NCBI RefSeq assembly: GCF_029962835.1
Contig: NC_080574.1
Location: forward strand, 23,472,001-23,536,000
Length of the DNA: 64,000 nucleotides
Origin: Magnolia sinica
Taxonomy: Eukaryota; Streptophyta; Magnoliopsida; Magnoliales; Magnoliaceae
Direction: 5' to 3'
The notes under the pieces were generated by a model. The model saw only the letters and a program-made list of their open reading frames with translations. It ran no database searches and was not told where the DNA came from. The number at the start of each line of letters is the position of its first letter. The first letter of the stretch is position 1. Position numbers and translations under genes: made by a program. This document shows positions 1 through 64,000 of the stretch, piece by piece.

Positions 1-249
1 AAAAAATATTGGCCAATATTATCGATGCTGAAAACAATGGTACAAACATCATCGATTTCTTTACCACTAACCATGGCTATACAGCCTTGTTGCCTGGATA
101 ATTCAAAGCTACAGACTGAAGCTGATGCAGTTGAAATTTATAATGAATAGATCGGAGCTCTTCGATTTATAGGCTAATCAAGAGTTCTAGTATAGCCTAG
201 ATTACTTGTAACTCATTTTTCATTTCCTGAAGTTTGAAGTATTCATTAT

Positions 250-318
250 AATCTTGCACTATATAATTCAGTACTGGCAGGATGAGGCTATAGGCAAATC
301 TTGCACTATAAAATTCAG
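250..318. repeat. 47-bp spaced direct repeat
   Basis: AATCTTGCACTATA followed by AATTCAG occurs at 250 and again at 297, differing by one base in the AT tract. This is a small local duplication with no coding content. Confidence 0.6.
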
Positions 319-865
319 CTCCCTTTTTTCTTTGATCAGGTAAACGTGAAATTATATTAGATAAATGGAACAGTCTGGTGAATAGAAAGAGTGTGTGATC
401 CCTCCAATAGTCTAATTAAAAAATGATGCAGTTTTATCACTAACTTGTTCCAAGACAATCAGCTCAGCCTAAAAAGATTTAAAACATCAAAAGCATTTCA
501 CTAGTGATGCAGGAAAATATCCAGCCATCAAAACAGGGCTAGAGTGGGCCTCATTGCCTGCATGATTGGCAGATAAGGCTATCATTGAATCTGCTCCAGA
601 AGCATGACCTACAGTCTGGATCAATATATGGGCCCCAAAATGATGATCAGATGGCCCAAAATAGTATGAAGATCATTTTGTGGGCCCTACACGTGGTCGC
701 ATACATGTGACAACAAGGGAAGCACAAACCACAAGCTTCTTAGAACCATACTTTTTGAATTTCTGTGTCATTTCTCTTTTATTGCCAATATTTTCAATAT
801 TATCAGCGATATTTGGCAATATTATCGACTCAATGATATTTGGGGTATATTCTCTCATAAAAGTT

Positions 866-909
866 CCCTGGCATCAGTGATGCCCGCGATGATATCACCG
901 ATGCCAGGG
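866..909. repeat. Hairpin with 16-bp arms
   Basis: The left arm CCCTGGCATCAGTGAT (866-881) is complementary to 894-909 at 15 of 16 positions, with a 12-base GC-rich loop. It sits inside AT-rich repeat sequence and probably marks the end of a degraded inverted-repeat element. Confidence 0.6.
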
Positions 910-1660
910 ATACTTCCATAAATCTGAGAAAATCAAGTTAATAAAATAAAAAACCCCCAAAAAAAAAAAAAAAAAAAAATCTCCATTTTTGTGGGATTTT
1001 TTGGAATTCTGTTCCCTGGGTGATTTCAGCCACTGCCTGCTTTTCGTTGAATCAAAGCTTGGATTTGAGGGAGAAATCTTGACTCGAAGTGAAGACAGCC
1101 CGAAACTCAAAGCTGACAAAAAATCCAAAGGAACTTTTTTTTTCCCAAATGTTAGCATGGATTGCAATGGAAATCCATGACTTTTTTAAGATTAGCTAAA
1201 ATTTTATTCATGCATTGACATGTATTCATGGCTAAGAAATCAACATGTGAGTGGAAAATGGGAGAAATTGGGGAAATCCTAATTTCCTCCATTTTTATCT
1301 CTTAAATAGAGAATGTATATCTGCAAAGTTGATATATTCATCAGTGAAGGCCAATTTATCAATTGCCATAATTTTTAATTTTTCCTTCTTTCAAAAAAAA
1401 TTATTTTTGATATTCAAAAATATAAAAATAAAAATTATATTTATTAGGAAAATAATGTGTTCTTCACTATTAATGTGGAAATCTCATATATTCAAGAGTG
1501 CTGGATAATCTATCAATTGGCTACAAGTTTTTATTTTTTGAAAATAAAAATATACTTTATTCTTATTTTCAATTAAGAAAATGGAAGAAAAATCAATTTA
1601 TGTTGAAAAACTAATTAAGTTGTTTCATTAATGTATCATGTATGATGATTCTATGTAGGA

Positions 1661-1800
1661 ATGCATGGATGGATAGATGCATGGATGGATGTACGTGTAT
1701 ATGTATGGACAAATGAATGGATGGACGTTGAATGTATGGCATGGATGGATGGATCGATGTATCCTGTATGTACTATGTATAGAGGGATGCATGGATGGTT
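1661..1800. repeat. Imperfect ATGG microsatellite
   Basis: ATGGATGG-type units recur with interruptions (GCATGGATGG, GAATGGATGG, GCATGGATGG). The run is open in one frame only because the unit lacks stops, and it does not look like a gene. Confidence 0.65.
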
Positions 1801-2189
1801 ACTAGTTATTTATAGTTCTTTTGGCAATATTTTGATTCCTAAATGTGCAAGCATGTCTTCTAACATCTCCTGAAATTTCACTGAAAAATTCCATTTTTTT
1901 TTCTGATGTTTCCCTCAATCAGCAATATTTTTCCAAGTCCCAGCAATAATATTGACAATATCGATACATCTTTCACATCCCCAATCATTGATACATGTAA
2001 TGATACTGATACTCTAAACACTTATTAGTAATTTAGTATAGCAAATCATCTAAAATAAATTTAGTTAATTTCAGCAACAGTCTTAATTGGACTCACTCTC
2101 ATTCTATGGTTGTATAGAGCCATGAATAGGCATGCTATGAAACAATGAAGATATTTATCATTTAAAATAGAAGGGCTTTTTGTTTAGAA

Positions 2190-3060
2190 GTCATGAGATT
2201 GTATTAAAAGGGAGGAAGAGATTTCCCTCACCAAGAATTATGAATAAAACCAAAGGGAAAAAGAGAAGGGGAACAAAACCAACGGGAATAAAAAGGGAAA
2301 CAGGAGCAAATGCAAAAGATTTGAGCGACAGAGCCCAAGAGATAACATCCAACTTGGCTCTCCTACCACAACCCTATAGGGGCCTTTTAGCACCACACCT
2401 CCGTTGGATCCTCCACTACCCTCCTTAATTGATGATAGCATCTTAGAATGATCTAACCAAGAATCTCCATTCTTCTCCCATCTCCACATCCACGAACCCA
2501 ACTCTTCCAAGGGCAACCTCTTGGGATGAATGAACTCTAGAAGCCTAGCCACATCCTCCAACTCTTCATCTGAAAGTGTACTACGCACAAAGGTGTCCAA
2601 AGCATATGATCACCCACATCTAGTAGAAATTGGACACACGGGCCTCTCTTCAAAGCAATGAAGACCAGAATTGGGAACAAAATCCCAAGAGGGTTGTTAG
2701 AACACCATATATCCGATCAGAAGCTTATCCAAACCCCATCGCCGACCTAGAAGGATTATCTTCCTTGAATTCAACTATCATGCTAATTATCACTTCCAAA
2801 CCATTGAAGCTCTATGCCGCAACGATTAAAGAACATCTTGATGATGTCAGCCTTCTCCAAAGACCCCTTGTCCCCAACCCAAATTCCATAGCCATTTACC
2901 CAAGAGAGCCACATTCATCACTCCTAAATTTCTAATCCCGGTGCCTCACTCCTTGGTTTACATACATCATTCCATTGCATGAGATGGAATTTTCGCTTAT
3001 CATCTGGGCCTTGCCAAATGAAATCTCATAGTATTCTATCAATTGTATTCAACAAGTTAG
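2190..3060 (-). mobile_element. Degraded non-LTR (LINE) retrotransposon fragment
   Basis: On the minus strand, 2600-2420 reads as VRSTLSDEELEDVARLLEFI followed by a Trp-rich stretch (SWMWRWEKNGDSW). This resembles the region downstream of reverse transcriptase in plant L1-type LINEs. Sequence to the right (2630-3060) has further short open segments in the same direction but no recognisable domain. Both boundaries are approximate, no target duplication was found, and the element is clearly defective. Confidence 0.45.
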
Positions 3061-4213
3061 CAGGGCAGTGGAATAGAGACATATAGTAGATTCGTATTGA
3101 ACAAGACTTTCAGTGATTGGAATTTAATCTAGAAAATGAGATTCTTACGGAAGTTTATAGGTGAGACTCCTCTTGTTTTCTTGCCATGAGACTCCACAAG
3201 ATTCACTCCCCTTCTTGTTGTTGTTTTCTACCTTACTACTGCCTCTTCTTGTTGTTGTTTTGCTATATTCCCTGCTTCATTTACCACAGTCATTTCCTCC
3301 CTGCTGTCTATCGATGATATTGGACCAGAACGACGGCCACAACCACTCAAAGCTACTAGGGTTGAAGTTTTCAGATTTGCAGGTACTCCTTTCATACTTA
3401 ATTAGAATCTGAAAATTCTGTTTGAGGTTATTCCCCATCGTTCAGAAAAATGCAATCACCATAGCACTGCAGTCACTTTGTTAAGCCATCTGGTAGCATT
3501 ACGAGAATAGGAGAACTGTGGAAAAGCTCCTTTGGAGTAATCTATTTCTTGTCAACCTCCAGTGTGGATTGTTTCTTCCTAAGGGCTTTTTTGGATTGGC
3601 GGAAACCAAAAAATAGACAAGAAAAGGAAAACGTCACATCTGAGGAAAACAAGGAAATAGACAGAGTGGAAAAGAATCTTTAAATAACCTGCTTGTTTAG
3701 CATACATGGTTTCCCTGGAAATGTGGAATTATAAGTAGTCAAAAAGTAAGAGTAGTCTCTCAAAAGGGGTGGAAATTTCATTTCTTATGTTTTATAGAGG
3801 AAAAAGAAATGGCCCTTGTCTGAGGAAACCTGTGGACTGGAAAAGAAAATTTCCTTGGTCCTCGTCTTTCACAAATGAGGGAAAATGTCACGTGAGAAAA
3901 TTGATTTCCTTTTCCACGGTTGAAGCCTTTTTTCCGCTAATCAAAACAGACCCTACATTCAGATTTTGCGCTTAGCATGTTAAACATGAAATGTAACAAA
4001 ATATACCAAGAACTTCAGCAAAAAGCAGATTTGGGGAGGGGGACACCATCAGAGTAATAAAAATATTTATTGGAACCTAGCGGCCATGTAACTGATAAGC
4101 TAAGTACTTTAGCATGCAATCATTTTAGCCCTTCTAAACACCAACATTCTGATAATCATAAGTCATAATCTACACTAACCAGCCTGGAGATAAGATGTCT
4201 GGGAATAACATAC
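3061..4213. other. Non-coding stretch downstream of RUS-like exon 6
   Basis: This lies beyond the donor site of exon 6 of the RUS-like gene on the minus strand. I searched by eye for the next expected exon (a stretch like GTGFSILISKRNPS in the family) and did not find it, so this is most likely intron. Pyrimidine-rich low-complexity sequence occurs at 3160-3320. Confidence 0.45.
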
Positions 4214-7200
4214 CAGATCTGCAATATTTCCAACACATTCTCCTTTAGCAGTGACATCCCCAATATTTTCTCCTCTAGCAAAGGCTTTATAGATCGGAGT
4301 ACGAGTTGATGTTGATGTCACGGCAGCAACATTCTACAAGAAATGAGGCATAGGATGAGTTGGACACAGTCTCTTCAATTAAAAGTATACAACATGGTAT
4401 GAAGTTATTCCTACCTTCACCACGTTGGCTGCACATGCCAATGGTAAGAAAAGGTGCGGCACAGCAGCAGTGGCCAACTCTACCCCAGCACCTAACTCCA
4501 TTAAAAGATCGCCCGCAAAGCGAAGCTGAAACACAGGAATTTTCAAGCTCATCATACCTTGTAGTATTCCTTTTCTGCAGGAAATATACTTCGAAGTTGA
4601 CAAAAGTTCAATAGAAAATAGCTGTAAAAAAGACTCACAAATGTTTTTACCTGTTTTAGATCATAGTCAAATTTCTTGCCTTGCCTTGCAAAAAGCATTT
4701 TTCCAACACGACCTGCTCCATCCTATATGAACAAATTAACTTTAAAATCTCTAAGAAATCAGAAGGCCTGGCAGCTTGAAACTGCTAGCCTCAAATAAAT
4801 AAATAAAACATAATAATACCAATAATAACAACAACTACAACGACAACGACAACAACAATAATAATAAAAAGCACTTTAACACAAAGAACATGGAAAGTAA
4901 CACATGCAACTTCAATGAGGTGTTGAAGAAACGAGTTTACATCATGTAACATTCAAAAGAAATTATATAATCTGCAGCCAAAATGGAAATCTGGATCCAA
5001 TCTTCAAAAAAAAAAAAGTAAAATCTGACCAGGTAAAATCTGACCAGGGAGCTTTTAGCCATATCAAAACCCAAGTTTACAAGAAATGAACCATTATAGC
5101 TCCCAAATCCAAAGCTCTGGGTATCAAGGTTTTCAAAAACGGTTACAAAACGGCCGTTACATAACAGTAACAGTAGGAACTATAGTGTCACAGAAAAAAT
5201 GCCCATAACGGCCTTTATGGGGCTGATACAGGCTTTTTTCCACAAAAAAAAAAAGGCCGTTGCTGCCTGCTTCATAACGGTAATGGCAGTGGCTGTTACG
5301 GCCACCGTTACCATTATTGAATACCTTGCTGGGAATCCACACCTATGTCACCAGATCATTCTTTAACAAATCATCTTCCCTGGACACATGCAAAATCTGA
5401 ATCACCATGGACAGAGCTAAAATATCAGAATCCTGTAGGACACACTCCAAAGACTCCAAAAAGCATGCCAGATGCCGAACTAGGTAGCAATGGGAGAGTG
5501 ACAGAGTCTTCCTCGAAAACTACAGCACAGCAAAATGCACTTCCCAGTCACATCCAAGAAAGACCGTTAGGCAGAACATTAGTTTCAAAATCACCATTCA
5601 GAATTGAAAGCGCTCCCTAAAAGCCTATCTTCATAAAATTCAACAGAAACTTCGAAGAATGCTTCATTGCTGAGTATCTCCTTTTCTCATGTTCTAAGGG
5701 AGGAAAACTATATCACCAGCACTCTTGCCAAAGAGCATGTGGTGAGCATCATTTATCACTGGATCAAATGTGCCACTCCCATAATGAGTGCATCCATTAT
5801 TGTTTCTAAAATGAACTTTTTATCATCAATCAAAAAATACCCCAATTGTTATCTCCTCTTTCTTCATTAACCAATTTAATAAACAAAAGAAAAGCATATG
5901 AAAGTTATATCAAAAAAGATAAAAGAGACAATAGGAAGACTTGGCAGAGAAACAAGCTCATACAGGCAACCGGTGATCCCGTGCCATCAGATTTTTGAAA
6001 TTGCTCACCAACTTGTTGGTCATATGATTGTCATTCCCACAAAGGAACTACAACTGTTCATGGCACAATCTGTCACACACCTCGACCTCCTTCGGACATG
6101 TCGACTTTCCTTAATAGGGAAGAAGCAAGACCATCAATTAACACAGCACCACCTGACAGAAATGAGCATCGAGCAAGCCATTGGCCTGAGGGGCACGATG
6201 ATAGGCAAAGGCCTTGGTTGATTGGACAAGGCACCTTGTGACAAAATCAAACACCCGGCATGGTAGGGATCGGCAGTACATATCGACAGATGAGCTCAGA
6301 CTCTGACCAGTCACCCTCTACGGTGACACTTCAATTTGCCTTTGCAAGTTGGATTGAGCTGATTAGCGAGGTTTTCCCATACTAGAGCACAAAGCCATTA
6401 ATGCTCAATGATAATGGTGAAGCAGAGCACTAAATACAGAAGATACTTTAAGAGAGAGAAGATCCAAAGAATGTCAGCAGTGCAATAAAATCAGCAGGAT
6501 GAGAAGATCATCCCTTTGTTGGAACCTCGGAGCTCATACAAGGATGTTTCACGCCTATAAATAGAGGAGCATTCATTCCTCTCAACGACTCACAGAATTC
6601 CCTCAAGAGCTTCCATAACTCTTTAGGCATCTCAAAACCCTCATAATTCAAAAGAGAGAGGGGAGGAAAACTATATCTCATGTTAGAATTGGGAATCTTA
6701 CCAGATCGTAACAGTTTAAGCTTAGGATATAATCTAGCCAACAGGAAATTAAGTAACCAGAAGATACAACATTTTAACAAATGATAGAGTGGATTTTCTA
6801 TAAATTAAGGAGCAAATGTTGAACAGCTTGCATCCAAACATGAAGAGATTGCCAAATTGTAGATTACACCTGTTTGTGGCAAAGCATGTGAATATTGTGA
6901 TTACCTTGAGAATCCAGTTGATAGCAACAGCACCGGAGGTGGCTCTATTTCTAGACATACCAACTGAATTCAACAGTGTCTGTGTTGTAAAAACTCCCAT
7001 TGCCCCACCAAAGAAGTGCTGCAGAGACCATGATGGTTCGTAAAATAATATTATCAAGCATCAAAGCAATGAAATGCGACTCTAACAAATCAGAAACATA
7101 CTGCTTAATTACAAGAGCATGTGTGCAATTCTTTTTCTTTTTTACCCCCAGCTTAAGTGATCCCTTTGTTCCCTTTAAAAGTTGGCTCTGGTGTATGAGA

Positions 7201-10200
7201 AATGAATACCTTTAGAGCTCTCCAAGACATGTATGGAACATATGAAGGAGTAACACTATCTGGGAAGCCCTCAGGTACCACATAAGATCTTACAAATGCC
7301 ATCAAATCCTGCAACATCATCAACGTCAATTCCAAGTGTCGGTCTTTGCATGCCAAAACTGTATTTGTGGTTCTTCCATTCTTTCTAAATCACATGAAAT
7401 AAAATTTATGGACCTAGCAATTCAAACAAATACTAACTTCTACTCTATCCAATACTACAAGAAATACACCAATGAATAGGACAGGACAAGAGGAGAAGTG
7501 CCATGAAAGAATGGACTACCCAAGTTACATGCATCAAATGAGATAAGTTGCATCTTGAAATAGGGTGCTAAAGCAGCCAGACAACCACTTGTTTTCTCAG
7601 GATTACCTCTTGGGTGAGGAATAACTGGATGCCATAGAGGTGATATCCAGGGGCGGCTCAACATTTTTGGGGGCCTTAGGCAAGTCATAAAAATGAGGCT
7701 TTTAGTTTAAAAAATAAAATAAAATAAAATTAATAAATTCAAAATTAAACCATAAATTTGCTTCTTGCCTTTTTAAATGCAAAATTACTAATTAAACTTT
7801 TGTATTCAAGTTTACCCAATAAATCAGTTTCGATAAATAAAATTGTTAAACCGTTTAATCTATCTTGAGACATAATTGTTGGTAAATAATTTTTTATAAT
7901 CTTTAGTTTTGAAAAACTTCTTCCTGCAGATGCAACTGTAACAGGTATGGTAAGTAGTACACCAATGAAGAGCACAGGACGAGGAGAAGTGCCATGAAAG
8001 AATGGACTACCCAAGTTACATGCATCAAATGAGATAAGTTGCATCTTGAAATAGGGTGCTAAAGCAGCCAGACAACCACTTGTTTTCTCAGGATTACCTC
8101 TTGGGTGAGGAATAACTGGATGCCATAGAGGTGATATCCAGGGGCGGCTCAACATTTTTGGGGGCCTTAGGCAAGTCATAAAAATGAGGCTTTTAGTTTA
8201 AAAAATAAAATAAAATAAAATTAATAAATTCAAAATTAAACCATAAATTTGCTTCTTGCCTTTTTAAATGCAAAATTACTAATTAAACTTTTGTATTCAA
8301 GTTTACCCAATAAATCAGTTTCGATAAATAAAATTGTTAAACCGTTTAATCTATCTTGAGACATAATTGTTGGTAAATAATTTTTTATAATCTTTAGTTT
8401 TGAAAAACTTCTTCCTGCAGATGCAACTGTAACAGGTATGGTAAGTAGTATTCTATATGCAATAAAATAATTTGGAAAACAATCTAGTTCTTTTATTAGA
8501 TTAAGTATTTCAATTGGAGTATTAATTTCTGTTTTTGCAACTTCTTTTAAAACTTTTAATTCCGAAAATAAATCCAAACTGTTAGAAAAATGAAGTTAAA
8601 ATTTAATTTAGAAAAATGACATCAGAATTTAATTTTTTGAGACCTTAAATAGCAATAAAGTAGGTAGTTGTGGTCCTAGGTTTTAGGAGAAGAATTTATT
8701 GGGAATGATGCTATTATTTTGAAAAGAGACGGTAGAGTTAGACTGTTACTATTGATAGTGCTAGTTTCTAGGATTTGTTTTTTATTTTCGATGTCAAATT
8801 TGTAAACTAATTTTTAGATGTTCCTATTTTGTAGGCCTTTCAATAAGTTTTATTTCAAAAAATTTAGGCTTTTTTTTCTTCTTCTTAATTTTAATTTTGC
8901 TATAATATAGGACCTTCATAATTAAGAAATTTTAATTTTGCTATGATATAGGGCCTTCATAATTAGGGGGCCTTAGGCGATTGCCTCACCTGCCTACCCC
9001 TTTGAGCCGCCCCTGGACTGATAGCAAAATGGATACCATTCTATCAAAAGACCAAACTATCTGCAGGTTCAACGTAACAAATAGCATAAATGACTAACCC
9101 CCCAAAGGTCTCAATATGAAATTAATAGGGTTAATGGGCATGTCAAAATGAAGATGAAAAATGGTTAGAGAAATAGATTATCTAACAAATGTGTGGGCCA
9201 CCTGACGAGTGGCCCAGATTTATTTTTTGCCAGGGCTTACATGACTGCCAAAAAAAAAAAAAAAACACATGAATGGGCAATGGACCCAATCATGTAAATG
9301 CATGTGATGTTGTCTCATGCTCCTCAAGTCACCTCCTCAATCTTTACTGTTGGGGATCACATGAGACACGACTAGATCTTCCACATCACTAGTTTTTTTG
9401 TCGCAGCAATTCACCGTCCGCACCCACACCATCAAGGTAAGGATCTTTGACATCATTAGTCGCCAGTCTCCCTCTTTCAACAGAAGGGAAGGGAAGTCAA
9501 ATCTAATGCTAACTAGCTCCTGTGCGTCAAAACTCCTTCCCTTTCTAAAACGACCAAGAACTTTGTGAGTCGCCCTCATCAGATTCTTTCCCCATTCCCA
9601 TCATCAGGTTATCCCTCCCTACAGTGACAAAAACTCAATAATGACAGCTTCGGTTCAGAAAACGCAATCTCCCCTCTTCCAAACAACATATCTTTTAGAC
9701 ATGCTAACTTGAGAACTAGTCAATGTGACATGCTGTCTCATTTTCGATATCCAATGGTACTGGTCCGAAGCGTCACAAAAGAGTATGGTTCTTGTCAAAC
9801 AAGAGAACCCAATCACACCATTGAAATCGCATCACCACATTACTCCACTTTGGGGTCTCGTTCATTATCAGGAAAGTTGAAGGAACACAACGCACAATCT
9901 AAGGGAAGCGAGATCTTTTTTCCTTTTTCTTTCTCAATGTCATGAAAGTGAGGCCATCACCAATAGAAGAAGATCAAATCCCAATTTTTTTCAATGTAGC
10001 AACAAAATAGAAAGGAAAAAAAAGAAGGAACAATAATTGATAATTGCAACTATACAAACCAATAAATGAAACTAAAATTTACTACGGATAATTGCAACTA
10101 TACAAACCAATAGAAATGAGATTAATGATAAATAAACTACAGATACCAAAAATGAAACAAAAACAACTAAAATTACGTACAGCGGATGAAGAAATGAAAC

Positions 10201-10595
10201 AAAAATGAATTGCAATTTCACCTCCAATAACCAGAAAGTGAAAAAGAATACTAACTCACGTTTACAGGAGCTTCCGGAGCATGCAACCCAACAGCACGGA
10301 TCGATCCCTTCGAGAAACTTCCAGAACCGTCCTTCTCCACCACGTACTTCCACCGCCTGCCGTTGATCTCCTCACAACACAAGACTCTCAAGCTGGAATC
10401 GATGAAATCCTCCTGCACAATACCGAATTTCATGCCCGCCCTTGTGCCGCTGTTCTCGACCTCGATCAAAGAAGGAGAAGCCGTCGCGAGATTCGCGCTA
10501 ATCCTCATCGTCTCTCGGACGAGAATCCGAGCGTCTTGAGAGCTCGCTAGAGCTTGAGCGGATGTAGGAGATTGCTTGATTTGGATCGGAGCCAT
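4214..10595 (-). CDS. RUS6: Root UV-B sensitive family protein (DUF647), RUS6-like, 5' part
   Basis: Six exons in order on the minus strand: 10595-10260, 7308-7210, 7018-6905, 4722-4651, 4525-4415 and 4333-4214, all phase 0 with GT-AG introns, coding 284 residues. The protein starts MAPIQIKQSPTSAQALASSQ. Exon 1 (1-112) carries the N-terminal part. Exons 2-6 form the DUF647 core: RSYVVPEGFPDSVTPSYVPY, HFFGGAMGVFTTQTLL, DGAGRVGKMLFARQGKKFDY, LMELGAGVELATAAVPHLFL and FARGENIGDVTAKGECVGNI. Family knowledge: RUS1/RUS2 act in seedling UV-B and auxin/vitamin B6-related pathways, and RUS6 is reported as essential for embryo development; the biochemical role is unknown. The MAPI-K-QSP start points to RUS6 rather than RUS1-5. 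About 200 further residues are expected and must lie off the left edge. Introns 1 and 3 hold transposons. Confidence 0.93.
5126..5328. mobile_element. Mutator-type miniature element (CCGTTACGG family), RUS intron 3
   Basis: A 203-bp element with imperfect terminal inverted repeats, AAGGTTTTCAAAAACGG at the left and a right end reading GAATACCTTG. It is flanked by 9-bp direct repeats CTGGGTATC (5117-5125) and CTGGGAATC (5329-5337), 8 of 9 identical. The interior is rich in GGCCGTTA/TAACGG. A 9-bp target duplication is typical of Mutator-like elements. Relatives occur at 31635, 41361 and 46945. Confidence 0.75.
7467..8450. repeat. Tandem duplication of about 490 bp in RUS intron 1
   Basis: 7467-7959 and 7960-8450 are near-identical. 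Each copy holds about 180 bp of flanking sequence followed by the left end of a hAT element (from 7648 and 8139) and the same hAT coding fragment. The only obvious differences are at the start of the unit (ATAGGACAGGAC versus AGAGCACAGGAC) and a 2-bp length change, so the duplication is recent. It includes non-transposon flank, so it is a segmental event and not a second insertion. Confidence 0.85.
8139..9015 (-). mobile_element. hAT-type transposon relic
   Basis: Inverted ends CAGGGGCGGCTCAA (8139) and TTGAGCCGCCCCTG (ending 9015) bound an 877-bp element, followed inward at both ends by GGGGGCCTTAGGC. On the minus strand it keeps a transposase C-terminus. No convincing 8-bp target duplication is visible; GTGATATC and CTGATAGC near the two ends are only a weak match. 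Most of the transposase is gone, so the copy is non-autonomous. Confidence 0.8.
8236..8577 (-). pseudogene. hAT transposase C-terminal dimerisation domain, truncated
   Basis: The minus-strand frame (113 codons) reads IPVTVASAGRSFSKLKIIKN followed by YLPTIMSQDRLNGLTILFIE, the conserved C-terminal dimerisation domain of hAT transposases, of the kind found in ZMYM1-like or TTF-type plant hAT proteins. The zinc-finger and catalytic N-terminal parts are absent. The last 75 or so codons are repeated in the duplicated copy at 7745-7980. Confidence 0.85.
9016..10259. other. Rest of RUS intron 1
   Basis: No exon or intact element is seen. There is a poly-A run at 9248-9264, and a short direct repeat of GATAATTGCAACTATACAAACCAATA at about 10039 and 10085 marks a 46-bp local duplication. 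Other open frames here lack any recognisable motif. Confidence 0.5.
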
Positions 10596-10657
10596 GAGAA
10601 GCAGAGGGAGATAGAGACAGAGAGAGCAATCTCTAGAACTTAGGTTTCGGAAGGGGT

Positions 10658-10665
10658 TATTTATA
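10658..10665 (-). promoter_or_regulatory. Probable TATA box of the RUS6-like gene
   Basis: The minus strand reads CATATAAATAACC, with TATAAATA at 10665-10658, 63-70 bp upstream of the start codon (10595). That would place transcription start near 10630 and give a short 5' UTR. Just upstream, 10756-10800 is a GAGAGG-repeat purine tract on the plus strand (CT-rich on the coding strand), as often seen in plant core promoters. Confidence 0.5.
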
Positions 10666-10933
10666 TGCGATGGGGAAGGAGGAGCTGCTTCGTAAACGTC
10701 GACAGAAACGCGGCATTGTCGTTAGACGCAAGTGTCCGATAAAGAAACGGAAATAAAGAGGAAGAGAGAGGGAGAGGGAGAGGGAGAGGGAGAGGAGTTG
10801 TGGCAACGAAAATAACTCCCACGACCGCTTGGCGGCTCGCACGCAAGCGCTCGCGTTCTGTCCGATAATTGAAGGGGAGCCACACAGGGAAGCGGATTGC
10901 CTGTGACCCCCGACACAGAGATGTACCTGTGCC

Positions 10934-11349
10934 AGAGCTGTGTGAGGCCCACAGAGATATCGGTTATAAATCTACTCCGTCCATATGTTTTTAAAGATCA
11001 CAATATAACAGGATTTTAAAAATCAGATAGATCTAACACTCAGGTTGGTCACACCAACGAAACAGTGGGAACATAAAAGTCCACCGTTTGAAACCTTCTC
11101 GGAGATGTCTATATGCCATCCAAACCGTTCGTAGGATTATTACCACTCGGATCAACTGTAGTAACAAATATTATCTTGATGCAGAACTTCTGTCATCCCA
11201 TTCGTTCAATCCCCACTGCTTCTTTTGGTATGGTACACATGAGTTTTGGATCTGCCTGATTATTAGAATCCCATCCTATCGTGGTCTTTCAAAATAGATT
11301 GACGGATTGGATTTGTCACGGACATCTGTGTGAGCCCCACACAGCCCTG
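10934..11349. mobile_element. Palindromic TIR element (family P)
   Basis: The ends CAGAGCTGTGTGAGGCCCAC and its imperfect complement ending CACACAGCCCTG define about 416 bp. The interior shows the hallmarks of the window's dominant repeat: GTCCATnnGTTTTTAAAGATCA near the left, an AACAGTGGG-type motif, and CCCACTGCTTCTTTTGGTA-like sequence near the right. There is no coding capacity. It lies just upstream of the RUS6-like promoter. Confidence 0.75.
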
Positions 11350-11563
11350 AGCACAACACGATCCGCTTCCAACCACACAGAAAAGGGAGGCAATTGCGTA
11401 GTTGCGGATTTATACAGGGAGTTGGGATGTGGTGGGATGGAAAGAGAGAGCCTACGCACTTGTCTTCTGTTAAAAGGACGATTTTGTCCCTATAAGCCCT
11501 CCTCGCACTTCCAAACCGACCACGTGCCACACGAAGTACGTGTCGTACACATGCATGGTTATG

Positions 11564-12114
11564 GGGCTGTACATCGAGCCGAGACGAGTCCGGGCAGGTC
11601 AAGCTTAGCTTGACTCGTCCATGCTATACTCGAGTTTGAACACGAGCTCACCCTGGCACTCAACATTGAAGTTTGTTTTATTTGTCAAAGCTTTCAAGTC
11701 GAGTTTGAGTCAAGACAAGTTTAGCTGAGTTTACCTCGATAGGGTAAGGGAAAGAAAAAGAGAAAATGGGGACGAGTAGGGTCGGTAGGATTTTTTTAAT
11801 AAAAACTTTTAAGTTTTAACTTTTTTTTTTAAACTTAAATATATATATTATATATATTTAATATTAATGTAATATATATAATATATATTATTAAAATATA
11901 TTACTCGAGTCGAGTCGAGCGAGCTCGAGCTTCGAGTCAAGTTGAGTTCGACTCAAGTCGAGTTGAAATACACCATGGCCGAATTTGGCTTGAACTCAAC
12001 TCGAGCTTTAGTAAACGACTTACCTTGAGTCAGCCTTTCAAGCCGAGTCAATCCAAGTTGAGTCGAGCTGAGTCGAGTGAGCTTTTCAAGCTAGCTTGAC
12101 TCATATGCAGCCCT
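11564..12114. mobile_element. TIR element rich in TCGAGTCGAG
   Basis: The left end GGGCTGTACATCGAGCCGAG mirrors the right end GACTCATATGCAGCCC. Both arms are packed with TCGAG/CTCGA permutations and the centre is a TA-rich block (11838-11905). About 550 bp with no coding sequence. The arms could fold back on each other. Confidence 0.65.
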
Positions 12115-13907
12115 GCCTAGCAGCCCTGCCCATGGACGTGAGTTTCCAATGACCAAAAGCTCAAAAGGGCCGTCATGATGCCTGAGTTTAATCGACTCCG
12201 TCCATCAATTTTAACAGTTCATATTTGGACGTGACTCCCACATATGAGGAGATCCATTAACCAAGTGCGCAACACGACAAGAAACAGTGTGTATTGAGTA
12301 TCCACCGTTGAAATCTTCTTCAGGCCACATAAGTTATGTATCAGACTGATAATAGTGTTTTCGCTTCATCCCATTGCAAATCACCTTAATCACCTTAGCC
12401 CTAGGAATGTTTTAATGGTGTGTTTCCATCCCTTCTTTATCCCGTCGTGTGGTGCATTTGAGTCCTTGGATCTGCTTCATTGCTGGGATGCATGGAGTGA
12501 ATTTCACGCACACACGAAGGTAAACTCCACATACTCACCAGCAGCCAACATGCATCTCACAGAAACTGTTGAGTGGATTTTTCTTTGGAAGGTATCACTT
12601 TTCCCTTATGCCATGTCTATATGCTGCATATGGATGGTGTAAATTTTTAAAAATCATAGAGTTGTTTCATCAAATAGAAAGCGGATTGCGTATGTATAGT
12701 CACATCACCCACTTCCGTGTTGCGGTGGCAAACTACTGTGGCCCCACTATAATGTATGTGTAATATCCACATTATGCACCATTTTTCGCGAGACAAAAAA
12801 AAAATGAGGGAGATCTAAACTAAGAGTGGACCACACACACACACACAAAAAGCACTAGGACAATGAGGCCTACTGTTGAAAACTACGTAGGGCAAAGAAG
12901 CTTTGTTTCAAGCTAATATTTGTATTTTCCCTTCATACATATTTGTAAGACCTCGTGCATAGGTTGGATAGTAGAGAAAAACATCATGGTGACCCTACGA
13001 AGGTTTCAGTAGTGGGTGTCATTGTTCCCACAGCTCCATGTGGTGTGGTTCGCTTGAGCTTTGAATCTTTCTATTTTTGGATTCAAGGCTTAAAATGATA
13101 CCGGGTAATGGATGTACTGTCAGGCCATCTACACAAGGACGCGGAGTGGGTATCACTGACGGTGGGCTGTGAGTGGCCCACCTTGATATACGGGTTCATC
13201 CACAGTAGCTCCACCTGATCCATCACTATTCGGGAAATGCCACATGGCGGCTGGCGGATGCCAATTTAGGACGCCAATTGCCTGTGAAACGCTTTTATGG
13301 GACTTTACTTACACTGGAAAGCTAAGTGGATCCCACAGTGTAGATCTGCCTTATTTTTGAGTTCAAGCCTTAATTAGCTTGATTCAGAATTTTTGTGGCC
13401 CACAAGAAGTTTTTAACAGCCAATCACAATTTCCCCCCGATATCATCTACCTGATTTGCCTCATTTGTGCTCTCATGCCCCAAAATGAGCCAGCAAAATG
13501 GATGGATGGCATGGATATAATACACATACGTCACAGTGTATTTTTACGTATCATTTAAGGTACACACCCAAAAATGAGGTAGATCTAAGGTTTAAGTAAA
13601 CCATACCACAGGAAACAGTGGGGATGAAATGCCTATCATTGATAACCTCATGGGGGCACAAAAGTTTTGGATGAAGCTAATATTTATATTTTCCCAACCT
13701 TATGAATAAATTGGATAGCAAATAAACATTATGATGAGCCCTAGGATGATTCCAACAGCGAGTGTTGTTGTCACTGTTGATTCCTATGGTATGGTTCATT
13801 CAATCTTTCAATGACCCTTTGGGCTCATGCCTTAAAATGATATGTCAAAATAGATGGATGACGTTGTTGCCTTGTAGAGCCCCTTGTTGGACCAACCATC
13901 TATAGTT

Positions 13908-14009
13908 AAGTCCTATTGGGGGGAAGTACTCCATCTGCACTCACAAATATCATTTTATAAGTCCTATTGGGGGGAAGTACTCCATCTGCACTCACAAATA
14001 TCATTTTAG
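13908..14009. repeat. 51-bp perfect or near-perfect tandem duplication
   Basis: AAGTCCTATTGGGGGGAAGT and the following bases up to TATCATTTT are repeated once, starting at 13908 and 13959. The unit lies within decayed family-P sequence. Confidence 0.85.
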
Positions 14010-14836
14010 GGTGCGAACCCAAAAGTGAGGCAAATTTAAGACTCAAGTGGACAACACCACGTAAATATAGTGGGGGTGAAACACTTACCATTCATATCCC
14101 CGTGGGAGCATGGAAGTTTTAGATCAAGGTGATATTTTTGTTTTCCCTTCATTTAGGTCCAGGTTTATAAGGTTCGATGGCAAATAATCATTACGGTCGG
14201 CCCTAGGACAATTTCAACTGTGGTTATCCCTATCACCGCAGCTTCTTATGGTGTGGTCTACTCAATCTTTTAGTCTACCTCTATTTTGGGATCATGTCCT
14301 AAAATGATTTGTGAAAATAGATTAACAATATTGATATAAAAAAATAAAAATAAAAAACATACATTATAATGGCCCCACAAAGCCCCTTGCTGCACCGTCT
14401 GGCTCTAGCTAGGTATTGGTGAGGGTGGTACCCAACCCGTGCCCAAGTAACCGGAGTAGATTAGGTGCGCTCTTGATGGCCTTCACCACAGGGTTTACCT
14501 TGATGTAGTATATATATCCACTTGGCCTATTTGTTTGTGCATATCATCTTAAGACGAGAGAGAGAAATAAAGCAAATCCAATCTTGGCTAGACCACACTA
14601 TAAGAAAAAGTAGTGATTAACCATTTAAAAAATTCATGCGCCACGAATGTTTAGGATCAAGCTGAAACATGTTTTTTTTCCTTCACCCATCCCTGTGAAC
14701 AGGTGAGATGACATATAAACATTACAGGGAAAATTTTAATAGTTAGAGTCCAATCACCATCATTTCCTATAGGGTAGTCAACCTAAGATTTGTATATGCT
14801 TTTTATTTAGACTCATGACTTAAAATATGCCAAAAA

Positions 14837-14838
<2 letters not shown>

Positions 14839-14871
<33 letters not shown>
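14839..14871. repeat. (AT)n microsatellite
   Basis: Uninterrupted AT dinucleotides of roughly 16 units next to an A-rich tract. No other signal. Confidence 0.9.
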
Positions 14872-14875
<4 letters not shown>

Positions 14876-14930
14876 TACATCAAAGTGAGCCCCACAGTCC
14901 AGGCTGCACTATGTTGGGTGAGGTCAGGGT

Positions 14931-17029
14931 ATGCTCTCAGGTGACATATATTCTACTTTTGCTGACGTATCATATGTGAAAAAAAAAAAAAAAAAAAGAC
15001 AGATAACCAAAATTTAACTAGATTAAAAATTCAAGTGGTCCACGCCGCAAGAAACAGCCGGATAAGGTCCCCGCTATCGAAGGGAATGGATGGCACATAA
15101 GCATCAATTTGAGCTAGGAAGGGTAAAAACCTGACCAGGAGATCTTAAACACCTGATTTCATTAGCTGAATCTCGATAGCTGATCCTTTTTCTTTCCAAC
15201 CGTCCGTTTGATGCCCACGATTGGATGATGTAGTATCATTCGATCACTGTATTTTTAGCTACAGTAAATCCATGGTAGGTCCAGCGTTTTAACCGTCAGG
15301 ATCGGCATGCACATATCATGCATTAGTTGCCATGATGTAGCGATTGCACGGTGGAATGTGCATCACCGAAAAGAAAAACGAGGGAAGGTGGCGAGAAAAC
15401 GACGTATGAAATTGGAAGGGTGTTTTAGTAAATGCATACAGAGTTAGGGACAGTTGGAGAGTACACATTGTCTTTGGATGGGATTTCGCACCCACTTATT
15501 ATATCAAAGCAACTCCCAACCATTTAAAAGCTGTGCTTTTTAGCTGGCCGTTGTGTTCGAGGATCGTTTGGCTTTTCTTAAACTGATGTGGATTGATGAG
15601 GAGGGCCCACTCCCTTGCAACTCTCACATGGACGGTAAACAAACACCACCTACCACTACTGCCCAAGAAAAGGGATTAGACTAGGTATAGTTGCGTAAAG
15701 CGCCGGTAAAAAGTAGGGGATCTAATATCCGTGCGCCTAGCTCTTCCCTTCTGCCTCATTATGATGATTCGGACTGTTGATCTGAAAGTCGGTGCTGTAT
15801 ATGCGCTGCATGGCAAATTTTTGTTTAATCTTAGTGTTGTTGTTCAATTCAGACATGTGACTGCACTTGCTACAAATAACCTAAAGTTAATCAAACATGT
15901 GTGATTAGATGTAGTTTCGGGCGTACCAAAGTTATATTAAATTCAAATTGATTGAACTCTTATTACCCTAAGTGTAAAATTAAACATATTAAGATCAGAT
16001 TTATAAAAATTGGCTTAACTAGTCAATTACCTATTTGTTATTGTGATAAGGTGATTTTAGAAATGGAGAGTTAATCTTTCAAATTTGAAACTTTGTCTTT
16101 GAACAAATGATTTTTTTCAACAGTGATGATGTATTAAGTTTCTCATAAAACAAAAAGAATTCGACAAAAGTACAATAAGATTGGATCATCGATTTTAACA
16201 ATTGGAATGTAAAAACAGTGCAATCAATGAAAGAAAAATAAACTAAGTAGAGAGAAAATAAAATACATATGATGGCTTATACTGATAAAATGATCATGAA
16301 AACTACCAGATGACCGTGGCATGAAGTTAATTAACAAAATATGATTGGCGGTATATTAAGTAAGACTTAATAATATGAGGGATCCGACGATGGGATCACG
16401 AATATTTAACTTACTCTTAAACGTGAATTATAGGGATGCACTAGGCAGTAACAAAACTAAGCAAGTTAACGGCTCTAAACTTGTTGCAAGATTGCCATAT
16501 AAAAGTTCAATGACTAAAGCTAAGAAGCTAAAATTAATAAACGCCCATGGTGGACAAGGGATAAAGCAACATAGAATTGTATAGATATTAATTGTTTATG
16601 ACACGTGCTTGGAGTTGTTCTTCGAGTGCTACTTTTATAGGCTTCCGAGAGATGTTGATCACGCATAAACCTCATAGTTTCTTGCATGAATATTTTGATT
16701 ACGCAATGATCCTATCCTAATAGGATTTATAACCCTTATTGTATCATGCCATCATATGTGATTTACTTTTAATTTTGGATGGTTTTTAGTTATTTGCTCT
16801 CAATTCTTTGTTACCTCAGAGGTGGTATTGAACGTCCTTAGGAAAATTTTTCCTTTCGAACTAATTCGAGACAATGATGCCGTGCGCATATTGGATTGTG
16901 AGGTGTTCAGTATTGGCAGGTCTTTGGAAACTTTCTTAACATGCAAGAAGTCACACGTACTTACGATGATGTCCGCTTTTTCTGGTGTAGATGTGTGTAC
17001 GGTTCTAAGCGGATTTCTTTTGGGAGGCT
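14931..17029. other. Gene-free stretch
   Basis: No exon, TIR pair or tandem array is recognised apart from a poly-A run at 14980-14997. The open segments at 16375-16584 and 16822-17030 have no recognisable motif, no splice context and no typical start environment. Confidence 0.4.
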
Positions 17030-17038
17030 GCATGTCAC

Positions 17039-17741
17039 GGCTGAAAGTCGGGCAAGTTCAACCCGATCGACCCGTGACCGACCCGACATTAGGTTGGGCT
17101 TGGGCAAGATGTATCGGGTTCGGTCTCGAGCTTGGGCTATATAAACACCAACCCAATAAAACTTGGGTTGAGGCCTCGAGTTGCCCGACCCAACCCAACC
17201 CAACCCGAACCCAATTGATATATAAGTTCTTTATAAATTATAATTGAGCGTGGATCATCTGTGTAGAAGGCACAAGAAATTCCAATGTCATTGGGTTTCA
17301 TTGGTCCACGTCATTTTTGATGACTCAAGCTAACAAGATACGCCAGATTTCTCTCTCCCAAATAGATTGTATGCTACACAACACGACTTTTAAAAGAGTA
17401 GTTGTCTTATATGTTAGCTTATTTGTTTAGAAAAAATGAACTCATTTATGATAAATAACTATATATACATACATATACATATACATATATATATATATAA
17501 TCATGAGTACAAAAAATAAGACGTGTATTGAAAATATAATTGACTAATGTAATAACGAAAATATTAGCATATATCCACCTGACCAACCTAGCCAACCCGA
17601 CCGAGCCCATATGGGTTGGGCTTGGGTTGAGAATTCCCAACCCGAGGTTGGGTTGGATTGGGTTAAGGTTGAGGTATAGGAACCTTGGGTTGGGCTAGGG
17701 TCGAGCACCAACCCAGCCTAACCCGCCCGACTTTCAACCAT
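17039..17741. mobile_element. TIR element with GGGTTGGG-rich arms and 9-bp target duplication
   Basis: The left end GGCTGAAAGTCGGGC mirrors the right end GCCCGACTTTCAACC, and the arms are rich in AACCCAACCC/GGGTTGGGTT. Flanking 9-mers GCATGTCAC (17030-17038) and AAATGTCAC (17742-17750) agree at 7 of 9 positions, suggesting a Mutator-type insertion. 703 bp with an AT-rich centre (17450-17520, ATATAC repeats) and no transposase. Confidence 0.7.
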
Positions 17742-17750
17742 AAATGTCAC

Positions 17751-19884
17751 TAAGATATAAGCGCTGACAATCTCTCTTAGTACAAGTATGTTTTCTTCAC
17801 ATCATTCTAACAAGTGTGTCAACATACGACAACTTCTCATCAGATAATATGAATTGCATTAGGCCACATGTACACACGTAAATCCTTACCATCCATACAA
17901 AGGTGATCATTTTTATGTGCCATTGTTGTTATTGATGTCTCAAATATTTCAACAACAGGGTATGTCGATGCCATCAACAGACCGTTTGATACCATCGACT
18001 GCTGCTCAATGCCATTAAAAAAATCTAAAAATCTCATGATATATTGCTAGACACTTTAGGTGTCCTTCTTGATGCCATTGACGAGAGGGTCGCAAACATA
18101 ATTACTTTGATGTAGAGTGGGTCGCAAACACTTTCACGGAATAGTTAGATCATAGAAGTCTTGATTGGAGGTGGAAATGATCTGGACCATTAGGATCTTA
18201 AATCACTTGTATCTTGTAAACTAGGATGAGTTTTTCAATATATTATATATAATTTTGTGGTAGGAAAACCTACTTAAGGCAACCAACTCGGTATGCCAAG
18301 TTGCCCATGCTGGATTTGCGAGATTCGATCAAATTAATGGTCAAAAGTTTCATTTAGTTTCGTTTTTACTTAATAGTAAGCTTTAGTTCAAATTTAACCC
18401 TTGATCATTTGAGTTATAGAAGTCATGTCCAACATGAAAAATGGTTAGAAAAGTTAGGAGAATAACGTGGTTGGACCAAATTGGACACTTACTATTTTTT
18501 TGCTGAAAACCATATAGTCCTGTAGGAATAGAAGTCGTATATAAATATTAAGTTTAGTATTTATAGTAAGTCACTTTTTTAGGTTGTTCGAGTTGGAGGC
18601 TAAGTCTAAAATTGAGTCCAGTCCTAGTTTTGAGTTTTTTAGTTGTACTTTCATTTTTTTATATCATCAATTAAATTATTTTAAATTTATTAGAAATTAT
18701 TTATGCTTTTATCCTTCATACATTCGAGAAAGTGCCGTGAGTAGTCCAGAGAGCTCCATGGATTTAGAGTAGTTATCCCCTTATGAAAATGGTGATCAAC
18801 CTCATCACATCCATTCCTACGCCAGCCTTTCAAATGCACCCTAATTCCTTTCCGTGTGAGATCACCCTAATTTAACATTTGTAAGGACACTGTCTACTGC
18901 AAATTTGTAAGGACCCAAGCCCATGTCCAACCTGGTCGACAAGCTAACGGAGTGGACTCAGACCATGCTAGCTCTATCACAATAATCAGCCCGGACTCCT
19001 GCTGAGCTCGAGGCAAAGGTCAGCAACTTAGGCCCAGCCCAACACATTGTTGGGCCTGAAACTCTGATGGATCCAACCGAGCTCCAAGCTCCCACATTAG
19101 CATCTTGACTAGTCTCGTGCAGATTTTTAGATTCTCGCAAGAATATTGCAAGAAATTCACAAAACAATATTATTGCAATATTTTTAAAATATCATAAAAG
19201 TTATTGTGCCATCCTCACGATCTTAACTCCTAAGTAGTAAAAACATAAAGGATTTTGTTATATAAATATACATATTTTAAATTTAATTTTATTTACTATT
19301 TTATTTTCGATTAGATTTTCTTCACAGAAAAAAGGCAAATTTTGAAAATCTCACTGGAGATTTCCAGACCGAGAAATCGCCGTGATTGCCTGCACACGTG
19401 TTTTGAGGTCTAAAAAGATCTCGCACGTGTCCATTACAAGTTTGTCGAGCCACGTGTGTACATGTGCTCGCAAGCCAATGTCTTGGAGATAGGATGCAAA
19501 AGCTTAGATATTTCGTTATACAAGATTAGCACGTTATTAGAGGATGATGGGCCAGCTTGTGATATCTGAATCTTTTGCAGGTGTTTCTGACCAATTCAAT
19601 AAAATAAATAGATTTTTAGTGGACAACATACCCATGCTCACAGATTTGAGACGGGTAGATATGGATTTGGGTGAAGATTTGTGCATGTGTGGCCCACTCC
19701 ATTCATCGATCCTCGTTGCTGGATTGGCCATATTAACTGATGTTTTGGACGATCTGAGCTTTCCATTCGTTGTGTTCTGCCATGGATGGACATCACCAAA
19801 TAAAATAAAATTAAAATCTGGGCAATGAGTTTGACCATTTGATTAGTTGTCAGGAGCTCCTGTGACAAAAAAAAAAACTCAGTG
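17751..19884. other. Gene-free stretch
   Basis: No gene or well-bounded element seen. The sequence is AT-rich with short open frames only, none of which shows a recognisable domain or consistent splice signals. Confidence 0.4.
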
Positions 19885-20300
19885 GCGTCCACCACATATG
19901 TGTCTGTAAAATCCACTCCATCCATCATCTGAGGCAGGAAATTTTAGGATGGGAATCCAAAAATCAGGCTGATCCAAAAATCAAGTGGGCCACACCATGT
20001 GAAATGGTGTGGATGGAGATGCCCAACATTGAAACCTTCTTGGGGCCCACTGTGATATTCATCCAAATCGTTAATAATGTGAGTCCCGTCATAATAATGA
20101 AGGGAAAAACCAAATATCATCCTGATCCAAAACTTAGTTGGGCCCCAAGAAGGTCTCAATGGTTGCATCCCCATCCCAACTTCTCCCTCTGGTGTGGTCC
20201 ATTTGAGTCTTTGATCGTCCTGATTTTCAGGCTCACGTCCTAACATGAGATAGAGGAAATGATGAATGGATTGGATGTCACATACACCACGGCGGGCCCA
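19885..20300. mobile_element. Palindromic TIR element (family P)
   Basis: The left half contains CCACTCCATCCATC, AGTGGGCCACACCAT and TTGAAACCTTCTTGGGGCCC. The right half carries complementary versions (GGTGTGGTCCATTTGAGTC, CACATACACCACGGCGGGCC). About 415 bp, no coding capacity. Confidence 0.7.
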
Positions 20301-20448
20301 GAGCTGAATGGCTCGTGGCCAAAATCACAATGTTCAGACGATTCAACCACTCAAGTTGCGATGATGTTTCCTATTGAAGCCAAGCCCAAGCCCAGGTCCA
20401 GCCTCTCTACTTAGGCCCAGTAATTGGTTCGCTAGGGGTCCGTCTGAA

Positions 20449-20985
20449 TGACAGTAGGCCCCACATGGTTTACTCAGTACGCTTACAGTACGCTCTTATC
20501 GTACTGAGTAAACTTTGTTGGGCCCACCGTGAATGAATGTAGTTTATCCACGCCGTCCATCCGTTTTTTCAGATCATTTTAGGGGTTGAGACCAAAATTT
20601 AAACATATCAAAAGCTCAAGGGGATCATACCACCAGAAAAAGTGGAAGTATTGATTTCCACCATTGAAACATTTCCAAGGCCTACAGTGGTTTTTATTTG
20701 TCATCCAACCAGTTAATAAGATCATATAGACATGAATGAAGGTAAAAAACAAATACAAGCTTCATTTAAAACTTCCACGGCCCCCAAGAACTTTTCAACG
20801 GTAGATGTTCAATTCACACTGTTTCATGTGATGTGTTCCGTTTGAGTTTTTGATATCATCCATTTTTTGAATGAACCTCTAAAATTATCCGGTAAAATGG
20901 ATGGACGGAACGGATGAAATGTATGAATGACAGTAGGCCCCACATGGTTTACTCAGTACGCTAAGCGTACTGAGTTACTCAGTAC
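20449..20985. mobile_element. Palindromic TIR element (family P) with duplicated ends
   Basis: The sequence GACAGTAGGCCCCACATGG followed by TTTACTCAGTACGCT occurs at both 20452 and 20929 in the same orientation, bracketing a family-P body (GTCCATCCGTTTTTTCAGAT; TCATGTGATGTGTTCCGTTT). Self-complementary TACTCAGTACGC / GCGTACTGAGTA motifs flank each copy. The direct orientation of the ends is unusual for this family and may reflect nesting or local duplication. Confidence 0.7.
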
Positions 20986-21471
20986 GCAATCCGCTTCCTC
21001 GGTCTGCTTGTTCCTTCCACCCTACGCAGTGGTGATCTAGACCGTTCATCTAAAATCTCATACAGAATAGTCAACAATCAAAGAATTTCACTGACTGGCG
21101 ATCATTGCCGTTCGTTGAAATCCTGAACGTGAGTTAAAACTACTTTCTCGACCGTTGTCTTAAATAAGTTCCTATGGATAATGAGATCTCTCGTAAATGA
21201 GATCGTGCCCATTGGAAAAGTTGAATGGGCCCCGGGCTGACCTGGCCCGGCCTGAAATTGATAAAACCAGTATTTATAACTTAACATTTCCCATCATCCA
21301 CCGTTGATCAAGTGGACCACGCACTTACCATGTTTAAGGACCCATATAATGTTATTTTTAACTCTGGACCATCCAATAGCTGGACCCATACAGTTTGATT
21401 TTCAACTCTGAGCCATCCACTAACAGGACCCAATTGATGAACGGTTGAGATACACGCCCCACCTACCGCCA

Positions 21472-21575
21472 ATTAATCTCCAAGTGCCTGTGTATCATCC
21501 ATCGTCGTTAAGAAAAACTTTGATACTCTAGCAGAGTGTGATAGTTGATACACAGGCACTTGGAGATTAATTGAA
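21472..21575. repeat. Hairpin with about 26-bp arms
   Basis: AATTAATCTCCAAGTGCCTG plus TGTATCA (from 21472) is repeated in inverted orientation at 21550-21576 with a loop of about 50 bp. The right arm is also the left end of the adjoining element at 21551. Confidence 0.8.
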
Positions 21576-21896
21576 ACTCGTGTATACAAGTAGTTCTAAT
21601 TAAGCTGTCCAGATTGTGGTTCTTAGTCTAGATGTTTCGCAAGCCAAAAATTGTGCTTATCTGATCATCTAACTATCAGATTGATATTTATTAGACGGTC
21701 AGAAATGAAAAATACTGAGTGGTCCTATTTCAATAAATAAGCGTCCATGAATTAGAGACGAGGATTGCTCAACCGTTTATATTTAATCAGAGATTTTTGG
21801 GCTATGATTTAAGGACAGTGCGTCTCACAATTTAATCAGTTTAATTTTACTTTAATGTATTCTACATTTACAATTTCTGGGTGCCTGTGTATCAAG
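21551..21896. mobile_element. TIR element, CAGGCAC-ended family
   Basis: The ends CACAGGCACTTGG and GGGTGCCTGTGTATC are inverted repeats. The interior motif TCCTATTTCAATAAATAAGC followed by CCATGAAT is shared with sequences at 57940-58220 and, inverted, 33110-33620, so this is a family with at least three members in the window. No coding sequence. Confidence 0.65.
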
Positions 21897-22014
21897 AATC
21901 ATGCACTGACAGAGTACAAATAATTCTCCCATGATATGTTTCGGATGATATCTCACCTACCCTCATTCCTCGTAGACAGGAGGGTCAGATCATTACCTTT
22001 CTCGGAAATGATTC

Positions 22015-22024
22015 GGTAGAGCCT

Positions 22025-22060
<36 letters not shown>

Positions 22061-22105
22061 GAGAGAGAGAGAGAGAGGCTATATAGAGAGAGAGAGAGAG
22101 AGGCT
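22015..22105. repeat. Palindromic CT/TA/GA microsatellite
   Basis: A (CT)n run passes through TATATATATA into a (GA)n run, then AGGCTATATA and a second (GA)n run. The first part is an almost perfect self-complementary hairpin of over 50 bases, and GAGCC/GGCTC motifs border it. Confidence 0.85.
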
Positions 22106-25100
22106 CCCTTTCACCGTCCATGTAGTGGGGAAAGCAGTGGATCAAGACTGTACATCCACTGCACCCTATAATGAATGGCTTAGGTTTAAAATTTTATCTG
22201 AAGCTTATGTTTCTAAATATCAAACTGGCAGCCTTCATATGGACGGTGAAAATCAAAAGAGCCAAATTCAGCATGAAAGATGAGAGCATGAGTGGATAGG
22301 ATTATGCAATTAGTTTGGTTTTTGAACCACAAGCAATCTAAGGAGCCCACTAGGTAGATGGTCCTGATCACTTTCTTTCTTAACATGAACGGCTTATGGA
22401 GGTGAATTTATCATATTATAGGAGAGATGGAACTCTTCGATTTCACATTTGTGATCAGTTTTGATGTCTAAATGGTTTCATTGATCTTTAAAAATCTTGA
22501 TTATGATGGTACATTTATAATGAAGATGATTAGAAATAGAGTTTAGATTTGTGCTCCATGACAATTCAAAAAATGGTAGAAATTGTTCTTACGATGCCTT
22601 TAATCTATCTGCAACAAGAAAGTTCGGTGGATCAAACCCCTAGCTCGGTCGATCAAAAGATTCTATTTTTGTACAATTTACTTTCTAGATAATTTAAGCC
22701 ATATTTGATAGATCGAACATGAGGAGCACATTTAATCAAGAATTACTAGATCAATGCTTAAATTGATAGCACACGTAATATCATGGATTTTATTTTCTAT
22801 TCCGAATGTAACATTATATAAACAAGCGTAATGCAAAATTAGTGTATTTTAATAGAAATTAAGTCGTTCCTAGAGCTTAGAGAGGAGAAAACAAAGTTTT
22901 TAAAAATTTAAGTACATACTTTATTTGTGTTTGCTATGTTGTGTGATTTGAATTTAGAATTTGGTTCCGCATTTCCCCAACAATAATTAAATATAATGGG
23001 AAAAATTAAAACAAACTTAACTGACTGGAGTCAAAAGCTAAGCATAATGCAAGGAAGAGAAAATTAACATGGAACATGAGTAGAATCAACTTCTTAAATG
23101 GGAGCGTTGGAAGCACTAACCTAATAAAGACCTAGATATAAAAGAAATAAAAAGATCATCTACTGAAGGGTCAAGATTGTTCCTTGCTGGTCTGGCGTGG
23201 TGGCCCATTTTGAGTTGAATGTACACCTTACCTTTATACACCCCTTAATTGCGGACACCGACTAAAAGGTGAGGATCTTCAGATTAGGATTTTTTTTGGG
23301 GCCATGGACCTGTGTATATATGGTCCCACCAAACGAGATCACTTGGAGATAATGCCCACCTGTGCTGTTTTTAGCCGAAAAACCATATAACGTTGAGCTT
23401 CATATGCCTGCATGGGGTCTGCCCATGACTCTGTATCTTGTTCAACTCCATACCCAACTTTTGGCAATCTGAGCCGTCCATCTGGTGAGTACAATCATGG
23501 GGCTGGTGATGCCCTATTATCTCCTCTATCAGATAATCCCACCCATCTGAATCGCTGTCCACACATGAAAAATAGTATCCAATGGTTCACATTTAGCGGG
23601 AAATCATTAGATGTTTCGGACCATCAGTCGAGTACATATAAGTGTGTCCCGCGAGTGGGCACGACGATTTAGAGTGTGTATAGTGTCCTGATGCACTCGT
23701 TCTTTCCAAATAGGTACTATGGTTTGGTGATCTAGGCCGTCAATCTTATCATCTAGACCATCAATCTCATGATACCAACTGCAGATGGGGGACAAACGAA
23801 AACTCTTACTTATTGGAGGACCCTAAGATCTAATATTTGGCCTTTTCCTTGATCGTTGTTGTATTGATTGTCTTTATCCAGGCCATGGATCTAAGGGTTA
23901 GAAATACCATATCTAGAACTTTTTTCTTAATTCTAAATGAACGATGGGAAATATCAGATGAACGGTCTGGATTACAGAACCACGGTCAATTTGTGTATAT
24001 TCATTTCCGTGCTACCGTTTCATGACAGCACAGTCCAAACCATACGAGAAACGGAAAGACTCGGTTCAACTGTAATAAATCCAAGGCAATTTTCATTGCA
24101 GAATCATAATGTTTTTATTTTTATTTTTATTTTTTTAAAATTATTTTTATCACAATTTAGTCATGGAAATTGATGCACCGTACACGTGGCATGCAGGCAT
24201 GCCAGTCCACACCGTTCAAATTATGGGCCCGCTGTCGAGCCTGTAAATTACACCCATTGGACAATCTAACCGTCCAATGGCACGAAAGGTTAAAAGATAT
24301 GTGCAGGGAGCAAAATCAGACTCTTAATATCTCCCGAGCAGTATGATAATCGGGCTATGATCCATCCAAAATGGGCCCCACCATCTGGACGGTTTAGATT
24401 GGCGCACATGCATGCAGATGAGCTGCCGTGTATCATCACTGTCTAACAACACCTGCCAAAATTACCAAAATACGATACGGTGATAGTCCCCTAATACATT
24501 TCAGATGGTGGTGACTTATCCACCTTATACACCTTACCGTTTGAGTACAATCAGGACGGTCCAAATCCTGTGATCAACGTGCATGGACTATAAAATGAAA
24601 TCAATATACCAAAAATTCCAAATCGTCCAACTGTTGCGAGTCAAAACCGACGGCTGAAAGTAATATTGGACAGAGATCCAAATCCAATGACAAAATCATT
24701 CCATCAGAATTTTCTGATTCACCTTAATTTTGGGATATTCTCAGTCCAAAGCTACCCCCACATTTTGGACGGAACAGATTGCTTTACTCTATATGCCACA
24801 TGTACGGTGTAAGTGTAACTATCAATTCCAACAGATTGCTTTACTCGCATACGAGGAAATGCTGGATACGCGCATCTTCCGCAAATACGCGGTCTACAAA
24901 TCGGACAAGTGGGCCCCCTTTTATATAAGCGGGTCTTCAGCTCCGACATGTCGGATACATGGTTGCACTAAACTGGTGCAGCCCACCGTAGATGAGGCAT
25001 GAACCGCAAATCTCCTCGAGGGGACCGTGATGGTATTTTGATTTGTGGCCCATAAACAGACGGTGAAGAAGAGAAATAACTGAACGGTCCACATTCATCT

Positions 25101-25289
25101 GGAAGATTTCCCATGATTAGTGTCTATGATATTCCAATATATGATAAATTCTTGCTAATGTCCCATGGATGGTAGAATTCAACAGACGAACGGTCTGGAT
25201 TAGCAGACTCTGGCCCCGCCTGCCAGAGTCGGAGGTTGTTACTGTTCCAAGCCTCCAGTCGCGGGGAGCGGATTTGGTGAGACCCGGAT
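22106..25289. other. Gene-free stretch
   Basis: No exon or well-bounded element is recognised. Several short segments echo family-P motifs (for example near 24520-24560 and 25010-25060), but none is a full copy. Open frames are short and without domains. Confidence 0.4.
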
Positions 25290-25745
25290 CCACCAAGGTG
25301 GGTGGGACCCTGACTGTGGGGCTCACAGTAATGCGTGTGAATTAAATCCACACTGGCCAACCGTTTTGAAAGCTCATTTTAAGGCATGATCCCAAAATTG
25401 AAGCAGATCCAAATGTTATATGGACCATACCACCAGAAACAGTAATGATTGAATCTTCACCGTTAAAAGCTTCATGAGGCCACCTGAACGTTTATTTTCC
25501 ATCCAACTTGTTGATGAGGTCATAGAAATCTAGATGAAGAGACTACATTAATATCAGCTTGATCCAAAACTTTTACCGCTCATGATAAGTTTTTAATGAT
25601 AGATTACCACTGTTTTATATATTACAGTCCAAAGTTAGATTTGCTTCACTTTTTTTCTTTTTAATCATATGCACTAAGACGGGCTGTCAATATGGATGGA
25701 CGGCGTGGAGTTAGTCACATACACCACAGTGGGCCCACGTTGATT
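25290..25745. mobile_element. Palindromic TIR element (family P)
   Basis: Left motifs: TGGGACCCTGACTGTGGGGC, CATTTTAAGGCATGATCCCA, ACCAGAAACAGTAATG. Right motifs: CACTGTTTTATATATTACAG, TGGATGGACGGCGTGG, CACCACAGTGGGCCCACG. About 455 bp, imperfectly palindromic, non-coding. Confidence 0.7.
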
Positions 25746-26120
25746 ATACGTTTTATATTTATAATGTTCATTCATTTCTTCAGCTCATTTTAAATAATGT
25801 CCTAAAAAATAGGCTGATCTACCGAAAAGGAAAAAGTGGCCGTTAAGTGACTATCATTAAAAACTTTCGGGGAGTAATGGAATTTTTGGATCTTGTCTAT
25901 GTTAACGTGACCTTATCAACAGTTTGGATGTAAAATAAACTTTACAGTGGGCCTTAAGAGGGCTTTCAACAGCATGTATCTTTATACCCTCTGTTTTGTG
26001 GTCCACTTAAATTTTAGATTCACACATTAAAATGAGAAAAAACGGATAGACGGCGTGGATATAAAACAGATCATCCACAGAGCCCAACGCATCAACACAC
26101 CACCGCTAGGGTGACGAGGG
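25725..26120. mobile_element. Palindromic TIR element (family P), adjoining copy
   Basis: It begins in the shared ACCACAGTGGGCCCACG boundary and shows the family body in order: CAGCTCATTTTAAATAATGT, GGATGTAAAATAAACTTTA, CTCTGTTTTGTGGTCCACTT, TAGACGGCGTGGATATAAAA. It ends about 600 bp upstream of the CLPX start codon. Confidence 0.65.
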
Positions 26121-26465
26121 CAACACCACCTAATCCGCGTCCACGTCCTCATGAGGTACGGAAAAAATGGCATTACTACACTTATCAAGTACGTAATACA
26201 CATGACATTGATGTGTGCTAACGATAACCCCCCCAAAAAAAATGTACATTGAATTTGGTCTATTTGGATTTTTTTCTAACCGTCCAGTTTCCTCATGTAA
26301 GTTTGAAATGCCTGATAAGCGGACGACAATTAAATTTGATCCATGGTAATTTCACAGTGTCCCCTACCTAATGAATGGTCTGGATCTCTGCCACGTTTTT
26401 CGGCCTCCCCGTTTGGTCATTTCTGAAGATGAGATATGGATTTGGGTCATTACAGCAATCCACCC

Positions 26466-26471
26466 TATAAA
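26466..26471 (+). promoter_or_regulatory. Candidate CLPX TATA box
   Basis: CCCTATAAACTTCC lies 288-293 bp upstream of the CLPX start codon. It is followed by (CA)n, (CT)n and (TA)n tracts at 26505-26570 and a CCCTCT repeat at 26602-26633, which would fall in a pyrimidine-rich 5' UTR. The TATATATA run at 26558-26570 is an alternative core element. Confidence 0.4.
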
Positions 26472-26504
26472 CTTCCACACGTTATCTAACCTCCCTTTCG
26501 GCTC

Positions 26505-26517
26505 ACACACACACACA

Positions 26518-26569
<52 letters not shown>

Positions 26570-26570
26570 T
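26505..26570. repeat. Compound (CA)n(CT)n(TA)n microsatellite before CLPX
   Basis: Three consecutive dinucleotide runs within 66 bases, about 190-250 bp upstream of the CLPX start codon. The length is likely to vary between individuals. Confidence 0.9.
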
Positions 26571-26758
26571 CAGTTTCAACAGTCAGAACCTGAATCTCGC
26601 TGTCCCTCTCCCTCTCCCTCTCCCTCTCCCTCTCAGATCTCTTTTTTCTCCGTTCTTTTCTCCATTTCCATTTCTCCTTATCCATTTATCCCTTTAATCT
26701 CTCTTATCCATTTATACATACATCTGTCTATTGAATTTTGGTAGAATTTTGGAAGAAC

Positions 26759-29700
26759 ATGTCTGGAATTCTTCGCTTGAAGAAGCTCCGAGAAACCGCG
26801 AATCAAACCGTCCGATTCGCCGCATCCACAGCCCTCACCACCACCGTTCGATCCCACCAGAGATTATTCTCCCACCAATCACCGATCGCTGCCCGATTCA
26901 ACTGCCTCCTCCACATAGGTACCTACCGCCGTCGTGAATCCCTCGGATCGCAGGAACGCCACAAATGGGATGGCGGCGGCGGCGGAGGCAGCGGGACCGG
27001 CCCTGATGATTCCCAACCGCCCCGCAAGATCAAGGCCGAAGCGAATTGCCCCCGTTGCTCTAAACAGATGGGCCTCCTCTTCTCCAATCACCCCTCATTG
27101 CCCCCACCCCTATCCCCACCGTTTGATCGCGGGAGCTACCGGGCCGTCAATCTATGTCCCAATTGCAAGACTGCTTTCTATTTCCAGCCATATAAGATGA
27201 TTCCGCTGCAGGGGAGCTTCGTCGAGATTGGAAGGGTTGGTAAAGGGAGGGATTCGGAGAAGAAGAAAGAGAAAGAAACCAATGGCAGTGGTGATGGCAG
27301 TCACGAGGATTATGGGAACCGGCTCGGGGTTTCGTTCTGGGAGACATTGAGATCGTATGGAGGGGACCCGCCAGAGACTTGGCCACCTGCCCCACATCCA
27401 GGGGCAGGGAATGGATTGGCAGTGCAGACGCCCCCAGGGCCACCATTCGCACCAAATGTGAATGTCGTGCGGGCTGCAGGGCCTGGTGGAGGAGGGAGTG
27501 GTGGGGGGTTTGGTGGGAAGGATGGATGGGGCGGGTCGAACTTAGGGAAAGATTTGCCGACGCCGAAGGAGATTTGTAAGGGGCTCGACAAGTTTGTGAT
27601 TGGGCAGGAGCGCGCAAAAAAGGTACTTTTTTTGTCTAGAAAATTTTGTTTCTTATTATAAATTGCTGATATAACTTGTTTGAGTTCGTTTTTTTTTTTT
27701 TTAATTTAAATTTTTAAGAAATAGGTGGAAAGCTACAAAATTCTCATTCTCGAATTCCCATTGCGGGCACTTTCATTCCGGCGGGCACTCTGTACTGGTT
27801 GGGCTCACTTTTCCAATGACCATTGAAACTCCTCTAGTGGGTCCCATTGTGGATTCATGATGCTTGCACAAAACTTCTCCATTGAAGAATCATAGCCATA
27901 TGATAATTTGCCTGCGAATGGGTGGTAGAAAGAAATACAATGAATGAGAGCAAAATATTACACTCTTGAATTGTTCGATGGAGGAGATTATGGGTCCATC
28001 GCCACTGCTAGTTTGGCATACCACACTGTAAATATCTGATTGCAGTAAGGCAGGCGGGTCCTTGATGGATATTTGGCCTGATTGAAAATTTCGGTGATTA
28101 TGGCCAAGCACTGTCACAGCGCCTCTTATGGGAGGACCAATGGAGGGATGTTGCCTTACCTAATTGAGGGCATCCTTCTTCTTGTTCTTGATTATTTTGG
28201 CTCGTTCCAATTAGGACAGTCAACACCATATTTTGTCTTAAAACTTCCTTATTTGTGCTTGTAACATGCTCCAACAATCTCGAAGAATTCTATCTGGATG
28301 GTCTTTTAGATATTTGCACTACATGTCTCAGGTGCTTTCTGTGGCTGTGTATAACCACTACAAAAGGATCTACCATGCATCCTTGAACGGGTTAGTTCTG
28401 ATCAGCCTGCTGTTTATTCCTTGAGTTGTCAAACATTTGTAAACTGTTGATATATGTGGTTTGTAGTGTTGTTATATGCTGATAACTTGAATGTGGTGAT
28501 TCAAATCCCAGGTCTGGGGCAGAATCAGGGAATCCTGAGGCAGAAATTGATGAGAATGATTCTGTGGAGCTAGAGAAAAGCAATGTACTCTTGATGGGTC
28601 CAACCGGCTCTGGTATGGCCTTTCTTTTGTAATTTCAGCTATTTATTGTGGCATGCGAGGAAAATGTTATATCTACTGAATTTAATTTTCTATATTTCAT
28701 TACATGTTCTGTTAGTGTGAAACTAATTTAATGAATTTGTCCCTTAGATGTGTTGATTCTGTTGAGGCTGCTTCTGATGTACATATTGTAAATGTTGACT
28801 GCAAGAACAGGGAAGACATTACTGGCGAAAACATTAGCTCGTTTTGTGAATGTGCCTTTTGTCATTGCAGATGCAACAACATTGACACAGGCAAGTTCTT
28901 CTCTTATCTTACTATTGCCTTCAATTATTTAGGATATTAAATTCAGGCATTCAATCTGTTTGTCACAGTGTTGAATTTTAAGAGCTGCTTTGAAGTGGTT
29001 AATGGTCATAATTTTCACGCACGAGGACCTTCGTATCTTGTTATGTTGTGGAGCATTTTAATATTTTGCAGACCTCTGTAGTGTTGTATGACCGTCACAT
29101 GTCATAGAAACTCAATGGAAATTTTTTTTTATAAGAATCATATTTGAACAGCCATGCTACATGTGGCTGTTGAGCAATCAGAAAGTAACTTGTCCAGAGA
29201 ATGAGCGTTATGGTGATGAGAATGTTGAGGTGGGCATGGGAAGATCTAGGAAGGATAAAGTCAAGAATATGGTCACATGAAGCAGCCTACTTGTAGTCCC
29301 AACAGCCAACAGGAGATAAAATGATCGGGGAGCAGATTGAGATGGTTTGGTCAGGTGCTACGAAGCAGAAGACAGTGTCAACGAGGAAGGGAACTTTGAT
29401 TAGGGTTAATTGGTCCTAAAGGAGGATAAGGTGAAGACCTAAAAGGACTTGGATCAAGGTGGTGAGACCTTGTTCACTTATTGAGGATAGGGCCTTAGGA
29501 ATGATTGGTGAAACAGGATGGCTAAAGCACCCCATATAGCTGAGAGCTTGGGGCAATGCTATACGATGGTGGTATGATGGCGATGAATTGTTATCTGCAG
29601 GTGGTATGTTTGATCATTATTCTTAAATTGGTTATTGAGTAACTTGCAAATAAGATGCACATAAAGAGCAAAAGGGTAAGAGAACCACTTTGGCCACCCT

Positions 29701-31948
29701 TCAGAACAACCTCAATTGTGATTTGCATACGTAGTGCTTACTGTTGGTGACTGGAACTCTTCTTCTGGTGGGTTCTACCATGTATGCATCATGGTGCAAA
29801 ATTGCATGAATCTTTGTTGCCTGATTATCAGCTTCTGAAACTGTTAAGAAGTTCTAGGTTTTCCATAGAAATGCCTTATTCACTCATGGAAATGCAAATT
29901 AAACTAGTTGTGGTAATTTCGTAAAGAAAAATTGAAATGAGTTGTCCTTTCCGAGAGACCTAAAACTGTAATTGTTTGTTCTAGAATTTTATCACTGTTT
30001 CAAAATGAGGCCAGGTTTAATAGTTCTCACGTAGTGTGGCCCTACAGACAAACCTATGGTTGGTTTATCATCCCTGTTGTTTCCTGTGGTGTGGCCCACC
30101 AAAGTTGCGTATCTGGCTTATTTTTGGCCCTAGGACCTAGCATTGATTAGCACGCCAGATGGATGGAGCAGATTTCACATATACAACGTGGTGGGGCCAT
30201 AAAATATGGGTGTTTCGTGCCATGCAAAACTGTTGTTGTAGAGGATCTGGTCCTGTGGGTTTTATCTTGTCCAGGTGCTTGGTAGTTATCCATGTGGGGC
30301 ACATGATACGTCTAAAAAAGAAAAACAGCTTTGGATAGTTGAGAGAGGGATAATGGATATCATCATGACCTATGTAAGCAACCCGATCCATCCAAAAGGT
30401 TGGCACCATCGCAGAAATCTTTCTTTAAAATCACAATGTTCAAAACTGTCAATTGTGAGATGGAGTGGGATTCGGCCCGACTCAACCGGGTTGACTCGAC
30501 TTAGGACCGAGCGAATTAGAGTCACAGTGTCTTTTAACCATGGCTGTTAATGAGGCTAACACAATGTCCTTTCAAAAATAAAAATAAAAATGAGGGTAAC
30601 ACAATGTTACCAATGTAAAGAAAAATACGGTGGAAACATGAATTAATAAAAGCAATCTGGAACGTATGGTGGCAATATAGAGGAAAACATTATCCTTCCA
30701 ACCAAAAAAGAAAAACAAAGAAAAACAAAGAAAAATGGAAAGCACCACATCATTTGCACTTGGATCCTAGGCAAAAGGACTTGACCAAGATGCCACGATC
30801 CTATGGGGAGATGAAACAATGAGGAAGGTACACAAAGGATGCAATGCTTGCTTTGATACCAACCGAGGTGTGTAAGAGATATGAATATGGGTGGTTGCTT
30901 TTAGGTAGGTCTGGTATTGAGCATAAGAGTGGCAATGATATACAATGGAAGAGTCTAAAGACCACTAAAATTAGGAAAAAACAAATCAATGGGAAAAAAG
31001 TGAAACCACAATAATGATATTTTGGGTAATGTAAAAAAAGAGGTTTCTAAACATCATTGTGTCATGGCAATTATATAGTTATTCCCATGGTTTTAGTATG
31101 GAAGAAACTAAGTCGATTCATTGAGTTGGTTTCACTCTTGATCCAGTTGAGTTAGTTTTGTTTTGACTCTGCCAGTTTCTGTTATCTTCAAGCCAGTCTA
31201 GGGTTTGTGATGCAGGCCCACGACCCACGTAGTCCTATCTAGGCCCATTGTAGGGCCCGCCACTTAGGCCCACTATAGGGCCCAGCAAGACATTGGCCCA
31301 TAGCCCACCGTAGGGCTTAACATGTGCTGATTTTTAGATTGTTTATTTACAGATTTAGGTGCTTAAATCAATAATTGTAATTTACTATTTTTGTGAGATA
31401 TGGGGGGTTGATTTAAAGATGTGATTGAAGATATGAATGGGGATGTGATTGAAGATATGGGGCTGATTTAGATATTATGATTACTATCTATGTTTACTTT
31501 TACAATTATTAGGCTTTTACCATCTTAGGTAGATTAGATTGGTTTGAAGTGAATCGTGATTAATTTGAAATCAATCTCTTAGTTGGGCGGATTTTCATTA
31601 AAGATTCATTTAAGGTCTATAAAAGGGGTGGTGGCAGGGTGTCCTGTATCCGTTACGATACGGCCGTATCGGCCGATACGTAATGGTAATGGCCGACACC
31701 GTTACGCGATACGGGGTTGAAACGGGCACCCCCCCCCGCCCCCGATTCTGTGACCATAACGGCTGTTACGGCCTTACGGGCCATAACGGCCGTTACGGCC
31801 CCGTAACGGCTGTTACGGGCCTAAAGAAAATAGGAAAAAAAATACTTTTTTTTTTCCTTTTCTTCTTCTTCTCCTCCTTCTTCTTCTTCCTCTTCTTCTT
31901 CTTCTCGGACTGCTGCGGCTGCGGCCCTGCAGGCCTTCTTCTTCTTCT

Positions 31949-31983
<35 letters not shown>

Positions 31984-34900
31984 CTCTTTCCCTCTTTTTC
32001 TTTTCGGTTTCCCTCTCTGGTATCGGAAAAAGAAATCGGAAGCGGATTGGCTGGTGTACCATACGCCAGCTATATAGCTGCTGTAGGTACGTGTCATGCT
32101 AAGACGAGCGCTGACACTCCTCAAGCTCTGAGTTGCACGGACGGTTCAAAGGAGATCAAAGTTACATGGGCTCCATAGTGATGTATTTATTATATTTACA
32201 CCGTTCATCTATTTTTGGAGATCATTTCAGAGCATTACCCAAAAAATGAATCATATCCAAAGATCGTCTGGACCACACCAAAAATAGCAGCAGAGATAAT
32301 GATTTTCACCGTTAAACAATTCGTAGGGCCCACCATAACGTTTATTTTCCACCCAATCTGTTCATAAGGTCAAAAAGACCTAAATGAAGAGGAAAAACAA
32401 ATTTCATATTGCTCTAAAACTTCTCTGATCCCAAAAAGGGTTTCAATGGTAGACGTTCAATCCCCCACTGCTTTTTGTAGTGTGGTCCACTTGATAATTA
32501 GATCTATATTATTTTTCGTGTCAAGCCTTAAGACAATCTTGTCAAATGAATGGATGGTTTCGATATAACACATACCTCATGATCAGACCCACATGACTTG
32601 CTGACGTCAATACAGCAGCTATATAGCTGGTGTGAGGTACACCCGCGGTACACTGTTATCGCTCCACGTGCCACGTGGGCCCCACCATGATGTATGCATT
32701 TTATCCATGCCGTCCATCCATTTTGCCACATCATTTTAGGTCATGATCCAAAAAATTAGTAAGATCCAAATCTCAGGTGGACCACACCATAGGAGTGGTT
32801 ATAGAATGCTCACCATTAAAAATTTCAAAATTTCTTAGGGTCCACTATAATGTTTATTTTCCATCTAACCTATTAATTGGGTTAGACTGACGTGGTTGAA
32901 GGGAAAACACACATGTCAGCTTGATCTAAAACTTTTGTAGCCCCAAATAAATTTTTAATGGTGGACGTTTAATCATTGTTGTTTCTTATGGTGCGGTCCA
33001 CCTGAGCTTTGGATCTGCCTCATTTTTGGGCTCATGCCCTAAAATTATTTGGCAAAATGGATGGACACTGTGGATATAACACATTCATTACGGGTGGGGC
33101 CCAAAAAACTTTGACACTTGTGTGCTACACTTCACAATCCGAGTCCCGCCTAATTCAGGCCCTTAAAAAAATTGTACACGAGACATGTATTAACTTAAAA
33201 TTTACCAATTAAATTATGGACTGTAGTTGCTAACTCACAATGCCAAAATCAAATTGTTTGAATAGTTTTAATTGTTAATTTGTGGACGCTTATTTTTTAA
33301 AATAGGGCCTTTTGATTTTTTTCATGATTCACTGTCCAATAAATGTCCACCAATTTATAAGTGGGATAATGCTAATAAATTGCATGAATTTGAGGCTGAT
33401 TTGGGGCATGGATTGATCCTCCAAGTCAGCCACAAATTGGCAACGCCATCTACCTGAATTTAATTTCATTTTTTTAAAGAACTATTGGGAGAAATGATAT
33501 CAAATTGGTAAGTATATAAATTAGATATTTAGAAAATTAAATATATGAATTTTGTAGTCAAATTCAGGTTATCTGATTCATAAATTCATCAGACAGTCCG
33601 ATACAACTTCTTACCAAAGAGTGGATCGTTACACCACCATAAACACGTTCCAATTTATAAATGAATGCATATTTGGAATGCTTAGAATATTCTGGATTTA
33701 ATCCATATTTTTAAATATTTTTTTGGCAAAAAATAAAATAAAATTGCACCGTTACGCCAACCGTTACTGATACGGGATACCCTGTGGTGGTGTAGTTGGT
33801 CATTCCAAATTTTCTAAGCGTGAGTTTTCTGTACTCTTTTGTAAGAGAAGAAGGTTGATATCAATAAAGTTCTCTTCCTCTCAACTCCATTGTTCTTGTG
33901 GGTGTAACTTTTTTTTTTTTCTTTTGCAATTTGGGTATGAGATCTCATTGATTCAATAATCGGATTGCACTAGTTTGATTTATCTGAGATAGATTGAAAG
34001 TCAACTTGCTTGCCGGTGTCAACTCAGTTTTTGTCCAAAACAAGTTGAAGCTGAAACTGGAATTTAAAACCATGGTTACTTCTCCCTGAGTTGGCTAATA
34101 GTTAATTCATGTCCATGGTTTGAATTAATAAGAAGTTTTAGTAGAGATTTTATATTTGTTTTACCTGCTTTAGATTTGTACATGGAGTTGGAAGTTTGCT
34201 GTTCAAACACGAGCTTTCTGAGAACTAACGAAGCTTTTCAGATTCTAAATGTTAGTTCTGTGGAACATAGTGTACAACCGTTTCATTACTCAATGTACTC
34301 ATTTGTTAAGATGAACTCTTTACACACACACACGCGCGCGCGTATATGAGAAGGTTTCAAGTCCAACTGGTAGGATTATTAAGTTACGGTCTACCCAGCA
34401 GATAACTTCCAACCTTTCATGTGTGTGCAACATCCAACCCATCCAATCGGTTGGACCTAACACGAGGATAAAAAATCAGCCATATCAACTCATTGAGTGG
34501 ACAACACTTGGATCAACTTGTATTTTGCTATTTATCAATGGCTAGACATTGCTTTCTATGGTTTGACTCATTTGATGAGTAGATAGGGCTAATTTTTGCA
34601 TTAGGTGATCCCATGGTGGGGCCAACCTATTGGAAGGGTTGGAGATCAAATGAACTTAGTAGGTTGGAAGTTAACTGCTGGGTGGACCGTACCTTGCGGT
34701 CCAACCGGTTGGACTTGAGACCTATATATAAATATTTTTGCTAACGTCCCGACCTTCATGGGGATGTTAGCAACGTTCCCAAAGCCTTTAAATGGCATGT
34801 GGGGTAACCCATCATTGATATGAATTGTTCATTCATTCATACAATAGGTACAATAGATGCAAATAATCCTTCTTCTTCTTCTTCTTCTTCTCTCTTTTCA

Positions 34901-37900
34901 TTTTTTTATTTTTTTATTTTTATTTATTTTTTATTTTTTTATGTGCAGGCATTGGTGTAAAAATCTCACCAATCGGATGATCCTAAGCATCCGATCAATA
35001 TCATGGAAAACAGATAGCCAAGATTGAGCAGAGAAACAAAATAGCTCCAATCATTATCTTGAAACACCGACTAGATAGATCCCACCTGTATTGCTTATGA
35101 TTCCAAAATAGCACTTTGGTTTGATGATTCTAACCATGTGATCTATGGCTTGTAAGCAATGGACGGTTGTAACAAATTGGCCCCATTTAAGGGTTTAAGA
35201 TCATACGATCGACATGGCTTCCTCCCCTTGGAACTATTGAAGCGACTGTCCTGGTCGAATGATTGGATGTCCCACGTCTCATTCAAAAGGTTTGGGGACA
35301 TTGCTAAGGTCCCAATAAAATTGGGGATGTTATCAAAACCTGTACACACATACATACATACATACATACATGCGTACATACATTCATATGTATGTACATA
35401 TGTACATATGTAAGTACTTACATACATGTATGCATACATACATACATACATACATACATACATACAAGTTCAGTTATTAAGATAACTTATACAAGTTCAG
35501 TTATTAAGATAACTTATCTTTTGCATGATGTGCCAATCTCAGGTACCATCATACTTCAATAAAATGAGTTTGTAAAAGGAGTGGAAATGAGCATATAGAA
35601 GGGCAAGGGGATGAATCCGTAGTTGGGCTTTGGGTATTAATGGTTCCAAAAGGAGTGGAAATGAGTATATAGAAGCCTGAATCCATAGTTGGGCTCTAGG
35701 GATAAATGGTTCCAAAAGCACTTCTGGGGAAGGTAGAGAAGAAGTATGGGGCTTGGATTCATCACTGACACTGAGATGATCCCCATCTTTATATGCAAGT
35801 TTGCTTTTGCATTGTGTATTTTGGCTCCTGTAGTCCTACTAATAAAATTCAACTTGCTCTTCAAAAACACACACACATTTAGATTTATATTTGTCCATCT
35901 GCTTTTTGTTATAGTACTACTGATGGTTTGTTTCTACGAACATACTATGAATTTCATCCTGTGTTAGAATTGAGCCATCTCCACGATTGTTACTAGAAGA
36001 TTTTTATGTTGTTGAAAACTGAAGAAAGTATTGATTTGTGCAGGCTGGTTATGTTGGAGAAGATGTGGAGTCAATATTGTACAAGCTACTTATGGTATGG
36101 GTCATGGTCGCCATAGATGTAGATGGCAATTCATGAGGGCATGCTGCTGTTATTGTTACCCCCCCCCCCCCTGCAATCCCCCCTTTATCTGTGACTTAAA
36201 CAATTTCTTCTAAACCTAGCCTTGGAACTTGGAAGTGTAAATGACGTAATTTACATGCTGCTTGCTAGATTGCAGAACACTGTGGATTGTTGTCTGAGTT
36301 TCTGCTCTGAGAATCTTTCCACATGCTGACTGTGTCCCTATAAATTATAGTTGTTGCTGTTGCAGCCTGATTGCTGATACTTCCACTCTCTTGCTCCAGT
36401 CCATCTTTGTTAACATTATTAAACGTTTGACATTTTTCAATGAGTGCATGGTTTCAAACTTCTATCAATGCATATCCCTTGTGCTTGCATTTTCACCATT
36501 AGTCAGTTTGACTCTTTAAACTTTGGTATTGTTTCAGGTTGCTGATTTCAATGTAGCAGCAGCTCAACAAGGGATGGTGTACATAGATGAAGTTGATAAG
36601 ATAACTAAGAAGGTCTTCTTAAAATTTTCTATATTCATTTGAAACATGCGTCCACATTTGGTCTTAAGCATCACTATTTGTCATTGCTTTAATGTGCAGG
36701 CTGAGAGCCTGAATATTAGCAGAGATGTATCTGGGGAAGGTGTTCAGCAGGCATTACTGAAAATGCTGGAAGGAACTGTGAGTGTATAAGCTGTGTATTA
36801 TCCTTGTTATTTTGTTTGGATTTTACTGTTGAAATTTTCTGACTGAACTTTTTACAATGAATAATGGTTTTGGGATCTCTTTTCTGTGCAATCCTGTAGT
36901 GCTTTGTGATGTTTTCTTTCTTCACTGATCAACACAAAACTAAAGAAATTGGCACTGGTTTATTTATTTGCATAGTGATATATTGCCAACTTTTCCCCTG
37001 TATTAGGCACGTTTTAATGATTTTATCATTAATATGCATTTAAGATTCTAAGGCATGGCTTATAACTAGTGATGGTCATAGATATTTTGCTCAGTGCTCG
37101 ATTGGCATTTTGGCATGCATGATTGTGCGAGGTTGGCTGCATTAGTGCTGGCTAATTTGCTTATTTAGTTCCTCTGAAGAATAAAAAAATACAGTATATA
37201 ATATCACATCACTCAACATTAAATGCATTGCTGCCCTCACCCCTCTTTTTTTTTTTTTTTTTGAAAAGTACAATCTTGCCATGTTAAAATATATTAATTC
37301 TTCTATATGGCATACAGGATTTTGCATAAGTACCATAATATCTTTTAACTATATTAAATCTTATATATGGCATACAGGATTTTGCACAAGTACCATAGTA
37401 TCTTTTACAGATACCATAACACAGGATTTTTCGTGGGTACCTTATATCTTTTCTATATGCCTGACCCCAATTAGTTGGAATAAGGCTTAGATGCTGTGGC
37501 TGATGTTGCATCCACTTTCTATTGCTTGGTAGTTTATAGTTGATTGACAATTTCGTTGGTTCTTTGTCTAGGGGGCTTCTTGGATTCTGTGTTGCACTTG
37601 GTAGGTGCAATACCCGAGTCTTGCCACCAAACCACTTTGTGATTTGACATTTGATTTCACTCTCAACAAAATGAACTAATTTTTTGGTGGATGAATTACA
37701 TGAACTAAATTAGTGAATTCATATAAAAGAAGCCAATCCTAAATAGGGAGGACAAGATGTTGATAAGCATAGAAAAGATTGCATGGGCCCAGACATTTAT
37801 TTAGGAGATTGCATCAGGAAGATAATCTTCAGTGAGCTCAGCTATGGACTTTAAATTCCCAATTTTCTGTAGTAGTTGTTCATGTTTGTACCAGTCTCTA

Positions 37901-40900
37901 CTAATAGTAGGTATGCTCAGAAACCAACGAGACTCTTTGGCAGACAATTATTTTTTTGAAAACATTGATAGTTTTATTGATAAGATGCTGCAGTACAAAG
38001 AAACAGGAAAAATGAACAAAAGTAAAAGAAGATTACAACTCTAGCCAGCTATTAGGGAAATGGGCAATTGCCTTTGATACAATCGCCCATTCCATCACAT
38101 GCATTTTAGCCCTGCCGAAGACCTAGCCCCTCCCGATTCGTAAAGAATCATCTTCCTCTTGCTAAGATTGTCAATCATTAACACCTTAATTTTACTCACA
38201 AGCTACACTAAAGCAGCTACCATTGGAGGAGCACCCTAACACCAAACATGAGTTGTCTGACTAACTCCTTGACTTCTCTCTCTGCCACTAATCATTTTGA
38301 ATGAGGACTTGACTGTGAATCTACCAAGCTTTTCTTTTAACCATATCATCGAATCCGATTCTGTTATCATGGGTTTCACCTTGGAAAGCAGTTCCAACAG
38401 ATTGACAGACTCCTCAAACTCTTCATTATAAAAAACTTCTCTTACACGACAGAGCCCAAATTACTTCCTCTCCTTGAAAACTGAAACAACTTGCAACCAT
38501 TATATTTGCTTCTAATGAAATCCCTGCTAATCGGGACAAAACTGCATTCAATTTTTGCTCCCCCAACCATATATCCTCCCAAAACCTATTCTTCTTACCA
38601 TTTCCCAAAGAGTAACCTACCCCCTCCCAGACAATTATGAATTATAACTTTGTTAAATACTCTCTTTTCTCACTGTTAAATGATAAAATATCCATTTATG
38701 CATCTTTATGACTTGTCGCTCTTTAATACAATACCTTGTTAGATTCCATTATCTTCCAGGAATAGTTGTGTTGTGTGCACGCTGTTGGATTTTCTGTAAA
38801 CTATTCATCTGTGATTGGCTATTCTTTCTACGATCAACACTTTGCACAGGTTGATCTTTTCTTTCCATATATTTTAAATTTATGAAGATATTTGAATTTG
38901 CTGGTTTTGGAGATGAGCAAGTGACATCAGTTCTGACTAGGTTACTTCTGGGTAGTGGGTACCGAACACCTGCATATGGTAGTAATTGATTATTATTTGA
39001 TAATCAAACATCTTCTTGTCCAGATTGTGAATGTTCCTGAGAAGGGGGCTCGGAAACATCCTCGTGGTGATAACATTCAGGTATATTGTCTTAAATATTC
39101 TTTTTGTAAACTTTGATGCATTTAGTGGAAGGTTATTCTTCTGGACATGTCTTTTCTCATATTCTACTATCATGCACTCTGAATCAGTATCTTTATTTTA
39201 TACAATTTTTTTAAAAAGGAAGGAATTAATTTATACCAATCTCAGTTGTAGACTTTTAAGTTCCTAGTCAAATCCTAGCCATCCTTTTGTGATCCTTTGA
39301 TAGTTATAATGCCGAATTAGTTGTATATGGTTCTCTACTCCTGGAGGCATGCAAAGTTCTTAGTTTAAAGTATATTTTCCTTGTGCATCATTAAAGTAGC
39401 TGTGCTGTCTTGTGATGGGACTCTGACTAAGAAATTATTAGGCTCATAAATTAGGTAGCCTCCAGGTGCATTAGGATTCCAAACTGGTCAAATATGGGTC
39501 GCAATTTTCCCTGTAACAGATGCCCTGGATTTCTGCATGGGGAACTCTGAAATCACATGAATGATTCTTAGGTAATTGTTTTTATTCGATCAGGGAAACC
39601 AAAGCTTGTGATGAAGCAATCACAAAGTACAGGAGAAGAACAGACACAAGGCCCAAAACTGCAAAAGGTAACACTCACTAATTCAAAGAAGAACATACCA
39701 AAATCAGTAGCTTCAAACTCCAAGCGATGTTTTCTCTCTTTGATTTCTTCCAACGCAAACAGATCTGAAAATGTTAATATTTTAAATTCCATCAGTACTT
39801 GCTCATTATCTTTTGAGTCCTCTCTCTTCAATTTGGGCTGAAAATGATCTCCATCTATTGGGGCTTTGTTATTCTCTGCATCAAATCCTAATCAGCAATA
39901 AGGACAAGCCACGCTGATTGAAGATGTTAAAGATAAAAAGGAGGATCTCACAGAGTTTCATTGTCTGTAGCCTTTTAGGATGCCAGTGAAGCTCAATTTG
40001 AAGAGACGAAAGAAGTTAGATTTAGGAATGGGCAAAAGCTTGTAGTCTTGATAAACCATGATAAGACCAACATAACAACATTGACTTTTAGAAATGTTTT
40101 TCTTTGAATGTAAGATTCCTGTAATTATTGTTGAGGTTACAAACTTGTAGTCTCCTTTTTTTTGAAAGATGAAATTTTATTAATAAAAAAAGAAAGCAAA
40201 CAAGAGAAGACAAGCCGAACGAAACAAAACAAGAAAGGGAAAAGAAACCTAAAAGAAGACTAGAAGAAACCTAAAGAACTAGGAATACAACAACAACCAG
40301 CGCCATCGCTGGGAATAAGAAGAATCCCATAGACTTCAGGGAGCCCAATTCTGCAAAAATTGGAGAATCCTCAGGAAAACCCCCGTCTCCTTTGTATATC
40401 ATTCAACCACTATGGTGGTTCGGATTCATTTGGGAATGATTTCGTTTGGGTCTAGGGGCTTAGATTTTAGATTCTTCTCACTTTGGAAGCCTCCTTTTTG
40501 TTTTTCTATTTAAATTAATGAAACAATGTAGTGCACCTTAGGTTCAGTGTTGATGCATCTGGGACCCTACAAGAACAATCAAGGACACATCCATGCCTTA
40601 TGTTAAGAGTGGTAGCTCATGTTAGGAATACTAGCGGAGATACAAGTGAGTAGGTCTATGCTAGGGGTTGGTATTGAGGCCATATTTTTTTTACATTGGT
40701 TATGAACAGGTAGACTAGGCTTTTACAAGAAGAGTTCCCATGTTGTATGTTGTTTGTAGATGACATAGTTTTGATTGATGAGACAAGGGAGGGGGAAAAT
40801 GCAAAGCGAAAGCTATGGAGAGATGCTAATGCAGGGACATTTTCACACCGAGCTCGAGTGAGGTGGCCTGTGTGAAGCGGGGGCACACTCTGGGTGGGCG

Positions 40901-41453
40901 GCTTGTGTGAGGCGAGACTCATGTGAAGTGGGGCCTACGAGGGGGGTTCGGCTGAGGGTTTGACCTGGGCTATGAGATAAATGGATTGATTCGCCATGTT
41001 CTATCAGTTCGAGCTTTTAGAGCAAGTGGTTAGTTGTCATGCGTCAAACGTTGTATCAGAGCGGGAGATCTCGTGTTCGAGACTCCTCACTGGGGGTGAT
41101 TAACGCAGTGACATTTTTACACTAGGCTCGAGTGGGGTGGCCTATGTGAAACGGGGGTACACTTGGGGTGGGTGGCTCGTGTGAGGCAGGACGCATGTGA
41201 AGTGGAGCCCACGAGGGCGGTTCGATCGATGGCCTGACCCGGGCTATGAGATAAAGGGATTGATTTGCCACGCTCTATCAATTCGAACTTTTAGAGCAAG
41301 TGGTTAGTTGTCTTGCGTCAATGTAAAGTGGTATCAGAGTGGGAGGTCTCGTGTTCGAGCAAGGTTCTAAAACGGTAAAGATGGCCGTAACAACCACCAC
41401 TATTACCTTTACGATACGGGTTGTAACGATTGTTAAGGCCCCTGTAACGGCCG

Positions 41454-41508
<55 letters not shown>

Positions 41509-44500
41509 AAATTAAAAGAAAAAACCCGAAAAACCTGTATCTGCCTCGTAACGTTAAAAAAGAAATCCAAAAAACCTGTACTTGCCTTGTAACAAACCAT
41601 TACAGGGATGTTTTGGCCTTTACAGGAGGCATAACGGGCTGTTAATGGTAGTTACATGTCATTTTTTGCATAATGGCTATTACAATCATTACAACCATGT
41701 AACATGTAACAGTTGCCACCGTCACCTTTATGACACATCATATGTTTGAGACTCCTCACTAGGGGTGATTAATACAGAGGCATTTTCACACTGGGCTCGA
41801 GTGGGGTGGCTTGTGTGAAGCGGGGGCACACTCGGAGTGAGCGGTCTGTGTGAGGTGGGTGGCTCGTGTAAGGTGGGGCCCATGTGAAGTGGGGCTCGCA
41901 AGGGGTGTTTGGTTGAGGGCCTAACCTGGGCTATGAGATAAAGGGATTGATTCACTATGCTCTATCAGTTCGAGCTTTTAGAGCAAGTGGTTAGTTGTCC
42001 TACATCAGATGCTTTGGAATATGAAGGTTTTAAAATTAGTTGGACAATGCAATTTTAGTAACAACTGGAGTAGAAACAAGGAGTTAGTTAAGATTGATGG
42101 CCAAGAAAGTGTCATAAATTTCACTTGATATCTTGGGTCGACAATTCATGAGAATGGAGAGATTGAGGAGGATGTTGCTTATAGAACTAGAGCCGGGTGG
42201 GAGTTTTATCTAATCGTTGTATATCATACCAATCAAATTGAAGAGAGAGTTTATAGGATATCTATAAAACTATCTATGCTTTATGGGACAATGTTGGGCA
42301 GCCAAGGAACAACATGTTCGTAGAACGAGTGTAGCTGAAATGAGGATGTTGAGATGGATGAGTGCCAAGATGAGGAAGGCTAGAGTTAGAAATGAACACA
42401 TTTGAGGAACGTAGGAGTAGCCCCAATAGTAATAAGATGAGGAAAAGTAGACCTAGATGGTTTGGTCATGTGTATCAGAGACCAAACACTGCAGCAGTCA
42501 GAAAAAGTGAGTTGGTTCAAGTTGAGGGCGATAAAGGGCAACAGGCAGGCCCAAAAGAACATGGGTGGAGGCAGTATGAAAGATTTGATGACCTATAGTT
42601 TTAACTAAGGATTGGGATCAAATTGGTTATTGGGTTGTCAAAACTTGTGACAGTTGTACAGTGTACCTGAAGCAATTCCTGTGATAGGATCACCTATGGT
42701 CCTTGATAGAGCAGAATGGTGGAATAGAAGTCGTGTAACCGACATAAATTAGTTGGGATAAGGCTTAGATGATGATGATGATAATGTACTTTGTTTTTTT
42801 GTTAAATTAGATTCTATCTAGATGCTTGGGATTTGAATTGAATTGTTAGATTTGATTCTAAATCATTGGATTTCAGTGGCACTGCTTGCATTTACTTGTA
42901 GTTCACTGAAGCAGCAAGAAGGGGGAAGTGGCACAGAAATATAAAAGAAGCTTTTTATTACCCAGGGAGTGTAGGTATTAGGTATTATGAGATCTTCCAG
43001 TGGGGCTAGTGCCTAACTATTGTTTACATGGCATAATCATACATGGTAAATGTATCCTCGTGATTAAGTTGGTTGGGGGTTTCTTTGTGATTCACTTTAG
43101 GTCAAATTTCATTTTCAAAAGTTGCCTGGCTTTATGAGAAAACGGCCCAAGCAATCAAGTGAATTGTCTTGTTTCCATTTGAATGATTAGATTTTCTGTA
43201 CTTCTGCATGAACTAGAGCTGGTTGAGATTTGGATACTACTGTGGGCCAGTAATTTATCATTTTAATGTGGTTTATCAATTTCATATCTTTAATCTATAT
43301 TTGTTTTGATCTGCAGATAGATACAAAAGATATTCTTTTTATATGTGGCGGTGCTTTTGTTGATTTGGAGAAAACCATTTCAGAAAGGTATTAAATACCA
43401 TTTTGTAATATTAAATGCCTGCTAGGATCATCTTTAAACGTGTTTAGCAGCGGAGGGTTCTGATTTCATTGCTTACTAGACGACAAGATTCTTCAATTGG
43501 TTTTGGAGCACCAGTACGTGCAAACATGAGGACTGGTGGACTAACAAATGCTGTAGTGACATCAACCTTGTTGGAATCAGTAAGCATCAAGAAACTTATG
43601 AGCTGGGAAAAAACCTGAATCTTGAAACCATTTGCTTTATACGTAAAACGTGTTAACTTTCTTTTCTTAGAATTACATTCTGCAAAACTTAGTAGCTTTC
43701 CTCTTTTAATCCAACCCTTTTCAACTCCAAGCTGTGGGGCACATGTGCTGCTATATGCAGGTTGAAAGTGGTGATCTTATTTCATACGGCCTTATACCAG
43801 AATTTATTGGACGCTTTCCAATCCTAGTTAGTTTGTCTGCTCTAAATGAAGACCAACTTGTTCAGGTAACTCGTAATCTTGATTGATTGTTGCTGTTGTG
43901 TTGTTAACTTGTTATAGTTTTCTAAGTTATTTATTCTGATTTTGTTATGTAATAAATTCTATTGTTTGACTTTCCCATTTCCAAAAACATACTGCTTGAT
44001 TTGGTTGTTTGATTCAACTCATTTTGGATGCACTTAAACTTCGAATCTAAACTCTGTTTTTAGAAGCTTGCCCAATCGATCAGGAATTCTAAGATAGTCC
44101 TTTTAAAAAAAAATTAAAAAAATTAAAAAAATAAACCATTGGTTTATTTGTCCTCTTCATAACCTGATGGGTCTGATCGTTTCATTTCTATTGCAGGTCC
44201 TCACAGAGCCGAAAAATGCTCTCGGTAAACAATACAAGAAACTGTTAAGCATGAACAAAGTGAGCGAGTTGGTTTATTATATTCTTCAGTTGGGATTCCT
44301 ATATTCTTTTTAACATTTTCTTTTGCTCATTGAGATGAATTTTGTTTTTATAGGTCAAGTTACATTTTACTGATAATGCACTGAGGCTGATTGCAAAGAA
44401 AGCAATGGCTAAAAATACTGGTGCACGTGGTTTACGGGCTATACTAGAGAGTATTCTTACTGAAGCCATGTATGAGGTCTGTATTCTTCGTACTTCAAGA

Positions 44501-47500
44501 CCTATTATGATAACAATGCATTTTGAATGAAGATACTGATAGCTGATGCTCTTCCTATTGTACATTAATTCCCTTGCTGCCATGCTGCATATACTTTTGA
44601 GGTTTCTTGGTGCTATCCAATCAATTCAGTATATTTATATTATGGTGCTCTTTTTTAGTCTTTTGTGAATTTCTTAGTTCTATATCTCTGCTAGTAGGTA
44701 ACACATTTTGTGCCAACTTTTACCATACATGTAGTCTGTAGTCCATCAATATTTATTAGAACATAATGACTACCAAGCATGATAAATTTGTATGGTAAAT
44801 GATATATCCATTCAGTTTCATATTTTTCCTCCTATTAGAAGCAATCTCTCTCATATTGCAACATTGTCAATTCTCAAACCAACCCTTCTCCTTTCCCTCC
44901 AATTTTGTTGTATATTTGATGTGAGACGGATCCTTATACTGATCTGAAGTCATTGGATATCATCTACATGTGGAGAGCTGTGTATTGGTGAACAGATCTC
45001 CTTAGTTGAACTGTTGGATCATACCAGGTGCATTGATGGTGGAGTTTAGATCACAGTTCTAGCAAAAGGGCCCTTCTAGTAGTGACCCAGGATAGTTTTG
45101 GGACTAATTATATGCTGATTTCCTTTATTTTTCTTTCTTCAACATGGTTGCCTCCTATCAAAGGTTCTCAGTGTTAGGTTGCCTGTCAGGTCTGAGTGCT
45201 GGCTTAGATTCGATATCTGCATGTGATGTCAATTGCAGCTTCTAACTTCTGAACTCAACTTTAACTACTTCAACACCTATTTCGATCTCTCAATCTAAAC
45301 TACTACTTCCAACTTAATTATTTATTTTATTTTTTATCTTGAGGAGTTTTATTTCGTTCTACAATTCCTCAAACACCATCCAGGTGTTGCCTAAGCATCT
45401 GCACATTTCCTCCCTCTAGCTGACTACAACAGTGAGCTTTGCAAGGGGTTGGTTCTAGGTGTTAAAATATCAACCTTTGATCGTTGTTTTCAAGAAATTT
45501 GGGTCCTCAAGATTTCAACAGTTGTACAAAGGAGTTGCCTCAGTTTGAACATATGTGCTTCAATGTGTAGAAGGCAACACTTGGATAGTCTTCTAGGAAT
45601 TGTTGAATGAATTCATGCTTTTTGATATAAAATTTTTAAGTTGGAAGCTGAAATTATAGATTGACAGGTTGAAATAAGTTCCAAGTTGAAGTTTCTGACT
45701 TAGAACTTGAAATTTAGAGGTCAAAGGCAAAGATTGAATTTTAGTGGGCTTCATAACTGATCAGCAATATACTATGGAGGCAGCAATGCTGAAGAAAGAT
45801 AAATAAAGAATATAAACAAACAATTGATCGCAAACCAATTATGGTCCACTACTCGAGCTGTAAGGCCCTTCTTGTTGGAAGTGTGATCAAATCTCTGCTG
45901 TCAGTGCGCCTGGGACAATCCAATGGTCTGATTGGCACGGTCTATTCACTGTTATGTATCTCTTTACTCGTAGATGATATCCAGTGGCTTCTGATCAGGA
46001 ATGGATCAGTCTCACATCAATATTTTAGCCTAACTTTTCATTCGAAATATCATTTGGACCACTCCTAGAATCCCATCCTTCCATTTTTCCTGAATTAAAC
46101 TCCTCATCATCATCTAAGCCTTATCCCAACTAATTGGGTCAGCTACATGACTCCTGTTTTTCCATTTCACTGTTGTTTGGATTCACGATAGAAGTTGTGG
46201 CGTAAGTTTACACTGGCTGCCAACCTGACACAACCCTCCTTTATCCAGGCTCGGGAGCGGCAACGAGACCACTAAACTCCCACCGGCACAATGTAAAAGA
46301 CAATTACATTGGTTGATTACAATCAAGCGCTATCTAATAGTCTATTACACAGTTTGATTACAGTCAATGAAAATTTCCCTGAATTAAAGTACAAAGAAGA
46401 GACAAAACACATTGGCCATCTGTTGTATAGCCTATAAAGCCAAACTAAAATACTGCAGTTTTGTGTTGCACTACATTTTACCTATAATCTGAACAATGGC
46501 TATGAGCATGTGGGTGTGCTTGCTTCTTTTACTAACACTTGCACTGTTTTCGTAATGGAAGCTTTCCTTTCATGTGTCCTCAGATTCCGGATGTGAAAAC
46601 AGGAAATGAAAGGGTAGATGCTGTTGTGATTGATGAGGAGTCTGTTGACTCTGTGGACTCTCAAGGATGCGGAGCTAAAATTCTCCGTGGAGATGGTGCA
46701 TTAGAGCGTTACCTTTCAAAAACTAAGTCGAAAGATCTACTGGTATGTTATACTGCCCTCCACTTTTCTTATAATTGTGCTTGTTCATGAACCAGAAAGG
46801 AGGTGTAGGAGAATTATAAAACCTTTTCACCAGTACAGCAACATGGATCTGTGAAAGTTGGACATGGATACGTGTTTCGATGTTTGACACTGACATGTGT
46901 CAGACATGGGATCCTGAAAAACCTCAACATGTATATACTTAACCAAGGTACTCCGTAATGGCCACCATCATTACCTTTACGATACGGGCTGTAATGGCCT
47001 TTACGGCCCCTGTAATGGCCGTTACGGTCTCTCTCTCTCTCTCTCTCTCACACTAAAAAATTTGAAAAACCTATATTGGCCCCATAATAGACCATTATAT
47101 GGTCGTTACAGCCTTTATAGGGGGTGTAACAGGCCATTATGGGGCCGTTCAACCTTTATGGGTGGTGTAATTGGTCGTAGTGGGGGCTATACTGGTTGTT
47201 ACGGGTTATTCTTTCAGCAACAGCTGTTACTACTGTTATGATCCCGTAACGTGTAATGGTTGCCACCGTTACCTTTACGTAACAGTCTTTATGGTTCTGT
47301 AACGGTTGTTACGGCATACCATGGTACTAACATATAATGAGGTTAACAAATGTATTTTATATAAAATTTACTTCATATATGCATAAGAAAAATATATAGA
47401 TGCTGCTAATTTACAAGAAACAATCAAATTAAGGCTTTTCCTTATAGAAGTGTCAACATGTGTCTGACACTGGTGTTGGGCAAGGCAATTTTTAGGAAAT

Positions 47501-48291
47501 GGAGTCTCCTTGTTACATAGGTCCCAATGGGCTGAAATGATTAGATGGCTCTGGAGAATATTTACCCATGCATTGAATGGCCGATGATATATTATCATGT
47601 TACATTTAGGTAATGTCCCTCGACATGTATACTGAAAATTCCATACATAATTAATAAATGAAGCAGCTAGAACACGATAAAAAAGAGATGAATACAACAT
47701 GAAATAGACATTAACATATGAGGGAGAGAAAGTAGTGCACTGAAACCACTGTTTATTCATTGACTATCAGTTTTTTATTATTATATATCATGAGTAATGA
47801 TCCAGTGGGCTAAGTATATGGGAACGTTTCAATGCACATGGTTTTGTTTGGATTCGGTGGTGTACACATCATGTATCCAGACTGTCCATTAAGTCCAGTG
47901 CACTCTTCATTGGGTGCCTTGAAAAATACATACTAATCAAATGATCCAAACCATCTGGTTAGTGGCATACAATATGGATGTAAAAGATGGTTTGTAAAAG
48001 GTATGCCAGTCACAGATGTTTATAACTATCTGATTATTGTGATTCTCCCTGATGCAAGTGCGCTTTGCTAAACTCTCAATCAAGAGTTTACTCAATTGGG
48101 CTTGGGACCTCAAAACCCGAAAGTAAAAAATTTAAGTTTTTGGAAGTCAACAGGAGTAATTACAGAATATATGATTGTTTGAAATTGATATTTAGTGTGC
48201 ATATTCCCGTTAACTTTTGCAGGCAAATGTTGGAGGGGAGGGGGAATTGGAAAGAGAATCTGAGCTATCTTCTAGAGCCATGAGCATGTAA
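26759..48291 (+). CDS. CLPX: ATP-dependent Clp protease ATP-binding subunit CLPX, mitochondrial
   Basis: 15 coding exons: 26759-27622, 28332-28390, 28512-28612, 28811-28890, 36044-36094, 36538-36612, 36700-36777, 39024-39080, 43317-43387, 43480-43579, 43761-43865, 44197-44259, 44354-44476, 46584-46742, 48223-48291; frame is continuous, 684 aa. Role: hexameric AAA+ unfoldase feeding substrates to ClpP in the mitochondrial matrix. Residues 1-40 are basic and Ser/Thr-rich, a likely presequence. Cys97/Cys100 and Cys133/Cys136 form CxxC pairs of a zinc-binding region, followed by a Gly/Pro-rich linker (205-262). The ATPase shows Walker A GPTGSGKT (337-344, split by intron 3), pore loop GYVG (370-373), Walker B VYIDE (399-403), pore-2 RDVSGEGVQ (418-426), RKH loop (446-448), ClpP-docking IGF loop (485-487), arginine finger in IGRFP (R530) and sensor 2 GARGLR (R593). 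All key residues are intact. Intron 4 begins GC. Confidence 0.97.
28889..28896 (+). other. GC-type splice donor of CLPX intron 4
   Basis: Exon 4 must end at 28890 (codons for TLTQ) because exon 5 starts AGYVGEDVE at 36044. The donor is therefore CAG|GCAAGT. This matches the strong extended consensus that U2-type GC-AG introns need. No GT in this position gives the conserved protein. The acceptor is TTGTGCAG at 36036-36043. Confidence 0.9.
29180..29620 (+). mobile_element. RTE-type LINE 3' fragment in CLPX intron 4
   Basis: Plus-strand reading gives MRMLRW, then later [11 protein letters not shown], the C-terminal signature of plant RTE-clade reverse transcriptase polyproteins (MRMLRW...LRWFGHV). 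The frame is broken by stops. Its 5' part is absent. Confidence 0.65.
29998..30215. mobile_element. Partial palindromic element (family P) in CLPX intron 4
   Basis: Only the right half is visible: TTTCCTGTGGTGTGGCCCACC, ATTTTTGGCCCTAGGACC, GATGGAGCAGATTTCACATA and GTGGTGGGGCC. Confidence 0.55.
30216..31634. other. CLPX intron 4, unassigned part
   Basis: No exon is seen. AAAGAAAAACA-type repeats occur near 30700. GGCCCA-rich repeats at 31215-31320 (CCCAC and TAGGGC alternating) form a small low-complexity patch. Confidence 0.4.
31848..31985. repeat. (CTT)n/(CT)n low-complexity tract
   Basis: A polypyrimidine run interrupted by GGACTGCTGCGGCTGCGGCC. It produces long open frames on both strands (Phe/Leu/Ser- or Arg/Glu/Lys-rich) that are artefacts of composition. 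Confidence 0.9.
32053..32644. mobile_element. Palindromic TIR element (family P) with CAGCTATATAGCTG subterminal motif
   Basis: The ends GGTGTACC and GGTACACC, each followed inward by the self-complementary CAGCTATATAGCTG (32067 and 32616), enclose a family-P body (GGACCACACCAAAAATAGCA; CCCACTGCTTTTTGTAGTGT). It is nested in the Mutator-like element. Confidence 0.8.
32650..33115. mobile_element. Palindromic TIR element (family P)
   Basis: Left motifs: CACGTGGGCCCCACCATGAT, CGTCCATCCATTTTGCCA, GGTGGACCACACCATAGGAG. Right motifs: TCTTATGGTGCGGTCCACCT, GGATGGACACTGTGGATATA, TTACGGGTGGGGCCC. Adjacent to the previous copy, in CLPX intron 4. Confidence 0.75.
33116..33620. mobile_element. Inverted copy of the CAGGCAC-ended family
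   Basis: The reverse complement reads GGCCCTATTTTAAAAAATAAGCGTCCACA and, further on, TGATTTTGGCATTGTGAGTT. The interior motif matches the elements at 21551 and 57940. Ends are unclear. Confidence 0.5.
34352..34723. mobile_element. Miniature element with about 63-bp terminal inverted repeats
   Basis: The left arm starts AGGTTTCAAGTCCAACTGGT and the right end, reverse-complemented, starts AGGTCTCAAGTCCAACCGGT. The match continues through CGGTCTACCCAGCAGATAAC versus CGGTCCACCCAGCAGTTAAC to TTCCAACCT. 372 bp in CLPX intron 4, non-coding, preceded by a (CA)n(CG)n run. Confidence 0.8.
34870..34940. repeat. (CTT)n and T-rich tract
   Basis: CTTCTTCTT repeats followed by TTTTTTATTTTT repeats within CLPX intron 4. 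Confidence 0.8.
35343..35466. repeat. (ACAT)n microsatellite
   Basis: CATACATA units with interruptions (GCGTACATACATTCATATGT) across about 120 bp of CLPX intron 4, close to an 8-fold uninterrupted run at the right end. A short direct repeat GTTCAGTTATTAAGATAACTTAT follows at about 35468 and 35494. Confidence 0.9.
37287..37430. repeat. About 62-bp degenerate tandem repeat
   Basis: The unit contains TATATGGCATACAGGATTTT followed by GCATAAGTACCATAATATC. It is repeated at 37303 and 37365 with a partial third copy at about 37410, in CLPX intron 7. Confidence 0.75.
37462..37500 (+). mobile_element. RTE-type LINE 3' terminus
   Basis: CTGACCCCAATTAGTTGGAA followed by TAAGGCTTAGATG matches the 3' end also seen at 42745 (plus) and 46100-46140 (minus). 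Only the terminal fragment remains. Confidence 0.6.
37952..38627 (-). mobile_element. 5'-truncated L1-type LINE in CLPX intron 7
   Basis: The reverse strand encodes [11 protein letters not shown] (from 38590), a conserved motif downstream of reverse transcriptase in plant L1 LINEs, and ends with an AATAAAACTATC-type 3' terminus and A-tail (T-run at the left on the plus strand). Perfect 11-bp target duplications CAGACAATTAT flank it at 37941-37951 and 38628-38638. The internal frames carry stops. Confidence 0.85.
40156..40420 (-). mobile_element. LINE 3' terminus, second copy
   Basis: The reverse complement ends TTAATAAAATTTCATCTTTC followed by an A-run, typical of plant L1 LINE tails. The sequence upstream of it is non-coding. 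No target duplication was identified and the inner boundary is approximate. Confidence 0.5.
40827..42007 (+). mobile_element. TRIM-type retrotransposon with three LTRs
   Basis: Three direct LTR copies: 40827-41046 (220 bp), 41101-41320 (220 bp) and 41770-42007 (238 bp). Each begins TAAnnCAG and ends with a TAGTTGTC...TCA motif. After LTR1 and LTR2 comes TGTATCAGAGCG / TGGTATCAGAGT, matching a primer-binding site for initiator methionine tRNA, then CTCGTGTTCGAGACTCCTCA. There is no coding region. The 5-bp target duplication GATGC (40822-40826, 42008-42012) brackets the whole three-LTR unit. The second internal region is interrupted by a Mutator-type element. Confidence 0.85.
41361..41742. mobile_element. 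Mutator-type miniature element (CCGTTACGG family) inside the TRIM
   Basis: It begins AAGGTTCTAAAACGGTAAAG and ends with CCACCGTCACCTTTATGAC. Flanking 9-mers TGTTCGAGC and TGTTTGAGA agree at 7 of 9 positions, and the uninterrupted TRIM internal region at 41080 reads TGTTCGAGA, giving the empty-site sequence. It contains a 46-bp (CT)n run (41461-41506). Confidence 0.75.
44477..46583. other. CLPX intron 13
   Basis: A 2.1 kb intron with no exon. Apart from the RTE terminus at 46100, no structured repeat is seen. Confidence 0.6.
46100..46140 (-). mobile_element. RTE-type LINE 3' terminus, minus orientation
   Basis: CATCATCATCTAAGCCTTAT followed by CCCAACTAATTGGGTCAGC is the reverse complement of the 3' end and (ATG)n tail seen at 42745. 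It lies in CLPX intron 13. The upstream body of the element is not recognisable. Confidence 0.65.
46945..47326. mobile_element. CCGTTACGG-family element in CLPX intron 14
   Basis: The left end AAGGTACTCCGTAATGGCC is mirrored by GTTGTTACGGCATACCATGG at the right. The interior alternates GGCCGTTACGG-like motifs and holds a (CT)n run (47031-47049), as in the copy at 41361. The target duplication is unclear. Confidence 0.65.
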
Positions 48292-48466
48292 TCTTACAAC
48301 AGCTCTTAACCTCTGTAAAATCTCCATATAATTGCATTCCAATTGATGTAACCATCCTTGTAATCAAGGCTTCCTGTTCAATGGAAAATGTAACATGCTA
48401 ATTTAAGTATCATGTAACATCTCATTTGGGGTTAGTTTCAGTAATCCCTCGCCCCATTCACAAAAA

Positions 48467-48472
48467 AATAAA
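48467..48472 (+). terminator. Candidate CLPX polyadenylation signal
   Basis: AATAAA lies 176 bp downstream of the CLPX stop codon in an AT-rich 3' region, followed by a T-rich and (CT)n stretch. Confidence 0.4.
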
Positions 48473-48529
48473 TGAGCTTTGCCCTCTTGTTCAAGACCTG
48501 GGCCGGATAGGACACTGGTGAATGTTGTG

Positions 48530-48532
<3 letters not shown>

Positions 48533-48581
<49 letters not shown>
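48533..48581. repeat. (CT)n microsatellite
   Basis: About 24 CT units downstream of CLPX. No further function is visible. Confidence 0.9.
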
Positions 48582-48583
<2 letters not shown>

Positions 48584-50030
48584 ATTTTTGTTTAAATGCA
48601 AGCCGTTTGCTTTGGGTCCCTTCATGAAGAATTAATTGAGCTCACAACATCGGTGGCTGGTGACATGCATGACTAGTTAGGTCATGACCATCTTAATAAT
48701 GTGATTTTTGCTGGTTGCCAGAGCGCTATCTCCGTTGTACACATGGCCCATGTTTATGGTGATTAGTGATGGAAATTTGATGGACTACACTGTGGTAGCT
48801 CAACAGATTGACAGTCCCAATCCCCATACTTAGGTCCCACATATACAATCAAGATGGCAGCACGTCATCCTCTCGAAAGACAAGACTTGAAAGAATGACC
48901 CTTTTTCTTACAATTGAACTCCAAGGAATGACAGTTTAACCGTTTCTTACCCGAGGCCCTATACAGGAAAGGAGATTATTGGGAAATTGATTATTATTAT
49001 TATTATTATTTTCTTTCATGGGTACGGCATTTCCAGCAGTTTGTATTGTCAAAAGTAGCAGTAGAAACAGGCCGTCATGATTGCACTTTTCCTCAAAAAA
49101 GTAGTTTTTTTAAAAGTTCCTCTCAAAAAGCTAATCCATGCATATTTAATGGTAATGCGAGACGGCTTATTGGTGACTGCTGACCTTATGGCATGTTCGG
49201 ATTGTATTGGAAATGGAAATAAATAGAAAAAGGAAAAAAATTAATCATTATTTCAATGAGTATTAATTTTATAGGAAAAGAAAAAGATTAATCATTACTT
49301 TCGGGAATGTTTGTTTTGCTTGGATTCTAATATCTTGCTATAAAAATCTCATATTTATAAGACAAATGTCATATATTTTCCCTAATGTTATGAAAAAGTA
49401 CTAATGTTATGAAAAAGTACAATAATTATTATATAGAATCTTTCTTTTTCTTTGTTATTCAACATTTAAAAGTGTCACGTGAATAGAAAACCTCCATTTC
49501 CATTCCTTCCCATGGATTCCATCATAGGTTCATTTTCATGAAAATCAACCTAAAAGATCAGATAATGAATATTAACAGTTGACATTTTTGAAAATTCACT
49601 GATTTTCCACCTTGATCAAGGATAATTTCATGTCCACGTTTAGATATCACCTAACTCAAACAGGCTAAATAATGCATGTCTACAAGATTGTTATACCTTC
49701 TGTTGTGTGGACAATCAAATCATCAATCTGGACTATCGGTTAGGCTTTTCTTCCATCTCTCATGGGTCACCATGAACAAACCATGACAATTAGGGGAACT
49801 TTTCAATCTGATCAATGCCGTACAGCAGGGGTGGTTTGGACCAAATCCAATAACCAATATGAATAGTCATTTTGATACAGCTTGTTTTGGATAACATCTC
49901 TTAGGAACTGTTTTGATCAGATGACCATAACCATCCCATCAGGGCTTGGACAACCTACAGCTACAAGATGCGAAGCCAGTGTTCGGAGGGTTTACTTCCT
50001 CTGATGAATATTAGTTTTTCATGGTGGTTC
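48582..50030. other. CLPX-fructokinase intergenic region
   Basis: Non-coding sequence between convergent genes. It shows only a small (ATT)n run at 48989-49010 and a short direct repeat (ATGTTATGAAAAAGTACTA-like) at about 49384-49420. Confidence 0.5.
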
Positions 50031-50048
50031 AAAAAGTGGGGTGAACCT

Positions 50049-50179
50049 TTTTTTTTTTTTTTTTAACTCTTGCTCGGGTGGTAGACCCTCAAGAGTTTCA
50101 ACACCCGGTCAATAGGTGGTGAAATTCCACCGAAGTGTGAGTGTGTGGGGGTGTTTGTGTGCGTGTGTATATATATAAA
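50049..50179 (+). mobile_element. SINE-like insertion with 18-bp target duplication
   Basis: Perfect direct repeats AAAAAGTGGGGTGAACCT at 50031-50048 and 50180-50197 flank 131 bp. Inside, GCTCGGGTGGTAGACC resembles a tRNA A box and GAGTTTCAACACCCGG a B box, followed by GGTGGTGAAATTCCACC (a small hairpin), a GT-rich tract and an A-rich tail. This layout fits a tRNA-derived SINE. The T-run at the left end is unexplained. Confidence 0.7.
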
Positions 50180-50727
50180 AAAAAGTGGGGTGAACCTGAT
50201 GGACAGTCCAGATTGATTATTGGGTGGTCCACGTGTAAAATGGCATGAGCAAACCAAGTATCCATGGACCCGTGTTGCAGTCACTTGCAGTTGGGCGTCT
50301 ATCTAATGTCCAGGCACATGGAGAGATCATACACTCCGGTGCTTTGAAACCTGCTGACAATGGACGGTCTTAAAATCGCTTTTCATGGGGCCATCATGAA
50401 AAATACACTAATGAAAACTCCAAATAAGATGTGGTCTAGATGAGTTGGACAGCTGATCACCGGTTATCTGTGGCTTGGTAAACGAATCATTGTACAATGA
50501 GTGGCCAAATGGTGGAAGTATCCTCCTGATGGTGCCAATGTAAATTCAAGATTGGGCCCACTGATAGTCTCCAAAAATACAGGGATTTGATGATCTAATC
50601 CATTGTTTGCCATTTTCTTTTGCTTAAGACATTGCACTTTTCAATAACTGGATGAGATGGTTAAGATTGCCATAGAAAATGCAAGAGCGATTTTGAACAA
50701 ATAGCTTCCGGTTAAACCATTACAGTG

Positions 50728-50730
<3 letters not shown>

Positions 50731-50766
<36 letters not shown>
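50731..50766. repeat. (GA)n microsatellite
   Basis: An uninterrupted GA run of about 18 units, 150-190 bp beyond the fructokinase stop codon. Confidence 0.9.
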
Positions 50767-50768
<2 letters not shown>

Positions 50769-50818
50769 CTGTTATGAACATTTTTCATAACTTTGTTGAT
50801 GAAAGTAGGTAGAATTAG

Positions 50819-50824
50819 TTTATT
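50819..50824 (-). terminator. Candidate fructokinase polyadenylation signal
   Basis: AATAAA on the minus strand about 96 bp downstream of the fructokinase stop codon. Confidence 0.5.
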
Positions 50825-50919
50825 GGGGCACTATTTCCCAAATAAAAGCACAAACTCACAACTAATGTAAGATAAGAGAGAACCAAGCCCAACAGAGGAA
50901 AGGACAACTGCTTCGATTT

Positions 50920-53900
50920 TCATATAGATTTTGTGATGAGTTCTTGCACCATTGATGTGTTTGGAAGGGCTGGAATTGCTCCCTTCTGTGTTGTACAGAT
51001 CGCGCCACAAGCATTTGCCAGTTTCAAAGCTTCCCTTAGCTTAACTTCATCCTGTATATATATATATATATATATTAAGAAGGGCAAAAACACAAAAATA
51101 CCACATTGTAAATGAATAGACCGTGCAGGCATTGCACACTTAAGATTGTGATATACTGGGTCCAATCATTGGTTGGTGGGCCGTCACATAGTATCTCCCA
51201 AACTAGATGATCCTAGCCATCAATGAAAATTGACAATTACAGTTAGCGTCTACTTCATTTAATGGGGACTCATTGGAAGCTAGGTCATCTGATGGTGGAG
51301 AATTCAGGGTTCTCCCATATGAAATTTGGGCCAAACTGATGAATAATTTGGATTGGGATCACCAGAAGGTGTGCCAACATGAACAGTTTGTTAGACTAAA
51401 CAATAAAAATCCATACAGAACTGTAAAACAACATGTAATTCAAGAGAGGGAAAAAAAACCTTATAAAGAGAACCATCTTTAGCCAGAGAAACAAGAAGAG
51501 AGCCAACAAAAGCATCACCAGCTCCTGTCGTGTCCACCGTCTTGACGGAAAATCCTTCAACTTTTCCTTTAAAGTCCTAGAACCATATAACACCACCCAA
51601 GAAAAAAGGAATTTATAATCAAGATATAAACTAGAGATTCTCGTGAAAAATTGATAAAAGTCTACCAACGATATAATAATGAATGAGATGAAACAAAACC
51701 TTTGTAAAGTATCTGCACCCCTTCTTGCCATCAGTGACTACAAACAATTTCAATCCATCAAACCACAATGACAGAACAACCTCTTCCTTTTCGGGATCTC
51801 CGTTTGTTAGGAAAGCGATTTCATCGCTACTAGCCTGTGGTAAGATTAAATAGTATTAGTTTTTAATAAACACCCTTTAAAAGTAGTCCAAATCTTATAT
51901 CATTGGCACATTTGGATGCCCTATCAAATTGAATTGCAACCAATGATTAATCCAATAATGTAGAAATAACCAAATTGGAGTTTAGTTACTTAGCATACGC
52001 AGCATAGTTTAAAAACTTAAAAAATTTAATGATGTCTAGTTGGGTTGGGTTGACTCGAAGGCATCGATAAGTCATTACTCTACTCAACTCGATATTAATG
52101 AATTAATTGTTAGAAAAAAGTGTTGGATATATCGAAAATTAAAAAGAAATAAAATAAATCTCAATAATTTCGTTTCGCTAGGCCGAATCACGTAAAATGA
52201 TATGATGTCCTTAAAGCATGATTTGCCCCTTTTATCAATTGCTGATGGGTTACAGACGAATTGCTTCCAGGATAAAACAAGCCTATTTGGATCCGGCGTG
52301 TAGTAATCACGATAGGTCCACTTAGGAACAATTCAACACAGTAGATCTGTTCTGGCAAAATCAAACAGTGCAGAATATTCTATAAAGGAGATCTGAAGAA
52401 TCTAATGGAATGGGAGATATTGGGGTTGAGTTGATGATTTTTGGACCGGAATGGTCCAATTTATATCGGCACCTCGGAGTGAATCATTGCTAGGTGGTCA
52501 TCAATGGTTCAGAATGTTTGAAAAATGTTTCTGACTGTTGATCATTAATTCTAGCCATTTCTGGTCGTTGGATCGGAAGATCTGATCGTTGGATCATTAT
52601 GGCCCGTTTGTTTTTGAACCGTTGTGGCTTTTAAGACAGCTAGCCGTTTTTAGATTTATTATCCGACTGTTCTCAGTCGCCTATAAAGCCCTGACTCATT
52701 TTAAACCCACGAGAGAGTGACTACTCTGCGACACGATGTGCACGTGTGAAGTACGCCAACTAGCGCCACTATAGTCACGCTGCCCACGCCCTCGCCCATA
52801 CCAGAGCCTGAGCATCTCCATCTCCAAAACATCCAAGTAAGAATATTACACACACATTCACATATATACTCCAAAATCATTTTTAAATTTCTGATGTGGG
52901 ACTAAAAGCATACACCGCACTTTTTCATTTGAAATTTTCGAAAAATGTTTTGGTAGCAAATTCCCTAAAATTTAAAAATTTGAATTATTTTTTCAAAAAA
53001 CCATAAATTTCAACATTAATTAATATTATTTATGAATATTAATCCGAGTGACTAGATTCGAGTCGTGTTGAGTCGAGTTGAGCTGACCGAGTTGGTGAGA
53101 CTTGATAAGTAATGCTAAGTTGAAGCCGAGTCGTAGGCTTACAACCGAGTTTCATAATGATTAAACTCAAGTTATGAGTCGAATTAAACTAGAAACAAGA
53201 AAATAAAATCAATTAACCTTGATAAAGTCAGCTTCTGTCCAAATGCTCTTAATTCCTTCGCGAGCGGCATCAGCTGATGGCCACAGCGGCAATCTAACAT
53301 TGGGATCGTATGAGAGAAGCAGGCCAGCTTCTTTCGCGGCCCGCATTGCAGCCAAGTGGGCCGACCGGCACGGCTCAGTGATTAAGCTTATCGATCCATA
53401 GTGAAAGATCTTTGCCTGTTGGATGAGATCCAAATTCAGCTCTGATTCCTTCAGCAGCATGTCAGCACTTGGATTTCGATAAAACATGAATTCACGCTCT
53501 CCGTTGCTCTTCAACGTCACGAATGCAAGTGCAGTCCTAGCGTCAGGGTCAAAGCATACGCCATCACCGTTCACTCCATTTTTCTTCAAGATGTCCACTA
53601 ACATATGCCCAAATTCATCATCTCCAAACTGAAATACAAGGAAAGAATATTGGAGGGTGGACAACATTTTAAACATATAACGGTTTTAATTTTTATTTTC
53701 TGCAAATATGTCACTTCAGTGGAAAATCCTAGCCTTGAAAAAAGTGGAGCATATCATGAAGATCACATGAATCAATATTGGAACAGTAAAGTCATTAGGT
53801 GGGCCACATACAATGCACTGTATTATGGGTAAAAATGGACGGACTAAAGAGAAGAGGTTAGCTCGGAAATCTTTGCAGGACACGAGGTCGGTTGCGCCGG

Positions 53901-56014
53901 TCATGACTAAGGATCTTGTTAATGACTAAGGAAGATCTCATCCGTTGAAGAGAGGTTGGTCACGTACTACGAATGAAGGTAGGTTGGCCGTTTACCTGAT
54001 GATAAAGGGGAGGCTCAAAGTTCATTCGAGTATCCAAGTCGGTCAAGACTACGTCGGACTCTTGAGCTTGACCCCTTACAACATATTTCATTTAAATTTT
54101 ACTACGGAGATGAGCTCAGCTTTACTACCCTAACACAAGGTACGAGGGCAAGTTGGTAGGTCAACAATCTCTACAGCATATAGAAAAGGGTCAGGGCTTG
54201 CTAGATAGTTTAGGTCGATATACTAAGTCCCTAGTCAAGTCAGCCTCGGCCTCTTACTATACAGTAGTAGCCGGAGCCTCCTTTGTCTTCTTCCCATGCA
54301 ATTATTCGATAGTCTAAAAAGGATGGCCAGATTTTTACATCAGGACACTACATCGTACCATTCACTATACATTCATTTCAAGAGGGTATATTGCCTGATG
54401 AATAGGCCATTCGCAATCCAGACCACCTTTTGCACTGCTCGGATGTTATATGAACAACTGACAAGTCAGCAGAGAAACACATGTGGCACTGATGTATACT
54501 GTCCAGACCATCCAAATTGTGGTACCATTCTAGATGAATGGTATCTCTAAAATCTAAGGGTTGAAGCAATCCTAACCATCCAAGTAAAATCTATCACATG
54601 AATGTGTGACTGCTCCAGATCCGAAGGAAAAAAAACAGGAGAAAAAGACCAAAAAAAGAAAAAGAAAAAAGAACGGTTGTATTGGACCCGATTCATATAC
54701 ACCACCTGTTTTATGCAGTTTTGTAAAACGTCCAACTGCTACTGTGAGGAGGGACATCCATTCCGTCCATCAGGTGATCCACTTAGTACCCGGTGACAAA
54801 AATAAGCTCGTTCCACAACCCAGGTGGGCCACACCAAAGGGAACAATGGAGAGGGGATGCGGTTTGGCTGGTGACCCCAACACCAGCCAGCTAGCTAGTG
54901 TCAAAGTTCTGTGGGCTCCACCATGATGTAGGTTTTTATTCATGCCGTCCATCCATTTTACCAGCTCATTTTAGGATATGATCCTAAAATAGAAGTATAT
55001 CCAAAGCTCAAGTGGACCACACCACAGAAAACAGTGGGGAAAACAATGTGTGATATCATGAACATGTTGGATGGCAAATAAACATCATGATCTATCCTCA
55101 GGAAGGTTTCAACGGTGGAAGTCATTGTCCCCACTTCTTTCCGTGGTGTGGTTCACTTGAGATTTTTCTCTGCTTAATTTTTGGTACCACCTCAAAATGA
55201 GATGAAAAAACGGATGTACAGCATGGATATACAGCACATTCATCAAGGTGGGCCCCACGGTCAGGGTAACACCAACTAATGTGTTACCCAAGCAACAACT
55301 AATCCGGTCCGCTGATTTTTGAATACTCGCTAACTCTTAATCATCGATTTGGTACCACCAATTGGATGGTTAGGATTGATGGACCAGTGCGACTTGATCT
55401 ACGGTCAGGGTCCAAGCGGCGGTGAAACACAACGGGAGTCATGACAACGGTCCTGCCACCCGCATAAGATGTGTCATGCTAATTCCAAGCTCACATCCAC
55501 ATGCAAGCACGTGGCAATAGGGATACATGTGTGAAATATAATCAGTGCGACGCCTTGTCCCAGGAAGTTCCTGCGCTCAGAAGCTTAGGTGGGGTCCACC
55601 GTGATGTTTATATGTCATCCAAACCGTGGGGTGCACTTCGAACCGGTAGAAGCGTGGAACCGGATCGAATCGTTGGATCGGTCCGGTTTGGTTCGGTTCT
55701 AGACACCATCAGTTCTGGTTTCGGTTCCAAAATTTTGAGAACGGTTGGATATGGATCTCCGGTTTAGGGCGTGTAGAATCTAACCGAACCGTTGATCCAA
55801 ACCGTAGATCCGAATCATCGATCCGAACCTTAACTTTAAAATCAAAAAAAAAAAAAAAACCCCCTGAATATCTAATCTCTCTAGCCCGACTGTTGCCGCC
55901 CCTGCCCTCTCTCTCTCGCCCTCTCTGTGGCCGTGCGGCGCCCTCTCTCTCTCTCTCTCACCATCTCTGGCGCCGCACCTCTCTCTCTCTTACCGTCTCT
56001 GCGGCCGTGCGGTG

Positions 56015-56050
<36 letters not shown>

Positions 56051-57437
56051 AAATGGAGTTCTGGGGTAAGCAATCTCTCCTTCCATTTAAGTTCTTTCTC
56101 CTTTCATTTCGGATCATTTGATTTCTAGGTTTTGTTTTTGGTCCCTCTGTTCCTTATTCATATGTTAGTGTTTTCCTTCATCTTCCGATTTTCAATTGCT
56201 AGGGTTTCTTTGACTACAATTCTTTCAGACGCTATTTGTTGGAGTTTGATAGGAATATATGTTCATGCAACTACTCTGTTTTTAAAGAATCTCATTTTTG
56301 GCATGCAATGATGTTGTTGTTTAGGATTCTGGGGTAAGCAATCTCTCTTCTCTTTATTCTCAGATGGAGTTCTCAGAGTAGCCCAGAACCGTGAAACCGA
56401 TTCAGAACCGAACCGTTTTTCACAGTCCGGCTCCGGTTCGGTTCTAGGGTGCTAACGGTCCGGTTATGGTTCCAAAAATTGTAAAACCGTTAGGAACGGT
56501 TCGGTTCCGATTTCACCCCAGAACCGGACCAAACCGACCCGTGTGCACCCCTACTTCGTAAGGTCATTCCTATGAACTAAAAACACAACAAGATTAGCTT
56601 GATCTCCACCAATGTTTCAATTTCACTGTTTCCTGTCGTGGGGCCCACTTGCGTTTTGGATCTGCCTAATTTTCGGGCTAATGTTCTAAAATGATCTGCA
56701 AAAACGGATGGACAGAGCAGATCCTAAAAACATCACGGTGGGCCCCACCTAGCTTCTGAGCGCAGAAACGTCCTGCGACAGGGTGTGGCCGGCAATCTGC
56801 ATCACTAGCCGTCGATTTATTCCGCAAGTTGTGGCGCGCCTGTGTATGAGAAGCTCAAATCCCGGGTGCACATTCCCACACGTGTTTTTATGTGTGGGTG
56901 GCCGGCAGCTCGCGTGTGGAATTTAGCAAGCCTTTATTGAAACTTAATCAAAGCCAGAGACGATCTGAACCGTCAGATCCTTTTGCACATGACCCGCAAA
57001 TCAATCACGATCCTCCCAAAAGCACAGTAGCTAAAAGCGATGGCTTACATCTTTTGCTGCTGCTACGAAAAACACCCAAGTGATGTGGGGTCCTCCATGC
57101 TATATATGTAAATCCGCTCCATCCATCAGGTGGGAATCCATATTTCAACCATACATACAAAAGATCAGACAGATAAAAGACTAACATAGGTCACACCAAC
57201 GAGACTAACATGGCCCACCTTTCCAATAAATGCGGAGCTGCCACCGAGCTTTGCGATGGCGACAGCTACATTGGCAGGGGCCCCACCAGGAGCTTTGATG
57301 AATCCCAACGACTCCGCTAGAGAAAGCCCAGCAACATCTGGAACGAAATCTATCAGCATTTCACCGAAAGATACAACCAATGGGTTTTTCATCTCACATG
57401 CACTGATTCCATCCACATTCTTCTCTGAAATCGTCAT
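50920..57437 (-). CDS. FRK: Fructokinase (pfkB carbohydrate kinase)
   Basis: Five exons on the minus strand: 57437-57219, 53628-53218, 51834-51700, 51576-51460 and 51051-50920 (with stop). All are phase 0 with GT-AG introns, giving 337 aa, the usual plant fructokinase length. Reaction: ATP-dependent phosphorylation of fructose to fructose 6-phosphate after sucrose cleavage. No transit peptide is evident, so it is probably cytosolic. Substrate-binding N-terminus: [13 protein letters not shown] (21-33) and [16 protein letters not shown] (51-66); [12 protein letters not shown] spans the exon 1/2 junction; the C-terminal pfkB signature [14 protein letters not shown] (270-283) carries the catalytic Asp276. 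Intron 1 (3.6 kb) and intron 2 (1.4 kb) are enlarged by repeats. It is convergent with CLPX. Which FRK isoform it is cannot be decided from sequence alone. Confidence 0.96.
51835..53217. other. Fructokinase intron 2
   Basis: Non-coding, AT-rich. Segments near 52030-52090 and 53050-53150 share GAGTTGAGTCGAG-like words and may be decayed inverted ends of an element like that at 11564, but the match is weak. Confidence 0.4.
54880..55300. mobile_element. Palindromic TIR element (family P) in fructokinase intron 1
   Basis: Left motifs: CTGTGGGCTCCACCATGATG, CCGTCCATCCATTTTACCAG, AAGTGGACCACACCACAG. Right motifs: CTTTCCGTGGTGTGGTTCAC, ACTTGAGATTTTTCTCTGC and AAGGTGGGCCCCACGG. Imperfectly palindromic, non-coding. 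Confidence 0.75.
55628..56552. mobile_element. GGGGTGCAC-ended TIR element carrying a gene fragment
   Basis: Ends GGGGTGCACTTCGAACC and GGTCGGTTTGG-type sequence finishing GTGCACCCC, with long CCGGTTCGG/GAACCG-rich subterminal arms (55640-55800 and 56390-56545). 925 bp. The centre (55880-56380) has a different composition: CT-rich 5' UTR-like sequence, an ATG and an intron-like stretch, suggesting captured host DNA. Confidence 0.75.
55870..56380 (+). pseudogene. Captured 5' fragment of an HD2-type histone deacetylase gene (putative)
   Basis: A (CT)n-rich leader leads to ATG GAG TTC TGG G at 56053-56065, immediately followed by GTAAGC. This encodes MEFW plus the first base of a Gly codon, then a donor site. 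Plant HD2 (HDT) proteins begin with the conserved pentapeptide MEFWG. The following sequence is T-rich and contains CTAGGTTTTG, as in a first intron. TTCTGGGGTAAGCAATCTCT recurs at 56327 and ATGGAGTTCTC at 56364, so the captured piece is partly duplicated. Nothing downstream of the first exon is present, so no protein is made. Confidence 0.5.
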
Positions 57438-57540
57438 CCTTTGTATAAACAGAGAGAGATATCAGAGACTGTTGAGAGAGAGAAGAAAGGAAAAAGAGTT
57501 CAAATAGGAAGAAGAGTGTAAGTGGATAATTAATAAGAAG

Positions 57541-57550
57541 TTATATAAAA
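57541..57550 (-). promoter_or_regulatory. Candidate fructokinase TATA box
   Basis: The minus strand reads CCTTTTATATAACTT about 105-113 bp upstream of the start codon, followed by a CT-rich leader (GA-rich on the plus strand, 57448-57500). Confidence 0.5.
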
Positions 57551-57939
57551 GGATAGGGAATCTTTTACACCTCCTATCTCTTGATAAATGCATGTTGACA
57601 CGTATACTTCCAACTATTTTTATTTTGAAACCGTAAGATTTTGAATTTGTTTTCCTCTTCCTCTTTTGGCGAATGACTGATGCCTTATAGTCATCGGTTA
57701 CTTATTTTATTTTATTTTATTTATTAAAGTTAAAGTGAGGTAGAAGGATTGAAGCCTCGAGCTGGCCCCCACATGCATGCTTACATGGGCTACACGCCCC
57801 AACTTTTGAACCGTGCATTTTGTAGGCCCACGCCTTGCAGAAGAACGAATACATAAAGATGATCAGTTCATTGATGGACAGAATCCAAAATGTAAGATGT
57901 GGCTGATAGTGCTGGTAATTAGACATTACTTATAAAGGC

Positions 57940-58220
57940 ATACTTGGATTAAAATTAATTCAAATTTTTTTTAAAAATATTCTATGCATTTTGGAATCGT
58001 CCAAAAGTATTTGTACTCCTAGTTGAGGTGTATCATGGCTCAAAATTTACACTTATTTGATTATTAGATGGTTAATAATGAGAATATACCTAATGATCCT
58101 ATTTCAATAAACAAGTATTCATGAATCAAAGTTTAGAATAGTTCAGTGGATTTGATTTTAGAGACAATGAATTCTACCATTTACTCCACGTGTGCAATTT
58201 CTGACCACCCTTGTATTAAG
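57940..58220. mobile_element. Copy of the CAGGCAC-ended miniature family
   Basis: It contains TCCTATTTCAATAAACAAGT followed by ATTCATGAATC, plus TTATTTGATTATTAGATGGT and CGTGTGCAATTTCTGACCACC, in the same order as the element at 21551. It lies upstream of fructokinase. Confidence 0.55.
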
Positions 58221-58439
58221 TAGCTGGAGTATCAAATAACTCGCATTCTCTTAACAAGTCATCGTTGATGTCGTTCTAACAGGTAAGAAAGAAGAACATG
58301 ATCAAGCAGGTGATAAAGAGAAGAGAAAAGTAGATAATTATTTGATTGAAAATGGATGAGACAACACACTATAAATGCTTTGGGAATCACTCACCCAGAT
58401 ACACGAGAGGACTCACACTCAAAGATAAGCAAAAGATAT

Positions 58440-58560
58440 CATCAACGAAGTGAAAAATACACTGTTGTCTTTTCTCCTCTTATATTATAGAGGGGGCCGG
58501 ATTACCATTATTGTCTTTTCTCCTTTTACAAAATTATATTATAGAGGGGGGATTACCATG
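58440..58560. repeat. Short tandem duplication
   Basis: TTGTCTTTTCTCCTnTTA...TATTATAGAGGGGG...GATTACCAT occurs twice (58463 and 58513, with the second copy carrying extra bases), then a (GA)n run at 58560-58576. Confidence 0.7.
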
Positions 58561-58614
58561 AGAGAGAGAGAGAGAGTTAAATGAGGGTGGCCCAAGCTGT
58601 TGGCCCAATTCCTT

Positions 58615-59076
58615 GGCGTGTTTGGCCCGGCGTTGGATATGGGATTAAGAAGGATCCCATGGGTTATATTGTTTACATCCCATCCCATTTTCTGTTTGGG
58701 ATGGCGGGATAAAAACCATTCCATGCACCCTCGTAAACAGCGCCTGGATGCCAACAATCCCGAGATATAAGTTTTCACCCCTGTGTAGGGCCCACCAAGA
58801 TATCAATGACATATCTACTCCCTCCATCATTTTCACCTGCCTTCATTTAGCAATGAAATTGTTTTGAGGCAGCTATAAAGCAGTGAGTGGGGCACACCAT
58901 GAGAAGTAGTGGAGATGCAAACCCATCCATTTGTGACCATCCAAAGACCCTGCTGGATATCCCATGGGCTATCCCAAACCCATGGGATCAACAGACAAAC
59001 ACTGACACCATCGTCATTACCTTAAAAACCATTCCATCCCACCAAATCCCATGGGATCGGTTCGGCCAAACACGCC
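58615..59076. mobile_element. TIR element with GGCGTGTTTGG ends
   Basis: GGCGTGTTTGGCCCGGCGTT at the left mirrors CGGTTCGGCCAAACACGCC at the right. Subterminal GGATGGGATGG-like and CATCCCACC motifs are shared with the neighbouring elements. A partial family-P sequence (58790-58920) lies inside. Probably Tourist/Harbinger-type or hAT-type by end appearance; no clear target duplication. Confidence 0.65.
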
Positions 59077-59087
59077 CTGGGTCTATT

Positions 59088-59654
59088 TGGGCGGTGGGAT
59101 TAGAATGGATTAGGAGGGATGGGATTCATCTGATCGTGTGCTAATTCCACTCCATGATTGGGAAGAATGGAAAAGGTTGGAATTGCATTAAATAGAATTG
59201 CATTGGGTCACGTGCCAATTTCACTCAATATTAGCAAGTTGTTGTAGGTCCCACCATGATGTGTGGGCTATATCCACACCGTCCACCCATTTTTAAAGAT
59301 TATTTTAGAGCATTGGCCAAAAAATCAGGTAAATCTAATGCTCAAGTGAACCCCACCATAGAAAGCAACGGGAACGAATACTTACTGTTGAAAACTTCTT
59401 TGGGGCCACATAAGTTTTGGATCTACCTCATTTTTAGGCCCATGCCATAAAATGAGATTACAAAACAAATGAACAATTTAGATATAACACACATGTGCTA
59501 TTCTTAGTAATTTCAAATGATGGTGGGTATATCCATTCACTGTACCACCATATTATCAACAAAGCAGCATTAATCTTATCCCATGGCCACGGGGGACAAT
59601 CGCTGCCATGGGTAATAGTTATGTTTTTTGAATCCCATCCCACCTCATCCCACC
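59088..59654. mobile_element. TIR element with TTTGGGCGGTGGGATT end and nested half family-P copy
   Basis: The left end GGTCTATTTGGGCGGTGGGA and inner AGGAGGGATGGGATTCA are mirrored at 59627-59655 (TGAATCCCATCCCACCTCAT then CCCACCGG). Between them, 59228-59480 is the left part of a family-P copy (GTCCCACCATGATGTGTGGG; CACCGTCCACCCATTTTTAA). Confidence 0.55.
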
Positions 59655-59766
59655 GGCCTGTTTGGACGCGCAGATTAGGTGGGAGTGGGTTGTATTAGGG
59701 TGGATTGCACGCCTTCCAATGTCAGGGTGAGTATGACAGTGGATTACATGCAATCCCACTCCCACT

Positions 59767-59875
59767 GGATTACTATATCCATCAGCCCATCTCTGCCATG
59801 TTTGGATGGGCGGACGGGATTGGATTACATATCCATCGGCCCATCTCTGCCATGTTTGGACAGGCAGACATGATT
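59767..59875. repeat. 54/55-bp subterminal tandem repeat
   Basis: Two units of GGATTACATATCCATCGGCC then CATCTCTGCCATGTTTGGA occur at 59767 and 59822, with the start of a third at 59876. Each unit contains the TGTTTGGA word also found in the TIR, as if subterminal transposase-binding sequence had been multiplied. Confidence 0.8.
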
Positions 59876-59938
59876 GGATTACAAAAGCATAGTGCGTACT
59901 TGGACAGTCGACGGCCTGCAACCACCCCCGTGTCTGGT

Positions 59939-60393
59939 GGTCGGTGATATGTGGGGCCCACCATATGTATGTGGTTCATCCATTCCACTCATCCATTTTT
60001 AAAGATCAGTTAATGGCCTGACACAAAAATTGAGTGGGATATATATCTCCGGTGGACCATGCCAGACGAAAACAATAGCGATTGGATATCCACCATGGAA
60101 ATCATCCTACGGCCCACTGTACTGTTTATTTGACATCCAATGTGTTAAGTAGGTCATACACTGACAGATGAATGGAAAAAAATAAATAAATTAGCAGCTT
60201 CATCCAAAACATGAAAGGCCCTAAAACATTTTTAATTGGTCGATGCTCATTTGACCCTGTTTCGTGTAATGTGCCCCAACTGAATATGATATATTTTTAA
60301 TTTTTGGTCTCATACCACAAAATCATCTGTAAAAATAGATGGTCGGCATGGATGAAACACATAAGTTATGTTGGGGCCCACAGGTCACCGACC
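59939..60393. mobile_element. Palindromic TIR element (family P)
   Basis: The ends GGTCGGTGATATGTGGGGCC and (reverse-complemented right end) GGTCGGTGACCTGTGGGCCC define 455 bp. The body shows TTTTTAAAGATCAGTTAATG, GGTGGACCATGCCAGACGAA and CTGTTTCGTGTAATGTGCCC. It is nested between the block end at 59655 and the Myb/SANT gene. Confidence 0.8.
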
Positions 60394-61741
60394 AGCAGCC
60401 ATTGGCTGGTCCCGAGGGGTAGCCAATCTGCGACCCATTCGCATCAACGGACGGATTGCATGGCATTACAGAAGCTGCAGCCTATGATATGGCGGGTTGT
60501 CTGTGCTCTCTGCGCCACTCACCGATGTAAATGTCTCATCCATGCCGTCCATCCACTTTGACATATCACCTTACACCATTGTCCCAAAAATTGAAGGCGC
60601 GATTTATCTCAGGTGGACCACACCATATTAAGACATAGACCCATCAGCGCCTTTAATACCTAGTTTATTCAATGAATATCACTATCAACATTGAACATTG
60701 CCGTGTATCCGCATGGACCACATCACGTGACAGTGGTGTGATACATATAGATCCCAACAGATGTATGGCATGCGAAAATAGAGATATATGAATACATGAA
60801 AAGTGCAACAACATGTCAAAACATAGGTTGTACGGGGAAATGAGAGGAACAGAAACAAGTGACATATTACAGATAATACAGTCATCCATGTTAGGCTAGA
60901 ATTTGAAAATAACAAGGAAAGCAAGAAAAAGGACACAAAGACCAACTAGAAAGTCACAGAATATCTCTCTGTCTGATGGGGGAAGATCGTCAGTCGACAC
61001 GGCCCTATAAACTATGGCCGGTGTCGCCTGTGCCGCCTGTACAGTCTGTCGGATGGATGATGACAAAGAATGGTGGATGTGATGACCATCAGAAAATGCA
61101 GCAAACTGAACTGCATGAGAATCTGTGTGAGGTCTCGATGATGCGCATGCCTTATCGGAGTTACCGTCCCAGAATGCAACTACCTCTTTTCACTTCCTGA
61201 ATGCGCGGTTTATCGCTCCACTATATCCTTCCACCTCCAACCTCGCGTCGTCTCAACACATATATATTCCAGGCCTACGTCCCACCAAGACGACATAATA
61301 CTTTTACTTTTCCATCTGGAGTAACATGGATGTAATTGGCACTAGATAGTGTCTTGAAATAGAAATTTGCAATCGAAGTTTACATCAGTATTGTCCTATC
61401 GAGTAGCATCGTAAAGTACAAAAAGACTAGGAAACGAAAAAGCTATACCGTTGTCAGTACGTACCCTTCCAAGCTAGCGAATTGTATGGTCTTATCTATC
61501 TTAAGAAAATAAACTTACCAATCATAATTCTTGTGGAAGCATATAAATGATGTTAACTACAAAAAAGTTGTCGCACCAGCACAAGTCATATTTGTATATA
61601 CTATGGATATACCACCATGTTTGTCAGTCTAGAAAAATAAATACTCAAAAACAAAAAATCCAAACACCAAATCAAGTAAATCAAAGTTATTACATGCCAA
61701 CACATAACAAGCAAGGGAACATAACCAAAGATATTAAATCC
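60394..61741. other. Region downstream of the Myb/SANT gene
   Basis: It contains a partial family-P copy at about 60480-60640 (CATGCCGTCCATCCACTTTG; TCAGGTGGACCACACCATAT). The remainder shows no gene. Confidence 0.45.
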
Positions 61742-62900
61742 TCAGATGGATCCGACACCTCGATCCCCAAAGTGGTCATGAAGAGTTTTTTTCAACCAGT
61801 CAATACGGCGCTCAGGTCGCAGACTCACAAAGAACGACGCTAGTTCCTTATCCTTGCTCAAGAGCTGACCAACCTCAAAAAACTCTGAGTTAGTCAGACC
61901 CTCGACCTCTTCTAGTACATCAAGTACTTTGGAAGTACGATTTACCAACTTCCCGAGGCCAAATTTGAGCATTGAATCAACGACAGTTTGCAGAGACGCC
62001 CCTAGTACGTCACAGGGATGAGGATAGGGCGATCGTTTCTTTCCTGCGCTCCCACTTTGAGTAGCATTGGTATCAGCTGTGTGAGTCGGAGTGCTACGTG
62101 AGCCGTGTTGTCCTATCGAAGGACTGTCAGGCGAGAATGGGATGGTCCCTGTAGACTCTGTGCCATAATCATTTGACAAGTCAATTGTATCGTCTATATC
62201 ATCATCCACCTCTCTCCATGCATCATTAAGTTCTCGTTGAATGCGAGATGATGATGCTGATGCAGCTATACTCCTACTGCCGTGGACATATCATCCCGTT
62301 GCCTGGTCCGAACCGACGATCATTGCAAGATCATCCATTCTCTCAATCCGTTTCCCGCGCAGTCTTTTCGCACGCGGGTGAGACTGCAGCCGTACAATCA
62401 GCAGTTGTAAGTATAATATGCGAGTTAATAACACATTATATGGCGGAAGCAGTATATTTCGAAAACCATACCTTAAGATATTCCTCCCAGACTTCATCGG
62501 GGGCCGTAACCACCATCCACTCACTGTCCCATCCAAACCCGCTAGCCGCTAGCATATCCTTTACTGCAGTGTACTCCCTCTTGTAATACCTTAGTCGACT
62601 CGACACATTCTGCCATCTGAGGACTATATTGGTATGCTTTGTTACGGCTTTTGCGACAATTTGATACGCCTCACGTTTGAAACCATTATCACCCTTGCGT
62701 CCTAATGCCACTTGTTCCAGAAATATATCAATTATAACCTGATCCATGTCGGGAGTCCATTTTATTTTTGGGGCTCTGGACGCAGGCTCGGCCAGGGATT
62801 TCACCGTCTTCGTGCGTGGGGAAGATCGTGTAGGCACCACTGGTATCTTAACCGGTGAATGTGTTGGTGTTAATGGATCATCAAACACCCGGTCTGCCAT
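61742..62900 (-). pseudogene. Myb/SANT-like DNA-binding protein (PIF/Harbinger-associated type), one in-frame stop
   Basis: Exon 1 is 62900-62472 (143 codons, donor AAG|GTATGG) and exon 2 is 62383-61742 (acceptor GCTGCAG). Residues 48-145 form a Myb_DNA-bind_3 domain with its Trp pattern (KWTPDMDQVIIDIFLEQV, RWQNVSSRLRYYKREY, GFGWDSEWMVV, DEVWEEYLK), continued in exon 2 by SHPRAKRLRGKRIERMDDLA and IVGSDQATG. A TGA at 62293-62291 then interrupts the frame. Beyond it the same frame is open for 182 codons to 61742, with a Ser/Thr/Asp-rich linker and a C-terminal tail (VGQLLSKDKELASFFVSLRP) like those of L10-interacting/Harbinger-associated Myb proteins. Such proteins bind transposon ends or act as domesticated regulators. 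It could be a pseudogene, a truncated 173-aa protein, or a stop polymorphism. Confidence 0.8.
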
Positions 62901-63654
62901 ATCACCTGAATATCAAGTACATATGATGATTTACAACTGTCAACTATAATTATAAGAATGACAACTATTTAGAAATCACGATTAACAAAATCATCATTTG
63001 GTATCTCCATATAATGAATCTACGTAGTCAGAAGTTGGAAGATTCCAATTCCATTGTTAACTACGTAATGTTCTCCAAATATAAATAACAACAAGTCACG
63101 GAATTTGTAACATTTAACGAGCAATTATCTACTCCTACTATTTTTAAGGGGGCAGAGATCTGGCCGTAGAGATGGTGGAGCAGACTGTAAAGGACATTGT
63201 AGTGGGGACCCAGCCAACTTTAAAAAAAAATAGAAAAAAAAATGCACTGCAAATCTGACGGGAGGAACACAATAGCATGGACCACCCCACAGAGTTATGT
63301 AAGAAAGATTGGAGAAGAGGGAATAAATACAGGACAGATTGGACGGACAGAGAAGAAATCCTATTGCACATGTATATTAGACCTGGTTTAGAACCCATCG
63401 CAGCCAGCCGGACAGGCGAACTCCAAATCGGAGGGCCTATTTCGCTGGAAACCATAGATATGCACTAGATGCATAGAAACCCTTCATGGCGGCTTCCAAT
63501 GCTATAGAAATCATCAATATCTGGAACATGCAAGACATATGCACAGACCAGAACAGCGTCTCATGCAGATCATGAGTGGAAGAAGACCTACCTTAGGATG
63601 AGTAGACCCTCAGCTCGCGATGGCAGTCGAACGATGAAGATGGCCATCACAACC
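62901..63654. other. Upstream region of the Myb/SANT gene
   Basis: No further exon is recognised. AT-rich sequence, a poly-A tract at 63222-63242, and no obvious TATA element at the usual distance. Confidence 0.4.
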
Positions 63655-64000
63655 CTCAGGTGGTTGTTATAAACCCCTTTTCGTGGCAAAACGGGAACCA
63701 ACCACAGCCTCTCTCCTGCCAAATCGGAAGCATGGAAACTCCCAATCCATCCGTCCGTACGCTGGACTGTAGACGAGCTAGGGATGGGATGGAGCATGGG
63801 ATAGAGATGAGGCGAGAACGAAGTATGTGGGATTCGCAATCCACCGGATCGTCCTCTGAATCCAGAGACCACTCCCATCCGTTAGTAATACCGCGCCGAA
63901 CAGAAGTTGAGGAGGACGGGGTGGGATTTCAATACCCTATCCCACCTACTCCACTCTACTCCCATCTAATCCCCGTGTCCAAACAGGCCCTAAGCAGTTA

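Follow-up and report, generated by a model that had tools for sequence, protein, structure and literature searches.

Results

A hAT-type element carrying the start of an HD2 gene

The window analysed here, a 64,000-bp stretch of Magnolia sinica DNA, contains a fructokinase-type gene on the minus strand and, in intron 1 of that gene, a short transposable element. As originally predicted, the element lies between PfkB exons: the exon-1 peptide of the reading frame at 57165-57461 and the frames at 53209-53685 and 51391-51576 passed the PfkB cut-off, and the frame at 51634-51855 gave a PfkB match below it (E 0.0044). Across the window, we detected no Rfam family at its threshold and no tRNA with ARAGORN. 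The features are as follows:

53209..53685, minus strand: reading frame with fructokinase exon 2 (PfkB)
55547..56789, no strand assigned: older inverted-repeat element, host of the hAT insertion; arms 55547-55612 and 56725-56789, 85-93% inverted repeat
55628..56553, plus strand: non-autonomous element of hAT type, carrying the captured start of an HD2 gene; terminal repeats, and three sister copies with perfect 8-bp target site duplications (TSDs)
55628..55850, plus strand: left arm, with terminal repeat and GAACCG/CGGTTC subterminal repeats; arm-only matches genome-wide
55851..56016, plus strand: end of an A-run and a GC-rich, CT-rich block of the transposon family, not of HDT; other elements match 55870-56030
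56017..56052, plus strand: (CT)n tract with the final bases ahead of the ATG, the junction of transposon CT tract and donor CT tract; the C19 gene match starts here
56053..56065, plus strand: captured HD2 exon 1, ATGGAGTTCTGGG (MEFW and the first base of codon 5), identical to C19:36859916-36859928
56066..56330, plus strand: first 265 bases of HD2 intron 1, captured; 95.0% identity to the donor over 278 bp from the ATG
56327..56347, plus strand: second partial copy of the exon 1/intron 1 junction (TTCTGGGGTAAGCAATCTCTC), joined at a shared TTCT
56348..56377, plus strand: third partial copy, with leader end and ATGGAGTTCT, then the right-arm junction
56378..56553, plus strand: right arm and right terminal repeat (GTGCACCCCTA); most right-arm matches begin at query 751-758
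56554..56561, plus strand: right copy of the target duplication, CTTCGTAA; paralogous sites lack the insert
57165..57461, minus strand: reading frame with fructokinase exon 1 (PfkB)

The element is 926 bp long, too short for encoding a transposase, and ends in TAGGGGTGCAC short terminal inverted repeats, a motif that we take to be hAT-like. A TIR transposon had been proposed at 55628..56552, and we moved its right limit to 56553 because the terminal repeat includes the final TA. Neither GGGGTGCAC at 55628 nor GTGCACCCC at 56543-56551 has a further copy anywhere in the window. Between the ends follow a GAACCG/CGGTTC-rich arm, an A-run, a GC-rich CT block, (CT)n, ATGGAGTTCTGGG with GTAAGC, T-rich DNA and two partial copies of exon 1. 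In line with the earlier remark that arms and centre differ in composition, GC content is 0.47 and 0.54 in the arms, 0.61 in the CT leader and 0.37 in the captured part. By the 8-bp duplications of the sister copies and its short terminal inverted repeats, the element is of the hAT type. The Pack-MULEs of rice are TIR elements that also capture gene fragments; 9-bp TSDs and long TIRs are the hallmark of Pack-MULEs and Mutator. The window element differs from them in its 8-bp TSDs and short ends, which rule out a Mutator or Pack-MULE origin.

The window copy is a nested insertion of this hAT element into an older repeat. When the two flanks were joined and used as a query, 31 of 73 rows spanned query 60-125 and thus crossed the junction at 81 (counted by hand; best 40 of 4302 candidates scored). 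The insert-free site was visible in four of the five copies of the surrounding repeat that were fetched (for example CCAAACCGTTCGTAAGGTCATTCC); in the fifth, L088, the site was not matched by the pattern. A simple scan for TSDs at the window copy gave no convincing pair because the left side has been lost, as the insert-free sites show. The left junction reads CCAAACCGT followed directly by GGGGTGCAC; the TA is missing on this side, as is most of the target duplication. An apparent 8-bp deletion would have taken most of that duplication and, along with it, the element's first two bases.

The captured DNA matches the first exon and intron of an HD2 gene

A search of the genome (1.84 Gb, 127 contigs) with 55628-56552 returned at least 76 matches (best 40 of 2393 candidates scored). 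Among the matches listed, four were full-length, window included, one covered only query 390-703, and the rest were arms or CT repeats. The partial match, C19:36859880-36860193, is 95% identical to window 56017-56330. With the captured 327 bp (56051-56377) as query, all five candidates were scored and exactly five matches were found genome-wide (E 1.5e-166 to 4.2e-121), the four elements and the C19 locus, which excludes a chance match to MEFWG. The pattern ATGGARTTYTGGGGTRAG had six genome matches, these same five places and an HD2 paralogue on C1.

A first intron had been expected directly after the MEFWG exon; GTAAGC indeed stands directly 3' of ATGGAGTTCTGGG at 56053-56065, and the intron matches the C19 donor. 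At the donor, the 13-bp exon 1 ATGGAGTTCTGGG joins GTGTTGAAG in frame after a CCAG acceptor, a predicted splice that yields MEFWGVEVKAGEPVKCQPGENKYI and carries the frame, over 8.5 kb, into VEVKAGEPVK. Six places in the genome match Pfam NPL (PF17800); one, C19:36868416-36868799, lies 8.5 kb downstream on the same strand, and the joined C19 N-terminus matched this family with an E value of 4.1e-19. Among PDB entries the joined peptide was closest to HDT1 (1.8e-31), with HDT3, HDT2 and HDT4, ahead of FKBP53 and FKBP43; the HDT1 chain 7vrr starts MEFWG. The N-terminal octapeptide MEFWGVEV is given as the HD2 signature in the portion of PMC9968887 considered here, and the donor carries it once exons 1 and 2 are joined at the predicted splice (MEFWGVEVKAGEPVK). 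A loose pattern for a C2H2 zinc finger had no match in seven stretches (~69 kb) around the donor. Because the joined peptide best matches HDT1, the C19 source is an HD2 gene, its first exon being tiny, and the proposal that the element contains the start of such a gene agrees with the in-frame junction there. Two other HD2 loci were discarded as the source: the one on C1 shares just 43 bp around exon 1, and the one on C11 is a partial duplicate copy in which no exon-1 match was found.

In all, about 310 bp of the element come from HD2: the CT tract of the leader, the 13-bp exon 1 and 265 bp from the start of intron 1. The 13 bases of exon 1 are the only coding bases captured. The donor has a 34-base CT tract whose end is 6 bases before the ATG. 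Upstream donor DNA matches 55870-56030 almost solely via CT repeats, and the same segment is matched by 10 of 26 other elements, one of which (L054) is an HD2-bearing sister. The HD2 part therefore starts in the CT tract near 56017, and a leader derived entirely from HDT is ruled out, since 55851-56016 is shared with the transposon family. The CT-rich leader had been read as host-gene DNA throughout; this holds for the CT tract from about 56017, but the GC-rich part at 55851-56016 is the transposon's own. For gene capture as such, more than 80% identity to an HDT locus across the ATG and intron 1 had been set beforehand, and 95% was found. Two outcomes that had been named as speaking against capture did not occur: the HDT match is much longer than 13 bp, and different interiors occur in relatives whose arms are the same. 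The suspected partial duplication inside the element was also recovered: pieces of the exon-1 junction are found again at 56327 and, in the third partial copy of the exon-1 region, at 56364.

One capture, four copies

The captured stretch occurs at five places genome-wide, in the HD2 gene and in elements on C9, on C14, at C2:15.88 Mb and in the window (C2:23.53 Mb). Compared from the ATG over at most 278 bp, the window copy is 95.0% identical to the donor, the C9 copy 93.5% and the C14 copy 92.4%; the copy at C2:15.88 Mb is 95.7% identical over 257 bp, compared at this length owing to a 21-base gap. All four elements have in common seven substitutions relative to the donor as well as identical scrambled 3' junctions, and therefore represent a single capture followed by transposition to four places. 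The three sister copies are flanked by the perfect 8-bp target duplications GTTACAAG, CAAGGCAA and CTTCGCAC, and the ATG and splice donor are intact in four out of four.

Related elements carry other cargos

Thirty-one loci with arm or full matches, chosen by similarity to the window element, were fetched. Of these 31, 26 show a target duplication with no more than two mismatches, perfect in 17 cases; L029, L042, L043, L046 and L052, without a target duplication, were left out of later counts. The resulting 27 elements (window copy included) fall into 17 interior kinds: HD2 (4 elements), BTF3-like (3), RPA2-like (3), one shared by L027 and L037 (2), a short form (3) and 12 singles. Pfam supported NAC/BTF3 (4.5e-21), a respiratory-burst NADPH oxidase with EF hands (2.2e-12) and a 2OG-Fe(II) oxygenase (7.6e-6), so that with HD2 at least 4 of the 17 interior kinds contain host-gene pieces (HD2, RBOH, BTF3-like and 2OG oxygenase). 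The BTF3-like interior is an intronless copy in antisense orientation. The RPA2-like assignment reflects our reading of a peptide, and the interior of L057 likewise appears retrotransposon-like by our reading. Peptides of L032, L038, L040, L045 and L028 gave nothing above the Pfam cut-off.

Source CT tracts at cargo boundaries

For 10 cargos a candidate source was located that has no element arms in the flank read, giving 10 left and 6 right boundaries (the right boundaries of L044, L032, L035 and L037 were left out). The source had a (CT)n tract at a cargo boundary in 5 of these 10 cargos, that is, at 5 of the 16 boundaries examined. Four lie at left boundaries (HD2, 34 bases; L038, 16; L045, 36; L044, 26) and one at a right boundary (L028, 49 bases). 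No CT tract was found at the boundaries examined of L033 (RBOH), L031 (2OG oxygenase), L032, L035 and L037. Short shared stretches occur at such non-CT cases, for example TCTAAAT at L033. The left boundary of L031, a composite, is not clean, since no source was found to match the first bases of this cargo, and for L035 there are two equal candidate sources. Two further tracts were seen and not counted: in the RBOH source, one of 36 bases that lies some 500 bp upstream of the cargo, and in the candidate sources of L035, a 9-base CT run inside the cargo.

CT tracts with 10 bases beyond them take up 0.43% of the window's oriented positions; across 12 stretches fetched from around HD2 and further NPL loci, the share is 0.23%. 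The probability of at least 5 hits at 16 boundaries is 6.2e-9 at 0.43%, 8e-5 at 3% and 8.6e-4 at 5%, the background being the window and ~119 kb of other stretches and not gene leaders, where CT tracts may be denser. Because the test was devised after the first cases and the sample was picked by likeness to a CT-bearing element, the excess is a strong lead and not proof. It suggests template switching between CT tracts. With 5 of the 10 located cargos lacking a CT tract at the boundaries examined, we dropped the idea that all captures use one, and CT pairing is not the sole route of capture.

Discussion

Origin of the captured fragment

We are highly confident that a hAT element took up a copy of about 310 bp of the C19 HD2 gene, from its start, and was then presumably moved by a hAT transposase, and that it is now most likely an inert passenger. 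Copying would have taken place during repair or stalled replication inside the element, when a DNA end bearing the element's (CT)n annealed to the donor's own (CT)n immediately before the HD2 ATG. Synthesis would then have run into HD2 intron 1 and jumped back twice, using the short shared sequences TTCT and TCTCTC, before joining up with the right arm again. Transposase made elsewhere would have mobilised the product, and the window copy would have landed inside the older repeat of fructokinase intron 1.

Alternatively, two adjacent hAT insertions flanking the HD2 start could have been mobilised as one unit and rearranged later, a fusion model that has been described for plant Pack-TYPE elements in the parts of PMC8903248 and PMC13317346 drawn on here. 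We consider this improbable. The captured piece starts within a CT tract that both partners have, and at its other end the exon-1 junction stands in three scrambled copies with short sequences in common, as template switching would leave, a pattern that fusion fits less well. Moreover, in the 69 kb around the HD2 start, the arms of the window element match just 25 bases at 84% (E 0.03).

Small RNAs made from the four elements might act on the HD2 gene by silencing or tuning it, or an alternative leader or splice donor might come from the fragment, as the 92-96% identity of the four copies to the donor and their intact ATG and splice donor would allow. However, nothing upstream of the leader CT tract was captured, the shared exonic part amounts to 13 coding bases and a CT repeat, and the captured fragment, like the element, is antisense to fructokinase. 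Judged from these features, such a function is very unlikely, and the window element is most likely an inert passenger now. That the HD2 gene instead received its first exon from the transposon family can be practically dismissed: sequence identity by itself has no direction, but the C19 match has no arms, the interior is absent from other family members, HDT1 chain 7vrr has the same MEFWG start, and the HD2 first exon is conserved, the MEFWG exon of the C1 paralogue ending in GTAAG with just a 43-bp cargo match around it.

Relation to known gene-capturing elements

Copying by a hAT element has parallels elsewhere. In the material of PMC8903248 considered here, Pack-hAT and other Pack-TYPE elements of maize and rice likewise consist of non-autonomous hAT ends around copied host-gene DNA, sometimes within genes. 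The window element similarly has host-gene DNA from an identifiable locus between its TIRs (95% to C19 HD2). Unlike those elements, its HD2 piece is nearly all intron and leader and would escape a CDS-based detector, and a CT tract stands at several cargo borders in its family. The packFinder rule asks for a BLAST match to a CDS entry of more than 50 bp with E <1e-5 (PMC8903248, same portion), whereas the element has 13 contiguous HD2 coding bases, a length from which we judge that it falls short. Because of these 13 bases, we class it as a hAT element that captures genes in the manner of Pack-hATs, outside formal Pack-TYPE membership; the Pack-type capture originally proposed is supported in that the element works like a Pack-hAT.

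Maize Ds2 and Ds-l4, as far as covered in the consulted part of PMC3260210, are also hAT elements (Ds-l4 of ~1 kb) whose filler varies and in some cases consists of gene pieces that include introns. Gene capture by hAT elements is described there as rare, with gene fragments in 2 Ds2 and 9 Ds-l4, whereas at least 4 of the 17 interior kinds in our 27 elements are gene-derived. Animal Pack-TIRs include multi-copy hAT captures from a gene 5' end with distinct TSDs, as here; hAT-N8_XT carries 291 bp of the CAPSL 5' UTR (PMC8277862, in part). Microhomology and template switching were proposed for them in that portion, in which we did not meet the CT-tract pairing suggested for the window element's family. 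The template switching that we infer resembles these animal models (PMC8277862) and the filler-bearing Ds-like elements of maize (PMC3260210), as far as each is covered.

Implications

How cut-and-paste transposons acquire pieces of host genes is still debated between gap repair, replication template switching and fusion of neighbours. In the family of the window element, many captures with identifiable sources lie in one genome, and breakpoints can be read on both partners. We lean slightly towards a reading in which the (CT)n of this family acts as a capture port: it would break or stall, pair with (CT)n in the leaders or introns of host genes and copy the adjacent gene DNA, such that a microsatellite decides which genes are sampled. 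Among paper titles, under partial coverage of the literature, we found none on CT-tract-guided capture by hAT elements. Captures that are mostly leader and intron would be missed by detectors that depend on coding matches. Capture through such a port may be biased towards gene starts and, if CT tracts do guide it, the choice of genes would be predictable and testable.

Sequence context of the element

The hAT element is itself enclosed by an older inverted-repeat element (window positions 55547–56789) that belongs to an abundant family, with many related pieces inside the window and 4302 first-look candidates genome-wide. Two further features of the window were recorded:

7465–8450, tandem repeat, two copies of a 491-bp unit (99%)
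62439–62912, minus strand, reading frame matching PF12776, a Myb/SANT-like DNA-binding domain, at 2.9e-20

The frame neighbouring the latter, at 61745–62290, showed a resemblance to At2g29880_C that fell below the cut-off.

Source loci and other cargos of the hAT family

The HD2 gene on C19, the source of the captured gene start, has a partial segmental copy at C11:28710000–28725000 (L058/L059), which matches it at 95.5% over 2.35 kb and at 93.6% over 1.07 kb. The frame of the nucleoplasmin-like domain in this copy contains one TAG, and HD2 exon 1 was not found in the copy. The source of the RBOH cargo (L067, on C4) also has a CT tract, 36 bases long and some 500 bp upstream of the piece that was taken; the RBOH capture might conceivably once have begun at this tract.

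Another group of hAT elements (L030, L039, and L051) holds an intronless, antisense copy of a BTF3-like coding sequence, which looks like a retrocopy taken up by a DNA transposon. For the end of this copy, six more matching places were listed beyond these three loci, five at 96–98% and one at 79%. The interior of a further element, L057, encodes a reverse-transcriptase-like peptide which, as read, appears to be of the copia retrotransposon type.

Finally, some cargos were composite. In the cargo labelled RPA2-like from its peptide (L044, L103, and L104), one piece matches C18:7362386 at 98% and the next C4:32833054 at 97%, so two loci were joined by one element. In the cargo of L031 (with L095 and L096), a 2OG-oxygenase exon (C13, 89%) is fused to a second piece (C9, 91%).
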